Shown here: piece by piece, positions 1 through 48,844 of the stretch | How positions within the stretch are numbered: the stretch's first letter is position 1 | How the letters are laid out: every line of letters begins with the position of its first letter | IMG/VR virus record: IMGVR_UViG_3300031456_000005 | Coordinates: 1 to 48,844 of that record | Direction: 5' to 3' (one strand) | Length of the DNA: 48,844 nt | Source of the DNA: a virus | The notes under the pieces: model-generated | Database searches by the model: none | Told to the model about the DNA's origin: nothing | The model's input: the letters and a program-made list of their open reading frames with translations, nothing else | Made by a program: the position numbers and the translations under genes

Positions 1-127
1 GCGGCGATCGCCTCGTGCACGTCCGTGCGCGGTTTGGTCTCGGCCCATTCGATGGCGCCCTTGACGGCGTCCTCCGTCGCCCTGGCGCCCTGTGCGGCCC
101 GCAACGGCTCGATGTGAGCCACCAGCC
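1..127. repeat. Terminal overlap, left copy
   Basis: These 127 bases are identical to the last 127 bases of the window (48718-48844). A perfect end repeat of exactly 127 bases is what an assembler using a k-mer of 127 leaves when it closes a circle. I read it as proof of a circularly mapping genome of 48,717 bp rather than a biological terminal repeat, but a true short direct repeat cannot be excluded from sequence alone. Confidence 0.9.
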
Positions 128-512
128 AGGCCGCCGAGCGGACGACGGCCACGCGCTGGCTGATGGCCAGATCGGGGGGCTTCCTGCCGATGTCCTCGGC
201 CAGCTCGCAGGCGGTGATGGTGAGGTGGTCGCGGATCTCCGTTCGCAGGGCCATCACCGCGCTGAGCTTTTCTGCTTCGGCGTCGTCGATGTCGCCTGAG
301 TCGCGGTTCCCACCGGACCAGCCGGCCAGGCTGGGGTAGGCGAGTTGGATGTGGTCGTACATCCAGGGCAGGCCGTGGATGATCCGGCCGGGGGTGCCGA
401 GGCCTTCGCGGGCGCCGTAGTGGTCGGCGAGGCGCTGGCCGTGAGTTTGACAAAGCCAGCCCAGGGAGGCTGGCCGATCGCAGAGTCGGGCGGCGCAGCC
501 CTCGTCGGTCAT
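1..512 (-). CDS. Hypothetical protein, 5' part of a gene split by the contig ends
   Basis: The reading frame opens with ATG at 512, inside an ATGA overlap with the stop of the upstream HNH gene, and runs without a stop to base 1. After circularisation it continues at 48717 and ends at 48426, giving one protein of 267 aa. This part holds an N-terminal segment with Cys and His residues (GCAARLCDRP, then CQTHG) followed by a helical region. The far part, at the other end of the window, ends in a CxCG...CWHCGR zinc-ribbon-like motif. No function is recognised. Its place next to HNH and replication genes suggests an early role in DNA metabolism (inference). Confidence 0.85.
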   Translation of the reverse strand, partial: MTDEGCAARLCDRPASLGWLCQTHGQRLADHYGAREGLGTPGRIIHGLPWMYDHIQLAYPSLAGWSGGNRDSGDIDDAEAEKLSAVMALRTEIRDHLTITACELAEDIGRKPPDLAISQRVAVVRSAAWLVAHIEPLRAAQGARATEDAVKGAIEWAETKPRTDVHEAIA

Positions 513-1147
513 TTGACCCCGGCCCGGGCGAATGGGTGGCGTCCCTTGCGGGCCATATCCTTCATGTTGTCGGTGTGAGTCCCCACGCTCAGGTGCGAGG
601 GATTGCAGCACGGCGGGTTGTCACAGGAGTGCATGACCTCCAGGCCGGGCGGAATTGGCCCGTTGGCCTGCTGGTAGGCGAAGCGGTGTGCATAGAGCCT
701 GTCGAGCTTGCCGTAGCCGCGGTTATTGATCGTGCCCTGCCATTCCCAGCAGGCGTCAGGCGCACCGGGCGTCAGGTAGCGAACGAATCGCTCGGCCAGG
801 GTTCCACTGCGGGTAGGCAGATTGGCACCGACGGGAGTGCCAGCCTCGTGCTGGGCAAGATGCTTGCGGCAGAGGCCGAGACCTCGGTGAGCAGCGGCGC
901 ATCCCGGCACCTTGCAGCCTTCTGGGCGGATCGGTTCCCAGTTCGGATCACCGTGATGCTGCAGGCGCCAGTAGTGCTTGGCGCAGAACCCTGCCGACTT
1001 GACGCCGGATTCACATCCGCCGATCGAACATTGGACGCTCGCCTTCCTGCGGCGCTCCCAGTCCATCTTGTAGTGGCTCTTGCACATCCCGATGGGTCGC
1101 GGTCGGCGTTCACACCCGGGAATTGAGCACTTCGACGTAGGCTCCAT
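509..1147 (-). CDS. HNH endonuclease with N-terminal zinc knuckles
   Basis: The predicted protein has 212 aa. The N-terminal half carries three CxxxC/CxxH-type motifs (CSIPGC, CSIGGC, CKVPGC, each followed by a C-x3-H pair), likely zinc-binding DNA-contact modules. The C-terminal half is an HNH_3-type nuclease: CWEWQG, then YAHRFAYQ, then the core HSCDNPPCCNPSHL and a basic tail. GGGAGG eight bases upstream supports ATG at 1147 over the GTG at 1156, which lies inside that Shine-Dalgarno sequence. The nuclease domain is clearly related to the HNH gene at 21744-22310. A free-standing homing-type endonuclease is the most likely role. Confidence 0.85.
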   Translation of the reverse strand: MEPTSKCSIPGCERRPRPIGMCKSHYKMDWERRRKASVQCSIGGCESGVKSAGFCAKHYWRLQHHGDPNWEPIRPEGCKVPGCAAAHRGLGLCRKHLAQHEAGTPVGANLPTRSGTLAERFVRYLTPGAPDACWEWQGTINNRGYGKLDRLYAHRFAYQQANGPIPPGLEVMHSCDNPPCCNPSHLSVGTHTDNMKDMARKGRHPFARAGVK

Positions 1148-1306
1148 CAGAGCCACCTCCCTGGTTGGTCAGGTGATGTGGTTAGCGGCCTTCCGGTGTT
1201 CCACCATCGGAGGGCCGCGTTGGTCTTATTGTCCCACGCAGAGCCGACATTCACGCCCATCACGGGCCGAGGGCGCGGACCTGCGCCAGGGGATCGGGGC
1301 GGGCGG

Positions 1307-1438
1307 TCATGATGCCTTCCGTTCGGGCTGGGATGGTGCCTCGACAGCGCACGCCCGGCAGTTGCCGTTGTAGCGCCAGGCGCCGCATTCGGGGCACCGG
1401 TCGAGGCGGGCGTCGCGGCCGGCGCGCTTGGCGGCCAT
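1307..1438 (-). CDS. Small zinc-ribbon protein
   Basis: A 43-aa protein translationally coupled to the HNH gene upstream: its ATG shares one base with that gene's TGA (TGATG at 1440-1436). It is basic at the N terminus and holds a CPECG...CRAC pair typical of a short zinc ribbon. A longer version starting at 1546 would overlap the HNH gene by about 110 bases and is less likely. The 150 bases downstream, to the next gene at 1147, hold no gene. Function unknown; such small ribbons often act as nucleic-acid-binding accessory proteins. Confidence 0.6.
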   Translation of the reverse strand: MAAKRAGRDARLDRCPECGAWRYNGNCRACAVEAPSQPERKAS

Positions 1439-2112
1439 CAGAGCGGCCAGGGCGTGTAGGCGGTGGCGTAGCAGTGACCGCAGAATGCGAGAACCGGCTC
1501 GGGAAGCGTGGCCAGCGAGGCGATCTGCCACCAGCTCTTGGCGCACCAGGTGCTGTCGCTGCAGGAGCGCTGGGTGTCGTCGGCGATGGCAGGGTCTACC
1601 TCAAGGTGAGCGAACAGCAGCGTTTTCGGGTCCTGCGGCAGCACCGCAATCGCCTCGGCGCAGTCGACGCACCACCAGGTGGCCGGCAGGACGCTGCGGC
1701 TTTCGGCGATGGGGTCGATGTAATTGCTGCGCTTCTGATTGCAGGAGCGGCATAGGACGCGAAGATTGTCAGTGGTGTCAGCCCCACCTGCTGACCACGG
1801 TTTGATGTGGTCGATTTCGATCTCCGGATAGCGCAGCCAGTCGGCGCATTCTTTGCAGCGGGGGCTGTCGCGGCGAATTACCGCTAGGCGAACTGTTTCG
1901 CTGAGTCGTTCCCGCTCGCCGGTGCGAATGACCGGATGCCGTGGTCGGGCGATGGGCGCGTCGACCAGGCCAACGATGAGGTCGCCAACAGGGTTATCCA
2001 CATTTCCACAGGACGACACGCGCGACTGCGTGGGGCAGGTGAGGTTGGGCTGGGAGTGCACTTCTCCTCTCCCCATACCCTTCCTTAACCCCTCCATACA
2101 CCCTTCCGTCAT
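1438..2112 (-). CDS. HNH endonuclease
   Basis: A 224-aa protein starting at an ATG inside an ATGA overlap with the initiator gene upstream. The central region is a typical McrA-like HNH domain: CKECADWLRYPEIEIDHIKP, then NLRVLCRSCNQKRS. The C-terminal part adds further Cys pairs (WWCVDCAE, FCGHC) that could bind a second zinc. The N-terminal 60 residues are Ser/Pro rich and overlie the putative origin (DnaA-box-like sites at 1994-2010). A frame extending to 2400 exists but runs antiparallel-like through the initiator gene and is not used. The target is unknown. Confidence 0.85.
   Translation of the reverse strand: MTEGCMEGLRKGMGRGEVHSQPNLTCPTQSRVSSCGNVDNPVGDLIVGLVDAPIARPRHPVIRTGERERLSETVRLAVIRRDSPRCKECADWLRYPEIEIDHIKPWSAGGADTTDNLRVLCRSCNQKRSNYIDPIAESRSVLPATWWCVDCAEAIAVLPQDPKTLLFAHLEVDPAIADDTQRSCSDSTWCAKSWWQIASLATLPEPVLAFCGHCYATAYTPWPL
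1994..2010. other. Two DnaA-box-like sequences (putative replication origin)
   Basis: The plus strand reads TTATCCACA at 1994-2002, a perfect match to the bacterial DnaA box consensus, followed with one shared base by ATTTCCACA at 2002-2010, one mismatch from it. Together with the iteron-like repeats at 2152-2183 they suggest a replication origin that recruits host DnaA. This is inferred from motif matches alone. Confidence 0.5.
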
Positions 2113-2822
2113 TGCGCCTTCACCTCTTCTGCATGCGGGCTCAGTGACTCGTTCACTGAGCCGTTCACTGACTGATTCACTGAGTCCGGCATGAGTAGTC
2201 GTCGAACGCTCATCGGCATCTGGAATCCCTCGATGGCCCGGTCGGCGCGGCCCTGGTTGCATCCCAGGTGCGAGGTCGCGATGTTGCTTGGGTAGTCGGA
2301 TCCGCCCCTTGACCTGGGGATTATGTGATCCGGGGACGCACTGATGGACCGCTTGTCCTGGGCGTCGAGGGCGTACGGGTCGATCGGTGCGCCGTGCCAT
2401 TCGTGGTCGACGGGGCCCTTGCAGAGATGGCAGATCCAGCCGTCCCGCCGCGCGTACATCTCGATGACGTCCCGCGACTGGATGGACGGCGGAGGCAGCT
2501 TTCCCGGCTGCGGGCGGTTCACCTTCTGGTGTTTGCGGAAATTCACGATGCAGGCGAGCGTTCCGGCCGCCCGGCCGGACACATACGGGAAGACGAGACC
2601 GGCTTCGACCGCCTCGGCCATCAGCCCCTGGACCTTCGCGACCTTGACGTCACCGTCGTACATGAACGCCGACGCCTTGAGGAACGCGGGCGTCCACCGG
2701 AGCAGACCCTCGTCGTCGGCGAAGTTCCACGAGGCGATGAACATCAGCCGGGCGTCTCTTGTCAACGTCCCGACAACGTCGTCGCTCCAGAACTCCGGCT
2801 TAATTGAGCGGATACGCGCCAT
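2109..2822 (-). CDS. Replication initiator / replisome organizer-like protein with embedded HNH domain
   Basis: A 237-aa protein. Its first 100 residues (MARIRSIKPEFWSDD, then LTRDARLMFIASWNFADDEG) match the winged-helix N-terminal domain of actinophage replisome organizers, which bind the origin and recruit helicase. Residues 125-195 form an HNH-type zinc fold (WICHLCKGPVDHEWHG, then DHIIPRSRGGSDYPSN). The C-terminal tail is a four-residue repeat (SVNQ SVNG SVNE SLSP) encoded by 12-bp DNA repeats that look like iterons. The start overlaps the previous stop as TAATG. An origin inside the initiator gene would parallel lambda O. Confidence 0.7.
   Translation of the reverse strand: MARIRSIKPEFWSDDVVGTLTRDARLMFIASWNFADDEGLLRWTPAFLKASAFMYDGDVKVAKVQGLMAEAVEAGLVFPYVSGRAAGTLACIVNFRKHQKVNRPQPGKLPPPSIQSRDVIEMYARRDGWICHLCKGPVDHEWHGAPIDPYALDAQDKRSISASPDHIIPRSRGGSDYPSNIATSHLGCNQGRADRAIEGFQMPMSVRRLLMPDSVNQSVNGSVNESLSPHAEEVKAQ
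2140..2183. repeat. 12-bp iteron-like tandem repeats inside the initiator gene
   Basis: TTCACTGA occurs at 2152-2159, 2164-2171 and 2176-2183, exactly 12 bp apart, with a degenerate fourth copy at 2140-2147. The repeats encode the Ser-Val-Asn repeat tail of the initiator-like protein. Spacing near one helical turn is typical of initiator-binding iterons. A pyrimidine-rich tract lies next to them (about 2060-2110). Candidate origin of replication. Confidence 0.5.
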
Positions 2823-3325
2823 TAATTGATCGTCTCCATCTCTGCCTTAGCGGCGCGCTCGATGCCAGGCCACGGGTGGTTATATCTGGCCCACCGTTCG
2901 GTCATTACTTCAGCAATAGTCCGCACCGAAAGAACAGCCCCAGGAAGCACCTCGACCCGCAGATGCTCGACCACCGGATCAGTGAGCACCGAGCAGGCGC
3001 AGTCCTTCGCCTCGCAGGCGAACCGGCAGACGTAGTGGCAGATTGTCGCGTGGTCGCACCGCCGGCAGGAGCCGGGCGCACCGGGCACCAGCTGGCCGAG
3101 GCTGGCTCGTTCCTGCTCGGCGTAGCAGGCGTCGATCGCGGCCTCCGCTCCGGCCGGCACGCCGTTGGGCCAGCCGGACGCTGCTTCGCTGCACAGCCCG
3201 TACCCGAGGTCGGTACCGAACAGCAGGCGCTCGTACATCAGCCGGGCGCGCTCGGCCTTCCAGTCGGCAGCACGCTGGCCGGCAGCCTCAACGGTGCCGA
3301 ATAGATCCAGCTGGGTCGCGGTCAC
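2822..3325 (-). CDS. Hypothetical Cys-rich protein
   Basis: A 167-aa protein in the early operon, its stop overlapping the initiator start (TAATG) and its own start overlapping the next stop (ATGA). Residues 100-122 hold a dense Cys/His cluster (CRRCDHATICHYVCRFACEA, then CAC) that could chelate one or two zinc ions or an Fe-S cluster. The rest is predicted helical. I do not recognise the family. Placement between an HNH nuclease and the initiator suggests a role in replication or DNA modification (inference). Confidence 0.75.
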   Translation of the reverse strand: MTATQLDLFGTVEAAGQRAADWKAERARLMYERLLFGTDLGYGLCSEAASGWPNGVPAGAEAAIDACYAEQERASLGQLVPGAPGSCRRCDHATICHYVCRFACEAKDCACSVLTDPVVEHLRVEVLPGAVLSVRTIAEVMTERWARYNHPWPGIERAAKAEMETIN

Positions 3326-3675
3326 AGCAGCGGCTCCATCTGCGCCGCCAGCTCAGCCCGCCGCGTGGCCGCACGCGTCTCGGCGTGGTGGTCCTTGTCG
3401 TAGTGCAGGTGGCATCCGTTGCACATTGCGCGGAGGTTCTCGTCTCGGCAGTCCTCCGGGGTGTGGTTCAGGTGCGCGACCGTCAGCACCACCTTGGATC
3501 CGGTGCCGTAGGCGTTGCCGCCGTTGGCATTCGGGCACCGCCCCTGGTGGGTCCCGCGACCGCATTCCCCGACGCATTCGCAGCGCCAGGCAGCGCGGTC
3601 TCGTCGGATCCGAAGGCTGATGACCGGCCAGTCGGCCGGATAGCGTGGGCGCTCGCTGGCGCGGATCGGGCTCAC
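3322..3675 (-). CDS. HNH endonuclease, short
   Basis: A 117-aa protein consisting almost wholly of an HNH domain. CECVGECG and CPNANGG supply Cys ligands in the N-terminal half. The core is VLTVAHLNHTPEDC, then LRAMCNGCHLHYDKDHH, with AHLNH as the first catalytic His pair. A basic helical tail follows. It sits in a run of genes joined by 4-bp overlaps, so it is probably expressed as an ordinary operon member. This compact HNH type is frequent in actinobacteriophage early regions; its biological role there is not established. Confidence 0.85.
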   Translation of the reverse strand: MSPIRASERPRYPADWPVISLRIRRDRAAWRCECVGECGRGTHQGRCPNANGGNAYGTGSKVVLTVAHLNHTPEDCRDENLRAMCNGCHLHYDKDHHAETRAATRRAELAAQMEPLL

Positions 3676-4073
3676 GACGCCCTCCTGAGTTCTCTCGCAG
3701 CACGTTTCGTCTCAATAGCCAGCCGTGCCACCGCACCCTGGTATTCGCTGTCGCACCCGATGCCGGGGTGCGTGGTCCACCGCAGCGCCCGGAACAGGTC
3801 GGCGGGGTTCATGGGCCGCCTGCAGACCGCGCACGGCGGCCCAGGTTTCGCTTTCGGGCAGGCGTGCTGTTTCCACGCTTCCTGCTGGGCGGGCATCCGG
3901 TCACCGGTGAGGACGTCCGCTCTGACCTTCCCGTCCGGGGTGGCGATGATGATGACGTTCCCGGTGGGGTCGGGGGTGGCATCGAGACGCAGGCGGCTGC
4001 CGAGGACGGACAGCCGCCACCACACCAGCGCCCCGCAACGGGGGCAGTGGTCTGCCGTCTCGATGCCGGTCAT
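3672..4073 (-). CDS. Hypothetical zinc-finger protein
   Basis: A 133-aa protein with two separated Cys pairs: CPRCGALVWWR near the N terminus and CPKAKPGPPCAVCRRPMNP near residue 80. Between them lies a beta-rich segment (RLRLDATPDPTGNVIII). The C-terminal 30 residues are basic. The ATG at 4073 overlaps the upstream stop by four bases. The layout, two treble-clef-like knuckles around a small beta domain, suggests a nucleic-acid-binding or adaptor protein, but the family is not recognised. Confidence 0.75.
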   Translation of the reverse strand: MTGIETADHCPRCGALVWWRLSVLGSRLRLDATPDPTGNVIIIATPDGKVRADVLTGDRMPAQQEAWKQHACPKAKPGPPCAVCRRPMNPADLFRALRWTTHPGIGCDSEYQGAVARLAIETKRAARELRRAS

Positions 4074-4387
4074 CCGTCGAAGTCCTCGGGCGCCAGCCCG
4101 GCGGGCTGGACCATGTACCCCAGCGCGGCCCTGCGGGGTGCCTCTTTCGAGGCCCACTCCTCGGCCACGGCCGCCGCCCGGCCGTTCAGCTTGGCTTCGC
4201 TGGTGTCGAAGTAGATGCCCTCCGGGTCGTCCCGGTAGTCCCAGATCCCGCCGAGGGTCACGGTTCCGTCGTCGGCGACCGCGACCTCCAGGGCCATGCC
4301 GAGGGGGTGCAGGAACCGGCGGTTGAGTTCCTGGAGGTAGCCGCGCTTCTGGAACTCGTCGATCGGGATGCGCTTGATCTCGGCCAT
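4070..4387 (-). CDS. Hypothetical early protein
   Basis: A 105-aa acidic protein starting at ATG 4387, which shares its A with the previous TGA (TGATG). It begins with a short basic helix (IKRIPIDEFQKRGYLQELNRRF) and continues with a beta-hairpin-like stretch (ALEVAVADDGTVTLGGIWDY), then a helical segment. No signal peptide or membrane segment is seen. Related small proteins occur in actinophage early operons, but I cannot assign a function. Confidence 0.75.
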   Translation of the reverse strand: MAEIKRIPIDEFQKRGYLQELNRRFLHPLGMALEVAVADDGTVTLGGIWDYRDDPEGIYFDTSEAKLNGRAAAVAEEWASKEAPRRAALGYMVQPAGLAPEDFDG

Positions 4388-4761
4388 CAGCCACCCACCG
4401 CGCAGCCGGTGAAGTGGTTGCCGTTCTCGCCCTGGCAGTCGGGGCACGGTGCAACACCCTGCTGCTGCACCGGCACCTCTTGGAGCAACTGCCAGAACCA
4501 CTCGGCCGTCTCGACCACCTGCGCCCGGTCGGCCGTGTTGCCGAGCCTGGTGTTGGCGGAGAACACCGCGTCACGCCACACCTCGTAGTCGGTGGGGTAG
4601 GTGACCATCTGCGCGATCGTCCTGGCCTCGGTCTCGGCCTGGATCGCGGCCTGGATCGCGGCCATCCGCTCGCGGTGCGTGCGCTCGGCGTTCCGCTCGG
4701 CCTGGCTCCACCCTTCGGGGTACTCCAGGGCAACCTGAACCCTGAGCTTCGCCTCGGCCAT
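4387..4761 (-). CDS. Hypothetical protein with C-terminal zinc knuckle
   Basis: A 124-aa mostly helical protein. Residues 15-50 are Ala/Glu rich with heptad-like spacing and may form a coiled coil. The C terminus is CPDCQGENGNHFTGC, a likely single zinc-binding knuckle. It is coupled on both sides by TGATG junctions to the clamp-like gene upstream and the unknown gene downstream, which makes a role in the replication cluster plausible (inference). Confidence 0.75.
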   Translation of the reverse strand: MAEAKLRVQVALEYPEGWSQAERNAERTHRERMAAIQAAIQAETEARTIAQMVTYPTDYEVWRDAVFSANTRLGNTADRAQVVETAEWFWQLLQEVPVQQQGVAPCPDCQGENGNHFTGCAVGG

Positions 4762-5513
4762 CAGACGACCTGCAGTTTCTGCGCGGGAATGAGCGCCAGC
4801 CACGCCAACCGGTTGCGATCGCGCTTCTTCAGGCTGTCGTCGTCCTGGTGGGTGCTGGACAGGGTGCCCAGGAAGTCGGGACCGCAGGAGACCGTGAAGC
4901 CCCGGCTCTCCGAGGATCCGGTGGCCTCGATCTGCAGCGGCTGGTCGTACACCCGCGACGCCGTCTCGAACAGCCGCAACACCCGCCCGTCGGTGACGAG
5001 GGGCTTGCCGACCTGGGTGGCGCCGATGCCGGCCAGCGCCTGGGCGGTGATCCGGATGACGTCCGGGAAGCTGTCGGACGGTTCTTCGATCGGGTACCGG
5101 TTCGACTCGCCCTCCGACCACAGGCCGCCGATGTCCGACACGGTGAGGGACTCGTCCTCGATGTCGATGCCGAACTCCATCAGCTGCCCCACGTCCGGGT
5201 CGGACGGCTTGGCCTTGAACTGCTGCAGGATCAGCCGGGCCCGGCGCGGGGTGAGGTCGACCAGGATCGGCCCGTCCTCGGCGGTGAACTCGATGGTGCG
5301 GGAGTCGTTCTTGACGGCCACCTTCGCCAGCGCGGTGCCGCTGCCGTTGGAGGCGATGACGTACAGCCAGTGCTCGACGAACGCCAGGCGCACCCGGTGC
5401 TCGGCGTCGTGGTCGCCGGTCACGATCGGGTTCGACAGGGGCAGCACCGCCCTCAGGGCGTTGCGCAGGTCGGGGGTGGCGACCTGGATATCGGCTTTCA
5501 GGGTGAGGGTCAC
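4761..5513 (-). CDS. Sliding-clamp (DNA polymerase III beta)-like protein
   Basis: A 250-aa protein whose pattern of alternating short beta strands and helices resembles a DnaN-type processivity clamp: an N-terminal helix after the first strand (ATPDLRNALRAVLP), LAFVEHWLYVIASN, DLTPRRARLILQQF, then a second repeat with FPDVIRITAQALAGIG and FTVSCGPDFLGTL. It is shorter than bacterial clamps (about 370 aa), so it would have two repeats rather than three. Its neighbours are a RuvC-like resolvase and replication genes. A clamp or clamp-like competitor is an inference from pattern and context; structure prediction would be decisive. Confidence 0.5.
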   Translation of the reverse strand: MTLTLKADIQVATPDLRNALRAVLPLSNPIVTGDHDAEHRVRLAFVEHWLYVIASNGSGTALAKVAVKNDSRTIEFTAEDGPILVDLTPRRARLILQQFKAKPSDPDVGQLMEFGIDIEDESLTVSDIGGLWSEGESNRYPIEEPSDSFPDVIRITAQALAGIGATQVGKPLVTDGRVLRLFETASRVYDQPLQIEATGSSESRGFTVSCGPDFLGTLSSTHQDDDSLKKRDRNRLAWLALIPAQKLQVV

Positions 5514-6112
5514 AGCAGAGTGCCTTCCTGGTGGTTGATTTCGGGCGCTGGAATATTCGCGATCTCATTCGGTGCTGGCCAGTCGCCGGGCCAGGTGACG
5601 GCGTCGAGGGCTCGCAGGTGGGTAAGCGGCAGGGTGTCCTCAATCGGGTGGCCGAGGCGCCGGGCTGCAAGTGCGGCGAGCACCAGAGCGTCGGCGGCGT
5701 TGTTGTCGTCGGCGGTGAATCGCGGATACCGGCGGACCACTGCGGCGATCACGGCGTCTTTCCCGGTGCCCTTGCCGCTGCCCTTTCCGAGGGCGTACTG
5801 CTTGACCTGCGTCGGGTTGACCTCGACAACCAGGGCGCCGAGCCGGTGCAGGGTATGCCGGACGATCCACCACCCACCGGCGGTCTGGTGGAACGTGTTT
5901 CCCTGCGCGCCCCAGGCCGGTGATTCGTAGACGACGACGTAGGCGCCGTCAGCGGACTCCTCGACCAGCTCGACCAGTTGGTCGAGGCGGCGAAGGCCCT
6001 TCACCTTGGGCTCGAACACGGAGCAGTGCATACGCCACGGCAGGTCCGGGCCGACGCTGAGTTCGGTCACGCCGAACGCGGTCAGTGAGTAATCCAGTCC
6101 GACGATCTTCAT
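5510..6112 (-). CDS. RuvC-like Holliday junction resolvase
   Basis: A 200-aa RNase H-fold nuclease. The first strand carries the catalytic Asp (GLDYSLTAFGV, D7). E63 lies in VVVYESPAW, the second acidic site. KDAVIAAVVRR follows a Gly/Lys-rich loop, and DDNNAADALVLA (D135, D136, D141) supplies the final acidic cluster, the classic RuvC order D-E-D-D. It would cut branched DNA produced by the RecE/RecT pathway encoded 2-3 kb upstream or clear junctions before packaging. It is coupled by 4-bp overlaps on both sides. Confidence 0.8.
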   Translation of the reverse strand: MKIVGLDYSLTAFGVTELSVGPDLPWRMHCSVFEPKVKGLRRLDQLVELVEESADGAYVVVYESPAWGAQGNTFHQTAGGWWIVRHTLHRLGALVVEVNPTQVKQYALGKGSGKGTGKDAVIAAVVRRYPRFTADDNNAADALVLAALAARRLGHPIEDTLPLTHLRALDAVTWPGDWPAPNEIANIPAPEINHQEGTLL

Positions 6113-6321
6113 CGCGGGTTCGCCTTCAGCCATGTGGTGGCAGCGGCTTTCGCCTTGTCGTGTTCGGCGGTCGCGCCTGGTTCGCCGTGCTGGCGGCGAC
6201 CCCAAGCGCGCAGGATGGCCGTACGGAGGTCGCCGGGTATGCGCGGCCAGCAGCCCCCGCACGCGTACATGGCGGGCCGCACGGGCGTCCCGCAACCGGG
6301 ACAAGCGTGGGTGAAGCTCAT
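6109..6321 (-). CDS. Small zinc-ribbon protein
   Basis: A 70-aa protein with CPGCGTPVRPAMYACGGCW at residues 7-25, a compact CxxC...CxxC zinc ribbon, followed by a basic helical tail rich in Lys and Ala. ATG 6321 overlaps the preceding stop and its own stop overlaps the RuvC start. Similar mini-ribbons often accompany resolvase genes in actinophages. Function unknown. Confidence 0.7.
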   Translation of the reverse strand: MSFTHACPGCGTPVRPAMYACGGCWPRIPGDLRTAILRAWGRRQHGEPGATAEHDKAKAAATTWLKANPR

Positions 6322-6794
6322 CGGGACACCTCCGGGGCGACCTGGACGAATACCCCGGGCCCGATCTCGATCTGCTCATCCGGGCGGCGAGCGATCTCAG
6401 CTGCCGTGGCCACCTCGATGCCGGCGCGGACAAGACGGCCCATCCGTTCGGCGACAGCGCATTCCGCCTCAGTCCAGAGCCGCGCGTGGCCGCTCTTCGG
6501 CGTGTTCGCGTGCTCGGCGATGCGGCTCGGATCGCGATCGTCGGCGTAGGCGCGTCGGTGCTCGACGACGTCCCGGACTGTGCCGTAGGAGACGTGGAAC
6601 CGCTCAGCGATCTCGGTCTTTGTGAACCCCTCTGCCACGAGCGTGCGAACCTCGTGCACCTGATCGGGCGCAAGGCTGCGTGCATCCGAAGAGGTGGTCT
6701 CGGCGCCCTCGGGCGTGATGTACCCGGCGCGTGCCCAGTAGTCGAGCTGTCGGAAGGTGATCCCGGCCCGCTCCAGGAACTCGGGTTTCCTCAC
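6318..6794 (-). CDS. MerR-like / double HTH DNA-binding protein
   Basis: A 158-aa predicted DNA-binding protein. Residues 8-25 (GITFRQLDYWARAGYITP) match the recognition and wing segment of MerR-family domains. A second helix-turn-helix follows (FTKTEIAERFHVSYGTVRDVVEHR), typical of resolvase-type HTH. The C-terminal part is helical and acidic. I choose GTG 6794 because GGAGG lies eight bases upstream and GTGA overlaps the previous stop; the GTG at 6803 lies within that GGAGG. Likely an early transcription regulator or a DNA-binding partner of the recombination genes. Confidence 0.75.
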   Translation of the reverse strand: MRKPEFLERAGITFRQLDYWARAGYITPEGAETTSSDARSLAPDQVHEVRTLVAEGFTKTEIAERFHVSYGTVRDVVEHRRAYADDRDPSRIAEHANTPKSGHARLWTEAECAVAERMGRLVRAGIEVATAAEIARRPDEQIEIGPGVFVQVAPEVSR

Positions 6795-6949
6795 GCCGTC
6801 CACCTCCGCGCGGCCCGGCGTTTGACACGCACGACCTGTCGGCGGACCCGCTCACGGCGGCCGGCCTCCACCGGGCGGAGGTAGACGGCCTGGATCCAGG
6901 TCTGGCCGTAGAGGAAGCCACCGAACTGCGGCTTGCGGCGGCGGCTCAC
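6791..6949 (-). CDS. Small basic protein
   Basis: A 52-aa protein with about one third Arg or Lys residues and an aromatic central segment (FGGFLYGQTWIQAVYLRP). It starts with GTG in a GTGA overlap with the stop of the gene upstream and ends in a GTGA overlap with the MerR-like gene. Charge suggests nucleic acid binding. It is too short for family assignment. Confidence 0.6.
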   Translation of the reverse strand: MSRRRKPQFGGFLYGQTWIQAVYLRPVEAGRRERVRRQVVRVKRRAARRWTA

Positions 6950-7479
6950 GCGGTCACGCCCAGGGCCTGCGCGGTCGGGCAGGGGTAGGCGTACGTGCGG
7001 TCGTCGTAGGTGCAGGCCATGCACTCGGCGGGCTGATCCGGGACGCCGGAGATGGCGCCGGTGTTCTCGTCGAAACCCTGGTGGCCGTGCTGGCATCCGT
7101 AGGGCTCGGTGTCTGCGGTGTGGCACGGCCGGTGGATGGCCAGGGCGGCGGCGCGCTGGGTTTCCAGGTCGACGGTGATCGCGGCGGCCAGGGCGACGTC
7201 GGCCGCCGGATCCAGCACCCGGAAGATCGACACCCGGTCCATCGCCATGAGCGCGAAGAGGTTGGACAAGGTGCCGCCGGGCAGCGACCCGGTCAGCGCG
7301 CGATGGATCAGCTCGGCCTGCCGCTGATGGAATGCAGCGCCGTCGGCGACGTAGGTCGCCGCGTCGAAAGCGGGCATCGGCTCGGTGATATCGATGCACG
7401 CGCCCGGCACCTTGTGGTCGGCGTGGTTCGGTTCCGCCTTGGAGACCACGACGACGCGGTAGTCGAGAGGCTTACCCAC
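6946..7479 (-). CDS. Hypothetical protein
   Basis: A 177-aa protein starting with GTG 7479, seven bases after GGAGG and overlapping the end of the recT gene by eight bases. The N-terminal region starts with a strand-like VVVVSKAEP; the middle is Ala-rich helix; the C-terminal part contains scattered Cys and His (CHTADTEPYGCQHGH, CMACTYDD, CPTAQ) that may form a zinc site. It sits directly downstream of recombination genes. Family not recognised. Confidence 0.75.
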   Translation of the reverse strand: MGKPLDYRVVVVSKAEPNHADHKVPGACIDITEPMPAFDAATYVADGAAFHQRQAELIHRALTGSLPGGTLSNLFALMAMDRVSIFRVLDPAADVALAAAITVDLETQRAAALAIHRPCHTADTEPYGCQHGHQGFDENTGAISGVPDQPAECMACTYDDRTYAYPCPTAQALGVTA

Positions 7480-8542
7480 GGTCTGCCTCCGCTTCGGCCT
7501 CGGCGCCGCCCATCGCGTCCCATTCCTGCTCGGTGGGCTCCGCCGGATCGGTGGCGTCGTCGTCCTGTCCGTCCTCGTCGGTCACCGGCCCGGCCGCAGC
7601 AGACGTTCCGAGGGCCTGACCGACCACCTCGAACCCGAGGTTGCCCGCGAGGTTGTCGAGGACCATCTGCCCCTCGGTCGCGGTCAGCTCACCGCCCCGG
7701 GTGATCGGGCGGTCCACGATGCGGGAGATGACGGTGAGGCGTGCGGCCTTCTGGCCGTCGCCCACCACCTCCAACTCGACGAAACGCCGGTTGATGGCGT
7801 CCCACTGGCGGGCGTCCAGCATCGGCGCGCCGGGGTCGTCCTCGCCCTTCGCCTCGGCGGCGGTGGCCGGAGCGGTGGCCGGCTCGTCCTTGGCCGCGCC
7901 CAGCAGCGCCCGCTTCTGGACGTCCTTGGCGGTGACTCTGGTGATGGTCCGGACACGGTCGTCCGGACCGTCCTCCAGGTCCTCAATGGAGGCGATGCCG
8001 AACAGTGCCGACCCGCCGACCATGTCGGACACCCGGCCAGCGGCCCGCGACCACAGCATGTCCTGCGGGGTCTTCTTGTACGCCGGGTTCGACGTCCAGC
8101 CAGCCCGGGTGGCCATGTCCATCGTGATGGTGATGGTGTGGATGCGCTCGGACCCCCGCGACCGCCCGGACACGGTAACGCTTTCGTCGGTGCGCTCGTC
8201 GGTCCAGATCTCGTGACCGCGGGATTGGCAGAGCGCCACCTTGAACTTGGCGTACATGCCGGGCCGGCCGTGCACGATGTAGATGTTCTGAAGCGCAGTG
8301 AGCGGGTCGACGCCGATGGACTGGCCGAGCAGGATCGCGCCGACGCCGTTGGCGATGGCGATCTCTCGCCCGTTCGCGCCGCCGGTCGGCTTGTAGGCGG
8401 CCGGGACGAAGAACGAGTCGACGAGCCCGCTCATGAGGGCGTGCGCGGAACTGGCTCGGGCCACCCATTCGGTCAGCTCGATCTGCCCCGGAGTGGCCGT
8501 GAGTGCGAGCTGCGAGCCGGGCGGGATGGTTTCGATGGTCAC
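7472..8542 (-). CDS. recT: RecT-family single-strand annealing protein
   Basis: A 356-aa protein with the hallmarks of RecT/Redbeta-like annealing proteins: GQSIGVDPLTALQNIYIVHG (choice of template layer), GMYAKFKVALCQSRGH, a strand pair with ITITMDMATRAGW, and YKKTPQDMLWSRAAGRVSDMV. The C-terminal 100 residues are acidic and Ala/Glu rich, as in other phage RecT tails. It anneals complementary single strands during recombination-dependent replication and pairs with the RecE-like exonuclease encoded just upstream. A 15-bp gap separates the two genes. Confidence 0.85.
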   Translation of the reverse strand: MTIETIPPGSQLALTATPGQIELTEWVARASSAHALMSGLVDSFFVPAAYKPTGGANGREIAIANGVGAILLGQSIGVDPLTALQNIYIVHGRPGMYAKFKVALCQSRGHEIWTDERTDESVTVSGRSRGSERIHTITITMDMATRAGWTSNPAYKKTPQDMLWSRAAGRVSDMVGGSALFGIASIEDLEDGPDDRVRTITRVTAKDVQKRALLGAAKDEPATAPATAAEAKGEDDPGAPMLDARQWDAINRRFVELEVVGDGQKAARLTVISRIVDRPITRGGELTATEGQMVLDNLAGNLGFEVVGQALGTSAAAGPVTDEDGQDDDATDPAEPTEQEWDAMGGAEAEAEADRG

Positions 8543-8557
8543 GATTGCTCAGGTCTC

Positions 8558-9409
8558 CTAGTTGGTGTGCACCCAGCGGGGCAGCGGCTTGGTCTGGATC
8601 TCTTCGGAATACCCCGGCCACACACCGGATTCGGTGCACTTGATCCACAGGTCGAGGGCCTCGCCGTTGCGCTTCACGCCCTCGATCAGGTCGTCGTAGT
8701 CCAGGCGGAAGAGGGTGATCAGGTGCGGGGGCTTGGTGCCGACGAACACGAAGATGAAGTCGATGTCCTCGTATGCGAACCCGAGTGACTCCACGGCGTT
8801 CCGGTACCAGGGGTCCTGCATGTAGTAACCGAAGTCGCCCATCGACTTCACCACTGATTGCAGGCTGGGCTTTTCGGTGGACTTCAGGTCCACGATCACC
8901 GGCGGGAGGCCGGGCAGGATCGACAGCCAGTCGATCATCGCCCGGCATGACGCGCCGGTTCGCTCGTCGGTCCAGAAGACCGACCGCTCGGGCAGTCCGG
9001 TTCCGGGAGCGAAGAGCGCGCCGGCCGTCGGGTGATCACGGACGGCCTGCGCCATGGCCTCGGCCTGCGCCAGTTCGGCCCGCTTCAGCGGAACCTGGCC
9101 GGCCTGCCGGACGGCCTCGACCTCGGCCTTGACCGCATTCGTGTTCCACGCCGGGTCACCGTCCTCGCGCTCGACGACCTTCAGCACCGAGCCGCGGCCG
9201 AGGACCAGCTTGTGGAACGCGTGGCCCAGGTCGAACGCCGCCTTCGGTGGCCGGCCGTGGGCCCGCTCGTACTCAACGACCTTCGGTGCGCTCGGCGGCA
9301 GCAGCCGGCGAAGGGTCGACGAGCTCGCGCTGCCGCCCGGGACCAAGTCGCTGTGGTACTCGTCGTCAGTGAGGTCATAGAGACCTGGCGCCGTAATTGG
9401 TGGGTGCAT
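8558..9409 (-). CDS. RecE-like PD-(D/E)XK exonuclease
   Basis: A 283-aa nuclease of the RecE C-terminal / PDDEXK_1 type. The N-terminal part holds a GHAFHKLVLG helix with the conserved His (H65), the core has MIDW (D160) and VIVDLKST (D174-x-K176), and the QxxxY motif is MQDPWY (Q198, Y202). It would digest duplex ends 5' to 3' to give single strands for the RecT partner downstream. ATG 9409 lies in a TGATG junction with the preceding HNH gene. Confidence 0.85.
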   Translation of the reverse strand: MHPPITAPGLYDLTDDEYHSDLVPGGSASSSTLRRLLPPSAPKVVEYERAHGRPPKAAFDLGHAFHKLVLGRGSVLKVVEREDGDPAWNTNAVKAEVEAVRQAGQVPLKRAELAQAEAMAQAVRDHPTAGALFAPGTGLPERSVFWTDERTGASCRAMIDWLSILPGLPPVIVDLKSTEKPSLQSVVKSMGDFGYYMQDPWYRNAVESLGFAYEDIDFIFVFVGTKPPHLITLFRLDYDDLIEGVKRNGEALDLWIKCTESGVWPGYSEEIQTKPLPRWVHTN

Positions 9410-9948
9410 CAGGCACTCACCGCCGCAGGGAAGTTCAGCTGGGCGAACTCTCCCCAGTGGGCTTCGGCGGCTCGGTCGTAGGCGCGGGCGGCCTCGATCT
9501 CGTCGTCGTATCGACCCAGGTTCCGAGAACGTCCGCCGATGCTGACCTTTGACTGCCATCGGCCTCGTGATCGGTCCCAGCTCACCCCTTTGTATGCCGA
9601 GCTGTGCATGGATCCGTCTGGGCGGCGGGGCTTGCCCATGTTGGCGCGGTTCTGAGAGGCGGTTGCAGTGCGCAGATTCTCTCGACGGTTGTCGAGGCCA
9701 TCTCCATTGATGTGGTCGGTTTCGCAGCCGTCGCGGGTGTTCTTGATCGTGCGGTGCAGGTAGCGAACGGAGTCGGCCACGTTCGCTGACACGTAGGTCT
9801 TCCCGTTGTGGCCAAACAGTGGCGACCAGGGGTGCCAGTGCACGTAGCGCAGATCTTCGAAGTCGACCAGGGTCGAGTGGTTCAGGTCGAGCATGACGCG
9901 GCACACGCCGGCGGGGAGCATCTCGGCCTGCTCGATCGCGGCGGTCAC
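9409..9948 (-). CDS. HNH endonuclease with AP2 DNA-binding domain
   Basis: A 179-aa homing-type endonuclease. HNH core: TRDGCETDHINGDGLDNRREN with RYLHRTIKN before it. The C-terminal domain is an AP2-like fold (YKGVSWDRSRGRWQSKV, then GRYDDEIEAARAYDRAA), the usual DNA-recognition partner in this family. GTG 9948 overlaps the WhiB stop. It sits between whiB and the exonuclease gene without disrupting either, as free-standing homing genes do. Confidence 0.88.
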   Translation of the reverse strand: MTAAIEQAEMLPAGVCRVMLDLNHSTLVDFEDLRYVHWHPWSPLFGHNGKTYVSANVADSVRYLHRTIKNTRDGCETDHINGDGLDNRRENLRTATASQNRANMGKPRRPDGSMHSSAYKGVSWDRSRGRWQSKVSIGGRSRNLGRYDDEIEAARAYDRAAEAHWGEFAQLNFPAAVSA

Positions 9949-10499
9949 TCGGCACCCACCCTCTGGACCAGGGCCCGCGCTGTCTCCTCGGTAGCCCTGG
10001 CCACGTTGAGCCGGGTGCCGGCGTAGATCTCCCGGCAGGTCCCGTCGGAGGTGCCGAGGATCTGGCCGATCTCCCGCCAGGGTTTCCCGGCGTCCCGGCA
10101 GGTGGTGATGACGTAGAGGGTGTCCTCGGCGGGGACCACGGCCCGCGCCTGCTCTTCTGCTTGGGCCGGTGGCGTTGGCGCCTGGTCGGCTTCGGCTCGC
10201 TGAGCCTCGTGCCGGACCCTGGCGTTCCGGCGCTTGAGCGCCCGTCGTTCGTCCTCGGACAGGTTTCCCCAGACGCCCGCGTCCTGGCCGGTGTCGAGCG
10301 CCCACCGCAGGCACGTCTCGACGACGTCGCACCGACGGCAGACGGCCTTGGCTTCCTCGATCTGCTCGACTGCCGCAATCCCCGAGCTACCGACCGGAAA
10401 GAACAGCTCAGGATCTTCGTCCAGGCAGGCGGCGTCGAACCGCCAATCGTCGACGTGCGCCGGGGATGTGCCCCAGGCGGCGAGCACGCTGCGGTTCAT
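9945..10499 (-). CDS. WhiB-family transcription factor
   Basis: A 184-aa WhiB-like protein with the four Fe-S ligands C25, C54, C57 and C63 (AVCRRCDVVETC) and the signature GVWGN turn at residues 75-79. It should bind a 4Fe-4S cluster and the host sigma factor to alter transcription. Unusually for a WhiB, residues 100-184 form an extension with a second helix-turn-helix-like segment (AGKPWREIGQILGTSDGTCREIYAG). The family is restricted to actinobacteria and their phages, which fixes the host phylum. Confidence 0.9.
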   Translation of the reverse strand: MNRSVLAAWGTSPAHVDDWRFDAACLDEDPELFFPVGSSGIAAVEQIEEAKAVCRRCDVVETCLRWALDTGQDAGVWGNLSEDERRALKRRNARVRHEAQRAEADQAPTPPAQAEEQARAVVPAEDTLYVITTCRDAGKPWREIGQILGTSDGTCREIYAGTRLNVARATEETARALVQRVGAE

Positions 10500-10729
10500 G
10501 ACCTTCCCTTCGGTGGGCCGGGCTTGGGGTGTGGGCTCGGCGCCGGGCGCACGTCACCGCCGATGTCGAACATCAGCCCTCGCGCGACCCGGTCTTCGGT
10601 CCGAGCGGCGCTGGCCTTGTCCGCGACGATCAGCGTGCTGATGGTGGCGACGGCCCGGGCCGCAGCGACCATCGCGTCCAGCAGCGCCGCCTGTGCATCG
10701 GAGAGCGTCTGCCGCTCGGACGGGGTCAC
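10496..10729 (-). CDS. Hypothetical early protein
   Basis: A 77-aa protein starting with GTG in a GTGA overlap with the gene upstream and ending in an ATGA overlap with whiB. It is a long amphipathic Ala-rich helix (ALLDAMVAAARAVATISTLI) followed by a proline-rich basic tail (PAPSPHPKPGPPKGRS). No known domain is recognised. Confidence 0.6.
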   Translation of the reverse strand: MTPSERQTLSDAQAALLDAMVAAARAVATISTLIVADKASAARTEDRVARGLMFDIGGDVRPAPSPHPKPGPPKGRS

Positions 10730-11016
10730 TGCCCACCACCGACCGCCGCGTGCAACGGCACGGACCGGCTGCGCTCAACGTCGAGCATCAGCGACCCCGT
10801 CGGCGTGGAGCTGATCACCCGGGCGCGCAGGATCAGCTGCGGGTCGTGGACCTTGTCCGGTTCCAGGGCGGGCACGGCCAGCTCGTCGCGGTGACCGAGG
10901 CCGAACACCTCACGGACGTAGCTACCTTCGGGCTCGGCGGCCAGCAGGTGGTCGAACAGCGGGTGCGGGCCGAGCGCGGCCTGCTCGGTGACGGCGGTGT
11001 CAGTCGTGGTCGTCAC
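10726..11016 (-). CDS. Hypothetical early protein
   Basis: A 96-aa protein with a Thr-rich N terminus and a beta-rich centre (ELAVPALEPDKVHDPQLILRARVISS, then GSLMLDVE). It overlaps both neighbours by four bases. No Cys, signal peptide or membrane segment is present. Family not recognised. Confidence 0.6.
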   Translation of the reverse strand: MTTTTDTAVTEQAALGPHPLFDHLLAAEPEGSYVREVFGLGHRDELAVPALEPDKVHDPQLILRARVISSTPTGSLMLDVERSRSVPLHAAVGGGQ

Positions 11017-11432
11017 TGGAAGTCCACGTCCTCATCGGCTTTGACTGCTTCGCGAAGCCCGGTGATGAACCGCTCGGTAGTTCCGCGCATCCCCAGGCGC
11101 GCGATGTGGCCTGCGGATTCGGCCTCGTCCAGCTTCGGCAGCAGCTCTTCCAGCCGATCGGCCAGCGGCTCGGCCTGCGCCGGATGTATCACGCCGTCGC
11201 AGTCCGAGTGCGCGATGAGGACCACCAGCGGGTCGGCCGGGGTGGCGTCCCATTCACCGGCGTAGTTCGAATCGACGATGGCCGCCCAGTCGATGTTCGG
11301 CTGCTCGTGCGTGAAGAAGTCGGTCCTCTCCGTGACGAGCGTGTATCCGGCAGCCTCTGCGAGGTGGTTGCGCCAGCGGCTGAAGGCCGAGTACGCGCCG
11401 TGCCAGCAGTCGTGCGTTGTGTCGAGGCCCAT
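11013..11432 (-). CDS. Conserved actinophage hypothetical protein
   Basis: A 139-aa protein beginning MGLDTTHDCWHGAYSAFSRW, a start I recognise from hypothetical proteins widespread in actinophages and actinobacterial prophages. A later motif (LVVLIAHSDCDGVI) lies in a Rossmann-like strand. A good Shine-Dalgarno (AAGGAAA) precedes ATG 11432. It is the first gene after the terminator hairpin at 11479-11507. The molecular role is unknown. Confidence 0.8.
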   Translation of the reverse strand: MGLDTTHDCWHGAYSAFSRWRNHLAEAAGYTLVTERTDFFTHEQPNIDWAAIVDSNYAGEWDATPADPLVVLIAHSDCDGVIHPAQAEPLADRLEELLPKLDEAESAGHIARLGMRGTTERFITGLREAVKADEDVDFQ

Positions 11433-11478
11433 TGGCTTTTCCTTCGAGACAGGAGGGTCTGGGATAGTGGGGGATCGT

Positions 11479-11507
11479 GCGGCCGGGGATCGAGACTCCC
11501 CGGCCGC
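11479..11507 (-). terminator. GC-rich hairpin terminator
   Basis: A perfect 11-bp inverted repeat (GCGGCCGGGGA and its complement) with a 7-nt loop lies 26 bases past the stop of the secreted-protein gene. There is no clear U-tract, as is common in actinobacteria. It would end or attenuate the transcript of the secreted protein. Confidence 0.65.
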
Positions 11508-11532
11508 GCGCCAAGCTCAGGGGGACGGCGCC

Positions 11533-11994
11533 CTACGTGCCCTGGTACATGTTTCGGCAGCTCGTGGCGGTGTTGCAGTGGGTGCCGACGTTCGCCCCGC
11601 CGAGGTCGTACCGGAAGAACCTGACTCCGCGAACGCTGAGCCCATCGTGGATAACCCAGGTGATGTACGGGGCGGTGTTGTAGGAACAGTGATGGGCCGG
11701 GTTCAGGACGACGTCGGTCTCGGCCTCCCGGAACCCGCTAGTGACCCAGTTGCCTGCGGGGGTCAGCTGTTCCATCCGGTAGCAGACGCCCGGTGAATCC
11801 GGACCCTTGGCCTGCAACGCTCCGTAGAACGCCAGAGTGTCGCCGTTGCCCACCCGGTAGGCGGTGCTGTGCACCGTGTTCTGGCTGATGTCGCTGTCGG
11901 GGATGGCGGCCTGAGCCGCGCCAACCCCGACGAACCCCAGCAGCAGCGCGGCGAGGCCGAGCGCGAGCCCGATCCGCTTCGAAACCTTGGTCAT
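11533..11994 (-). CDS. Secreted protein of unknown function
   Basis: A 153-aa protein with a clear Sec signal peptide: KR near the start, hydrophobic core IGLALGLAALLLGFVGVGA, cleavage site AQAA near residue 29. The mature part has four Cys residues (two near each end, CYRME, CSYN, CNTATSC) and a beta-rich composition. It stands slightly apart from the operon, with its own Shine-Dalgarno and a terminator downstream. It may be exported by the infected cell or lysogen. Function unknown. Confidence 0.75.
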   Translation of the reverse strand: MTKVSKRIGLALGLAALLLGFVGVGAAQAAIPDSDISQNTVHSTAYRVGNGDTLAFYGALQAKGPDSPGVCYRMEQLTPAGNWVTSGFREAETDVVLNPAHHCSYNTAPYITWVIHDGLSVRGVRFFRYDLGGANVGTHCNTATSCRNMYQGT

Positions 11995-12040
11995 GTCTTG
12001 CCTTTCGTGTGTGCGAGTGGATCAGGTTCACTCGGCCGAG

Positions 12041-12128
12041 TGGTGCCCGCCCCGGGATTCGAACCCGAACCTCTACCGGCTCCCCTTGCGCAGGAACCGG
12101 CGGCGCTCTGCCGTTGAGCTAGGCGGGC
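12041..12128 (-). tRNA. tRNA-like gene with aberrant anticodon arm
   Basis: The minus strand gives a 7-bp acceptor (GCCCGCC/GGCGGGC), a normal D-arm (GCTC AACGGCA GAGC), a T-arm with loop TTCGAAT and an encoded ACCA end, 88 nt in all. The anticodon arm is abnormal: instead of 5+7+5 there is an 8-bp stem (CCGGTTCC/GGAGCCGG) with a 9-nt loop, offset three bases from the D-arm, so no anticodon can be assigned. It may be a degenerate, non-decoding or decoy tRNA. Confidence 0.6.
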
Positions 12129-12179
12129 CTGTGCGACCGAGCCGGGGGTCGATGTGAGCCGCCCGGTCCCGGCCGCCGT

Positions 12180-12461
12180 TCAGGGGGTGCGCGGTCGCGG
12201 GCGGCCGACCTCGATCGGGGAAACCCTGATCACCTTGATCAGGCGCAGGCAGATCTTCGGCCGGACCGCTATCGGCAGATGGCATTTCACCGGGAGGCGG
12301 CACCCAGCCGGTCGCACCGACTCAGGCAGGTGGCACTTCGCGGGCTGGCGAGCGACCATCGGCCCGGAAACCGGCGGGGCGTACGCGGATGCGGCCGGTG
12401 CGGTCAGCGCCGAGCAGCCAATCAGGGCTGCGGCGGCGAGAGCCGTGAGGATCTTCTTCAT
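12180..12461 (-). CDS. Small secreted Cys-rich protein
   Basis: A 93-aa protein with a signal peptide (MKKILTALAAAALIGCSAL, cleavage near ASA at residue 26). The mature part contains a repeat, KCHLPESVRPAGCRLPVKCH, in which a C-x-LP unit recurs, followed by a basic C terminus ending RPRPRTP. The ATG follows AAGGACATCCC. The LIGC near the signal end might allow lipidation, but the position is not canonical. Function unknown; a second exported phage product next to the one at 11533. Confidence 0.65.
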   Translation of the reverse strand: MKKILTALAAAALIGCSALTAPAASAYAPPVSGPMVARQPAKCHLPESVRPAGCRLPVKCHLPIAVRPKICLRLIKVIRVSPIEVGRPRPRTP

Positions 12462-12473
12462 GGGATGTCCTTG

Positions 12474-12587
12474 TTAGATCGTTGAAAGGACCAGCACCAC
12501 AACGGCGATGGTGAACAGTGCGCGGCCGAGGGCGAGCAGGAAGGCGAGCTGACCGCCGCCGGTCGAGCGCGGGATGGTGTGCTTCAC
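12474..12587 (-). CDS. Small membrane protein
   Basis: A 37-aa protein starting at GTG 12587, in a GTGA overlap with the stop of the frame read above it and preceded by AGGGGG. The C-terminal two thirds are one transmembrane helix (FLLALGRALFTIAVVVLVLS). It is too short for family assignment. It is probably cotranslated with the frameshifted gene upstream. Confidence 0.55.
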   Translation of the reverse strand: MKHTIPRSTGGGQLAFLLALGRALFTIAVVVLVLSTI

Positions 12588-12932
12588 GAGCCACCCCCTA
12601 ACGGCCAGTCGATCAGCTCCGCGTAACCCGGATGCAGCGCCCGCCAATGCGTCTCGTGGGGCGTTGGCCCTTGCTGCGGTCGCCGAGCCAGCAGGCGCCA
12701 GGAGTCCGCGCTCACCGCGAGCACGGTCCCGATCGGAGATCACGTCGGCACGGACGGCAGCGAGCAGGCGGGCCGGGATGGTCACCATGGGCTCGGCGGC
12801 TGGGCGTGCCTTGTCCGGGTTCACCGTCGGCATGTAGTCGACCTCGGCCGCATCGGCGATCAGATCGACGGCGGTCCGGACGCCCGGATGGCGGGCCAGC
12901 TCCGGCCGGTCCAGGTCCCACGCCCGGCTCAT
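12584..12932 (-). CDS. Hypothetical protein with apparent +1 frameshift
   Basis: Starts at ATG 12932 (ATGA overlap). Codons to about 12730 have strong third-position GC and give a plausible protein (ARHPGVRTAVDLIADAAEVD, then TIPARLLAAVRADVISDR). From about 12727 the same frame loses that bias (about 60% GC3), while the +1 frame reads VLAVSADSWRLLARRP, then HETHWRALHPGYAELIDWP, and ends at TGA 12584 overlapping the next GTG. Dropping one G from the GGG at 12728-12730 joins the two into one 115-aa protein. Either a natural frameshift or a one-base sequence error. The alternative uninterrupted frame to 12474 is less plausible. Confidence 0.5.
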
Positions 12933-13183
12933 GAGTCACCGCCGAACCGGTCGATCGACTCTTCAGTCCGGGTGATGTTCCGGACTCGCACGATGTCCGC
13001 TTCCAGGGCCGAGAGGACGAGAGTCCATGCCCCGTCGAACTCGCCGTGGAAATTGATTAGCTGTGGACGCACGATCGCGCCGAAGGTGCTGCCAGGCCAA
13101 GACACCTGGTGGGCCTGGATCCTCTCGACATGGCCAGTTGACCAGGTGATCTCGAACGTCTCGGGTGCCCCGTAATCGCTCAC
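12929..13183 (-). CDS. Hypothetical early protein
   Basis: An 84-aa beta-rich protein (TFEITWSTGHVERIQAHQV, then AWTLVLSALEADIVRVRNI) starting at GTG 13183 in a GTGA overlap. It looks like a small barrel or SH3-like fold by strand pattern. Similar short proteins occur in actinophage early operons. No function assigned. Confidence 0.65.
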   Translation of the reverse strand: MSDYGAPETFEITWSTGHVERIQAHQVSWPGSTFGAIVRPQLINFHGEFDGAWTLVLSALEADIVRVRNITRTEESIDRFGGDS

Positions 13184-13338
13184 CGGATCACGTCCTCGTC
13201 GAACACGGGATCCATCCGGTCGGCCACCCAGTCCACGGCGTCCGAGCAGAACCGCAGGACGGCCAGCAGGGCACGGGTGGCCCACGCGCGCAGGCCGGTC
13301 TCGGGCGGGATCTGCGCCCGCATCTGGCGGCGGGTCAC
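13180..13338 (-). CDS. Small hypothetical protein
   Basis: A 52-aa protein between two GTGA junctions (start 13338, stop 13180). It has a basic N terminus (TRRQMRAQIPPETGLRAWAT), an amphipathic helix (ALLAVLRFCSDAVDWVADRM) and an acidic end (DPVFDEDVIR). Codon third positions are almost all G or C, which supports coding. Function unknown. Confidence 0.6.
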   Translation of the reverse strand: MTRRQMRAQIPPETGLRAWATRALLAVLRFCSDAVDWVADRMDPVFDEDVIR

Positions 13339-13757
13339 GACGGCCCACCGAACCCGACGATCAGCACGCCGCTGCCCTTGTCGTACCGCGTGTTCTTCTG
13401 CTCGGACATGTTGGGGAAGCAGGTCATCTTCACGTCGCCGGTCTCGACCGCCCCAAGGGACTCATCGTCGAAATCGATCTTGTACCAGAGATGGCCGAAA
13501 CAACTGGCGTGGACTGCGCCGCCCTTCAGGACGTAGGCATAGTCCGTCGTCCGGGAGTCGTCCCAGGGCCACGGCCATCCGGCATCCGGAAGGGTCGAGT
13601 CGTCGCGGCTGGCAAGGAATCTGGCGACGTTGGCCCGGTAAACCGCATCGCTGGTCGAGCGCAGCAGATCGAGGTCGATGCCGCCCGGATAGCCGTCCCA
13701 GGCGATCGAGCCGAGCCAGGTCATGTCCTCGGAGTAGAAGTCGGCGCGCGTGCCCAT
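13335..13757 (-). CDS. Conserved actinophage hypothetical protein
   Basis: A 140-aa protein beginning MGTRADFYSEDMTWLGSIAW, a pattern I recognise in many actinophage genomes: an aromatic, acidic N-terminal half (GYPGGIDLDLLRS) and a beta-rich C-terminal half (YVLKGGAVHASCFGHLWYKI). It starts in a TGATG junction after the small membrane protein gene. No catalytic motif is visible and the function is unknown. Confidence 0.75.
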   Translation of the reverse strand: MGTRADFYSEDMTWLGSIAWDGYPGGIDLDLLRSTSDAVYRANVARFLASRDDSTLPDAGWPWPWDDSRTTDYAYVLKGGAVHASCFGHLWYKIDFDDESLGAVETGDVKMTCFPNMSEQKNTRYDKGSGVLIVGFGGPS

Positions 13758-13912
13758 CAGTGGCCACCAATCAGGAATAGGCCCGGCGTAAAGCTCAGGG
13801 CGGCGAGCAGGACCAGGAGCCCCGCGAGCAGGGCGACCGGTGGGACGACGGTGAGGACGACGGCGGTGTGGCGGACGTCCAGGCGGCGGTCCAGCACCCG
13901 GCGGCCCCTCAC
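13757..13912 (-). CDS. Small membrane protein
   Basis: A 51-aa protein with a basic N terminus (RGRRVLDRRLDVRH) followed by one long transmembrane segment that may form a hairpin (AVVLTVVPPVALLAGLLVLL). GTG 13912 overlaps the previous stop by GTGA and its stop overlaps the next ATG. Likely an inner-membrane protein with the N terminus inside. Role unknown. Confidence 0.6.
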   Translation of the reverse strand: MRGRRVLDRRLDVRHTAVVLTVVPPVALLAGLLVLLAALSFTPGLFLIGGH

Positions 13913-14232
13913 AGGGGCACCCGGGCGTTAAGCCCCTGGTAAACGCCGTCAGCGGTCGCCTGCGCCTCGGCCTGGCTGTTGTAGCGAACTGCCGATGCCA
14001 GGTACGCGAACCCGTAAACGTGCCGGTCGTCGTACGGCCGCTGCCGGACCGCGTCGCGGGCATCGTCGGCGACGTGCTGCAGGTCGGTCCTGAGGTCGTC
14101 GGCGACGACCACCTGCGCCCACCAGTCGAAATCCAGGGCCAGGCAGTCGCACCCGTGGTCGATCATCGAGCAGAGATAGGCGCGGTACTCGGCGCGTTTC
14201 GTGTCGGCGCCCAGCCGGGTCTCGGTGCTCAT
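13909..14232 (-). CDS. Hypothetical early protein
   Basis: A 107-aa mainly helical protein (KRAEYRAYLCSMIDHGCDCL, then LDFDWWAQVVVADDLRTDLQ) with an ATGA overlap at its start. Cys residues at about 21, 28 and 30 might form a site with neighbouring His. Similar to unassigned small actinophage proteins; no function visible. Confidence 0.65.
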   Translation of the reverse strand: MSTETRLGADTKRAEYRAYLCSMIDHGCDCLALDFDWWAQVVVADDLRTDLQHVADDARDAVRQRPYDDRHVYGFAYLASAVRYNSQAEAQATADGVYQGLNARVPL

Positions 14233-14870
14233 GACCGCACCCGCCAGTCTTCTCTCGGATCCAGGTCCGGCCACGTCGCGCCCGCGAGCGGCTCGTCAGC
14301 CGGCCACTTCTCGAGCGACGGGTGCGGGGTGGTCTCCGCCCGGCGCATCCGCCAGAAGCACCCGCCGACCAGCACCAGCAGGCAGGCCAGGGTGAACCCG
14401 ACCTTCCCGGTGGCGCCGGCGATCGAGACCAGCACCGTGCCGAGCAGGCCGAGGCTGAGGACGGTGGCCAGGGACGCGCGACCCGCCTCGGTGCGCGCGC
14501 ACTCGGCGGCCCACCGGTCGTCGTCGGCGCACCACGCCGGGCCGGGTACCGGCTCGAAGCAGTCCAGGCAGATGTACCCGCCGTCGTTGCGCGCCCGGCT
14601 GTACGGGTGCGCGCAGGTGACCGGTGTGACGACCGTGGTCTTGTCGGCGCGGGACAGGCACAGCTGGCAGAACCGCCACCGGCGGTCGCCCACGTTGACG
14701 GTGACCTTGACGGCGCCGGAGCGACGGCACCGGGTGCAGGTCTGCTCGGTGGAGCGGGCCGGGCTGGTTACGGGGGGCGCGGCCAGCCCGGCCACGGTGC
14801 GGGAGGACGCACCGTCCCGGACCTCGGTACGGGGGCGATCCGAGGTCCGAGCGTCTTGGGAGGCGGTCAT
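14229..14870 (-). CDS. Membrane protein with cytoplasmic zinc finger
   Basis: A 213-aa protein. Residues 45-72 hold a CTRCRRSG...CQLC zinc finger and residues 100-113 a CLDCF pair. Two transmembrane helices follow (ATVLSLGLLGTVLVSIAGA and GFTLACLLVLVGGCFWRMRR). The C-terminal tail is acidic and Trp/Pro rich. The arrangement suggests a membrane-anchored DNA- or protein-binding adaptor, perhaps tethering replication or altering the host envelope (inference). Confidence 0.7.
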   Translation of the reverse strand: MTASQDARTSDRPRTEVRDGASSRTVAGLAAPPVTSPARSTEQTCTRCRRSGAVKVTVNVGDRRWRFCQLCLSRADKTTVVTPVTCAHPYSRARNDGGYICLDCFEPVPGPAWCADDDRWAAECARTEAGRASLATVLSLGLLGTVLVSIAGATGKVGFTLACLLVLVGGCFWRMRRAETTPHPSLEKWPADEPLAGATWPDLDPREDWRVRS

Positions 14871-15277
14871 GACGTCGCCTGCTTGGCTTCGGCGATGAGC
14901 TCGCGGAGGTAGTCGACGGCATGGTCGTCGTCGAAGCTGAAAAAGAGCTCGTCGGCCTCGTCCTCGGTGAGGCCGAGCAGCTGAGACCCGGCGCTAGCCA
15001 CGTCCACGGTGAAGGCGTAGCCGTCGCCGGAGAGCATCTTGACGGCCTCCAGAACATCGACGCCTTTCGCGATCAGGCTCCCTGACCAGACTGCTTCGGC
15101 GTCGGGGCTCAGGACGACGGCCCAACCGGCGATGCACTGGGTCGTGTTGCATCCCCGCCGAATGCCGTAGCAGTTCTGGTCGTGCATCTCGGGGTGCGCG
15201 GTGACCTGCTCGAGTACTGCTTCGGCGAGCGGCAGGTTCAGGACGACCGGGGTCGCCTCGGCGGCGAGGGCGGTCAC
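14867..15277 (-). CDS. Conserved actinophage hypothetical protein
   Basis: A 136-aa protein with the motif AHPEMHDQNCYGIRRGCNTT then CIAGWAVVL and LGLTEDEADELFF, a combination I recognise from many uncharacterised actinophage early proteins. Two Cys and a His may bind metal. GTG 15277 is preferred because of its GTGA overlap with the gene upstream. Function unknown. Confidence 0.75.
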   Translation of the reverse strand: MTALAAEATPVVLNLPLAEAVLEQVTAHPEMHDQNCYGIRRGCNTTQCIAGWAVVLSPDAEAVWSGSLIAKGVDVLEAVKMLSGDGYAFTVDVASAGSQLLGLTEDEADELFFSFDDDHAVDYLRELIAEAKQATS

Positions 15278-15918
15278 GATGCGACCTCGACGTCGCTGCT
15301 GCCGGTGAGCCGTCGGTGGGCTTCCGCCCACGTCATGGACATGTCGCCGTCGGCCGCCTCGATCAGGCTTTCGAGGTAGTCGCGCCGCCTCTTGTCGTGC
15401 GCAGCGAACCGGGCGGTCAGCTCTTCGCCCCGCTCGGCGTAGATCTGAAGATCCTTGAGTGGTGCCTCAATCGGCTCGAACTGGTCGAGCGGGAACAGGG
15501 TGCCTTGCGGGTCGGTCATCTCGGCCAGCTGCCGGGCGCGGTCGCGGGCGATCTCGGCCGACGTGCGGTAGTCAGCAGGGGGCTCGCCGTCGAGTCCGGG
15601 GAATGACGGGAACCCGGCCTGAGTGAGCTCGTACCAGGTCGGGAATTCCGTAATGGCATTACGGAATTCCGTCTCCGTTTTGTAGGTGCGGGCGCACCGC
15701 AGGCGCCACTGGAGCTCGCGCTCGGAGAGGACGACATCGCGCTTCGCGTGGGCCTCGATCAGCTCGGCCGCCGCGCCGGGGCGCAACTGGCTGCTGCCGG
15801 GGGCGAACAGGTCGGGGTCGGCCAGCAGGCGAAGGCCCTGCATCCACCGTTCGCGGATAGTGCCTGAGTCGCCGGTCGCGATCGTCCGGGACTGATTGAC
15901 GTACTGCGTGGTCTTCAT
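15274..15918 (-). CDS. Hypothetical protein, early operon
   Basis: A 214-aa protein, helical in its first half (VVLSERELQWRLRCARTYKT) and basic at the end (RRRDYLESLIEAADG). A perfect 29-bp palindrome (15642-15670) is embedded in its coding region and encodes EFRNAITEF. Second gene of the early leftward operon, immediately after the HTH gene. Related Streptomyces and Micromonospora phage proteins exist in my memory without function. Confidence 0.65.
   Translation of the reverse strand: MKTTQYVNQSRTIATGDSGTIRERWMQGLRLLADPDLFAPGSSQLRPGAAAELIEAHAKRDVVLSERELQWRLRCARTYKTETEFRNAITEFPTWYELTQAGFPSFPGLDGEPPADYRTSAEIARDRARQLAEMTDPQGTLFPLDQFEPIEAPLKDLQIYAERGEELTARFAAHDKRRRDYLESLIEAADGDMSMTWAEAHRRLTGSSDVEVAS
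15642..15670. repeat. Perfect 29-bp palindrome within a coding region
   Basis: GGAATTCCGTAATG is followed after one G by its exact reverse complement. The arms are AT-richer than the surrounding DNA and contain the self-complementary GGAATTCC. Possible binding site for a dimeric protein or a replication or packaging signal; no function is established. Confidence 0.7.
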
Positions 15919-16196
15919 GAGGCCACCGCCGACGTCTCGCCGGTGGAGGGATCGGCGGCCGAGTGGTCCTCGGCGTCGGGGACGTGCGCAACCTGCCGTG
16001 CGCTGGTCGGGCGCTCGCTGTCGCCGAACCAGTCGCGGAGCGTTTCCCAGGAGACCGTGACGCCGGAGACGGCCGAGAGGTCGGTGGCGATGGTTCGCCA
16101 GCTCAGCCGTTCCTTCCGGGCCGCCTCGACGTACGCCTGCAGGGAACGCCCCAGCCGGAGCTGGACCAGCTCATACTTGGGGGTGTTCTGTCTCAT
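15915..16196 (-). CDS. HTH DNA-binding protein, first gene of the early operon (Cro/activator-like)
   Basis: A 93-aa protein with a helix-turn-helix core (LSWRTIATDLSAVSGVTVSWETLRDWF), typical of small actinophage regulators encoded opposite the repressor. ATG 16196 has no Shine-Dalgarno but lies eight bases after a -10-like CAGATT with TTGACT 17 bp upstream, so translation is probably leaderless. A longer frame begins at TTG 16232, which is the -35 itself, and is rejected. It probably acts as Cro-like antagonist or early control protein. Confidence 0.75.
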   Translation of the reverse strand: MRQNTPKYELVQLRLGRSLQAYVEAARKERLSWRTIATDLSAVSGVTVSWETLRDWFGDSERPTSARQVAHVPDAEDHSAADPSTGETSAVAS

Positions 16197-16203
16197 GCCG
16201 CTG

Positions 16204-16232
16204 AATCTGTCACTGACAGACTTGCGAGTCAA
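16204..16232 (-). promoter_or_regulatory. Early leftward promoter (leaderless)
   Basis: Read on the minus strand: TTGACT at 16232-16227, a 17-bp spacer and CAGATT at 16209-16204, followed eight bases later by the ATG of the HTH gene (16196). The operator palindrome at 16206-16220 covers the -10 and part of the spacer, so repressor binding would shut off the early operon. Confidence 0.65.
16206..16220. promoter_or_regulatory. Operator palindrome CTGTCA-C-TGACAG
   Basis: A perfect 7-1-7 inverted repeat (TCTGTCA C TGACAGA). The half-site TGACAG recurs at 16271-16276 and 16283-16288 as a 12-bp direct repeat overlapping the repressor promoter, and related half-sites appear at 16641-16655. Candidate repressor binding sites controlling lysogeny. 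Confidence 0.65.
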
Positions 16233-16281
16233 GGGGAACGAGCATATGCACGTGCAGTTTCTTTGATCAGTGACAGAAAGC

Positions 16282-16308
16282 TTGACAGTTAGTGGGGCCG
16301 CCTACACC
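16282..16308 (+). promoter_or_regulatory. Repressor promoter (leaderless)
   Basis: TTGACA at 16282-16287, a 15-bp spacer and TACACC at 16303-16308, with the repressor ATG starting at 16317, eight bases later. There is no Shine-Dalgarno. The -35 overlaps a TGACAG operator half-site, allowing autoregulation. Confidence 0.55.
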
Positions 16309-16316
16309 CTGATGCA

Positions 16317-16751
16317 ATGACCGCACAACCTGTGGACGCTTGGGTCCCTGAGGACTCCCTAGCGAATCGACTGCTCTTGGTGCGCCGCCAGCTCGGCATG
16401 ACACAACGTCTCGCCGCCGAGGTCTGCGGACTCACCTTCGGGGAATGGCAGTCCCTGGAGGATGGCCGTGCTGCACGTGATATTGGTCGCAAGGTGGCCG
16501 CCATCAGTGCACACCTGCACGTCGACCGTGACTGGCTCATGTGGGGAGGTGCACTTTCCACTACCCCGCCCGCCGTTGACCAGGTAACATATGTTACTAA
16601 GCGTTATCGGATCGGCGCCGTCCGTGACATTCGCCCGAATCTGTCACGTTCTGACATCGTCCATTCACCGAACGCGACATCCCCCAAGCGTCCTAGAACC
16701 GCATTCAGGACTTACCCCGACACGCGGGCATGTCACAAGATCGCGTCATGA
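16317..16751 (+). CDS. Immunity repressor (HTH), overlapping the integrase gene
   Basis: A 144-aa protein with an XRE-like DNA-binding domain at residues 14-63 (ANRLLLVRRQLGMTQRLAAE, then VCGLTFGEWQSLEDG). Position, divergent control region and direct linkage to int identify it as the likely lysogeny repressor. Residues after about 85 are of low complexity, with lower third-position GC than the rest of the genome, and contain a 14-bp palindrome. Its stop overlaps the integrase start (ATGA). The layout resembles actinophages in which attP lies inside the repressor gene and integration shortens the protein (inference). Confidence 0.75.
   Translation: MTAQPVDAWVPEDSLANRLLLVRRQLGMTQRLAAEVCGLTFGEWQSLEDGRAARDIGRKVAAISAHLHVDRDWLMWGGALSTTPPAVDQVTYVTKRYRIGAVRDIRPNLSRSDIVHSPNATSPKRPRTAFRTYPDTRACHKIAS
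16584..16597. repeat. Palindrome in the repressor 3' half, possible attP or Int site
   Basis: GTAACATATGTTAC is a perfect 14-bp palindrome, AT-rich in a GC-rich genome, located in the 3' half of the repressor gene about 150 bases before the integrase start. It is a candidate for an integrase binding site or part of the attP core. No host attB sequence is available for comparison. Confidence 0.4.
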
Positions 16752-17599
16752 ACCCGACAAACCCACGGAACATCGAGACGCGGTGGACCGCCGCGATGCT
16801 CACCGAGGGCCATTCGAGGCACACCATCCGCCGCCGGATCGGCACCCTCACGCGCATCCAGAAAGCGCTGCGCAAAAGCGCCCTGGACCTCGACATCGAC
16901 GACATCACCCGCTGGCTGCAGCGCTACCCCGCCAGCGCCACCCGCGCCGCCTACTTCCACGACCTGGAAGCCTTCTACGCCTGGGCGAACCTCGCGGGCC
17001 TCGTCGACGACGACTACCGGTGCCCCACCGACCGGATCAAACGACCCCGCCAGCCCAAACGGCTGCCCCGGCCCATCAGCACCGAGCAGCTGTTCGCCGC
17101 CCTGGACACCGCCACCGGCGACGTCCTCGACTGGATCCGGCTCGGCGCCTACCAGGGCTGCCGGATCAGCGAGGCGGCCGCTGTGACGGGGGAGAACATC
17201 AGCGGCACCACCATCCGGATCCTCGGCAAACGCAACTCCGACAAGACCATCCCGTTGCATCCCGAGGTCGCGAGCATCGCGCACCGGAAACCCCGGCGCG
17301 GCTGGTGGTTTCCCGGCACCGGCATCACCGGGCACACCACCGCCCACCACATCGCCGAGAAGGTCTGCGAGCACTTCGACGAGCTCGGCGTCCCGGACTT
17401 CACCTACCACCGGCTGCGGCACTGGTGCGCGACCGAGATGCTCCGCTCCGGGGCGTCCCTGCCGGAGGTCCAGTTCTTCCTCCGCCACGAGGTGATCAGC
17501 TCCACGGTGCTCTACACCGAGATCCTCCGCGACGAGGTGGCCATCGCCGCGGCCCGGCTGCCCCGCCGGACCAGGCGGCCCCTCGCCGCCGCCAGCTAG
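16748..17599 (+). CDS. int: Tyrosine recombinase (integrase)
   Basis: A 283-aa integrase. The N-terminal 100 residues form a SAM-like core-binding domain. The catalytic domain shows R139 (GCRISEA), K161, H221-x-x-R224 (YHRLRHWCATEML), H247 (FLRHEVIS) and the nucleophile Y256 (VLYTEIL). ATG 16748 is chosen for its ATGA overlap with the repressor; an upstream ATG at 16730 also exists. There is no arm-binding domain of lambda type, so it is a short, simple integrase. The C terminus ends LAAAS, reminiscent of degradation-prone integrase tails (weak). A strong terminator follows. Confidence 0.93.
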   Translation: MNPTNPRNIETRWTAAMLTEGHSRHTIRRRIGTLTRIQKALRKSALDLDIDDITRWLQRYPASATRAAYFHDLEAFYAWANLAGLVDDDYRCPTDRIKRPRQPKRLPRPISTEQLFAALDTATGDVLDWIRLGAYQGCRISEAAAVTGENISGTTIRILGKRNSDKTIPLHPEVASIAHRKPRRGWWFPGTGITGHTTAHHIAEKVCEHFDELGVPDFTYHRLRHWCATEMLRSGASLPEVQFFLRHEVISSTVLYTEILRDEVAIAAARLPRRTRRPLAAAS

Positions 17600-17611
17600 C
17601 CCACCATTTGT

Positions 17612-17647
17612 GCCGGCCCGCCGGGGGCGCAACCCCGGCGGGCCGGC
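17612..17647 (+). terminator. Strong hairpin terminator after int
   Basis: A perfect 15-bp stem (GCCGGCCCGCCGGGG and its complement) with a GCGCAA loop begins 12 bases after the integrase stop. Confidence 0.8.
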
Positions 17648-17678
17648 TGAACCGACCAGACCCCACGGAGGTCCAGCC

Positions 17679-17999
17679 ATGACGATCCAACCACTCACCC
17701 CCACCGAACGCTCCTCTGGAATCGAGCCCCTGCCCGACGGGTGGTGCTACACCTGCTGGGGAAGCTCCTGCCGCAGGCCGCGCGACACCGCCCGGCACGA
17801 GCGGGCCAAGCCCGAGACCCTCGCCGTGACCGCCGAGCGGATCGCCTGGCGCACCCTGCTGGACGGCGAGATCCCGGTCCGGGTGGGCGATTGGACCGCC
17901 GGGCACCTCGACCTGATCAGGGCGGTCGCGACCGAGCTGCAGGACATCGTCGCCGGTGTTGAGGCGCTCGACCGCAGCCTGGCCAGGTCGGCCGACTAG
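17679..17999 (+). CDS. Hypothetical protein in the lysogeny block
   Basis: A 106-aa protein starting at ATG 17679, seven bases after GGAGG. The N terminus contains PDGWCYTCWGSSCRRPRD, a possible zinc-binding turn, followed by a helical region (TAERIAWRTLLDGEIPVRV, then LIRAVATELQDIVAG). It lies between two strong terminators (17612-17647 and 18005-18055), so it would need its own promoter or readthrough from int. No family recognised. Confidence 0.65.
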   Translation: MTIQPLTPTERSSGIEPLPDGWCYTCWGSSCRRPRDTARHERAKPETLAVTAERIAWRTLLDGEIPVRVGDWTAGHLDLIRAVATELQDIVAGVEALDRSLARSAD

Positions 18000-18004
18000 G
18001 CGGG

Positions 18005-18055
18005 GCCGCGCGGGCGGGCCGTGGTGGTGGAGGGGAACCACACCGCCCGCGCGGC
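18005..18055. terminator. Bidirectional terminator between convergent genes
   Basis: A perfect 13-bp stem (GCCGCGCGGGCGG and its complement) encloses a 25-nt loop that contains a second GTGGT/ACCAC pairing. It sits just after the plus-strand gene ending at 17999 and just before the end of the minus-strand gene at 18059. Confidence 0.75.
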
Positions 18056-18058
18056 AAC

Positions 18059-18286
18059 TCAGGGGGCGGCGCTCACGTACATGATCGCCCGCGTGTCCTC
18101 GCTGAAGCCGACCCGGCCGACGCCGGGGATCTCCAGGGGCAGGTACTCCAGCTCGGAACCCCGCGGCTCCGGCCAAGCCAGGAACACCACCACCCGCGCC
18201 GGATCGTGCCAGTCGTGGGTGGTGTGGTGCACGACGTACCCGCGCTCGCGCAGCCAGGTCATCACCTCGGCTGGTTCCAGCGCCAT
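18059..18286 (-). CDS. Small hypothetical protein
   Basis: A 75-aa protein, convergent with the plus-strand gene ending at 17999. It has an N-terminal helix (EPAEVMTWLRERGYVVHHTT), then strands (ARVVVFLAWPEP, LEYLPLEIPGVG). ATG 18286 is preceded by a weak AGGGG. It might be expressed divergently from the XRE gene at 18490. Function unknown. Confidence 0.55.
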   Translation of the reverse strand: MALEPAEVMTWLRERGYVVHHTTHDWHDPARVVVFLAWPEPRGSELEYLPLEIPGVGRVGFSEDTRAIMYVSAAP

Positions 18287-18489
18287 GACCAGGGCCCCTG
18301 TGCTCGTCCGTCGGGTTGATCGCCCCGCCCCGGCCGGCTCGGCGTACGGCACGACCTGGGGCGGGGGTTGCAACACACCGTAGGACAATCCTCCGAATGA
18401 GTGAACATCTTCTCTCGCACACAGACGATTTGTACGCTCACCCGGTTGGCTCTGTGCTGCGCCGGACGCTTCTCCGTACGGTCCGTCGC
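18287..18489. promoter_or_regulatory. Divergent intergenic control region
   Basis: This 203-bp stretch separates a leftward and a rightward gene and holds no convincing coding frame: codons of the frame upstream of 18490 have low third-position GC. A TACGGT at 18477-18482 lies seven bases before the ATG at 18490, matching the leaderless promoter pattern found elsewhere in the genome. The AT-richer part is 18390-18450. Confidence 0.45.
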
Positions 18490-18732
18490 ATGGCCGCACT
18501 GGAGGACGTCATCGCCGCGAACGTGCGCGGCCACCGGGCGCGGCTCAAGCTCACCCAGCGCCAGCTCGGCGAGCGCCTCGGGATGGCCGGCGACACCGTG
18601 TCCGACATCGAGACCGGCCGCCGGACCATCGCCGCCAACGACCTGCCGCGCCTGTGCGCGGCCCTCGACATCACGTTCGCCGAGCTGGTCCAGCGGGCCG
18701 AGCCGGGGGACCTGCGAGCGCTCGGGCTCTGA
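18490..18732 (+). CDS. XRE-family regulator
   Basis: An 80-aa Cro/CI-type helix-turn-helix protein covering nearly the whole chain: VRGHRARLKLTQRQLGERLG, then MAGDTVSDIETGRRTIAAND and LPRLCAALDITFAELV. I choose ATG 18490 because a TACGGT -10-like box lies exactly seven bases upstream, suggesting a leaderless message, and because codons before it do not look coding. It may regulate the MmpS-like gene 75 bp downstream or act as a second lysogeny regulator. Confidence 0.75.
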   Translation: MAALEDVIAANVRGHRARLKLTQRQLGERLGMAGDTVSDIETGRRTIAANDLPRLCAALDITFAELVQRAEPGDLRALGL

Positions 18733-18806
18733 CCGCCCGGCGCTCGGTGCTGGAAGATTTCCCGAATCGCCGGACAAATCACCGACCGGGGCGCACCATC
18801 AGCCTC

Positions 18807-19250
18807 ATGGTCGAAGTCAAACGCAAGCCCGTGATCGTCCTGGTCGTCGCCCTGACCGCGGCGGCGATCATCGGCGTCCTGAACGGCGGGTTGTCGCCGG
18901 TCGGTGCGCCGGCCACCGCCGCGCCGCTCGCCGCCGACACGGCGACAGTCCCCACCACGCGGATCGTCGAGATCACCCTGACCGGTGAAGGCGTGACGTC
19001 GGCGGATATCACGATGCGGGTCGGCAACGACACTTCGCAGGAGAGCGTGGACGTCCCGATGGCGGATGAATTAACCGGCGAGCCGGGCATGACGTTTGCC
19101 GTTCCAGCCGGAACCTTCGTCTACTTCTCGGCCCAGATAGAGAACGATTACGGTGCGTTGGACTGCGAGCTGACGGTGAACGACGTCCAGGTCTCCGTCA
19201 GCCACGCGGACGTCGCCTACGGCATCGTGACCTGCTCCGGCAGGGTCTGA
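18807..19250 (+). CDS. MmpS-like membrane-anchored exported protein
   Basis: A 147-aa protein with an N-terminal signal anchor (KPVIVLVVALTAAAIIGVL) and an extracellular beta domain (EITLTGEGVTSADITMRVG, then FSAQIENDYGALDCELTVND and YGIVTC) with two Cys that could form a disulfide. The strand pattern matches MmpS family proteins, which in mycobacteria partner MmpL lipid transporters. Being in the lysogeny block it may be expressed from the prophage and modify the host surface or block superinfection (inference). A CACCAT box seven bases upstream of the ATG, with CGGACA 17 bp before it, may drive a leaderless transcript. Confidence 0.65.
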   Translation: MVEVKRKPVIVLVVALTAAAIIGVLNGGLSPVGAPATAAPLAADTATVPTTRIVEITLTGEGVTSADITMRVGNDTSQESVDVPMADELTGEPGMTFAVPAGTFVYFSAQIENDYGALDCELTVNDVQVSVSHADVAYGIVTCSGRV

Positions 19251-19264
19251 CCGCAAACGACGAA

Positions 19265-19334
19265 ACCGCCCCACCCGAAGGTGAGGCGGTCCGTCTTCCG
19301 GAGCCGAGCGATGCGGAAACGCTACCCGCATCGC
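19265..19334. terminator. Tandem hairpins between convergent operons
   Basis: The first hairpin (19265-19290) has an 11-bp stem with one mismatch and a CGAA loop. The second (19308-19334) has a perfect 9-bp stem (GCGATGCGG) and 9-nt loop. They separate the plus-strand lysogeny genes from the end of the minus-strand lysis operon. From 19335 to 19460 I see no gene. Confidence 0.7.
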
Positions 19335-19460
19335 CCCCGGGTCTTACTCTGCGGCGGGGGGACAGGGAGCCGCTGTGATGGCCTTCGGCTGGCCGCCGGA
19401 TCGCGACCCGCCTGGTGGCGTGTGGTCGGCCCGGACATCCATTCCCTCAGCGTCCCCCCT

Positions 19461-19853
19461 CTATGTGGAGGCTGGGTGCGGTGATGCTAACCCAAGCGCC
19501 GACCAGGCCATCGGACCAGCCACATACCAGTCGACGAACGGGCGGCGGCCGGACTCGGCGAGCAGCGGACAGCCGACCGCCGCGTCATCGATGTAGAGGT
19601 TCGCGTACTGCTTCGGCGAGGTGGACCAGCTCTGCTCGGGGTTCTCGTTGATACCCCAGAACGCCACGCCCCGCTCGGCACAGAACTCGACAGCCTCGGC
19701 CAGCGTCTGGTCGCTGCGCATCGTCCAGAGGATCAGCTTCACGCCCGCGCCCTGGAACCGGAGCAGCCAGTCGAACGCCCCCTCGACCTCGGCGCCGATC
19801 GCCGGGTATTCGTGCTCGACGAGCGTTCCGTCGAAGTCGACTGCGACGATCAA
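19461..19853 (-). CDS. HAD-superfamily phosphatase
   Basis: A 130-aa protein with the HAD motif I DFDGTL at residues 6-11, motif II-like LWTMRS and motif IV region IDDAAVGC, as in small phage or bacterial HAD hydrolases lacking a cap domain. It starts with TTG 19853, six bases after AAGGAG that spans the stop of the upstream gene. The substrate is unknown; a nucleotide or sugar phosphate is typical. It closes the late operon. Confidence 0.75.
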   Translation of the reverse strand: MIVAVDFDGTLVEHEYPAIGAEVEGAFDWLLRFQGAGVKLILWTMRSDQTLAEAVEFCAERGVAFWGINENPEQSWSTSPKQYANLYIDDAAVGCPLLAESGRRPFVDWYVAGPMAWSALGLASPHPAST

Positions 19854-19856
19854 CGG

Positions 19857-20030
19857 CTACTCCTTCGGCTTGTTGGGGATCTGGAACACGGCCAGCCCGG
19901 CGACGATCGCCGCGCCGACGATGGTCGCGATCTCCGCGTTGGTGAAACCGTCCGGGTAGGCGGTGATCCCGGCCGCTACTGCTGCGGCCACGCCGGCGGC
20001 GAGCGCCTTGCGGATCGTGGCGAGGTTCAT
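19857..20030 (-). CDS. Small membrane protein, holin candidate
   Basis: A 57-aa protein preceded by AGGAGT. It has two hydrophobic stretches (ALAAGVAAAVAAGITAY and IATIVGAAIVAGLAVFQ) separated by a short polar turn and ends with a charged tail (PNKPKE). Size, topology and location three genes after the endolysin make it a plausible holin or antiholin. Three other small membrane proteins in this cassette compete for that role. Confidence 0.65.
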   Translation of the reverse strand: MNLATIRKALAAGVAAAVAAGITAYPDGFTNAEIATIVGAAIVAGLAVFQIPNKPKE

Positions 20031-20032
20031 GG

Positions 20033-20386
20033 TCACTCCTTGGGGTTTCGTGCATGAGGTGCTGGTTGCTGCGGGCGTTTCTCCAGGTCACCCTCATCGG
20101 GTGAGCCCTCGCGCAGCGCCTGGATCGTGATGATGAACCGCCACCACAGGACGACCACCACCAGCCCGAACGCGGCGACCCGCAGGCCCTGGAACCAGGA
20201 CGAGTCACCGAAGATCTGCCGGACGCACCCCAGGACGAGCGGGATGGACACCGCCGCCATGTAGGCCATCAGGTGCCTGCCCCAGGTGCTGCGCCACCAG
20301 GTGACCCTGGAGAACACGATCACCGACCCCACGGCGGGGACCGCAGCGATCCACAGCAGGATGTTGCCGACGAGCTGGACGCTCAC
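20033..20386 (-). CDS. Membrane protein of the lysis cassette, holin candidate
   Basis: A 117-aa protein with three transmembrane segments (NILLWIAAVPAVGSVIVF, MAYMAAVSIPLVLGCV and LRVAAFGLVVVVLWWRF) and a polar C-terminal tail. Proteins starting this way (LLWIAAVPAVGS, then TWGRHLM) are frequent next to actinophage endolysins. GTG 20386 overlaps the stop of the gene upstream. Likely a pore-forming or regulatory holin component. Confidence 0.7.
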   Translation of the reverse strand: MSVQLVGNILLWIAAVPAVGSVIVFSRVTWWRSTWGRHLMAYMAAVSIPLVLGCVRQIFGDSSWFQGLRVAAFGLVVVVLWWRFIITIQALREGSPDEGDLEKRPQQPAPHARNPKE

Positions 20387-20565
20387 GCACGCCCTCCCCG
20401 CATCGCCTGGTGCATCCGAGCCGTGATCCGGTTCTCCTGGTGCAGCTCGCGGACCTCATCGGCGAGGCGATGCGTTTGCGCCTGCTGGGCTTTGCTCTTC
20501 TCCACCTGGGCTTTCGCTTCCTGAATCCCGGGCCGCAACCGCAGCCACCGCGTCAGGCTGATCAT
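20383..20565 (-). CDS. Small coiled-coil protein of the lysis region
   Basis: A 60-aa helical protein (GIQEAKAQVEKSKAQQAQTH, then LADEVRELHQENRI) with a coiled-coil pattern and a basic end. Similar short helical proteins lie beside holin genes in many actinophages without an assigned role. Coupled by 4-bp overlaps to both neighbours. Confidence 0.65.
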   Translation of the reverse strand: MISLTRWLRLRPGIQEAKAQVEKSKAQQAQTHRLADEVRELHQENRITARMHQAMRGGRA

Positions 20566-20816
20566 GAGGCCACCTCGCCCGCGGCCTCCGGCAGTGCCCG
20601 CAGAACATCGCGGGTCGCCCGACCGGTGCTGGCCAGCTCCTGGTTGATCTCCTGCTGGATCGTGAACGCCTCACGCCAGTACCCGCGTTCGGAACCGGCG
20701 ACCAGGTCGCCGCGCAGGATCGACCTGACGAACGCTGCGTTGAGGCCCACGCTGACGAGGATGACCAGCAGCAGAACCGCGACCACCGGGTTGTCGGGGA
20801 CAGCAGGCAGAGTCAC
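20562..20816 (-). CDS. Single-span membrane protein of the lysis region
   Basis: An 84-aa protein with one N-terminal transmembrane helix (PVVAVLLLVILVSVGLNAAF) and a cytoplasmic or periplasmic helical domain (YWREAFTIQQEINQELASTG). GTG 20816 overlaps the endolysin stop. It could be a holin, antiholin or spanin-like component. Confidence 0.65.
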   Translation of the reverse strand: MTLPAVPDNPVVAVLLLVILVSVGLNAAFVRSILRGDLVAGSERGYWREAFTIQQEINQELASTGRATRDVLRALPEAAGEVAS

Positions 20817-21705
20817 TGCGCCGGAGGGGGCGCGGCTGCCAGTGCAGCGAGGATCTGATCCACCTTGACGGTGAGGTTGCTGAGCTGACCGCCGTTGGAG
20901 GCGGCCTGGGCCTTGACCTCGCTCAGCTCGGCCTCCAGCGCGGCGAGCCGCTTCTCGGTCGATGCCGAGCGCAGGTCGAGCTCATGCAGCAGCCCGTCCA
21001 CCTGCTGGCCGGCCAGTGCTGGCTTGGCTGTCCAGACTTCATTGGCGATCTTCGCGAGGTCGGGCTCGGAGAGTGCCACATCTGCCTCCTGTGTCTTGCC
21101 GGCCAGGACCGCCTTGACCCTGGCCACAATCCCGGGGATCTGCGCGATCCGCTGCGGCCCGGGGCATTCCTTGCCGACCTTCGTCGACCACCGCTCGCCA
21201 CCCGGCTGCAGGAACCCCGCCGGGTGCGTGCCGCCGGAGTGCTGGACGCCGAGCCGGTGGAAGCCGATGCCCCGCCTGCCCGGCATGCTGTCGGGAATCA
21301 GAACCGCGGGGATCGAGTACTTCTTGCATGCCCACGCGGTGATCGCGACGATCGCGTCCAACTGCTTCGGGGTCCACGGCTCGATATCGGCTGGACTCTG
21401 GGGCGCGTTGTCGCCGGTCTCGATGGAGATGATCCGGTCGTTGCCCTCGAAGTTGGCGTCGGCACTGAACTCGGTGTCCTGCCACTGGTAGACGACGCCG
21501 TCGAGGCCGTCGCCCCATTTCCCGCCGACACCGAAGTGCGACTCGGTGCCGCCCCAGCCGTTGGCCCGGAAGAACCGGTCGGTGCTGCTGAGGTTCCCGA
21601 CCATGGTCACTAGGTATGCAGGCACACGATGTCGTGCGCCTGCATACGCGACTGGCCCTGCTCCTTAGCTAGGGGGCGGTATTTCGCCCCGGGGTATGTA
21701 GTCAT
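20813..21705 (-). CDS. Endolysin, N-acetylmuramoyl-L-alanine amidase, with interrupted reading frame
   Basis: Two segments read as one amidase. Segment 1, from ATG 21705, encodes 31 residues ending HDIVCLHT, then meets TAG at 21612. Segment 2, read from ATG 21604, continues [38 protein letters not shown] and KECPGPQRI, an Amidase_2 fold, then a coiled-coil C terminus. Deleting eight bases between two identical ACC codons (21615-21613 and 21607-21605) joins them into a 294-aa enzyme with the expected LHTMVG motif, whose His is a zinc ligand. Internal starts at 21625 or 21604 would lose it. Recoding, indel or inactivation are all possible. Confidence 0.75.
21614..21647. repeat. 34-bp near-perfect inverted repeat at the endolysin break
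   Basis: Arms of 16 bases (GTATGCAGG at the outer end, CACGA at the centre) with one mismatch and a 2-bp centre. In the mRNA it forms a strong hairpin ending at the ACC codon before the TAG. The central CACGAxxTCGTG is shared with the other copy of the endolysin 5' end. Confidence 0.8.
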
Positions 21706-21743
21706 TGGTGATCACCCCACTATCTCTTGATAGGGTGCAGAAC

Positions 21744-22310
21744 GTGAATGTCTGCACCAATGGTTGCGGTAGGAAGTGCTACGGCCGGGGTCTCTGCAGT
21801 CCCTGCTATCAGCGCGCAGCGCGAGCCGGGACACTGCCAGTTGACTGGGTGAAACCGAAGCGCGACCCCGTTGAGCGGATGCTGGCGAAGGTCGACAAGA
21901 GCGGCGAATGTTGGCTCTACCTGGGCGCGAACAACGGCAAGGACTATGGCGTCGTTGGCGACGCTCAGGGCCGCTCCGTCTATGTGCACCGGCTCATGTA
22001 CCAGCACTCCAAGGGACCGATCCCCGATGGCGTGGAGGTCTGCCACACCTGCGACGTACGCAACTGCGTGCGACCGGAGCATCTATTCCTCGGCACTCAC
22101 GCGGAGAACGAGGCGGACAAGGCCGCGAAGGGCCGCGCCGAACGCGGAGCGGACCGCTGGAGCGCGAAGCTCACCGAGGATGACGTCAGGTCCATCCGCA
22201 CCCGCGTGGCAGCCGGGGAGCGACGCCAGGCGCTCGCCGACGAGCACGGCGTATGTCTAGCTAACGTCGACCTGATCGTGACCCGCAAGCGCTGGAAGCA
22301 CGTGGCCTAG
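21744..22310 (+). CDS. HNH homing endonuclease inserted beside the endolysin 5' end
   Basis: A 188-aa protein on the strand opposite to all neighbours. Zinc knuckle [18 protein letters not shown] at the N terminus; HNH_3 core [35 protein letters not shown]-terminal HTH ([13 protein letters not shown], then [15 protein letters not shown]) for DNA recognition. GTG 21744 is preferred; GTG 21735 and TTG 21705 are alternatives. Its 3' end lies four bases from a truncated duplicate of the endolysin start, so the gene sits precisely between two copies of its probable target. Paralogous to the HNH at 509-1147. Confidence 0.85.
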
Positions 22311-22394
22311 CAGCACGATGTCGTGCCGGACCATGCGGGGCTGGCCCTGCTCGGGCGCCAGGGGGCGGAACTTCGCGCCGGGGTATGTCGTCAT
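22257..22394 (-). pseudogene. Orphan duplicate of the endolysin 5' end
   Basis: ATG 22394 opens [18 protein letters not shown], then [10 protein letters not shown], matching the first 28 residues of the endolysin ([18 protein letters not shown]...HDIVCL) at about 75% DNA identity. Similarity stops just after CACGACATCGTG, where the HNH gene begins; the frame then runs antisense to that gene and stops after 45 codons. This copy has the operon-side ribosome-binding context (GAGGAG) and is probably the original endolysin start, cut off by the insertion. Confidence 0.75.
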
Positions 22395-22412
22395 CGGGCG
22401 GGCCCTCTCTCC

Positions 22413-22649
22413 TCAAGTGTCGGGTTCATCGGGGTAGCCGTCGGCCTGCGCCGTATTCAGCGCCGCCTGCAGCTCCTGGTCGGTCAGCACGCCCTTGTCG
22501 ACGAGCAGCTTCACGAGGACGCCCACGATCGCCAGGACGGACGTCACCATGACCTGAGTTCGCTTGTCCGACAGGGACGATCCGAGCTTGATTGCAACGC
22601 CCTGCTGGGCCGTCCGCATGGCGACGACGTAGGCCTTGACGGTGGCCAT
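22413..22649 (-). CDS. Small membrane-associated protein upstream of the lysis genes
   Basis: A 78-aa protein with one hydrophobic segment (QVMVTSVLAIVGVLVKLLVD) and an acidic C-terminal helix. TGATG junction with the gene upstream. Location at the tail/lysis border suggests a holin-like or tail-tip accessory protein. The family is not recognised. Confidence 0.6.
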   Translation of the reverse strand: MATVKAYVVAMRTAQQGVAIKLGSSLSDKRTQVMVTSVLAIVGVLVKLLVDKGVLTDQELQAALNTAQADGYPDEPDT

Positions 22650-23188
22650 CAGAAAGGCAGCGTTCCGATGTGCCGGACGACGTAGGAGCCGATGCCGCTG
22701 GTGACCCGGAAGCTCTGCAGGAACGTCTGGGTTCCGGGGGTCAGGCCAGTCTGCAGGTAGGCGGTCGCGCATTTGGTCACCCGGTTGGCGCCCGAGCAGT
22801 CCACGGCGATCCCCACCGAGTCGTTGGCGGCAATCGTCGTCGCCCCGGACACGGCGTAGGACGCCCACGACCTGGCGCCCGCCGTGTCGTTGCCGAGCGA
22901 GGCGCCGTGGAAGACAAGGATTTTCGGGCCGGACGCCGAGTTGCACCCGGCCCCGCCGGTCAGGTTCGTGTAAGAGGTGCTGTTGGTTGTGTCGGTCCCG
23001 CCGCCGGTGTAGAGGTCGAAGTTTGGTGCCCGCGCAACGATCGTGTTGACCGCCGTGGCAACGAAATACTGACCGACCCCGGCCGCTTTCGCTGTGGCCG
23101 TCTCGTTCAGGTCGGCGCCCAGGATGTTCAATTGGGCAGCAGTGAGGGCATTGCCGGAAACGAAAGTCGGGGGCGCCGTCCAGGCCAT
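22649..23188 (-). CDS. Minor tail / receptor-binding-like protein
   Basis: A 179-aa protein beginning MAWTAPPTFVSGNALTAAQL, a motif found at the start of many phage tail-fibre or minor tail proteins, followed by a Thr/Gly/Ser-rich beta domain (YTGGGTDTTNSTSYTNLTGG) and a compact C-terminal beta region. ATG 23188 overlaps the previous TGA. As the last structural gene before lysis it could be at the tail tip. Confidence 0.65.
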   Translation of the reverse strand: MAWTAPPTFVSGNALTAAQLNILGADLNETATAKAAGVGQYFVATAVNTIVARAPNFDLYTGGGTDTTNSTSYTNLTGGAGCNSASGPKILVFHGASLGNDTAGARSWASYAVSGATTIAANDSVGIAVDCSGANRVTKCATAYLQTGLTPGTQTFLQSFRVTSGIGSYVVRHIGTLPF

Positions 23189-23634
23189 CAATGCCCCCGT
23201 TCGATCGCAGGCCGCTGGGCGGATTCGAGCGCCCCGGCTTGGACCTCGTTGTCGACGATGGACAGCAACCGCCGTGACGGGCCCCCGTCCTCAAGCGCAC
23301 CCGTGGGCACTATCCCGTGCCGCATGTTCTCTCCCACCAGGTCGATCAGATCCTCATCGGGACGCCAGTTCTGGGTGTCGCGGAACGGCCGGGCCAGCAC
23401 CAGGGCTTCGATCTCGGCGATCCGGTACGGCCAGTCCACGCCGCACGTCAGGCCGCACCCGCCGTGTGAGAGGCGGCAGTAGAACCGGGCAGCATCCAGC
23501 CCGCCCGTGGTGTTGTCGTCGCAGCGGCCGCGCTTCTCGACGTTCCCGCAGCCGCGCGGGCAGTCGGCCACCCACTGGCCCGCGTACAGCCAGGCGACAG
23601 CACGCAGGTCAGTAGCCAAGTGGCGTCGCCCCAT
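23188..23634 (-). CDS. Hypothetical zinc-binding protein in the tail region
   Basis: A 148-aa protein with Cys pairs in its first half (CPRGCGNVEKRGRCDD, then CRLSHGGCGLTCG) and a helical second half. It overlaps the end of the minor tail gene upstream by 26 bases. Similar Cys-rich small proteins sit between minor tail genes in Streptomyces phages. Function unknown. Confidence 0.6.
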   Translation of the reverse strand: MGRRHLATDLRAVAWLYAGQWVADCPRGCGNVEKRGRCDDNTTGGLDAARFYCRLSHGGCGLTCGVDWPYRIAEIEALVLARPFRDTQNWRPDEDLIDLVGENMRHGIVPTGALEDGGPSRRLLSIVDNEVQAGALESAQRPAIERGH

Positions 23635-25078
23635 CGAGCAGTGACGTGCCGAGGATGAACACCGATGTCGGGGCCGTCGGTACGGCCTCCAGTCCGAAGG
23701 TGATCTCGTGGGCGTTGGTTCCCTCGGTTGAATGGCTGATCGATTCGATGAAGAACGGCACCGACGCCAGCGCTGTCTCCGGCTCGACCACGGTCACCCG
23801 GTCCGACAGGTCCAGCGCCAGCAGCGCGGCCAGCCGGGCATCCTGCGTCCTGGCGCAGGAGAACCGCACGCTCAGGATCGGTAACGGCTGCTTGCGCTGC
23901 AGGATGAACAGGTCCGCGATGTCCCGGGCGTCCTGCCTGGACGCCCACACTGGCTCGGAACCGGACGGCAGGCCCCGCTGCCCGTAGTCGGCGATGGAGG
24001 TCGCATCGGTCGCGGTGATCTGGAAGGTCCGCCGGACCGGCACGGACGTGGCGCGCAGCGCGAGGCCCCGGATGGTGGCGCCGGCACCGGTCGCGGTCAC
24101 CGTGATCGAGGTGGATGCGCCGGAGGTCCGCGACAGGGTGACGCTGGACACCGCGCCGCTGATCACCTCGAAGTCGGTGTCCTCCTCGGGGACGACCGCG
24201 CTGTGGAACGGCTCGGTCGCCTGGATGGCAACCACTGTCGAACCGGACGGCACGACCGTGGTCGTCTCGTCGGTGGACCAGACGACCTCCGCTGCACCGG
24301 TCGATGACCGCTCGGTCACCGAGATGCTCACCGAGTTCACGATGTTCCGCCAGGCGTCGTCGTACGCGAAGCCCTTCGACATGATCGGTTCAGCTGAGCC
24401 CGAGGTGCCCCGCCACGTGGACTGGCTGACCAGGCTCGCCGACCGGATGAGCCGATGGTGCCGGTCTCTGAAGACGATCTCCCCGGACGGGCCGATCGTC
24501 AGCAGTGCCGGCGGTCCTTCCGAAACAACGATCTGGGTGAGCATGTCGAGGACGTCCGCGCCGTCCGCCCACCACCACGGGACGACCGTCGCGCCCGTGT
24601 CCAGGTCCCGCCCGCCGGTCCAGCCGGCCGCGGTCAGGATGGTGTCGATGATCGCGCCGGTCCGCAGGCCCTCGAACAATTCGGTGCTGATGGTCTGCCC
24701 GCGGAAGTCGGCCAGCCAGTCCACGAGGCTGAAAGTGACCTGCTTGGACTCGACGTCCGGGTTGATCGGTGAATCGTCGGTGTGGCCGGAGAAGATCGCG
24801 TAGGTCGTCCCGAGAACGGTGCGGGTGATCTTCACCGGCCGCGCCGGTTTCACGTTCCCGGTCAGCGGCGAGCCGGTGTTGCGCGGCGAGTAGTCGCGAG
24901 TGCGGTTGTCGAGGCTGAACGACCCGCGGCCGGCGATGATGGGCGTCAGGTTGGTGGACTGGTCCCGGCCGAACTGCGCCTCCACCGGCCCGCGCACCCG
25001 GTCGGTGACGACGTCGCCCACGTTGACGTAGCTGCCGTTCTTGTTCCAGTCCACGGCGACCAGGAGCTGGGAGCTCAC
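23609..25078 (-). CDS. Minor tail protein
   Basis: A 489-aa protein immediately after the tape measure, the usual place of the distal tail / hub protein. It begins SSQLLVAVDWNKNGSYVNV and contains a DUF-like tail region (FSGHTDDSPINPDVESKQVT, LVDWLADFRGQTIS) then beta-rich repeats. The GTG start overlaps the tape-measure stop by GTGA. Likely part of the baseplate or tail tip that contacts the cell. Confidence 0.75.
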   Translation of the reverse strand: MSSQLLVAVDWNKNGSYVNVGDVVTDRVRGPVEAQFGRDQSTNLTPIIAGRGSFSLDNRTRDYSPRNTGSPLTGNVKPARPVKITRTVLGTTYAIFSGHTDDSPINPDVESKQVTFSLVDWLADFRGQTISTELFEGLRTGAIIDTILTAAGWTGGRDLDTGATVVPWWWADGADVLDMLTQIVVSEGPPALLTIGPSGEIVFRDRHHRLIRSASLVSQSTWRGTSGSAEPIMSKGFAYDDAWRNIVNSVSISVTERSSTGAAEVVWSTDETTTVVPSGSTVVAIQATEPFHSAVVPEEDTDFEVISGAVSSVTLSRTSGASTSITVTATGAGATIRGLALRATSVPVRRTFQITATDATSIADYGQRGLPSGSEPVWASRQDARDIADLFILQRKQPLPILSVRFSCARTQDARLAALLALDLSDRVTVVEPETALASVPFFIESISHSTEGTNAHEITFGLEAVPTAPTSVFILGTSLLDGATPLGY

Positions 25079-28000
25079 TTCAGCCTCCCGTGCCGCTTGG
25101 CGTTCTCGATGACCCGCACCAGCTTGTTCTCCAGCTCGATGTCGGAGCCGGTTGCGTTGATGGTCACCTCGACAGCGCCGGAGCCTCCCCCGCCGCTGCC
25201 GTTCACCCGCACGAGCCGGTCGAACTGGCGTGTCTGGCGAGGCGACAGGACCCGCTCGTCCTGCCCGGATCGGTTCACGGCGATCCCGCCGGGCCGGATC
25301 ATCCCGCCCCGGTCGGCGATGAACACCTTCCGGATCGCATCCCCCAGGTAGTCGTCGCCCCTCGGGTCCAGCAGGTCGAACGGGGCATCCCCGATGACCG
25401 GCCCTCCCTTCGCGTATCCGCGCAGGTGGGCGACCCGGTCGAACATCCCGTTCCGCGCGCCGCGGGCCGAGCGGCCCATATGGAAGCCCACAGATCCGGA
25501 CGACTCGACGTTGACGCCGTTGATCGTGCCGGCCATGTGACCGGGGTTGCCGCTGAACGACCCGATCGAGAAAGCGCCGGGACCACTGACAAACCCGGGC
25601 CACGGGAACGTCCCCGTCGTGCCCCGCCGGGCGTACGGGCTGCGGCCCTGGACGACGTTCAGCAGCGCGCTCATGGCACCGGAGCAGTCGTACCCGCGCG
25701 GGCCCACACCGCCCCAGATGTACGGCTTGCCGACCTGCTGCCGGGCGAACGCCAGCGCCCCAGCGAGGGACGGGTTGTAGCCGACTGCACCCTGAGCGAT
25801 CCTCAGGAGCTTGTCCGCGAGCCGCGATGATGTGCCGGCGGCGATCTGCGCCTCACCGCGGCCGAACTGGGCGGCGAACACCGGGCCGCCGGCAGCGAAG
25901 CCGGGACCCCTGACCGCGCGGCGCATCCCCTCCACTGCACTGTGACCGCCGGCCGCGTGCACCTCACGAGCAGTCCACACGTGCTCGCCATGCGACAGCA
26001 TCGCCGGGATCGAGTCGGAGGTGCCGCTGCCGGCCCCCCGGATCGGCCCGCCCCTCGCGTTGAATGTGACGCCGCCACGGGTAGAGCCCTGCCCGCCGCC
26101 GACCCGCACCCCGTACAGGGTTTTCGGGATTCCGTTGAGAAGCTTCAGTTGGATCGTCGAAGAGACCTTTTTCGGGATTCCCAGGATCTCCATCGCATAC
26201 GCGTGGGCGGCCTTCTTCGACAGGCCGAAGCCCTTCGGGCCGGCCATCCGCTCCAGGGCCTTCCGGCCCTGCTCGGTGATGTCTGCCTGCTGCTTCTGCG
26301 TCGCACCGGCCAACTTGGCGTTATCGCGCCACTGAAGGGTGCTGGAGGCGATCTGGTCCAGAGCAGTCCGGTTGGCCCGGCCTTTCTCCGTGTGCTTGTC
26401 GAGGGTTCTGCCGTTGTCTTTCAGTGCCTGCGTGGCGTCGTCTGTGGCGGCCTCGAAGGCGTTCTCCGAGCCCCGGTTCTTCAGCAATGCGTTCGCATGT
26501 TCGAGCAACTGAGCATTGTTTCGCAGGATCTCGTCGGAGTTCGCCATCAGCGACTTGGTCTGCGCATTGGTAGATGTCACGAGGGTGGCGCCGACAATGG
26601 CCGCCGCACCGACGGAACCGACGAGATTCTCTGTCGACAGTGCCAGCTTGGATGTCTTATCCGTGGATTCGGCCACAGCCTTGGTGTACTCGGGGAACAT
26701 GCGCTGAAGCGACGACAGGGGCACGCCGGCCTCAACCGCTGAATCTGAGTAAAGCTTGAATTGGCGCTGAGCCTCGTCGACTTTCCCGCCGCGCACCAAC
26801 TGGGTAAAAGCCTGGTCCAGTTTCTGGGTTCGTTCCGCGAAGTCCTTCTGGCCCCTGCCCATGTCGTCGATCTGGGCGATGCGAGCGGCCCAGCCCTGGT
26901 CGAGGGCGTCGTGCGCCTGCCACCCGAATTCCTTCAGCGCCTCGGATGACGTGTCAACCTTGTCGCCGAAGATCTGCATCTCGTTCTGGAACAGCTCGAT
27001 CTCAGCACCGGACAGGCGGCCCTTGCCCGAGATCTCGTCCATGCCCTTCGCGAGCCGGTCAACAGAGACGTTGGCCATGTCCCACTGGCGGAGCCTCTCG
27101 TCCGCCCACACCGAGGCGAATGCGGTGCCGACCACCGCAGCGGAGCCAGCGGCCAGAATCACACCTTTTTGAAGCGCAATGTAGGACGCTAGGGCCGATC
27201 GGTTCTGGCCGAGGACAAGCCCCATGATCACGTTCCACGCGGCCATCGACTTCGTTGCGCCGAGTGCGGCTTTGTTCACGCCCCAGATGGATCCGGCCAG
27301 GAACACGAAGCTCAGGGCAACCGGGGTGATGACCTTCTGGTTCGCCGAGATGACGTTGAGCAGGCCCAGCATTCCATCCATCAGCTTGTTGACCACGGGG
27401 AGCAACTTCGCCCCCAGCTCGCCCTGAAGATCCTCGAACCGCGCCGCCAGGATCCGCTGCTGATTCGCGAGCCCGCCGGACGTCTTCGCGAAGTCGCCTT
27501 GTGCGGTGCCGGTCTGCGCCAGCATCAGCCCGTAGGCAGCCTGCGCCTTGACCGCCGGGGACAGGGCGTCCTTGGTGGTTTTGATCAGGCCCTCCTTGAG
27601 GGCCTCGTTGCGCAGGGTGGCGTCGTTCATGTTGACCCCGAAGCGCCTCAACGGCTCGGTCTCACCGACAAGACCGGACCTGATGGCCTCCAGCGCCTCC
27701 GCCGGGGTGGCGTTGTTGAAAGATGCCATATCCGCAGCGAGAGTCAGCATCTTCGTGGACATCTTGGCGGCCTCGGCCTGCGGCAACTTCAGGCTCACGA
27801 ACAGATTCCCGAAGGTGCCGGCCGCCTCCAGGGCCGCCCGCTTGCTGATGCCCAGGCTGGTCGCCGACGTCTCCGCGAAGTCCAGGACCGACTTCGACGA
27901 CTTGCCGAACACCACATTGATTTTCGACGTGGACTCGCTGATATCCGAGGCAACGTCGATGGACTTCTTCGCGAACAGGCCCACCGCCACAGCAGCCGCA

Positions 28001-28134
28001 GCAGCGGCCAGCTTGACGCCGTCCCTCATCTTTTCGGACGACCGTGAGGTCTGGTTGAAGCTGTCGCCCAGATCGCGCGAGCCCCTTGCCGCGCCGTGGT
28101 CGCGCCAGAAGATGTCGAACCCGATATTCGCCAT
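25075..28134 (-). CDS. Tape measure protein with NlpC/P60 peptidase domain
   Basis: A 1019-aa protein, the longest in the genome, directly after the chaperone region. The N-terminal half is helical with hydrophobic segments (KLAAAAAAVAVGLFAK; VILAAGSAAVVGTAFASV), as in tape measures that set tail length; by the usual scaling the tail would be about 150 nm. Around residues 780-860 is an NlpC/P60-like cysteine peptidase (KPYIWGGVGPRGYDCSGAM, with His in NPGHMAG) that would cut peptidoglycan during DNA entry. The C terminus is Gly-rich, then helical. Confidence 0.9.
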   Translation of the reverse strand: MANIGFDIFWRDHGAARGSRDLGDSFNQTSRSSEKMRDGVKLAAAAAAVAVGLFAKKSIDVASDISESTSKINVVFGKSSKSVLDFAETSATSLGISKRAALEAAGTFGNLFVSLKLPQAEAAKMSTKMLTLAADMASFNNATPAEALEAIRSGLVGETEPLRRFGVNMNDATLRNEALKEGLIKTTKDALSPAVKAQAAYGLMLAQTGTAQGDFAKTSGGLANQQRILAARFEDLQGELGAKLLPVVNKLMDGMLGLLNVISANQKVITPVALSFVFLAGSIWGVNKAALGATKSMAAWNVIMGLVLGQNRSALASYIALQKGVILAAGSAAVVGTAFASVWADERLRQWDMANVSVDRLAKGMDEISGKGRLSGAEIELFQNEMQIFGDKVDTSSEALKEFGWQAHDALDQGWAARIAQIDDMGRGQKDFAERTQKLDQAFTQLVRGGKVDEAQRQFKLYSDSAVEAGVPLSSLQRMFPEYTKAVAESTDKTSKLALSTENLVGSVGAAAIVGATLVTSTNAQTKSLMANSDEILRNNAQLLEHANALLKNRGSENAFEAATDDATQALKDNGRTLDKHTEKGRANRTALDQIASSTLQWRDNAKLAGATQKQQADITEQGRKALERMAGPKGFGLSKKAAHAYAMEILGIPKKVSSTIQLKLLNGIPKTLYGVRVGGGQGSTRGGVTFNARGGPIRGAGSGTSDSIPAMLSHGEHVWTAREVHAAGGHSAVEGMRRAVRGPGFAAGGPVFAAQFGRGEAQIAAGTSSRLADKLLRIAQGAVGYNPSLAGALAFARQQVGKPYIWGGVGPRGYDCSGAMSALLNVVQGRSPYARRGTTGTFPWPGFVSGPGAFSIGSFSGNPGHMAGTINGVNVESSGSVGFHMGRSARGARNGMFDRVAHLRGYAKGGPVIGDAPFDLLDPRGDDYLGDAIRKVFIADRGGMIRPGGIAVNRSGQDERVLSPRQTRQFDRLVRVNGSGGGGSGAVEVTINATGSDIELENKLVRVIENAKRHGRLK

Positions 28135-28643
28135 CAGGCAGATCCTCCCCGGCTTGCGTGCTCCACCTTGGCGGCGTGCTCCACCTTGGCGGCCATCTCG
28201 GCAGCGGCCTGGAGCATGGCCGCGCGGGCCTGTGGGCGGAAGGCCTCAGTCGGTTTGGTGAACCATCCTGGATGGACCTTCTGCTGCGCCCAGGGGACGT
28301 CCCGGCGGGACTGCCCGCCCTTCTGGAACACGGGGTGGCGGACCCAACCCGGATTGTCGAGGCCCTTCAGTTCCCTCAGCTCCCTGCTGCGGCCCACCAG
28401 GCGTACCCGGCCGGTGGCAGCGGACCGGGATACCCGGAACTTCGTAGCCGCGACTCTCGCGGCAAGCCCGCCCCGGCGCGGAAGAGTCTCCAGCGCCGAC
28501 GCGGACAGATCCGCCTTCAGCGGCTCCACGGCCTTCGCCATCGCCTTCGTGAACTCGCGGCTCATCCCCTTGTCGCCAAACGCCTTGAGCTGCCTGGCAA
28601 CCGCCCGCATCTGGTCGGCACCGTCATTCGCCACACCGATCAC
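28134..28643 (-). CDS. Tail/head-tail protein, HK97 gp10-like (putative)
   Basis: A 169-aa basic protein between the chaperones and the tape measure: GADQMRAVARQLKAFGDKGM, then EFTKAMAKAVEPLKADL and HPGWFTKPTEAFRP. Length and pattern resemble the minor tail/head completion proteins called gp10-like. The start is ambiguous: GTG 28643, GTG 28634 and ATG 28676 are possible; the region overlaps the frameshifted chaperone tail, which ends at 28624. Confidence 0.6.
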   Translation of the reverse strand: MIGVANDGADQMRAVARQLKAFGDKGMSREFTKAMAKAVEPLKADLSASALETLPRRGGLAARVAATKFRVSRSAATGRVRLVGRSRELRELKGLDNPGWVRHPVFQKGGQSRRDVPWAQQKVHPGWFTKPTEAFRPQARAAMLQAAAEMAAKVEHAAKVEHASRGGSA

Positions 28644-29201
28644 CGCCCCTCGCGTCGAGCCAGTCACAGGCGGCATCAAGCTCGAACAGGGACCAGTGGT
28701 CCATCTCGCGCAGGCCGGAGGCTAGGCCGGCTGCGGCGATGTCGAAGCGTCGACCTCGGAGGGCTCGGGCTGGTCTTTTGGGAGCCCGTGGTCACTCGCG
28801 ATCCCCGCGTCGTCCAGCGCCTGCTCGACGTCGGACACCAGAGCTTCACCGACGTCCCGCGTCAGGCTCGCCCGCGTCTCGTCGTCGAGGTTCGGGTCCG
28901 CGAGCATCACCTCGAGAATGCGTTCCCGTTCGGCACTCGAGTAGTCGACGTCGATCTGGTTGGCGCGCAACGACAGATCGGCAAACCGGATCTTCGGCTG
29001 AGTGCGGCGCAGGCACAGCCACAGAGCCGCGCGGCGGGCTCGCTGGGACCCGCGGAAGAACAGCGCCCCGAACTCCTCGAACGTCCCCCAGGCCTCGCCG
29101 CCGATCAGCTCCACGGCTTCGGAGTCCGGGGTTTCCAGCTCGCCGGGGATGAACTCGAACTCGACGGGCGGCCCGTCGTCAGGCCGGTATCGAAGGATCA
29201 T
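28624..29201 (-). CDS. Tail assembly chaperone, -1 frameshift product (GT form)
   Basis: Slipping back one base at CCCAAAA (28782-28776) fuses the first 142 residues to 50 more in the -1 frame: RRFDIAAAGLASGLREMDHW, then SLFELDAACDWLDARGGDR, ending at TGA 28624. The -1 frame shows strong coding bias and the sequence has the look of chaperone T extensions. A G/GT pair made by frameshifting is a near-universal feature of long-tailed phages. Confidence 0.8.
28722..29201 (-). CDS. Tail assembly chaperone, short form
   Basis: A 159-aa acidic protein after the tail tube gene cluster (MILRYRPDDGPPVEFEF, then ELIGGEAWGTFEEFGALFF). It corresponds to the G-type chaperone that coats the tape measure during tail assembly. 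Near its 3' end lies CCCAAAA (28782-28776) in the C CCA AAA phase, a standard -1 slip site. It overlaps the gene upstream by 23 bases. Confidence 0.8.
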   Translation of the reverse strand: MILRYRPDDGPPVEFEFIPGELETPDSEAVELIGGEAWGTFEEFGALFFRGSQRARRAALWLCLRRTQPKIRFADLSLRANQIDVDYSSAERERILEVMLADPNLDDETRASLTRDVGEALVSDVEQALDDAGIASDHGLPKDQPEPSEVDASTSPQPA

Positions 29202-29619
29202 GCGCGCCTTCCTGGGTTCTGAGTTTCGCACCGAGCAGCAGGGCCCGCGGGTGTGGCGCCTTCTGGACGCGGTCGCTGTTGTGCAGGATGTCGATCGCCA
29301 CGCAGCGGTGGCACAGGGCGCGAATGTGTGCGGCGTAGCGCTCTTCGTTCTCCGCCGCGGTCGTCTCCGGCAGGTGCCCACCGCAGGCGGGGCAGGAGTC
29401 GGCCTCGTAGTCGGCCAGGGCCAGGATCAGCTCCCGGTCCTCCTGCGTCCACGCCGACTCCGTGCGCGACGCCACCAGCCGCCCGCTGTCGGTGTGCTCG
29501 TAGTAGGTGACCAGTTCCCGGCCGGCGAACACGGACGGGCTGGCACCACACGAGCGGGCCGCCTCCAGGGCCGCGCGGAGCCCGGCGTCGGAGGCGACCC
29601 GCTCGGCGGGCGTGGTCAT
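29179..29619 (-). CDS. Hypothetical zinc-binding protein next to the tail tube
   Basis: A 146-aa protein with CPACGGHLPET at about residue 76 and CHRCVAIDIL at about 103, a probable zinc site of four Cys. N-terminal part helical with RVASDAGLRAALEAARSCG. Proteins of this type follow the tail tube gene in several Streptomyces phages. It starts in a TAATG junction. Function unknown; perhaps an assembly factor. Confidence 0.65.
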   Translation of the reverse strand: MTTPAERVASDAGLRAALEAARSCGASPSVFAGRELVTYYEHTDSGRLVASRTESAWTQEDRELILALADYEADSCPACGGHLPETTAAENEERYAAHIRALCHRCVAIDILHNSDRVQKAPHPRALLLGAKLRTQEGAHDPSIPA

Positions 29620-30098
29620 TACGCCGTCGTGGCGGCGATGTTCGGCTGCGGAGAAACGAAGAAGGGCGCCTCGTACTTATGCACCTCGTTGGGTGCGGGG
29701 TCCAGGTTCTTCCTCTCGCCGAACTGCCCGGGGTACACCTCCACCGCCTGCGAGGTCGCCCAGGCCGTCGTGCTGGTGATGTCCCGGCGGATCACGATGT
29801 TCGTCGCGAAGCCGTAGATCAGAGTGTTGTAGACCGTGTCGGTACCGCTCTGCTTCTTCAACCGCAGGCCGGTGCCGCTGAGCGCGATCCGGCCCGGGAG
29901 CTTCGTCCCGTACGTGCTGTTCAGCGCGCTGGTGTCGACCTCGGCGGTGTCGGGCTGGAAGCCCATCAGACCGTCGGCGGTGATCAGCGACGACAGGTCA
30001 ACCCCGGCGTTCAGTTCGGCCACCGTGGGGGCCGCGATGTTGGCGATGGTGGGGACCTGGTAGACCCTGGTGCGGCCGTCAGCAAGCGAATCAGCCAT
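29619..30098 (-). CDS. Major tail (tube) protein
   Basis: A 159-aa protein rich in short beta strands: VYQVPTIANIAAPTVAELN, then DTAEVDTSALNSTYGTKLPG, then TLIYGFATNIVIRRDI. This order, a hexamer-forming tube fold of about 160 residues followed by chaperones and the tape measure, identifies the tail tube subunit. It overlaps the gene upstream by eight bases. Confidence 0.85.
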   Translation of the reverse strand: MADSLADGRTRVYQVPTIANIAAPTVAELNAGVDLSSLITADGLMGFQPDTAEVDTSALNSTYGTKLPGRIALSGTGLRLKKQSGTDTVYNTLIYGFATNIVIRRDITSTTAWATSQAVEVYPGQFGERKNLDPAPNEVHKYEAPFFVSPQPNIAATTA

Positions 30099-30483
30099 GG
30101 TTCACGTCCTTCTCGTCTGAGGCCGGTTCGGCCGACTTGGCGGGAGCCTTCTTGGTTGCCTTCGCCGACTCGTCCGCGGCGGGCGCCGGTTCCAGGTCGG
30201 GCGTCTTGGGTGGGGTGGCCTGCCAGCCCGCCTCGTACGCGCCCTGGACCGCGTCCGGGTGCGACGGGAACCGGTGGGAGGCGCCGGTCTCCGGGTGATA
30301 GAGGGTCACCCAGCCGTCCTCGGTGTTCTGCTCGACGGCCTTCGGGGGCACGAACGGGGCGCCGTCGTCCGGGTCGTCGGACGCGACCCAGCCGCGGGCC
30401 TCGTAGGAGGCCAGCACCCCTGGCTGGTTGGGGATGCGGGCCGCCCCGGCATCCGGGTGGCTGACGTGGATCCAGTCGCTCAT
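30091..30483 (-). CDS. Structural or accessory protein with internal duplication
   Basis: A 130-aa protein built of two copies of a module of about 30 residues: WIHVSHPDAGAARIPNQPG with SYEARGW, and WVTLYHPETGASHRFPSHPD with AYEAGW. A Lys/Ala-rich flexible tail follows. Found upstream of tail tube genes in Streptomyces-type phages. ATG 30483 follows GAGAGG. Possibly a head-tail or tube accessory protein. Confidence 0.7.
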   Translation of the reverse strand: MSDWIHVSHPDAGAARIPNQPGVLASYEARGWVASDDPDDGAPFVPPKAVEQNTEDGWVTLYHPETGASHRFPSHPDAVQGAYEAGWQATPPKTPDLEPAPAADESAKATKKAPAKSAEPASDEKDVNHG

Positions 30484-30497
30484 CAGGGCTGCCTCTC

Positions 30498-30818
30498 TCA
30501 CATCTGGAGCAGGGCGCAGGTGCAGGTCGCCTGCGAGGACGTGGTGATCGTGATCAGCCCGGTGGTCGGGTCGGCGAGGTCACCGATCAGCGGCCCGAAG
30601 ATCCGGTCCGTGTTGGTACCGATGACGGTGGCGATATCCGGCCGGGCGGTGCCGTAGAGAGTGCCGGGGACGACGATCGTGACCGTGGTCCCGGTCGCTC
30701 CGGTCTTGATGTGGTAGTACAGCCCGTCGCCGGGTGGCGCCGTGTCCGACGCGCTCGGGGCTGCGTAGGTGAGCGCAGTGCCCAGGACGTTCGGGGCCTG
30801 CTGGACCAGTAGGGCCAT
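30498..30818 (-). CDS. Small structural protein
   Basis: A 106-aa beta-rich protein (YYHIKTGATGTTVTIVVPG, then RIFGPLIGDLADPTTGLITI), of a type common between the connector and tail tube genes of actinophages and thought to be a minor virion component. A good Shine-Dalgarno (AGAAAGGAAAA) precedes ATG 30818. Function not proven. Confidence 0.65.
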   Translation of the reverse strand: MALLVQQAPNVLGTALTYAAPSASDTAPPGDGLYYHIKTGATGTTVTIVVPGTLYGTARPDIATVIGTNTDRIFGPLIGDLADPTTGLITITTSSQATCTCALLQM

Positions 30819-30830
30819 GAGTTTTCCTTT

Positions 30831-31289
30831 CTAGGGCGCGACTTGGGCGAAGTACGTGATCGCGAACGGGGCGACCACGGCCGCGCCGGCGCTGTTCTGG
30901 ATCGGACGCGCGCTGCCGGCGACGACCTGCGCGGACATCACCAGCCCGCCGAGGGTCACGTCCGCGTGGACCCCGGCCTCACATGCAGCGAGGAGGGCGG
31001 CAACGCGGTCCTGCCGGGCCTCGATGTCGGTGCTGCCCGACTGCGAGATCACTCCACAGGCAACCGTTCCTCGCTCGTACCGGGAGCTACAGGCGAGGTC
31101 CGCCCACTCCTGCTCGTATGTGCTGGCGGCGTCCGAGTCCGGGTCGCCGTCGTCGTTGACCAGCACCAGGTCCAGGTCGGCGGCCGAGCTCACCGACGGG
31201 CCGTTGTAGACAGCCGCGCCCGCCAGCGCGGGCAGGGTGTCGAACAGCGTGAACAGGTAGCCGCCGACGGCGGGCAGGACCACGGCCAT
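30831..31289 (-). CDS. Tail terminator-like protein
   Basis: A 152-aa protein that begins MAVVLPAVGGYLFTLFDTLP, as terminators do, with a helix followed by strands (LDLVLVNDDGDPDSDAAST, CGVISQSGSTDIEARQDRV, PFAITYFAQVAP). Length and position, after the connector and before the tail tube, fit a terminator that caps the tube and joins it to the head. ATG lies in a TGATG junction. Confidence 0.65.
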   Translation of the reverse strand: MAVVLPAVGGYLFTLFDTLPALAGAAVYNGPSVSSAADLDLVLVNDDGDPDSDAASTYEQEWADLACSSRYERGTVACGVISQSGSTDIEARQDRVAALLAACEAGVHADVTLGGLVMSAQVVAGSARPIQNSAGAAVVAPFAITYFAQVAP

Positions 31290-32107
31290 CAGGCGAGATT
31301 CTGTGGAAGCAGGTCGGGGGCGAGCAGTTCGATCGCCCGGTTCGGGACGGCGAACGCGAAACCCGGGATGAAACCAGTGTCGTCGGCGGCCTGCATGGGC
31401 AGGGCCGATGCGCCGCGCTGGGTTTCCCAGCAGTGCTTGAGAATGATTTTCGAGCCGTCGCGGATGTTCGCCGTGAGCGTGGTCCGCCCGACCTGGTAGA
31501 GGACCGCGAACGGGCCGCCGGTGAAGCACCCGCCGGACAGCAACTCCACCCGGCCCGACTCGGTGGCCCTCACGTCGGCCGGCGTGTATGTGCTGCCGGA
31601 GGTGAGCCACGGTCCGATCGAGGTGACCGAGAGGACCGGGCGGCGGCGCAGCCACAGCGACCTGCCGCCGCTCTGGCGTTCCGGGCCGACCGTCTTCACG
31701 ACCACGTCCCCGACCTGGGACTCGACAACCCGGGTCACCGTCTCCAGCCAGGACCGCAGTTCCTCGTCATCGTTCGTGTCCGTCAGGTTCAAGTGCGCCC
31801 TGGCCTCGGCCATCGACAGCACGAAACCGGCGCCGGCCGCAGCGACGGTGAAACTGTCCGTCCACCGGCGGACCAGGGTCCCGAGGATGCCACCGGTCGC
31901 CGAGACCACGACGTCGTGCCGGCCGGCCACGGTGGTGAGGTAGTCGAACGAGTAGATCCCCGCGCTGGTGTTGTTCACCGTCGGCGACACCGTCGTCTGG
32001 CCGGGCAGGGTGATCGTCGCCGTCACGGTGCCCGCGTTCGTCAAGACCCCGGCGACGTCCTTCACCTGGTAGTTAGGGCTGGAGTACGTCTCTCCGAAGT
32101 CGATCAC
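31289..32107 (-). CDS. Head-tail connector with N-terminal Ig-like domain
   Basis: A 272-aa protein. The first 95 residues form an Ig-like beta domain (YSSPNYQVKDVAGVLTNAG, then VSPTVNNTSAGIYSFDYLTT). Residues 100 onward resemble gp6-type adaptors (LSMAEARAHLNLTDTNDDEE, LRSWLETVTRVVESQVG) that form a ring under the portal. The fusion of an Ig-like domain to the connector may expose a sugar-binding module on the neck. GTG 32107 overlaps the previous stop by GTGA. Confidence 0.75.
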   Translation of the reverse strand: MIDFGETYSSPNYQVKDVAGVLTNAGTVTATITLPGQTTVSPTVNNTSAGIYSFDYLTTVAGRHDVVVSATGGILGTLVRRWTDSFTVAAAGAGFVLSMAEARAHLNLTDTNDDEELRSWLETVTRVVESQVGDVVVKTVGPERQSGGRSLWLRRRPVLSVTSIGPWLTSGSTYTPADVRATESGRVELLSGGCFTGGPFAVLYQVGRTTLTANIRDGSKIILKHCWETQRGASALPMQAADDTGFIPGFAFAVPNRAIELLAPDLLPQNLA

Positions 32108-33915
32108 GGCGCCCCCTCGGTCAGTGTGGTGGTGGGCCGGTCGGCCTGGGTGAGGCTTGCCGTCGGCCGGTCGGCGGCGGCGAGCCCGGCTGCCGCCCGG
32201 ACCGCGATAATCAGGGCCGGTGTGCTGCGATCGGCGATGGTCAGGCTGGTGGCCGGCCGGTCGACGACCGTGAGGCTGCCGCCGAGCGGAACCCGGTTGT
32301 ACGTCACCCAGCTGGCGAGGGCGGCCCATGTCCGGCCGGCGACACCCTGCCGCTTGCCGGCCGTGGCGGCGGTGCCGATTCCCGCCGTAGCCCGGCCAGT
32401 GACGACCCGTTTGGTTATCAGGCCGGCCGCCTTCGCCCCCACGCCCAGCCGGCCGGCGGCGGTGACCGTGGCCCGCTTCTGGATTGCAGCCGCAGCGGTG
32501 AAACCGAAGCCGACGGCGGCGGTCACCGCGTGCGAGTTCGCCGCCGCCTTGACGGCCCAGCTTGCGACGCCGAGCCCGGCCAGCCCGGTGGTCGTGGCCA
32601 GCTTCCGGGCGGTGACGAGTCCGGCGACCCCGGCCGGTGCGTTGGCATTGGCCGTCGCCCGTTTCTTCGCCGCTAGCGTCGCGGCGAGGCCTACGGGAGC
32701 GTTCAGGGACGGACGGGCGACCTTGGCGGCCAGCGCGAGCGATTCGAGGCCCAGCGTGGCGCTGGTGGTCGGTGTGGACCGTTTCTGACCCGACACCAGG
32801 CCGGCCAGGGCGAAGGATGTGGCGGCGGTGACGGCGTGCGCGGCGGTGCGGACCGCATTCGTGGCGAAACCGGCGGGGGCCAGTCCCGTGGCCGGGGCGA
32901 CCTTGCGTGCGCTTGACTGGCCGGCGAGGCCGAGGGCGGCGGTGGTTGAGGCCGGCGACCTCTTGACCGCCGCGCTGGTCGGGGCGAACCCGGCGCCGCA
33001 GGATGCGGTGACGACTGCGCGCTTGACGGTGGTGACGCTGGATGTCAGACCGACCTGGGCCTGGCCGGTCGCCGCCTGGGCCGCACTCGCGACATCGTCG
33101 CCGTTCAGCCACGGCTGCGTCGCCCACTGGAACCGGCGCTGCCAGGGCCGCATCGGGTAGACCACGGCCTGCATCAGCGGGTCGTAGGACAGGAGCGGCA
33201 TCGGCATCGGCACGACCTGCGGGCCGGGATCCGGAACGCTCGCGCTGGCCTGTTTGATCTCGAAGACGACGGCAGCCCAGTCGCCCGTGGCCGCCGTGTA
33301 GTCCAGGGTGGCCTGGCTGGTCGAGGACGACTGCGCACCGCGAGCGCAGACCCCACGGAACTGGCCCGACTCCAGGTTGTTCAGGTCGGTGGTGGTGGAG
33401 GCCACCCCGGTCAGGGAGACGGTCAGCGCGGCGGTCCCGGCCGACCAGTCCGAAGCAGCCAGGAAGATCATCGATCCGGTCGCGGTGCCGGTGACCTGCA
33501 GGCTGGCGCCGGTCGGATCCGTCTGCCCCTGGAACACGGCACTCACGCCGACCGGAACGGACGTGTCAGCGCCGGAGAGCCGATACAGGGCGCCATCCGT
33601 GCCGACGACACCTGCGCCCACAGTCGTGCTCTGCGTCAGCGTCGACGTCTGCCCGGACCCGACCAGCGCCCAGTAGGCGGTGACCCTGCTGAAGTGCGCA
33701 GCCGTGTTCTGCTCATCGACGATCTGAGTCCACGACAGGCCCGTCCCGCCCGTCGGTGCGGCGGGCGCCGGGAACGCCGTGCTTCCGTTCTGCGTGAGGA
33801 CCGCGACCAGGACGTCCCCGCCGGTCAGGACGACGCTGGTGTACGTCAGGGTGGACGGCGACGCGTCGCTGACATCAGTCTGGGTGAGGACCGCGCCGTT
33901 GACGGTGACCGCCAT
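32104..33915 (-). CDS. Large repetitive structural protein (appendage or fibre)
   Basis: A 603-aa protein. Residues 1-235 form a beta-sandwich module (SVVLTGGDVLVAVLTQNG; TAYWALVGSGQTSTLTQ) similar to the neighbouring 248-aa protein. After a linker (PWQRRFQWATQPWLNG) come about twelve degenerate Ala/Gly/Thr-rich repeats of roughly 22 residues, each with Lys/Arg near one end. The last 60 residues are a clear 10-residue repeat (LTVVDRPATS, LTIADRSTPA, LTQADRPTTT). Such repeats suggest an elongated fibre or whisker. Function inferred only. Confidence 0.65.
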   Translation of the reverse strand: MAVTVNGAVLTQTDVSDASPSTLTYTSVVLTGGDVLVAVLTQNGSTAFPAPAAPTGGTGLSWTQIVDEQNTAAHFSRVTAYWALVGSGQTSTLTQSTTVGAGVVGTDGALYRLSGADTSVPVGVSAVFQGQTDPTGASLQVTGTATGSMIFLAASDWSAGTAALTVSLTGVASTTTDLNNLESGQFRGVCARGAQSSSTSQATLDYTAATGDWAAVVFEIKQASASVPDPGPQVVPMPMPLLSYDPLMQAVVYPMRPWQRRFQWATQPWLNGDDVASAAQAATGQAQVGLTSSVTTVKRAVVTASCGAGFAPTSAAVKRSPASTTAALGLAGQSSARKVAPATGLAPAGFATNAVRTAAHAVTAATSFALAGLVSGQKRSTPTTSATLGLESLALAAKVARPSLNAPVGLAATLAAKKRATANANAPAGVAGLVTARKLATTTGLAGLGVASWAVKAAANSHAVTAAVGFGFTAAAAIQKRATVTAAGRLGVGAKAAGLITKRVVTGRATAGIGTAATAGKRQGVAGRTWAALASWVTYNRVPLGGSLTVVDRPATSLTIADRSTPALIIAVRAAAGLAAADRPTASLTQADRPTTTLTEGAP

Positions 33916-33933
33916 GTCACACTCCCGGTCCGG

Positions 33934-34680
33934 TTAGAACATCGGCGGGCTGGCGCCGAGAGCCGGGTACCCGGCCTGTGCCGCAGCTGCGATAGCCGCC
34001 TCCAGGCTGATCACCTCCGCGATCGCCCAGTGGTACTGCCCGCCCGTCACCAGCCCGGTCAGGCCGAGGGTGGTCGTCGCACCGAGCATCCCGTCGGGGT
34101 CGGTCCGCTGCACCACCCCATAGCTGATGAGGCCGCCGACGGTCCCCGCGTCCAGGAGAGTGCAACCGGATTCCGCCGCCCAGGTCGCGGTGGACCCCGC
34201 GTTCCAGTCGCACACGATCATGAAGCCCTGGCCGCCGGTGATCGATCCGGTGTAGCCGTCCGAGAGGCTCGATCCGGACGACTGCCGGTTCGAGCCGATC
34301 ACGCCCATCGGGGCCACCGGGTCATGACCGGTGATCACATAGCAGGTGAAGACCTGCGAGTTGTTGACCGGCGGTGCCCCGGACGTCGCGGTCGCGTGCA
34401 TCGCGCCACCCGAAACCCCCTGGGTGGCGTGGAAGATCGCCGCCTGCCCGTCCAGGGTCGGCGTGCCCGTCGTGCGGTGATCCCAGACATCCGTCGTCCA
34501 CGACAGCGCCTGCGTGTCCGACACCGACGGCGTCGACGGGTCCGTGGCAGACGCCGAGTCACCGGCCCACGTCATCAGCAGCAGCACGTCGTCGGGTGGC
34601 GTGAACGTGGCCGTATTCGCGGGAGACTGCGCATTCGCGACCGCCACGACCGGGGTACTGGCGTCGATGACCAGGGCCAC
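33934..34680 (-). CDS. Structural protein with beta-sandwich module
   Basis: A 248-aa protein (FTPPDDVLLLMTWAGDSA, YVITGHDPVAPMGVIGSN, GFMIVCDWNAGSTATWAA) matching the strand pattern of the N-terminal half of the 603-aa protein downstream, so the two are probably paralogs. This fold in phage proteins often mediates attachment to sugars. It lies in the unusual appendage block. Confidence 0.65.
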   Translation of the reverse strand: MALVIDASTPVVAVANAQSPANTATFTPPDDVLLLMTWAGDSASATDPSTPSVSDTQALSWTTDVWDHRTTGTPTLDGQAAIFHATQGVSGGAMHATATSGAPPVNNSQVFTCYVITGHDPVAPMGVIGSNRQSSGSSLSDGYTGSITGGQGFMIVCDWNAGSTATWAAESGCTLLDAGTVGGLISYGVVQRTDPDGMLGATTTLGLTGLVTGGQYHWAIAEVISLEAAIAAAAQAGYPALGASPPMF

Positions 34681-34683
34681 CGG

Positions 34684-34989
34684 CTACCCGTACCAGTTGA
34701 TTCCGCCGAGCAGTTTCGCATTGAAGAAGAAGTCGTTCGCCGGGCTCTGCGTGGCTGCGGCGTGGCTGATCTGCCACAGCTTGTTCAGGTCGGTCACCGC
34801 CGCCCGCAGCGTGGTGATCTCGCTGCCGGAGTAGCCGAGCGGGGTGAGCAGGTTGCCGTCCGAATGACTGGAGTCGTTCAGCCACACATTGCGGGTGCTG
34901 ATCGCGGCCAGCGCACCCCAGACCGCGCCCACCTCCCGCCCGAGCGTGTTGTCGAGATCGGCCTTGGACAGCGGAAAACCGGCGCTCAT
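34684..34989 (-). CDS. Small virion-associated protein
   Basis: A 101-aa protein containing WLNDSSHSDGNLLTPLGYSG and NDFFFNAKLLGGINWYG, both of which I recognise from short proteins in structural gene clusters of actinophages. Helical with an aromatic C terminus. Role unknown. Confidence 0.65.
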   Translation of the reverse strand: MSAGFPLSKADLDNTLGREVGAVWGALAAISTRNVWLNDSSHSDGNLLTPLGYSGSEITTLRAAVTDLNKLWQISHAAATQSPANDFFFNAKLLGGINWYG

Positions 34990-35003
34990 TCAGTCGCCTC
35001 CCA

Positions 35004-35579
35004 TTAGCTCGTCTTGCCCTGATTCGTGATCTTGGCGGTGAACACGTCGACGATGACCTGGTTGCCGGCCGCCGACGTACCCCATTCGGCGAACACACTC
35101 AGTGCCTTCTGGATGGTGGTGTCGATCGTCTTGGATCGGGACGCCGCGGCGATCGGCATCGCGATCCCGGCGTTGATCGCGGTCAGCGACGAGCCGAGAT
35201 CCAGGATGCCGGACCCGTAGATGACCCCGGTCGCCCCGACGGCGGTGACGATGCCGCCGTAGTGCATGTGCCACATCCACGCGGCGGGACTGGTCCCGAC
35301 CGCGGTCAGCGCGTTCCCGCACAACTCGATGCCGGTCGACAGCAGACCACCCGCGGACGTGATGCCGTAGGCGAACCCGAACCGGAGCGTGTTGCCGGTC
35401 GTGCCCGAATACTCGCCCCACGCCTCCAGCTCGACCTTCGAGCCGACCCGCAGCTCGTTGCCATAGATAACCGGCAGCGGCGTCGGTGAGACGTCCTTCG
35501 CGGTGGTGAACGTGTTGAACGCGGCACCCCGGGCGGGCGGGAACGGATCCAGGGTGTTGTCCCAGGTCGAGTTGCCCAT
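35004..35579 (-). CDS. Putative structural protein
   Basis: A 191-aa protein beginning MGNSTWDNTLDPFPPARGAA, with a beta-rich, Gly/Ala-rich body (LRFGFAYGITSAGGLLSTGI, MHYGGIVTAVGATGVIYG) and a helical end. No catalytic motif. Jelly-roll-like strand spacing would fit an appendage or carbohydrate-binding component of the neck block. The stop of the next gene upstream overlaps by one base. Confidence 0.55.
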   Translation of the reverse strand: MGNSTWDNTLDPFPPARGAAFNTFTTAKDVSPTPLPVIYGNELRVGSKVELEAWGEYSGTTGNTLRFGFAYGITSAGGLLSTGIELCGNALTAVGTSPAAWMWHMHYGGIVTAVGATGVIYGSGILDLGSSLTAINAGIAMPIAAASRSKTIDTTIQKALSVFAEWGTSAAGNQVIVDVFTAKITNQGKTS

Positions 35580-36238
35580 CAGAAGGCCGTCGCGTCGAGG
35601 ACCAGGGCGCCGGCCGCGATGGTGATCTGGCCCTGAGAGGCGAACACCTCGGGGATCACCTTCTGGAAGAACAGCTCGCCCTGGGCGGTGATGTTGATCG
35701 CGGCACCGCCCGACGTGGTCGCCACCTTGAAAACATCGGCCGTCAGACCGGACGCGAGAACGAAATAGAGGGTGCCCTCGGTCAGGCCCGTAGGGATCGA
35801 CTCGGCGAACACGTTGAACACCTGCACCCGGTCATCGGTGGTCAGGCCATGCGCGGACGAGGTGATCGTGTCGTTCGTGACCCCGGTCGCGTCGACCTCG
35901 CCGAACCCCTTCACCGTGCCGTTGATCGGGGCGTAGCCGAGGTAGTTGCCGCTGACGTTGCCGGTGCTGGTGTTGAACAGGCCGACGAAACCGTAGGTGC
36001 CCGCCGGGACATCGAAGGTGAAAGTGCTCGTGTTCACCTTCTGCCCGGACGCCGCTGCGCTGAACGTGGCTGCCAACCGGGCGTAGGCCGGGCTGCCGCC
36101 GGTGGCCTCGGTGCCGGTGAACGTGGCACCGGTGCCCGGGTCGGCGGCGGTGAAGATGCCGGCGAACTTCACCCCTGCCGTGATGGACTCGTCCAGGCCG
36201 TCGAGCGCCGCGTTCTTGGCGATGTCATTGAGCGGCAT
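35579..36238 (-). CDS. Putative structural protein
   Basis: A 219-aa protein. The N-terminal half (DESITAGVKFAGIFTAADPG, then TFDVPAGTYGFVGLFNT) resembles small receptor-binding or decoration proteins of actinophages; the C-terminal half carries a beta domain with SSAHGLTTDDRVQVFNVFAE, similar to ubiquitin-like or carbohydrate-binding repeats in tail proteins. Its start is preceded by AGGAG. Confidence 0.6.
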   Translation of the reverse strand: MPLNDIAKNAALDGLDESITAGVKFAGIFTAADPGTGATFTGTEATGGSPAYARLAATFSAAASGQKVNTSTFTFDVPAGTYGFVGLFNTSTGNVSGNYLGYAPINGTVKGFGEVDATGVTNDTITSSAHGLTTDDRVQVFNVFAESIPTGLTEGTLYFVLASGLTADVFKVATTSGGAAINITAQGELFFQKVIPEVFASQGQITIAAGALVLDATAF

Positions 36239-36251
36239 CCGTTCAACTCCT

Positions 36252-36758
36252 CTACTTCGTTGCTACGGCTCGGGTGTCAGCCGGGGACGGCTGCGAATCG
36301 ACGACCACACCGGACCAGCCGGCCTCGGCGAGTACCCGCTCGAGTTCTGGCGCCGGCACGTTCGCGTAGTGCTCGCCCGGGTGCAGCCGGAACTCACCGT
36401 CGATCGCCGAGTGCGGCGGCCGGCCGGGACCGGCCGTGGTCACGATGAACCGGCCGCCCGGGGCGCAGGCCTTGAAGGCGGTCCGGCAGATCGCCGGCCA
36501 GCGCGCGGTGTGCTCGAAGATCTCGGCCGCGACCACGACGTCCCAGCGGCGCCCGTCCGGGTCCCAGCCCGCGGCGTCCGCGATGATGTCGACGTCCTCG
36601 GGTCGCTCGCCCGGGCGGATGTCGAGCACGGTGTACGTGGTCGCGTTCGGCCAGAGGTGCTTCGGGTTGCCGTTGATGTCGCGGCCGCCGAGGTCCAGGA
36701 CGCTCACCGGTTCGTCGGTGGCGTGCTTCGCGATCCACTGCATGGCGGCGTCATGCAT
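36252..36758 (-). CDS. SAM-dependent methyltransferase
   Basis: A 168-aa class I methyltransferase. Motif I is VLDLGGRDING (residues 20-30), with YTVLDIRPGE as the acidic second strand, DVVVAAEIFEH as motif IV and GGRFIVTTAG as motif VI. It overlaps the glycosyltransferase gene by eight bases and probably acts with it, for example on sugars added to virion proteins or host envelope glycans. DNA modification is possible but the family type does not favour it. Confidence 0.8.
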   Translation of the reverse strand: MHDAAMQWIAKHATDEPVSVLDLGGRDINGNPKHLWPNATTYTVLDIRPGERPEDVDIIADAAGWDPDGRRWDVVVAAEIFEHTARWPAICRTAFKACAPGGRFIVTTAGPGRPPHSAIDGEFRLHPGEHYANVPAPELERVLAEAGWSGVVVDSQPSPADTRAVATK

Positions 36759-38205
36759 TCTCGGCCAGCCGCTTCTCGAACAGGGCCCGATCCTGGTCGA
36801 CGTGCTTCTGCCCCAGCTGGTACGTCTCGTCGTCCTCGGCCAGGCCCCACAGCGGGTGCAGGTGCTCGACCTTCGACTCCCTGGCCATCACCCACACCCC
36901 GCGCTGCTTCGCGACCGTGACCAGCTCGTCGTCGACGAACCAGTGGGCGTACCCCTCGTGGCAGACCACCTTCGGGCCGTCCCAGGACGCGCCCCGCTCG
37001 TCGACGTACGCGCGGCGGACCATCAGGTGCGTGGCGTGCTCACCGGCCAGCACCCGTGGGTTGTGCAGGTCGTTCGTCCCGATCACGTGCGCCCCGTCGC
37101 GGGCGGCGTGCTGGGCGTGATCCAGCCAGCCCGGCGCGAACCGCACATCGTCACCGACCAGGAACAGCCACGGCTCCGACGTCTGCCGGTACGCAAGGTT
37201 GCACTTCTGCGCGAACGTCGTGCCCGGCTCGCCGTGCCGCTCACCGGCCACCCACTCGTCCGACGTCAGCAGCACCTCGGCACCGGCCGCGCGCCAGGCT
37301 GCCGCGGTGACCGTGTCGTCCGGGTGAGCGACCGCGTACACCGTCGCCAGGCTGGTGGACGCTCGCAGCGAATCCATGAACGGTTTCGCGTTGCTCGGGC
37401 GGGACATCACCGGGACGATCACCGCGGTCTGCTCGGTGGCCGGCGGGACGGACGGCGCCATCCGGGACAGGGCGACCTGCCCGAAGTAGTCGCTCTCGCC
37501 CACCCACACCGTCTTCTGGTGGGTGGTCTTCACCCCGGTGTGCACGAAGATCGGGATCTGCATGGCCCCGGCCCGCAGGCACATCGACAGGTCCTCCGAC
37601 ACCACGTTCCCCGTCGTGGTGTTCGGCACCTTGTCGTACCAGGTGGGCCCGTACTGGTCGCGCATCCGCTCCAGGACCGAGCGGTGAATCAGGATCGCCG
37701 CCGACCCGGTGCCGGCCACCTGGACGAGAGCGTCCTGCGCGTAGTCGAAGCGGACCGCGAAGCCCATCTGCCCGTCGTCCAGCTTCACCCAGTCGAACAC
37801 GGTCGGCGTCGGGCTGCATCGCCACCCGCCCAGGCCGTCCGGTTCGGTCTCCCGGTACGAGAACGCCAGCGCCCCAACGACCGGGCGGTCCACCGGGTCC
37901 GCCGCCTCCAGCAGCCGGTCCACGATGTCCGGGCCAAACGCCATGTCGGTGTCCAGCCAGAACAGCCACTCGGCCTTCCGTTCATCCAGGAAGATCTTCG
38001 CGGCCATGTTCCTGGCCTCAGGCAGCCCGTCGGTGCCGTACCGGACGGCGATCCACCCGCCGCGCAGGATCCGGGCCTCGTTGAACAGGTCGTAGCCGAC
38101 CATCTCGATCATCGAGTGGTGCCAGGAGTAGGCGACGTTGTTGGAGTGCACGTACGCGACCGCGACCGCCCCGGCCGGGGGGGCCTCGTCCTGCGGTTCA
38201 GCCAC
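36751..38205 (-). CDS. Double glycosyltransferase
   Basis: A 484-aa protein with two GT-A domains. Domain 1 (residues 12-265) has VAVAYVHSNNVAYSWHHSM and the metal-binding DTD in LFWLDTDMAFG (85-87). Domain 2 (270-484) has AVIVPVMSRPSNAKPFMDSL and LVGDDVRFAPGWLD. The two-domain form suggests either a bifunctional enzyme or two linked transferases. It starts with GTG 38205. In phages such enzymes add sugars to structural proteins or to DNA; location inside the structural operon favours virion glycosylation (inference). Confidence 0.8.
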   Translation of the reverse strand: MAEPQDEAPPAGAVAVAYVHSNNVAYSWHHSMIEMVGYDLFNEARILRGGWIAVRYGTDGLPEARNMAAKIFLDERKAEWLFWLDTDMAFGPDIVDRLLEAADPVDRPVVGALAFSYRETEPDGLGGWRCSPTPTVFDWVKLDDGQMGFAVRFDYAQDALVQVAGTGSAAILIHRSVLERMRDQYGPTWYDKVPNTTTGNVVSEDLSMCLRAGAMQIPIFVHTGVKTTHQKTVWVGESDYFGQVALSRMAPSVPPATEQTAVIVPVMSRPSNAKPFMDSLRASTSLATVYAVAHPDDTVTAAAWRAAGAEVLLTSDEWVAGERHGEPGTTFAQKCNLAYRQTSEPWLFLVGDDVRFAPGWLDHAQHAARDGAHVIGTNDLHNPRVLAGEHATHLMVRRAYVDERGASWDGPKVVCHEGYAHWFVDDELVTVAKQRGVWVMARESKVEHLHPLWGLAEDDETYQLGQKHVDQDRALFEKRLAENA

Positions 38206-38443
38206 GCCGCACCGTACCCCGCTTCTCGCCGGGGCCCGCCGTGACCTGCTCGACCGGCGGTTCATCCAGCGACGCGGGCCGGCTGCTGTAGGCGAGCCCG
38301 TAACGCGGGTCCGTGCTGAACAGGCCCGGGTTCGCCACCACCACCGGGTCATCGGCGGGCCAGTGCTCACCGATGCGCGTGGTGACACGGGCGCCGTCCG
38401 GGGTGTGAACCGAGGTCGTTCCTGTCGCATACACAACGTCCAT
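38198..38443 (-). CDS. Conserved small actinophage protein
   Basis: An 81-aa protein preceded by GGAGGT. Pattern VHTPDGARVTTRIGEHWPAD and DPVVVANPGLFSTDPRYGL is familiar from small proteins near capsid genes of many actinophages. Function unknown; possibly a head accessory protein. Confidence 0.7.
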   Translation of the reverse strand: MDVVYATGTTSVHTPDGARVTTRIGEHWPADDPVVVANPGLFSTDPRYGLAYSSRPASLDEPPVEQVTAGPGEKRGTVRRG

Positions 38444-38464
38444 TGCTTTACCTCCAGGTAGGCG

Positions 38465-38517
38465 ACGGCCCCGGACACCTGGGTCCGGGGCCGCCTTCCC
38501 TCGCTGATCCGGCGAGG
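38465..38517 (-). terminator. Tandem hairpins after the capsid genes
   Basis: First hairpin 38465-38492: 11-bp stem (CGGCCCCGGAC) and 6-nt loop. Second 38497-38517: 7-bp stem (CCCTCGC) and 7-nt loop. They lie between the capsid-side gene ending at 38522 and the small gene starting at 38443, and could lower expression of downstream genes relative to capsid. Confidence 0.65.
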
Positions 38518-38521
38518 GGTT

Positions 38522-38788
38522 CTAGTTGAAGCCGAGCTCACCCAGCCGCTTGTCGATGTCGGCGATCGCCTCGTCGGCGGCCTTCACCAGGTCGCCGTCG
38601 GCGTTTAGTGCCTGACGGTTCAGGACGGCGCCCTGCCGCTCGGCCAGCAACTGCTGCACCGTCGGATCCGTGGACTCCCCGACGCCCGCCGGGGGATCCG
38701 GGATGGAGTCCCGGTCGGACTTCGCGGGTTTGGCCGCCGGAGCCTCGGGCTTCGCCGGAGCGGCCGGCTTCTGAATCTGTTCGGCCAT
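38522..38788 (-). CDS. Small protein downstream of the capsid gene
   Basis: An 88-aa protein with a strong AGGAGG site. The N-terminal half is Ala/Pro/Lys rich and probably disordered (PAAPAKPEAPAAKPAKSD); the C-terminal half is a helical hairpin (VQQLLAERQGAVLNRQALNA, then AADEAIADIDKRLGELGFN). Placed directly after the major capsid gene, it might be a head decoration or stabilising protein. Confidence 0.65.
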   Translation of the reverse strand: MAEQIQKPAAPAKPEAPAAKPAKSDRDSIPDPPAGVGESTDPTVQQLLAERQGAVLNRQALNADGDLVKAADEAIADIDKRLGELGFN

Positions 38789-38798
38789 GCTTTCCCTC

Positions 38799-40370
38799 CT
38801 AGGAGTTGGCGACCAGGAGCCGGAAGCCCAGGTCGTTGACGCTGTTCGAGCCGATGCGGGCGTGCGCGAACCACGCACGCTGACCGGTCGGCAGGGCCGG
38901 GCCGGAGCCGGCGGTGACCTGCTGCACCAGGTTCGGGATGAGCTCGACGTCCATGCCGCCGTTGCGGGCGACAACGAAGTTCGACCAGTCGCCGACGATG
39001 GCCTGGCCCTCCGCCGTGGTCGTCCACGTGGTGGTGTCGGGCATGTACGGCGACTCGTAGACGCCGGACTGGAACAGCGAGTCCGCCCAGCCCTCCGGCA
39101 GGGTGATCGTCGACGCGTGGTACACGTTCGCCGTGCCGAGCTGGCGGATCGCGTTGTTCACGCCGACGTTCATCAGCCACGCGGCCTTACGGCGGAACCG
39201 CTGCGGCAGCGCCTTCCACACCTTGTACGGGTCCGGCGCGCCGATCGTGCCGCCGGTCGTGACCAGAACCCGCACCGTGGCGTTCGCCGACAGTGCGGTG
39301 AGGATGCCCCGCGGCTCACCGGTGCCCGAGCCGCGGGTGAACTTGTCCACCAGCAGCTCGTCGTAGCCCTCGGCCAGCAGCGTCGACATCTCCGACGCGA
39401 ACTGCGGGTAGTCCATCCCCACCTCGATCGAGTAGGGGATGGTGCCGCGGGCCATGTGCACGTCCACGCTCGGCTGCGCCAGGGTCGGCGAGTTGTCCGT
39501 CGCGGTCGCGGCCTCCGTCTGGAACGCCCACGTGACGCCGGCCGAGCTGACACCCTTCCACCGGTTCGTTTGCACCGTGACCTGCCGGGCCAGGGTCAGG
39601 AATGGGTTCCCGCTGCCCTGGGCCGTCATGATGATCGACGGGTCGATGAAGACAGGGACGCCGAAACCACCCGTGGTGGTGGTGACCTCGCCCATGGCCC
39701 GGAGCTCGTTGAAGGCCCGGACCGCGTTCCGCTCCTCGTCCGACAGCATCGGGTGCGGCTCGGTGACCAACTGCATCCACGCCGAGCGGTACGCGTCGTT
39801 CTCCGTGATCAGAATGCGGCGGGCGATCGCTGGGTCCGTTCGGATCAGCTTGGCGACCTGGACCTTCTGGTCGTCCTGCAGGCCCTCGGTCGCAACCCGG
39901 TCGTCCAGCGCCCGCAGCGCCCGGTCGCGGGCCTCAGTGTTCGTCAGCCGGCGCACGTCGCCGCCGGGGACGTCGTCGAGGCCGTAGCGGATGTTCGAGA
40001 GCGCCTGCACCACCTTGTCGGGCTTGCGGCGGAACACCTCGCTGATCTCGGCGTGCTTCTTCAGGCGGGCCTCGATCGCGGCCCGGATCTCCATGCCGGT
40101 GTCGAAAGCGCCCTGCTCGGCGTCGGACAGGTCCCGCAGTTCGCCCTCGTCGCTCTGGTGCAGCGAGCGCAGGTGCGCGTCCAGCACCTCGAACATCTGC
40201 CGGAGCTCTTCGGGGGTGCGGCCCTTGATGTCGTCGAGGCTGCCCGGCATGAGCTTGTCCTCGGCGACCTCCATCCGCAGGTCACCGAACCGGGCGCGGT
40301 TGAACGCGAACAGCGCGTCCAGCCCGCCCGGGGCGTTCAGGTCGATCCCGTGCGTGAGCTTGCGGCTCAT
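38799..40370 (-). CDS. Major capsid protein, HK97 fold
   Basis: A 523-aa protein. The first about 200 residues are a helical, charged scaffold-like domain (delta domain) expected to be removed by the protease upstream. The capsid part begins near MGEVTTTTGGFGVPVFIDPS and contains TIPYSIEVGMDYPQFASEM, LLVDKFTRGSGTGEPRGIL and a beta-rich C terminus, as in HK97-type shells. TGATG junction with the protease. Ten bases downstream the small gene at 38788 begins. Confidence 0.92.
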   Translation of the reverse strand: MSRKLTHGIDLNAPGGLDALFAFNRARFGDLRMEVAEDKLMPGSLDDIKGRTPEELRQMFEVLDAHLRSLHQSDEGELRDLSDAEQGAFDTGMEIRAAIEARLKKHAEISEVFRRKPDKVVQALSNIRYGLDDVPGGDVRRLTNTEARDRALRALDDRVATEGLQDDQKVQVAKLIRTDPAIARRILITENDAYRSAWMQLVTEPHPMLSDEERNAVRAFNELRAMGEVTTTTGGFGVPVFIDPSIIMTAQGSGNPFLTLARQVTVQTNRWKGVSSAGVTWAFQTEAATATDNSPTLAQPSVDVHMARGTIPYSIEVGMDYPQFASEMSTLLAEGYDELLVDKFTRGSGTGEPRGILTALSANATVRVLVTTGGTIGAPDPYKVWKALPQRFRRKAAWLMNVGVNNAIRQLGTANVYHASTITLPEGWADSLFQSGVYESPYMPDTTTWTTTAEGQAIVGDWSNFVVARNGGMDVELIPNLVQQVTAGSGPALPTGQRAWFAHARIGSNSVNDLGFRLLVANS

Positions 40371-41146
40371 CAGATGATTCCTTCCAGCTTGAGCACGCGT
40401 TCGCGCGATGCTCGACGGCTTGCCCTGACGTGTGACTGCTCGCCGTTGCCTGGCTCGCCGTCCTTGCCGTCCCGCCCGGCACTCCGCGCACCAGGCGAGA
40501 CGAGATCTGTGGGGGTGCGGCCGGCGGCGCGCACGGCGGCGTCGAACGCGCCCGTGTCCCGCTGCCGCAACCGCTCGTAGAACTGGTCGGTCACCGACCG
40601 GATAGACGCCGTGGCCTCGGGGTTCGCGGGGAACGTCACCGGACCGAACTCCATGACCTTCGCCTGCGTGATAGTCCGCTCGGGAAGACCCTTGGGGTTG
40701 TAGTCCGAGACCGGCGGCTCGTCGTTCCACTGATCGGCGATGACCCGCATCCGGAACGACGCCCCATACACCCCGGCCTTCAGGCCCGGCAGCAGGTCCC
40801 GGTTGTACGAGGTGTCGAACAGCGGCACCTCGTAATACGGGCCGATGCTGTCCTCGCGCAGATCGTCGATCGGCCCCAGCACCTTGTTGCCGATCGAGTC
40901 GAAACCGTGGTCGAACAGCACCCGCATCTGGTCGCGATCCTCCGCGATCGTCTGCGCGGTGAACCCTGCCGCCGTCTGCTCCAGGAAGTCGCCCTCCCAG
41001 ATCGACGACACCCGGTACCAGTTGCCGAATGCCGAGAAGTGCCCGGACAGCAGGCCGATGCTGTCGTCCGCCTTCGCGGCGGCCCGCCACTCGGGTGCGG
41101 CCGACAGTGCCCGGACCACGTCCACAGGGATGCTCGTATGCGTCAT
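40370..41146 (-). CDS. Prohead protease (U35/HK97 family)
   Basis: A 258-aa serine protease that matures the prohead. Catalytic His80 lies in RVLFDHGFD and Ser130 in GVYGASFRM, the usual U35 arrangement. MEFGPVTFPANPEATAS follows as the conserved C-terminal strand motif. The final 50 residues are basic and low complexity. It overlaps the portal stop (ATGA), matching the canonical portal-protease-capsid order. Confidence 0.9.
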   Translation of the reverse strand: MTHTSIPVDVVRALSAAPEWRAAAKADDSIGLLSGHFSAFGNWYRVSSIWEGDFLEQTAAGFTAQTIAEDRDQMRVLFDHGFDSIGNKVLGPIDDLREDSIGPYYEVPLFDTSYNRDLLPGLKAGVYGASFRMRVIADQWNDEPPVSDYNPKGLPERTITQAKVMEFGPVTFPANPEATASIRSVTDQFYERLRQRDTGAFDAAVRAAGRTPTDLVSPGARSAGRDGKDGEPGNGEQSHVRASRRASRERVLKLEGII

Positions 41147-42546
41147 TTGGTGGCCTCCAATGCTTTCGGGACCGCAGCAGGGGCGGCCGGGGCCGCCTGA
41201 GTGCCGGGCGGCTGCAGTTGCACGCTCACCAGGCCGGTGTGCTTGAGGGACTGGCCCCACTCGGGGGCCACGGTCGCGATCGCCGACGCCGGGTCGCACC
41301 CGGCCTCGATCAGCTGGCGGATCGCGATGGCCTTCACCTGCGAGATATCCGCCGCGTCCTTGGCGTCCTCACGCAGCAAACCGATGTCAGCGGTGTCGAA
41401 CCACAGCTCGGCGTCGTTCGGGACCTTCACCAGCGGCGCCAGGGCCGCCGACAGGTCCTGAAGTTCCGGGAACACGAACGTGTCGCCGAATGACCTGCGA
41501 GCGGCCGAGAAGTTGCCCGCGTTCAGCGAGCTGCCGGCCAGGCCCTCGGAGATACCCAGCAGCGACGCGGGCACCCGGGACAGCACCGAGATGCGGGTCT
41601 CGCCCTGCCCCACCGTCGATTTGAAGTCGATCTGGCTCAGATCCGACCCGACGACCGTGGCGTCCGCCCCGGCAGTGAGATACAGCGTCCGGTAGGCGTT
41701 GGCCACCCCGGCGTGCTTCTCCTCCATCATGTCGACGATCTCGTCGAACTTCTCTTTCGTGCTGGCCGTGATGCCCTTCACGACGAGGTTCGGGGTGGCC
41801 CCGTTCTCGAAGAACCGGATCTTGTGCTCGGCGGCCAGGCGGTCGCCCTGCAGGTCCCGGATCGCCGGGGTCAGCCACGACATCCCGATCCCCGCGTTCA
41901 GCGGATCCGGGATCGGCGACCAGTGCGCCACCTCGTCCGGAAGGAGGAACGACGGCTTGTACCCGAACGGCCCGCCCGGGCCCCCGTTCCAGTACACGTA
42001 GCCGAGCAGGTCACCGTCGAGGGCATGCCCGGGGTTGTCCGGTTCCAGCTGGGAGCCGTACAGGATCGCCGTCCAGTCCGGGCGCAGCACCCGCAACCGG
42101 TCCGGGCGCTGGAACACGAACGAGTTCCCGGCCAGGCCCGCGTGCCACTCCATCCGCGCGACCAGCTCGCCCGTGGTCGCGTTCTTCCACGGCCGCTCCA
42201 GCACCTGCAGATCACTGTTACCGAACGTCTTCCGCGGTGTCCTCGGATGCCACGGCGGGTTCCGGAACGTGAACCGCGCCTGGCTGAGCACCAGGGCCCG
42301 CACCATCTGCGCCGCGAACGCCGGCGGGCAGCCCTGCACCGCGGCCATGTACCCCGGCAGGGACTGCGCGATCTCCGCCGCACGGTTCCCCGCCAGGGTC
42401 TGGGTCAGGCCCAGCGGGTACGACTGGCCGCCGTAGTTGAACTGCGACGGGACCAGGTAGTCGCTGATCCACGAATCGATCGAGAACCGGCTCTCATCCC
42501 GCACCGCAACGGTGTTCGCGGCGCTCATGCGGTCCAGGAGGCCCAC
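41143..42546 (-). CDS. Portal protein
   Basis: A 467-aa HK97-type portal: RALVLSQARFTFRNPPWHPR, LARMEWHAGLAGNSFVFQRP, HWSPIPDPLNAGIGMSWLTP, RFFENGATPNLVVKG and RVPASLLGISEGLAG. It forms the dodecameric ring through which DNA enters. GTG 42546 follows GGGAGG. The C-terminal tail is Ala/Pro rich. Confidence 0.9.
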   Translation of the reverse strand: MGLLDRMSAANTVAVRDESRFSIDSWISDYLVPSQFNYGGQSYPLGLTQTLAGNRAAEIAQSLPGYMAAVQGCPPAFAAQMVRALVLSQARFTFRNPPWHPRTPRKTFGNSDLQVLERPWKNATTGELVARMEWHAGLAGNSFVFQRPDRLRVLRPDWTAILYGSQLEPDNPGHALDGDLLGYVYWNGGPGGPFGYKPSFLLPDEVAHWSPIPDPLNAGIGMSWLTPAIRDLQGDRLAAEHKIRFFENGATPNLVVKGITASTKEKFDEIVDMMEEKHAGVANAYRTLYLTAGADATVVGSDLSQIDFKSTVGQGETRISVLSRVPASLLGISEGLAGSSLNAGNFSAARRSFGDTFVFPELQDLSAALAPLVKVPNDAELWFDTADIGLLREDAKDAADISQVKAIAIRQLIEAGCDPASAIATVAPEWGQSLKHTGLVSVQLQPPGTQAAPAAPAAVPKALEATK

Positions 42547-42571
42547 TACTTGCCTCCCTCAGTCGTCGCGG

Positions 42572-42802
42572 TCAGGTGCGGGGCGATGTGGGGCGGGCAT
42601 CGGACCAGCCGATCCGCACCGCGACGGCGACGAACGCCAGAGCCAGCCACACCGCGGTGAACGCCTTGCCCACCGACCAGCCCAGCAACCAGAACAGACC
42701 GGCCAGCAGAGTGAGGGCAGTGCGTCTGAAGTGGATTTCGCGGGCCTCGGTGGTGATCCGCTGCACCGGAACCCGATCCAGCATCGTGTCGAGCGCGGTC
42801 AT
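42572..42802 (-). CDS. Small membrane protein between terminase and portal
   Basis: A 76-aa protein (MLDRVPVQRITTEAREIHFR) with two hydrophobic stretches (ALTLLAGLFWLLGWSVGKAF and AVWLALAFVAVAVRIGW). Proteins of this form occur at this position in many actinophages; their role is unknown. ATG follows GGAGCT. Confidence 0.75.
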   Translation of the reverse strand: MTALDTMLDRVPVQRITTEAREIHFRRTALTLLAGLFWLLGWSVGKAFTAVWLALAFVAVAVRIGWSDARPTSPRT

Positions 42803-42811
42803 GAAGAGCTC

Positions 42812-44371
42812 CTACCGTCGTGCGCCGAAGAAGGGCTGCGCCCGGTGGTGCGAGAGCGCCCAGTTGGCGTTGGTGATCGCGGGGATGCCGGAGATGTCCA
42901 CACCCGCAGCGGCCGACAGGCGCTTGCCCCACAGCCACCCGCCGTCACCGACGTCGCGCTTCACCGCGGCGTCGAGCATGTCCGTGAGTTCCTGCTGGCC
43001 GATGTGGCGGACCTTGTCGTTCTCGAAGTCGTCCTGCAGTCCGCCGCACGCCTCGACCAGCTCCGCGGTGCCCAGCAGCACCGGGACGATGCCAACGGCA
43101 GCGAAAGCGGGCATCAGTGGCCCCAGCGCGAGCTTGTCGCCGACAATCGCCGGCCGGGCGACCTTCCCGTCCTGGATCTCGAACAGGTCCTGCTCGGCGA
43201 CCATCTTCGCGACCTGCGCGACCACCCAGTCCACACCAGCATCGGTGCGGGCCAGCTCGAGATGTGCCCGCCCATCGCCCCGGAAGCCGGCCACGCCGAC
43301 CGAGGCGGATGCTCTGGACGGCGGGATCTCGATGCCGATGGCGATCGACCCGACGATCAGAGAAGACTCGTCCTCGCGCTCTTCCCACAGTTCCTTCGGG
43401 ATCGGCTTGGGTGCCGTCCCGCCGGGGCCGTCACCCCACCACGTCAGGATCTCCCGGGCGAACTCCTCGGCGCCCATCGACTGCCGGAACGCCTCGATCG
43501 TGTTCGGGCTGTTGCGCCCGTCCGGGACCAGCGTCGAGCGCATCGTGTGGTTCGCCTCTTGCCGGCGCACCGGGTTGTCCAGCTGGCAGCCCGGCGTCCC
43601 CTTGCCGTGCTGGCAGTTGCGCAGCCTGCACTTCTCGAACCGGGCACCCCACTCGATATACGCCAGCGTCGGATCGCCCTTGTCCGGATCCTCCGAGCCG
43701 GCCCGGCCGCGGTCGCGAACCTCGATCCACACCTCGGCATCCGCGGCGCCCGCCGAACCGGCCATCCGCACGATCGGATCGTCCGCGGCCGCCGTCGTCG
43801 GCAGCAGTGCACCAAGGTGCATCTGCTTCAGCGCCTGGGCCTCATCCAGGGTCAGGCTGTCGACCTCGGCGAACCCGCGGCCGGCCTTCCCCGACCGGGC
43901 GATGAACTGCAGCATCGCCCCGGTGATCAGGGTCACCGTGTGGTTGCCGTTGCCAGACGTGATCGACTGCACCCGGCGGGACAGATCCGAGCAGCCCTCG
44001 ATCAACTGCTGCAGGTCCGCGAACGTCTTGTCTGCCGTCGACTGCAGGTGCGCGGTCCACACCACCAGGCGGCGGCCGAACAGCCACAGATCCGCCATCG
44101 CCGACGGCAGCATCACCGCGCCCGTCTTGCCCTGCTGGCGGGCCTCCACCATCGCGACCGTGTACGCAGCCCACCTGCCCGGTGAGCTCTCGCTATGCAG
44201 GCAGTCCAGGGCCAGGCGCTGCTCGGCGTCCGGGGACCGGCCGAACCTGGTCATGAAGTCGATGACCTCGCCCGCGGCGGAGCCCGTCCGCGGCGGCGTC
44301 CAGATGTGCATCGGCGGAACCCGGACGTCGTCGTGGCCAAGCAGCCGATCCTCGGCCAGGGTCAGGCTCAC
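42812..44371 (-). CDS. terL: Terminase, large subunit
   Basis: A 519-aa terminase. ATPase: Walker A-like VEARQQGKTGAV (residues 75-86) and Walker B LTLDEAQ (173-179). A Cys-rich insert (CRLRNCQHGKGTPGCQ) follows. The nuclease domain includes SIAIGIEIPPSRASASVGVA and ends with DMLDAAVKRDVGDGGWLW. It drives DNA into the prohead and cuts it. GTG 44371 overlaps the small-subunit stop (GTGA). Confidence 0.93.
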   Translation of the reverse strand: MSLTLAEDRLLGHDDVRVPPMHIWTPPRTGSAAGEVIDFMTRFGRSPDAEQRLALDCLHSESSPGRWAAYTVAMVEARQQGKTGAVMLPSAMADLWLFGRRLVVWTAHLQSTADKTFADLQQLIEGCSDLSRRVQSITSGNGNHTVTLITGAMLQFIARSGKAGRGFAEVDSLTLDEAQALKQMHLGALLPTTAAADDPIVRMAGSAGAADAEVWIEVRDRGRAGSEDPDKGDPTLAYIEWGARFEKCRLRNCQHGKGTPGCQLDNPVRRQEANHTMRSTLVPDGRNSPNTIEAFRQSMGAEEFAREILTWWGDGPGGTAPKPIPKELWEEREDESSLIVGSIAIGIEIPPSRASASVGVAGFRGDGRAHLELARTDAGVDWVVAQVAKMVAEQDLFEIQDGKVARPAIVGDKLALGPLMPAFAAVGIVPVLLGTAELVEACGGLQDDFENDKVRHIGQQELTDMLDAAVKRDVGDGGWLWGKRLSAAAGVDISGIPAITNANWALSHHRAQPFFGARR

Positions 44372-44820
44372 GCAGACCGGTCGATCCGGGCCTGGCGAGC
44401 CTGCTGCAGCTCATCCAGCCAATCGCCGACCGGCATCGCGCCGGCCACCGCATCGGCAAGGCTCGCTCGCAGCTCCCGCGACAGTGAGGCCGTCTGCGAC
44501 CCGGTATGGCCACCGCCGTCCATCAGCTGCGCCAGGTGCACGGCCACCGCGCCGGCCATCGAACCCTCGCGGCCCACTGACGCCAGCTCGGCCCGCGCCG
44601 CCATCTCCAGCGGACCAGGCGCGCGCTCGACCTCCGGCGCACCCTGGCCGACCCCCGGGAGTCCCGTCACCGTCCCGCCGGCCGCCGGGCGCTTAGCCCG
44701 CAGCTTCGGCGGGGCACACACCTCGCAGTACAAGCGCGACGAGCCCTTCGGTCGCGTGAACCGCTTCACGCACTTCGGGTTCTTCTTCGGGTTCGGGCAC
44801 CGCATCCGCGTACCGGCCAC
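44368..44820 (-). CDS. Terminase small subunit (putative)
   Basis: A 150-aa protein directly upstream of terL. N-terminal basic zinc-binding region (CPNPKKNPKCVKRFTRP, then LYCEVCAPPKLRAKRP) that could bind the packaging site, and a helical C-terminal half (RELRASLADAVAGAMPVGDW, LDELQQARQARI) suitable for oligomerisation. Assignment rests on position and charge. GTG 44820 or ATG 44805 may start it. Confidence 0.65.
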   Translation of the reverse strand: MAGTRMRCPNPKKNPKCVKRFTRPKGSSRLYCEVCAPPKLRAKRPAAGGTVTGLPGVGQGAPEVERAPGPLEMAARAELASVGREGSMAGAVAVHLAQLMDGGGHTGSQTASLSRELRASLADAVAGAMPVGDWLDELQQARQARIDRSA

Positions 44821-45016
44821 CGGGAACTCACCTCCCGGTCACTCCCCGTCACAGAGGTCGGGAACATGCCAGACGCGCCGACCGCACCGCGGGGAGAGAA
44901 ATGGCGACAGAGGCGGGGTCGGGGAGGTCGTCGATTGCGTCGACGCCCCGCCCCCCTACCCCTGCCCTGACCTGCGACGATGCTTCCTTATGCGCGAATG
45001 GTTCTCATCAGCGCGT
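44821..45016. other. Intergenic region, candidate cos/pac site
   Basis: This 196-bp gap lies between the packaging HNH gene and the small terminase gene and holds no convincing gene. In HNH-containing cos phages the cohesive-end site lies close to these genes. The stretch contains GC-rich repeats (about 44870-44990) but no site can be named from sequence alone. Confidence 0.35.
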
Positions 45017-45385
45017 TCACCACGCGCGCGTGGTCTTGAGAACGGATCTCACCGCGCGCACTCGTCCGCGCTTGCGGTTGCCGTAGATCGCACCCGATCG
45101 GTCACTGCACCGAGCGCACTCGGCCTGCGTGTTCGACAGTGCGTTGATCTGCTGGTCTGTCCACCCGAGCCGCTTGGCCTGGTCGCGCTCGACGATGTGC
45201 CCGACGACGAGCGACCGGGGGTTGACGCGCCTGGTGCCAGGCAGGTAGCGGGGTGCGCCGTACTGGATGGCCCTGCCACACCGTGCGCAGGGTAGGCCAG
45301 CGCGGATGTGGTGCTGCCGGATGGTGACGCGCCACTCGGTGGTGGTGAGGAGTGGGTCTGATCCCTTGCTGGCCCGGCGTGGCAC
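45017..45385 (-). CDS. Packaging-associated HNH endonuclease
   Basis: A 122-aa HNH protein: CARCGRAIQYGAPRYL, then VVGHIVERDQAKRLGWT and ALSNTQAECARCSDRSGA, ending in a basic tail. Its place immediately before the terminase genes matches HK97-type phages, in which this enzyme works with terminase in cos cutting. GTG 45385 follows GAGGTGG. Confidence 0.85.
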   Translation of the reverse strand: MPRRASKGSDPLLTTTEWRVTIRQHHIRAGLPCARCGRAIQYGAPRYLPGTRRVNPRSLVVGHIVERDQAKRLGWTDQQINALSNTQAECARCSDRSGAIYGNRKRGRVRAVRSVLKTTRAW

Positions 45386-45424
45386 ACGATCACCACCTCA
45401 GGGCGAGGGCCCCCAGTCGTGCTC

Positions 45425-45465
45425 GCGGCTAGCCGTACTGGGTTGCACCATCCCGGCTTAGCCGC
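45425..45465. promoter_or_regulatory. Stem-loop between the tRNA-like element and the HNH gene
   Basis: GCGGCTAGCC pairs with GGCTTAGCCGC (one bulged base) around a 20-nt loop. It could be a terminator, a processing site or part of the packaging signal. Confidence 0.45.
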
Positions 45466-45472
45466 CCGTTGC

Positions 45473-45549
45473 TGCCAGAACAGGACTCGAACCCGATCTC
45501 CACTGCTTAGGTGGTGTGCTTCCGACCCTCGGGTTCATGGTAGCGGGCA
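45473..45549 (-). tRNA. tRNA-like sequence, probably degenerate
   Basis: The minus strand has a clear T-loop (GGGTTCGAGTCC), an anticodon-like hairpin (CCAC CTAAGCA GTGG, which would read AAG) and partial pairing of ends (TGCC/GGCA, five of seven acceptor pairs). The D-arm is not recognisable, the spacer between anticodon and T-arm is too short, and no CCA is encoded. It may be a decayed tRNA or an unusual structure. Confidence 0.35.
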
Positions 45550-45578
45550 GCGTTGATGTGGGGTCATCGTTGCATTAA

Positions 45579-45809
45579 CTATCCGTGACCAGCAAGAACG
45601 CGGTCGTATTCGGCCCACAGCGCCTCCTGCCACGCCACCTCGGCCTTGGTCCTGCGCTCCACCTGCAGGTCGTAGACGTCCTTGGCCCAGAAGGTCAGCG
45701 GCTTGGCGCCGGACCTGATGGGGGCGAGCCGGCCACGGTGCACGAGTCCGCGTAGCCCGGTCGCCTCAATGTCCAGCGCCTCGGCCGCTTCGGCGCTGGT
45801 GAGCGTCAC
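45579..45809 (-). CDS. Excisionase/MerR-like HTH protein
   Basis: A 76-aa winged-helix protein: LTSAEAAEALDIEATGLRGL, then VHRGRLAPIRSGAKPLTFW. This is the HTH_17 / excisionase-type fold. It may bind near att sites and direct excision, or regulate late genes; it is about 29 kb from the integrase in the linear map, so an excisionase role is uncertain. GTG 45809 overlaps the micro-ORF stop. Confidence 0.7.
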   Translation of the reverse strand: MTLTSAEAAEALDIEATGLRGLVHRGRLAPIRSGAKPLTFWAKDVYDLQVERRTKAEVAWQEALWAEYDRVLAGHG

Positions 45810-45877
45810 CCGAACGCCAGCCGAGCTAGGCCGATGAGCCCGATCAGGATGCCTGCGCCCACGAAGTAAGGCTTCAT
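45806..45877 (-). CDS. Micro-ORF encoding a 23-aa membrane peptide
   Basis: ATG 45877 to TGA 45806 encodes MKPYFVGAGILIGLIGLARL and three more residues, almost all one transmembrane helix. Its stop overlaps the next GTG (GTGA), as for real genes in this operon. Too short to be certain. Confidence 0.5.
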   Translation of the reverse strand: MKPYFVGAGILIGLIGLARLAFG

Positions 45878-45892
45878 CAGTTCATGGTGCCA

Positions 45893-46384
45893 TCACCCGC
45901 TCGGGTCCTTCCCGAGCACGGCCATCGTCAGCGTGCCGCCGGCCTGGGCCTGAAGGATCTTCCTGGCCTGCCCGTCGTCAGCGTCCAAGGTCATGATCGT
46001 GGACGGGATGGCCGTGTCGGTAACAGTGGACCGCACGGACCGCCTAGCGCCGACGGCGATGACCTTGATGCTGGCGATCACCTGCACGCTCTTGCCGTCC
46101 TTGCTGGTCGAGTAGATGGCCACCAGGTCCCCGGGCCCGAGCAGCGCCCACACCCGGCCAGGGTCACCGACCTCGATGCTCAGCCCCAGGTGCGCCACAT
46201 CAGGATGCCCAGCGCTGGGCGTCGGGCTGGCCGGTAGGGGCTCCACTGTCGGTGGTGGCCCGTATCGTGCGCTCGCCGCCTTGGTAGCGCGCTGGTCGGC
46301 GCCCTTGACGTAGAGGGCGATCAACCCCACGCCGACGGCGGCGATGAGCACCGATGCCACCAACAGCAGTGTCCGACGCCCCAT
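45893..46384 (-). CDS. CpaB/RcpC-like membrane-anchored protein
   Basis: A 163-aa protein. N-terminal anchor GRRTLLLVASVLIAAVGVGL then IALYVKGADQRA, as in Flp pilus assembly proteins CpaB/RcpC of actinobacteria. The C-terminal domain (GPGDLVAIYSTSKDGKSVQV, TIMTLDADDGQARKILQAQA) follows the same family pattern, but the SAF domain is missing or reduced. TACGGT seven bases before the ATG suggests a leaderless promoter. It might mimic or interfere with host pili; this is inference. Confidence 0.65.
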   Translation of the reverse strand: MGRRTLLLVASVLIAAVGVGLIALYVKGADQRATKAASARYGPPPTVEPLPASPTPSAGHPDVAHLGLSIEVGDPGRVWALLGPGDLVAIYSTSKDGKSVQVIASIKVIAVGARRSVRSTVTDTAIPSTIMTLDADDGQARKILQAQAGGTLTMAVLGKDPSG

Positions 46385-46420
46385 GCACCGCACCGTAGCC
46401 GCATGCCTACGATCGGGTAC
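46385..46420. promoter_or_regulatory. Divergent leaderless promoters
   Basis: On the minus strand TACGGT lies seven bases before ATG 46384; on the plus strand TACGAT lies seven bases before ATG 46421. Neither gene has a Shine-Dalgarno. The 36-bp region thus seems to hold two overlapping promoters. Confidence 0.55.
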
Positions 46421-46780
46421 ATGGAACGGGAGTTATGGGATCACCCGGGTGGTCCACCGGCGCGGCCCGCTGGTGTGCCTGACTATCCGGATGGGGAGTG
46501 GCTGGAGTGGGTCAGCCGCCCCAACGATGGGCCGCAGCGGTTGGTGTGGGCGTGGATCCGGGGCGATTGGGAGCACGGGTGGGTGTCCGCTGAGGGGCGG
46601 ACGGCGTCGGGCTGGTGGTTGTTCGTGTGGTGGCCGAGCAATCCTGAGTGGGTGCATGAGGCGGCGACCCTGCCCTATGCACCGACCCCGGAGGAACTGG
46701 CGAAGACGCGGGCCGCGTGGGGTCTGCCGGATCTGTCGCGGGATGAGCTGGTGGCGCTGATCCGGAAGGATTTCGGCTAG
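46421..46780 (+). CDS. Hypothetical Trp-rich protein, isolated on the plus strand
   Basis: A 119-aa protein with many Trp residues (GEWLEWVSRP, LVWAWIRGDWEHGW, GWWLFVWWPSNPEW). No signal peptide or known motif. It is alone on its strand among minus-strand genes, with a predicted leaderless start, and ends head to head with the gene at 46777. Such isolated divergent genes are often expressed in lysogens (inference). Confidence 0.7.
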   Translation: MERELWDHPGGPPARPAGVPDYPDGEWLEWVSRPNDGPQRLVWAWIRGDWEHGWVSAEGRTASGWWLFVWWPSNPEWVHEAATLPYAPTPEELAKTRAAWGLPDLSRDELVALIRKDFG

Positions 46781-46983
46781 TCGTCGTCGAACCGGCGTCC
46801 AGCGACGATCTCGCCCAGCCGGGTGCGTGCCCGGTGAACGGCGGCCTTCCACCGGTAGCGCAGGCGGGTGCGCCACGGCAGCGGCGGCCGGGTGTCCGGG
46901 ATGAGGCCAGCGTCCATCAGCACCTCGTCGCTGACCTGGACGTAGCTGGTGCTCTTCACGACCGAGATCGCCTCGTCGCCCAT
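46777..46983 (-). CDS. Conserved small actinophage protein
   Basis: A 68-aa protein (GDEAISVVKSTSYVQVSDE, then LMDAGLIPDTRPPLPWRTR) with a basic C terminus. I recognise this type as frequent in actinophage early regions; function unknown. Its stop abuts the stop of the convergent gene. Confidence 0.65.
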   Translation of the reverse strand: MGDEAISVVKSTSYVQVSDEVLMDAGLIPDTRPPLPWRTRLRYRWKAAVHRARTRLGEIVAGRRFDDD

Positions 46984-47429
46984 CAGTCCACGCTCCAATC
47001 GGGTTGCCAGCCATCGCGGTCGGCGTAGGGCTGGGCGAGCAGCAGCACGGTCCAGCACGCTGGTGCAGCGTCATCGTCATCAAGGTCCCAGAGCTGGCCG
47101 ACGGCGCTCTGGATGATCGGGAGCGGGCAGTGGTGCCGCCGTCGATCGTGGGCGTCGAGGATGGCCCGCTTGGCCTTCACCTCGGCCAGCGCGCGGGCCG
47201 GATCCCAGGCGGCGACGTGAGCAAGCACGCCTTGCTCGTACTGCGGGTAGGACGTTGCCGAATCGACGATCATTCGGCCCTCGTCGTCAGCTACGCAGCT
47301 CGGAGTGTCTGTGTGCGCGCTGACCTCCCATCGACCGCTGACGATCTCATTCATGGCGTCCACGCAGGCGCGGTTTGCCACCCGCTCGTCGGCGTCGAGC
47401 TGCTCGCGCAGAAACTCGCTCAGCGTCAC
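46983..47429 (-). CDS. DUF6221-family protein
   Basis: A 148-aa protein with the family layout: LSEFLREQLDADERVANRAC, AHVAAWDPARALAEVKAKRA, HHCPLPII and LLAQPYADRDGWQPDW. DUF6221 proteins are common in Streptomyces and related actinobacteria and phages, with unknown role. It overlaps both neighbours. Confidence 0.75.
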   Translation of the reverse strand: MTLSEFLREQLDADERVANRACVDAMNEIVSGRWEVSAHTDTPSCVADDEGRMIVDSATSYPQYEQGVLAHVAAWDPARALAEVKAKRAILDAHDRRRHHCPLPIIQSAVGQLWDLDDDDAAPACWTVLLLAQPYADRDGWQPDWSVD

Positions 47430-47671
47430 CTTGGACTCCCGCTTTGCCTTCGGGTGGCTTGCCCGATCACAGTGCGTCCAAGGCTTGGGCGCCCAGCGAC
47501 GATCGGCTCCAGGGGCTCGATCCAGAGCGGCGCGCCGGGGACGGGAGTGCCGCCATCTGCGATGCAGGTTTCGGCCCAGAGGTTGCGCGCACCCTCCTCG
47601 CCGATCTCGTCCCAGATGTCCGGCTTGACGAACACCCGGTACTCCTCGGCTGGCGTTGCCTCACTGTCCAT
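47426..47671 (-). CDS. Hypothetical protein
   Basis: An 81-aa protein with EEYRVFVKPDIWDEIGEEGA, then LWAETCIADGGTPVPGAPLW and a basic C terminus. TACGGT lies exactly seven bases before ATG 47671, with no Shine-Dalgarno, so a leaderless promoter may start a transcript here. Function unknown. Confidence 0.65.
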   Translation of the reverse strand: MDSEATPAEEYRVFVKPDIWDEIGEEGARNLWAETCIADGGTPVPGAPLWIEPLEPIVAGRPSLGRTVIGQATRRQSGSPR

Positions 47672-47676
47672 GCCGT

Positions 47677-47907
47677 TCACCGTAGCGGCGGGTTGATGTC
47701 GTGGTCCCAGCGTGGCGCGAACCCGGTCACCGCCGCACCGGCGCCGGTCCGCTCGGGCACGTCCCGGAACCGGACCTCGTCGGCGCTCATGCACCGGTGG
47801 CCGTCCCGCCACGCCTTCAGCCGGTCGTCGGTGGCGAGGTCGCCGACGAGCTTGGTGGAGGACCCGCACCGGCAGGTCTCGCTGATCTCGGGCAGGGCGT
47901 CGCTCAT
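47677..47907 (-). CDS. Hypothetical protein
   Basis: A 76-aa protein with CRCGSSTKLVGDL near the N terminus and GHRCMSADEV in the middle, a possible zinc site, then an acidic to neutral tail. ATG overlaps the previous stop (ATGA). Function unknown. Confidence 0.6.
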   Translation of the reverse strand: MSDALPEISETCRCGSSTKLVGDLATDDRLKAWRDGHRCMSADEVRFRDVPERTGAGAAVTGFAPRWDHDINPPLR

Positions 47908-48206
47908 CCGTCGAAGTCCGTCGGTGGTGTGCCGGGCAGCGTGGGCGGACTGAGGGTCGGCGCTGGAGCCCACGCTGCCGTGTCGACGTCCTCCTCGGCC
48001 TGCGTGATCGGTCGCATCAGAGCGAAGCCAAGCCAGTCCGTGAGGAGCTTGGCCAGCTCGGCGGCTGCGGCCCGATCCAAGGTGACCGTGCTCATGCAGT
48101 GATTGGTGTGCTGGGCGATATCCAGTTCCACCGTGTCGGTCAGCGTCGCAACGGTGAGTTCGTCGCCGTCGGTGTCGGTCCAGCTTCTTTGCCGGGGGTA
48201 GCTCAT
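47904..48206 (-). CDS. Hypothetical protein
   Basis: A 100-aa protein: beta-rich N-terminal half (DELTVATLTDTVELDIAQH, then STVTLDRAAAAELAKLLTDW) followed by a Pro/Thr-rich disordered tail. Similar short proteins occur in actinophages. No function visible. Confidence 0.6.
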   Translation of the reverse strand: MSYPRQRSWTDTDGDELTVATLTDTVELDIAQHTNHCMSTVTLDRAAAAELAKLLTDWLGFALMRPITQAEEDVDTAAWAPAPTLSPPTLPGTPPTDFDG

Positions 48207-48448
48207 GCCGTCTGTCCTTCCTGGTCGTGGGCGGCGTGGGCGTAGAAGTAGCCGGACCAGAAGAGCGCCAACCGCTTGTCCTCGCCGCTGAGGTCGCTGG
48301 CGCTGATGGCGGCCAGGCCGTTGACGAGCTGGTCTCGGTCGGTGGGATCGAAGCGGGCGATCTGGCGTTCGGTGTGGTCCTCGAAGACGAAGACGTCGCC
48401 GTTAGCGAGACCTTGGATGAGGTAGTCACCGCTGGGTAGACGTGCCAT
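48203..48448 (-). CDS. Hypothetical protein
   Basis: An 81-aa protein (ARLPSGDYLIQGLANGDVFV, then DQLVNGLAAISASDLSGEDK) with a mixed alpha/beta pattern. It overlaps the downstream gene by four bases and the split gene upstream by 23 bases. Function unknown. Confidence 0.6.
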   Translation of the reverse strand: MARLPSGDYLIQGLANGDVFVFEDHTERQIARFDPTDRDQLVNGLAAISASDLSGEDKRLALFWSGYFYAHAAHDQEGQTA

Positions 48449-48844
48449 TGAGCCGTTCCTCCTGGTCGCTGAACCGGTGGGCCATGACCTTCACCAGGGC
48501 GGCCCAGTGCAGCTCGTCGAACGTCCGTCCGCAGTGCCAGCATTTTCTGAGGTCGCCGAAGTCGTGGATGGTGCCCGTGGCTCCGCACCGGCAGGGGGCC
48601 CACTCGATCCGCGTGGGTGCTTCCCGCCACGGGGCGAGCGCGTGAGCCCTCGAGGCCAGAGCGTCGGCCTCCTCGAGTAGTGCCCGGACGGATTCGGCTT
48701 TGGCTCGGGCGTGAGCAGCGGCGATCGCCTCGTGCACGTCCGTGCGCGGTTTGGTCTCGGCCCATTCGATGGCGCCCTTGACGGCGTCCTCCGTCGCCCT
48801 GGCGCCCTGTGCGGCCCGCAACGGCTCGATGTGAGCCACCAGCC
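48426..48844 (-). CDS. Hypothetical protein, 3' part of the gene split by the contig ends
   Basis: C-terminal part of the 267-aa protein whose start is at 512. After a helical stretch (DALASRAHALAPWREAP) it ends with CRCGATGTIHDFGD, then CWHCGRTFDELHW, a likely zinc ribbon, and a basic tail. Bases 48718-48844 duplicate 1-127, so this part of the coding sequence is shown twice. Function unknown. Confidence 0.85.
   Translation of the reverse strand, partial: LVAHIEPLRAAQGARATEDAVKGAIEWAETKPRTDVHEAIAAAHARAKAESVRALLEEADALASRAHALAPWREAPTRIEWAPCRCGATGTIHDFGDLRKCWHCGRTFDELHWAALVKVMAHRFSDQEERLNGTSTQR
48718..48844. repeat. Terminal overlap, right copy
   Basis: Exact copy of bases 1-127; see the left copy. 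It lies inside the coding sequence of the split gene, in frame with it, which confirms that the two ends join. Confidence 0.9.

Follow-up and report, generated by a model that had tools for sequence, protein, structure and literature searches.

In at least 18 mycobacteriophages HNH endonuclease genes are found inside the lysis cassette or close to it, and have been proposed as a driver of lysin mosaicism in which the joints are sometimes faulty; HNH insertions also occur in and around the lysin genes of actinophages, some of which display changed lysin ends (PMC3706429). In mycobacteriophage LittleE an endonuclease gene is held, in antisense orientation, within an intron of the capsid gene (PMC3706429). 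In fungal mitochondria endonuclease ORFs carry with them a foreign, duplicated end of the gene that they enter (PMC3630166). HNH genes of T4-like phages cause co-conversion of flanking sequence and the splitting of genes, as seen for the Aeh1 gene nrdA and the T4 topoisomerase gene, both of which are split by HNH genes (PMC2988022). A different outcome is represented by T4 gene 60, in which translational bypass involves matched GGA codons, a stop codon, a take-off stem-loop, a 5' stem-loop and the nascent peptide (PMC3014915, PMC5009743), the 5' stem-loop acting as a motor (PMC5009743). Synthetic constructs support stop-hops across 9 nt from one matched codon to the other, and the terminase of Streptomyces phage Hau3 is a suggested case of bypassing (PMC5009743).

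The locus described here lies in a viral contig of 48,844 nucleotides (IMG/VR record IMGVR_UViG_3300031456_000005), the whole of which is referred to as the window. Read along the minus strand, the locus comprises a truncated lysin 5' end (copy 1), an HNH gene in antisense, the motif GGGGTGATC, another lysin 5' end (copy 2), an eight-base flaw and the lysin body. The two 5' ends were revealed by a repeat search, which paired 21625-21708 with 22314-22397 as an 84-nt direct repeat of 79% identity; the original prediction had overlooked that a second, diverged lysin 5' end is located across the HNH gene from copy 2. Copy 1 (22311-22394, minus strand), which its reading frame and the repeat suggest is the native 5' end, stands directly behind the upstream gene, is preceded by a Shine-Dalgarno-like GAGGAGAGAGGG (22414-22403) and is truncated where the HNH ORF ends. 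Indeed the HNH ORF (21705-22310, plus strand) enters copy 1 at about codon 28, and its stop codon abuts the truncated fragment. The encoded protein matches Pfam HNH_3 (E 5.4e-15) and PHROG HNH families, in agreement with the original proposal that an HNH gene flanks the break; translation probably starts at GTG 21735 or 21744, and the alignments with phage homologues stop no more than a few residues short of the C-terminus. Copy 2 (21610-21705, minus strand), the putative carried-in 5' end, is an ORF of 31 codons that ends in TAG, with a TGA directly after it in frame, and follows an extended Shine-Dalgarno-like GGGGTGATC (21710-21718, minus strand) that is complementary to the 3' end of 16S rRNA. 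An endonuclease ORF thus has the native lysin 5' end on one side and a diverged copy of it on the other. The G+C content of copy 1 is 71% (GC3 96%) and that of the lysin body 68% (GC3 89%), compared with 61% (GC3 77%) for copy 2 and 65% for the HNH gene, such that copy 2 and the HNH gene look foreign beside copy 1 and the body. Further HNH-type ORFs are found in the window at 509-1156, 1438-2400, 2109-2822 and 45017-45385, all on the minus strand, one of which is an HNH_3 member, the same family as the lysin insert.

The lysin body (20813-21607, minus strand) consists of an Amidase_2 domain, from which the first strand and the zinc histidine are missing, plus a C-terminal region. Its match to the Pfam profile (E 7e-8) begins only at profile position 39, whereas that of an intact relative, locus L009, begins at position 5. 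The junction (21605-21615, minus strand), which lies between the LHT of copy 2 and the MVG of the body, contains eight extra bases compared with every relative. It comprises ACC (21615-21613), TAGTG (21612-21608) and a second ACC (21607-21605), followed by ATG (21604-21602), the stop codon TAG (21612-21610) being placed directly after the first ACC. At ACC-ATG-GTC (21607) the amidase resumes in a different frame, which remains open for 264 codons to 20813 and has its first ATG at 21604. The sequence, frames and codon coordinates therefore bear out the original prediction that the endolysin is broken by a TAG and a change of frame next to the zinc-histidine codon. Three internal starts are available in the amidase frame, GTG 21625, GTG 21610 and ATG 21604, and were rejected as a means of rescue since, as had been claimed, the product of each lacks the zinc histidine of LHT. 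A minus-one frameshift was likewise set aside: no slippery heptamer was seen, and the product would contain extra residues around the histidine. Two candidate sources of the eight bases were also considered too weak: TAGTGACC occurs once more in the genome, far from the junction, and TAGTG is also present in the leader of copy 2 at 21722.

Relatives of the lysin body were collected by scans of IMG/VR and GTDB (loci L009-L040, of which some are the same contig or prophage fetched twice, such that the independent relatives number somewhat below 32). All are uninterrupted through the conserved H-T-M/A codons, the closest being L009 (60%). As every relative is contiguous over the corresponding codons, the interruption of the lysin is real and specific. 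Furthermore, since these relatives contain no P0002-like HNH gene in their fetched flanks of about 4 kb, the interruption is specific to this phage and coincident with the HNH gene. The consequence for the enzyme may be gauged from four residues, H31, T32, H148 and C179 (L009 numbering), that are invariant in 16 aligned relatives; H31, H148 and C179 correspond to the His-His-Cys zinc ligands known for the amidase family. The structural model of L009 (pLDDT 89), which matches solved amidases such as 6srt, AmiA and AmpD, places H31 in a strand comprising residues 27-33. The relatives thus retain the Amidase_2 fold and the His-His-Cys site, while in the window the junction parts the first histidine from the body. 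Judged against the model, a start at ATG 21604 would remove strand 27-33 and the first ligand. Because the three ligands are invariant and the modelled strand holds H31, the body alone should be inactive.

The locus is probably the footprint of an HNH insertion with an imprecise eight-base junction: the duplication, the HNH gene in its midst, the frame break and the intact relatives are all observed directly, and this reading accounts for the majority of the features. The target of a homing-type HNH gene was probably the lysin (amidase) gene, which it entered around codons 28-32 together with the 5' end of a related lysin gene and the ribosome-binding site of that 5' end, the HNH gene and the lysin start having been divergent neighbours in the donor; we infer the route of transfer. 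Copy 1 would then be the non-functional remnant of the recipient's own 5' end, its role at the head of the body having passed to the carried-in copy 2. Copy 2 and the body appear to have been joined imprecisely, the eight extra bases placing TAG-TGA between LHT and MVG; these bases could derive from end-joining at the break, or from re-cutting and mis-repair of the restored target. The lower G+C content of copy 2 and the HNH gene, relative to copy 1 and the body, is consistent with the insertion. It should be emphasized, however, that searches for a donor with the HNH-copy 2 arrangement, and for the same HNH gene beside related lysins, found neither, and that the exceptional hairpin at the joint (see below) is not accounted for by such an event. 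In addition, the carried-in end does not restore the reading frame, owing to the eight extra bases and the TAG-TGA, and the locus is therefore a flawed or variant case of homing insertion rather than a standard member.

The fate of the lysin in this phage is less straightforward. Since the body is devoid of the first beta strand and the zinc histidine, the lysin is either lost or works only if two pieces assemble, and the most probable outcome is that two pieces, or no lysin at all, are produced. Translation of the 31-codon ORF may be followed by termination-reinitiation at ATG 21604, which would yield a body of 263 amino acids without the strand and the histidine. Against a dead lysin are three features of the genome. 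Firstly, at 84 conserved columns the body displays two deviations that are unique to the window, compared with six unique to L009, and the 264-codon remainder thus shows no sign of decay or relaxed constraint. Secondly, the ORFs scanned yielded no second recognisable endolysin, the tape-measure protein displaying only a weak match to NlpC/P60. Thirdly, an identical 127-bp direct repeat is present at the two ends of the contig (window 1-127 and 48718-48844), and the contig thus looks like a complete phage genome, circular or terminally redundant. A phage in which the lysin is simply dead should not persist, and the lesion is therefore either very recent or the gene still works. The presence of an integrase and a repressor-type gene indicates a temperate phage; temperate phages can excise and be sequenced without lysing. 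The genome also contains a predicted tRNA-Ala (TGC) gene (12041-12128, minus strand) and, within the structural gene block, methyltransferase and glycosyltransferase ORFs (36252-38541, minus strand).

If the lysin works, it would do so through the assembly of two pieces or through recoding. It could be argued that translational coupling yields a 31-residue peptide and the 263-residue body, which then form an active amidase together: only a few bases separate TAG-TGA from ATG, a Shine-Dalgarno sequence precedes copy 2 and the body appears to be under constraint. Phage genes split by HNH insertions, such as the ribonucleotide reductase of Aeh1, which is made in pieces, provide a precedent (PMC2988022). 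The complementation required would be difficult, however, with a central beta strand and a zinc ligand residing on a very short peptide, and we regard an active two-piece lysin as unlikely.

The arrangement could also be an artefact, in which the eight bases or the duplicated 5' end arose from the mis-assembly of strain variants around a near-perfect hairpin. The locus is known from a single metagenomic contig, and there is indeed a strong hairpin at the site. A further reason for caution is that the contig of a sister phage, L055, which is 88% identical in the tail protein and 83-84% identical at the DNA level in two blocks (84% near its end), stops just before the lysin region and therefore provides no check of the junction; two neighbour-gene scans for the lysin of the sister phage found nothing. 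Mis-assembly is nevertheless improbable, as 21% of positions are different between the 5' copies, the HNH ORF that separates them has a normal codon structure, and the terminal repeat of the contig suggests that the assembly is good.

The antisense endonuclease gene in the LittleE capsid-gene intron raises the question of whether the HNH gene similarly lies within an intron, with copy 1 being joined to the lysin body by RNA splicing. In keeping with such a reaction, the segment before ACC-ATG ends in G. Copy 1, however, is without the CLH codons, and an in-frame join that keeps a histidine (LLGH-TMVG) would add a residue found in no relative and would not follow a U. The presumed intron would, in addition, include another lysin 5' end. 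In the region 19000-24000 no Rfam match to a group I or group II intron was obtained at E values up to 5, and no splice pair yields the family sequence. An intron was thus rejected, and splicing is very improbable.

The feature of the junction that the insertion leaves unexplained is a 34-nt inverted repeat (21614-21647) inside copy 2, with 16-nt arms and a 2-nt loop, that forms 15 Watson-Crick pairs and one G-U pair. Its coordinates are as originally proposed: at its end the repeat overlaps the first two positions of the final ACC codon. With arms of 16 it is the longest hairpin in the genome, compared with 15 or less elsewhere and 13 or less in three Markov shuffles, and RNA folding of a 131-nt segment gave a z score of -5.2. 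The hairpin is 5' of, and touches, the candidate take-off codon; the predicted fold adds weaker pairs that involve the gap. The palindrome is partly inherent in the conserved peptide (CACGACATCGTG) and is perfected by the rare codons CGT and CAT. In relatives at most 11 pairs are formed, and when the 12 residues were re-coded synonymously 200,000 times, 16 of 16 pairs were reached only 160 times (p about 8e-4). The hairpin is thus unlikely to have arisen from codon choice alone; selection for the hairpin, arm-to-arm correction during replication, or chance are possible causes. Elsewhere in the genome a near-perfect inverted repeat (GGAATTCCGTAATGGCATTACGGAATTCC, 15642-15670), which is AT-richer than the genome as a whole, is possibly an operator.

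The original prediction interpreted the junction as a translational bypass element, in which the ribosome detaches at the TAG with ACC in place and re-pairs on the ACC eight bases further on, yielding a full-length amidase of 294 amino acids; the hairpin, on forming behind the ribosome, could pull the mRNA. The components invoked by analogy with T4 gene 60 (matched codons, a stop adjacent to take-off, a 5' hairpin and an HNH gene) are all present. The take-off codon is also where the genome's strongest hairpin ends, and the apparent constraint on the body, with no other endolysin recognised among the ORFs scanned, would fit a product that is still made. The synthetic 9-nt stop-hops, the motor role of the gene 60 stem-loop and the Hau3 terminase suggestion offer precedents (PMC5009743). 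The matched codons, however, have a trivial cause. The threonine between the histidine and the next residue is invariant, and each lysin fragment thus brings an ACC of its own; given the duplicated 5' end, the pair follows from the duplication and is not informative for bypass. The junction 18-mer has no second match in IMG/VR and the 8-nt gap is found in none of the relatives, and there is therefore no conserved bypass signal. No obvious Shine-Dalgarno-like element precedes the landing codon (by eye), at 8 nt the gap comes nowhere near the 50 nt bypassed in gene 60, and TAG-TGA with an ATG 2 nt later also fits ordinary termination-reinitiation. The step from these components to bypass is thus unsupported, and we consider that there is little likelihood of a ribosomal hop at this site. 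Equally hard to credit is the combined proposal that an HNH element replaced the lysin start and that the resulting frame break is tolerated through a hairpin-driven ACC-ACC hop of eight bases, a minimal bypass element born of homing.

Insertion of an HNH gene with a carried-in gene start, the preferred reading, may be set against four described systems. The Cluster J mycobacteriophages Omega, Optimus, BAKA and Courthouse (PMC3706429) resemble the window in several respects: the host is a high-GC Gram-positive bacterium, the lysis cassette includes a free-standing HNH gene, and lysin ends (of lysin A in those phages) are altered or imported, with imprecise junctions. In these phages, however, the lysin ORF is intact, and no remnant of an old 5' end was recognised in gp50 in the lysA region of Optimus, whereas the present locus retains both 5' ends and has an out-of-frame joint. 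The Aeromonas phage Aeh1 nrdA/mobE locus (PMC2988022) shares an HNH gene in a functionally critical region and two coding pieces, but the pieces are large and there is no duplication, in contrast to the 31-codon piece and duplicated 5' end of the lysin. T4 gene 60 with mobA is similar in that an HNH gene lies near a split phage gene with a stop after take-off, matched codons and a hairpin; its 50-nt gap is inside the downstream gene piece and its bypass is demonstrated, while the 8 nt considered here are at a fusion point and any bypass is predicted from sequence. A comparable arrangement is seen in atp6 of Allomyces and atp6, atp9, cox2 and nad3 of Glomus (PMC3630166), where an endonuclease ORF lies between the native gene end and a diverged, carried-in end. 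In contrast to the lysin locus, these are mitochondrial genes in which LAGLIDADG or GIY-YIG enzymes accompany a 3' end that is in frame, rather than a phage gene in which an HNH enzyme accompanies a 5' end that is out of frame. If the lysin is active despite the break, the locus would contain a natural bypass signal of very small size, or else encode a split amidase. This phage appears to provide a case of an endonuclease gene between the native and imported 5' ends of its target gene, an arrangement already known from fungal mitochondria and suspected to underlie the mosaic lysin genes of actinophages, and illustrates how homing can shuffle gene starts and how the joint can misfire.
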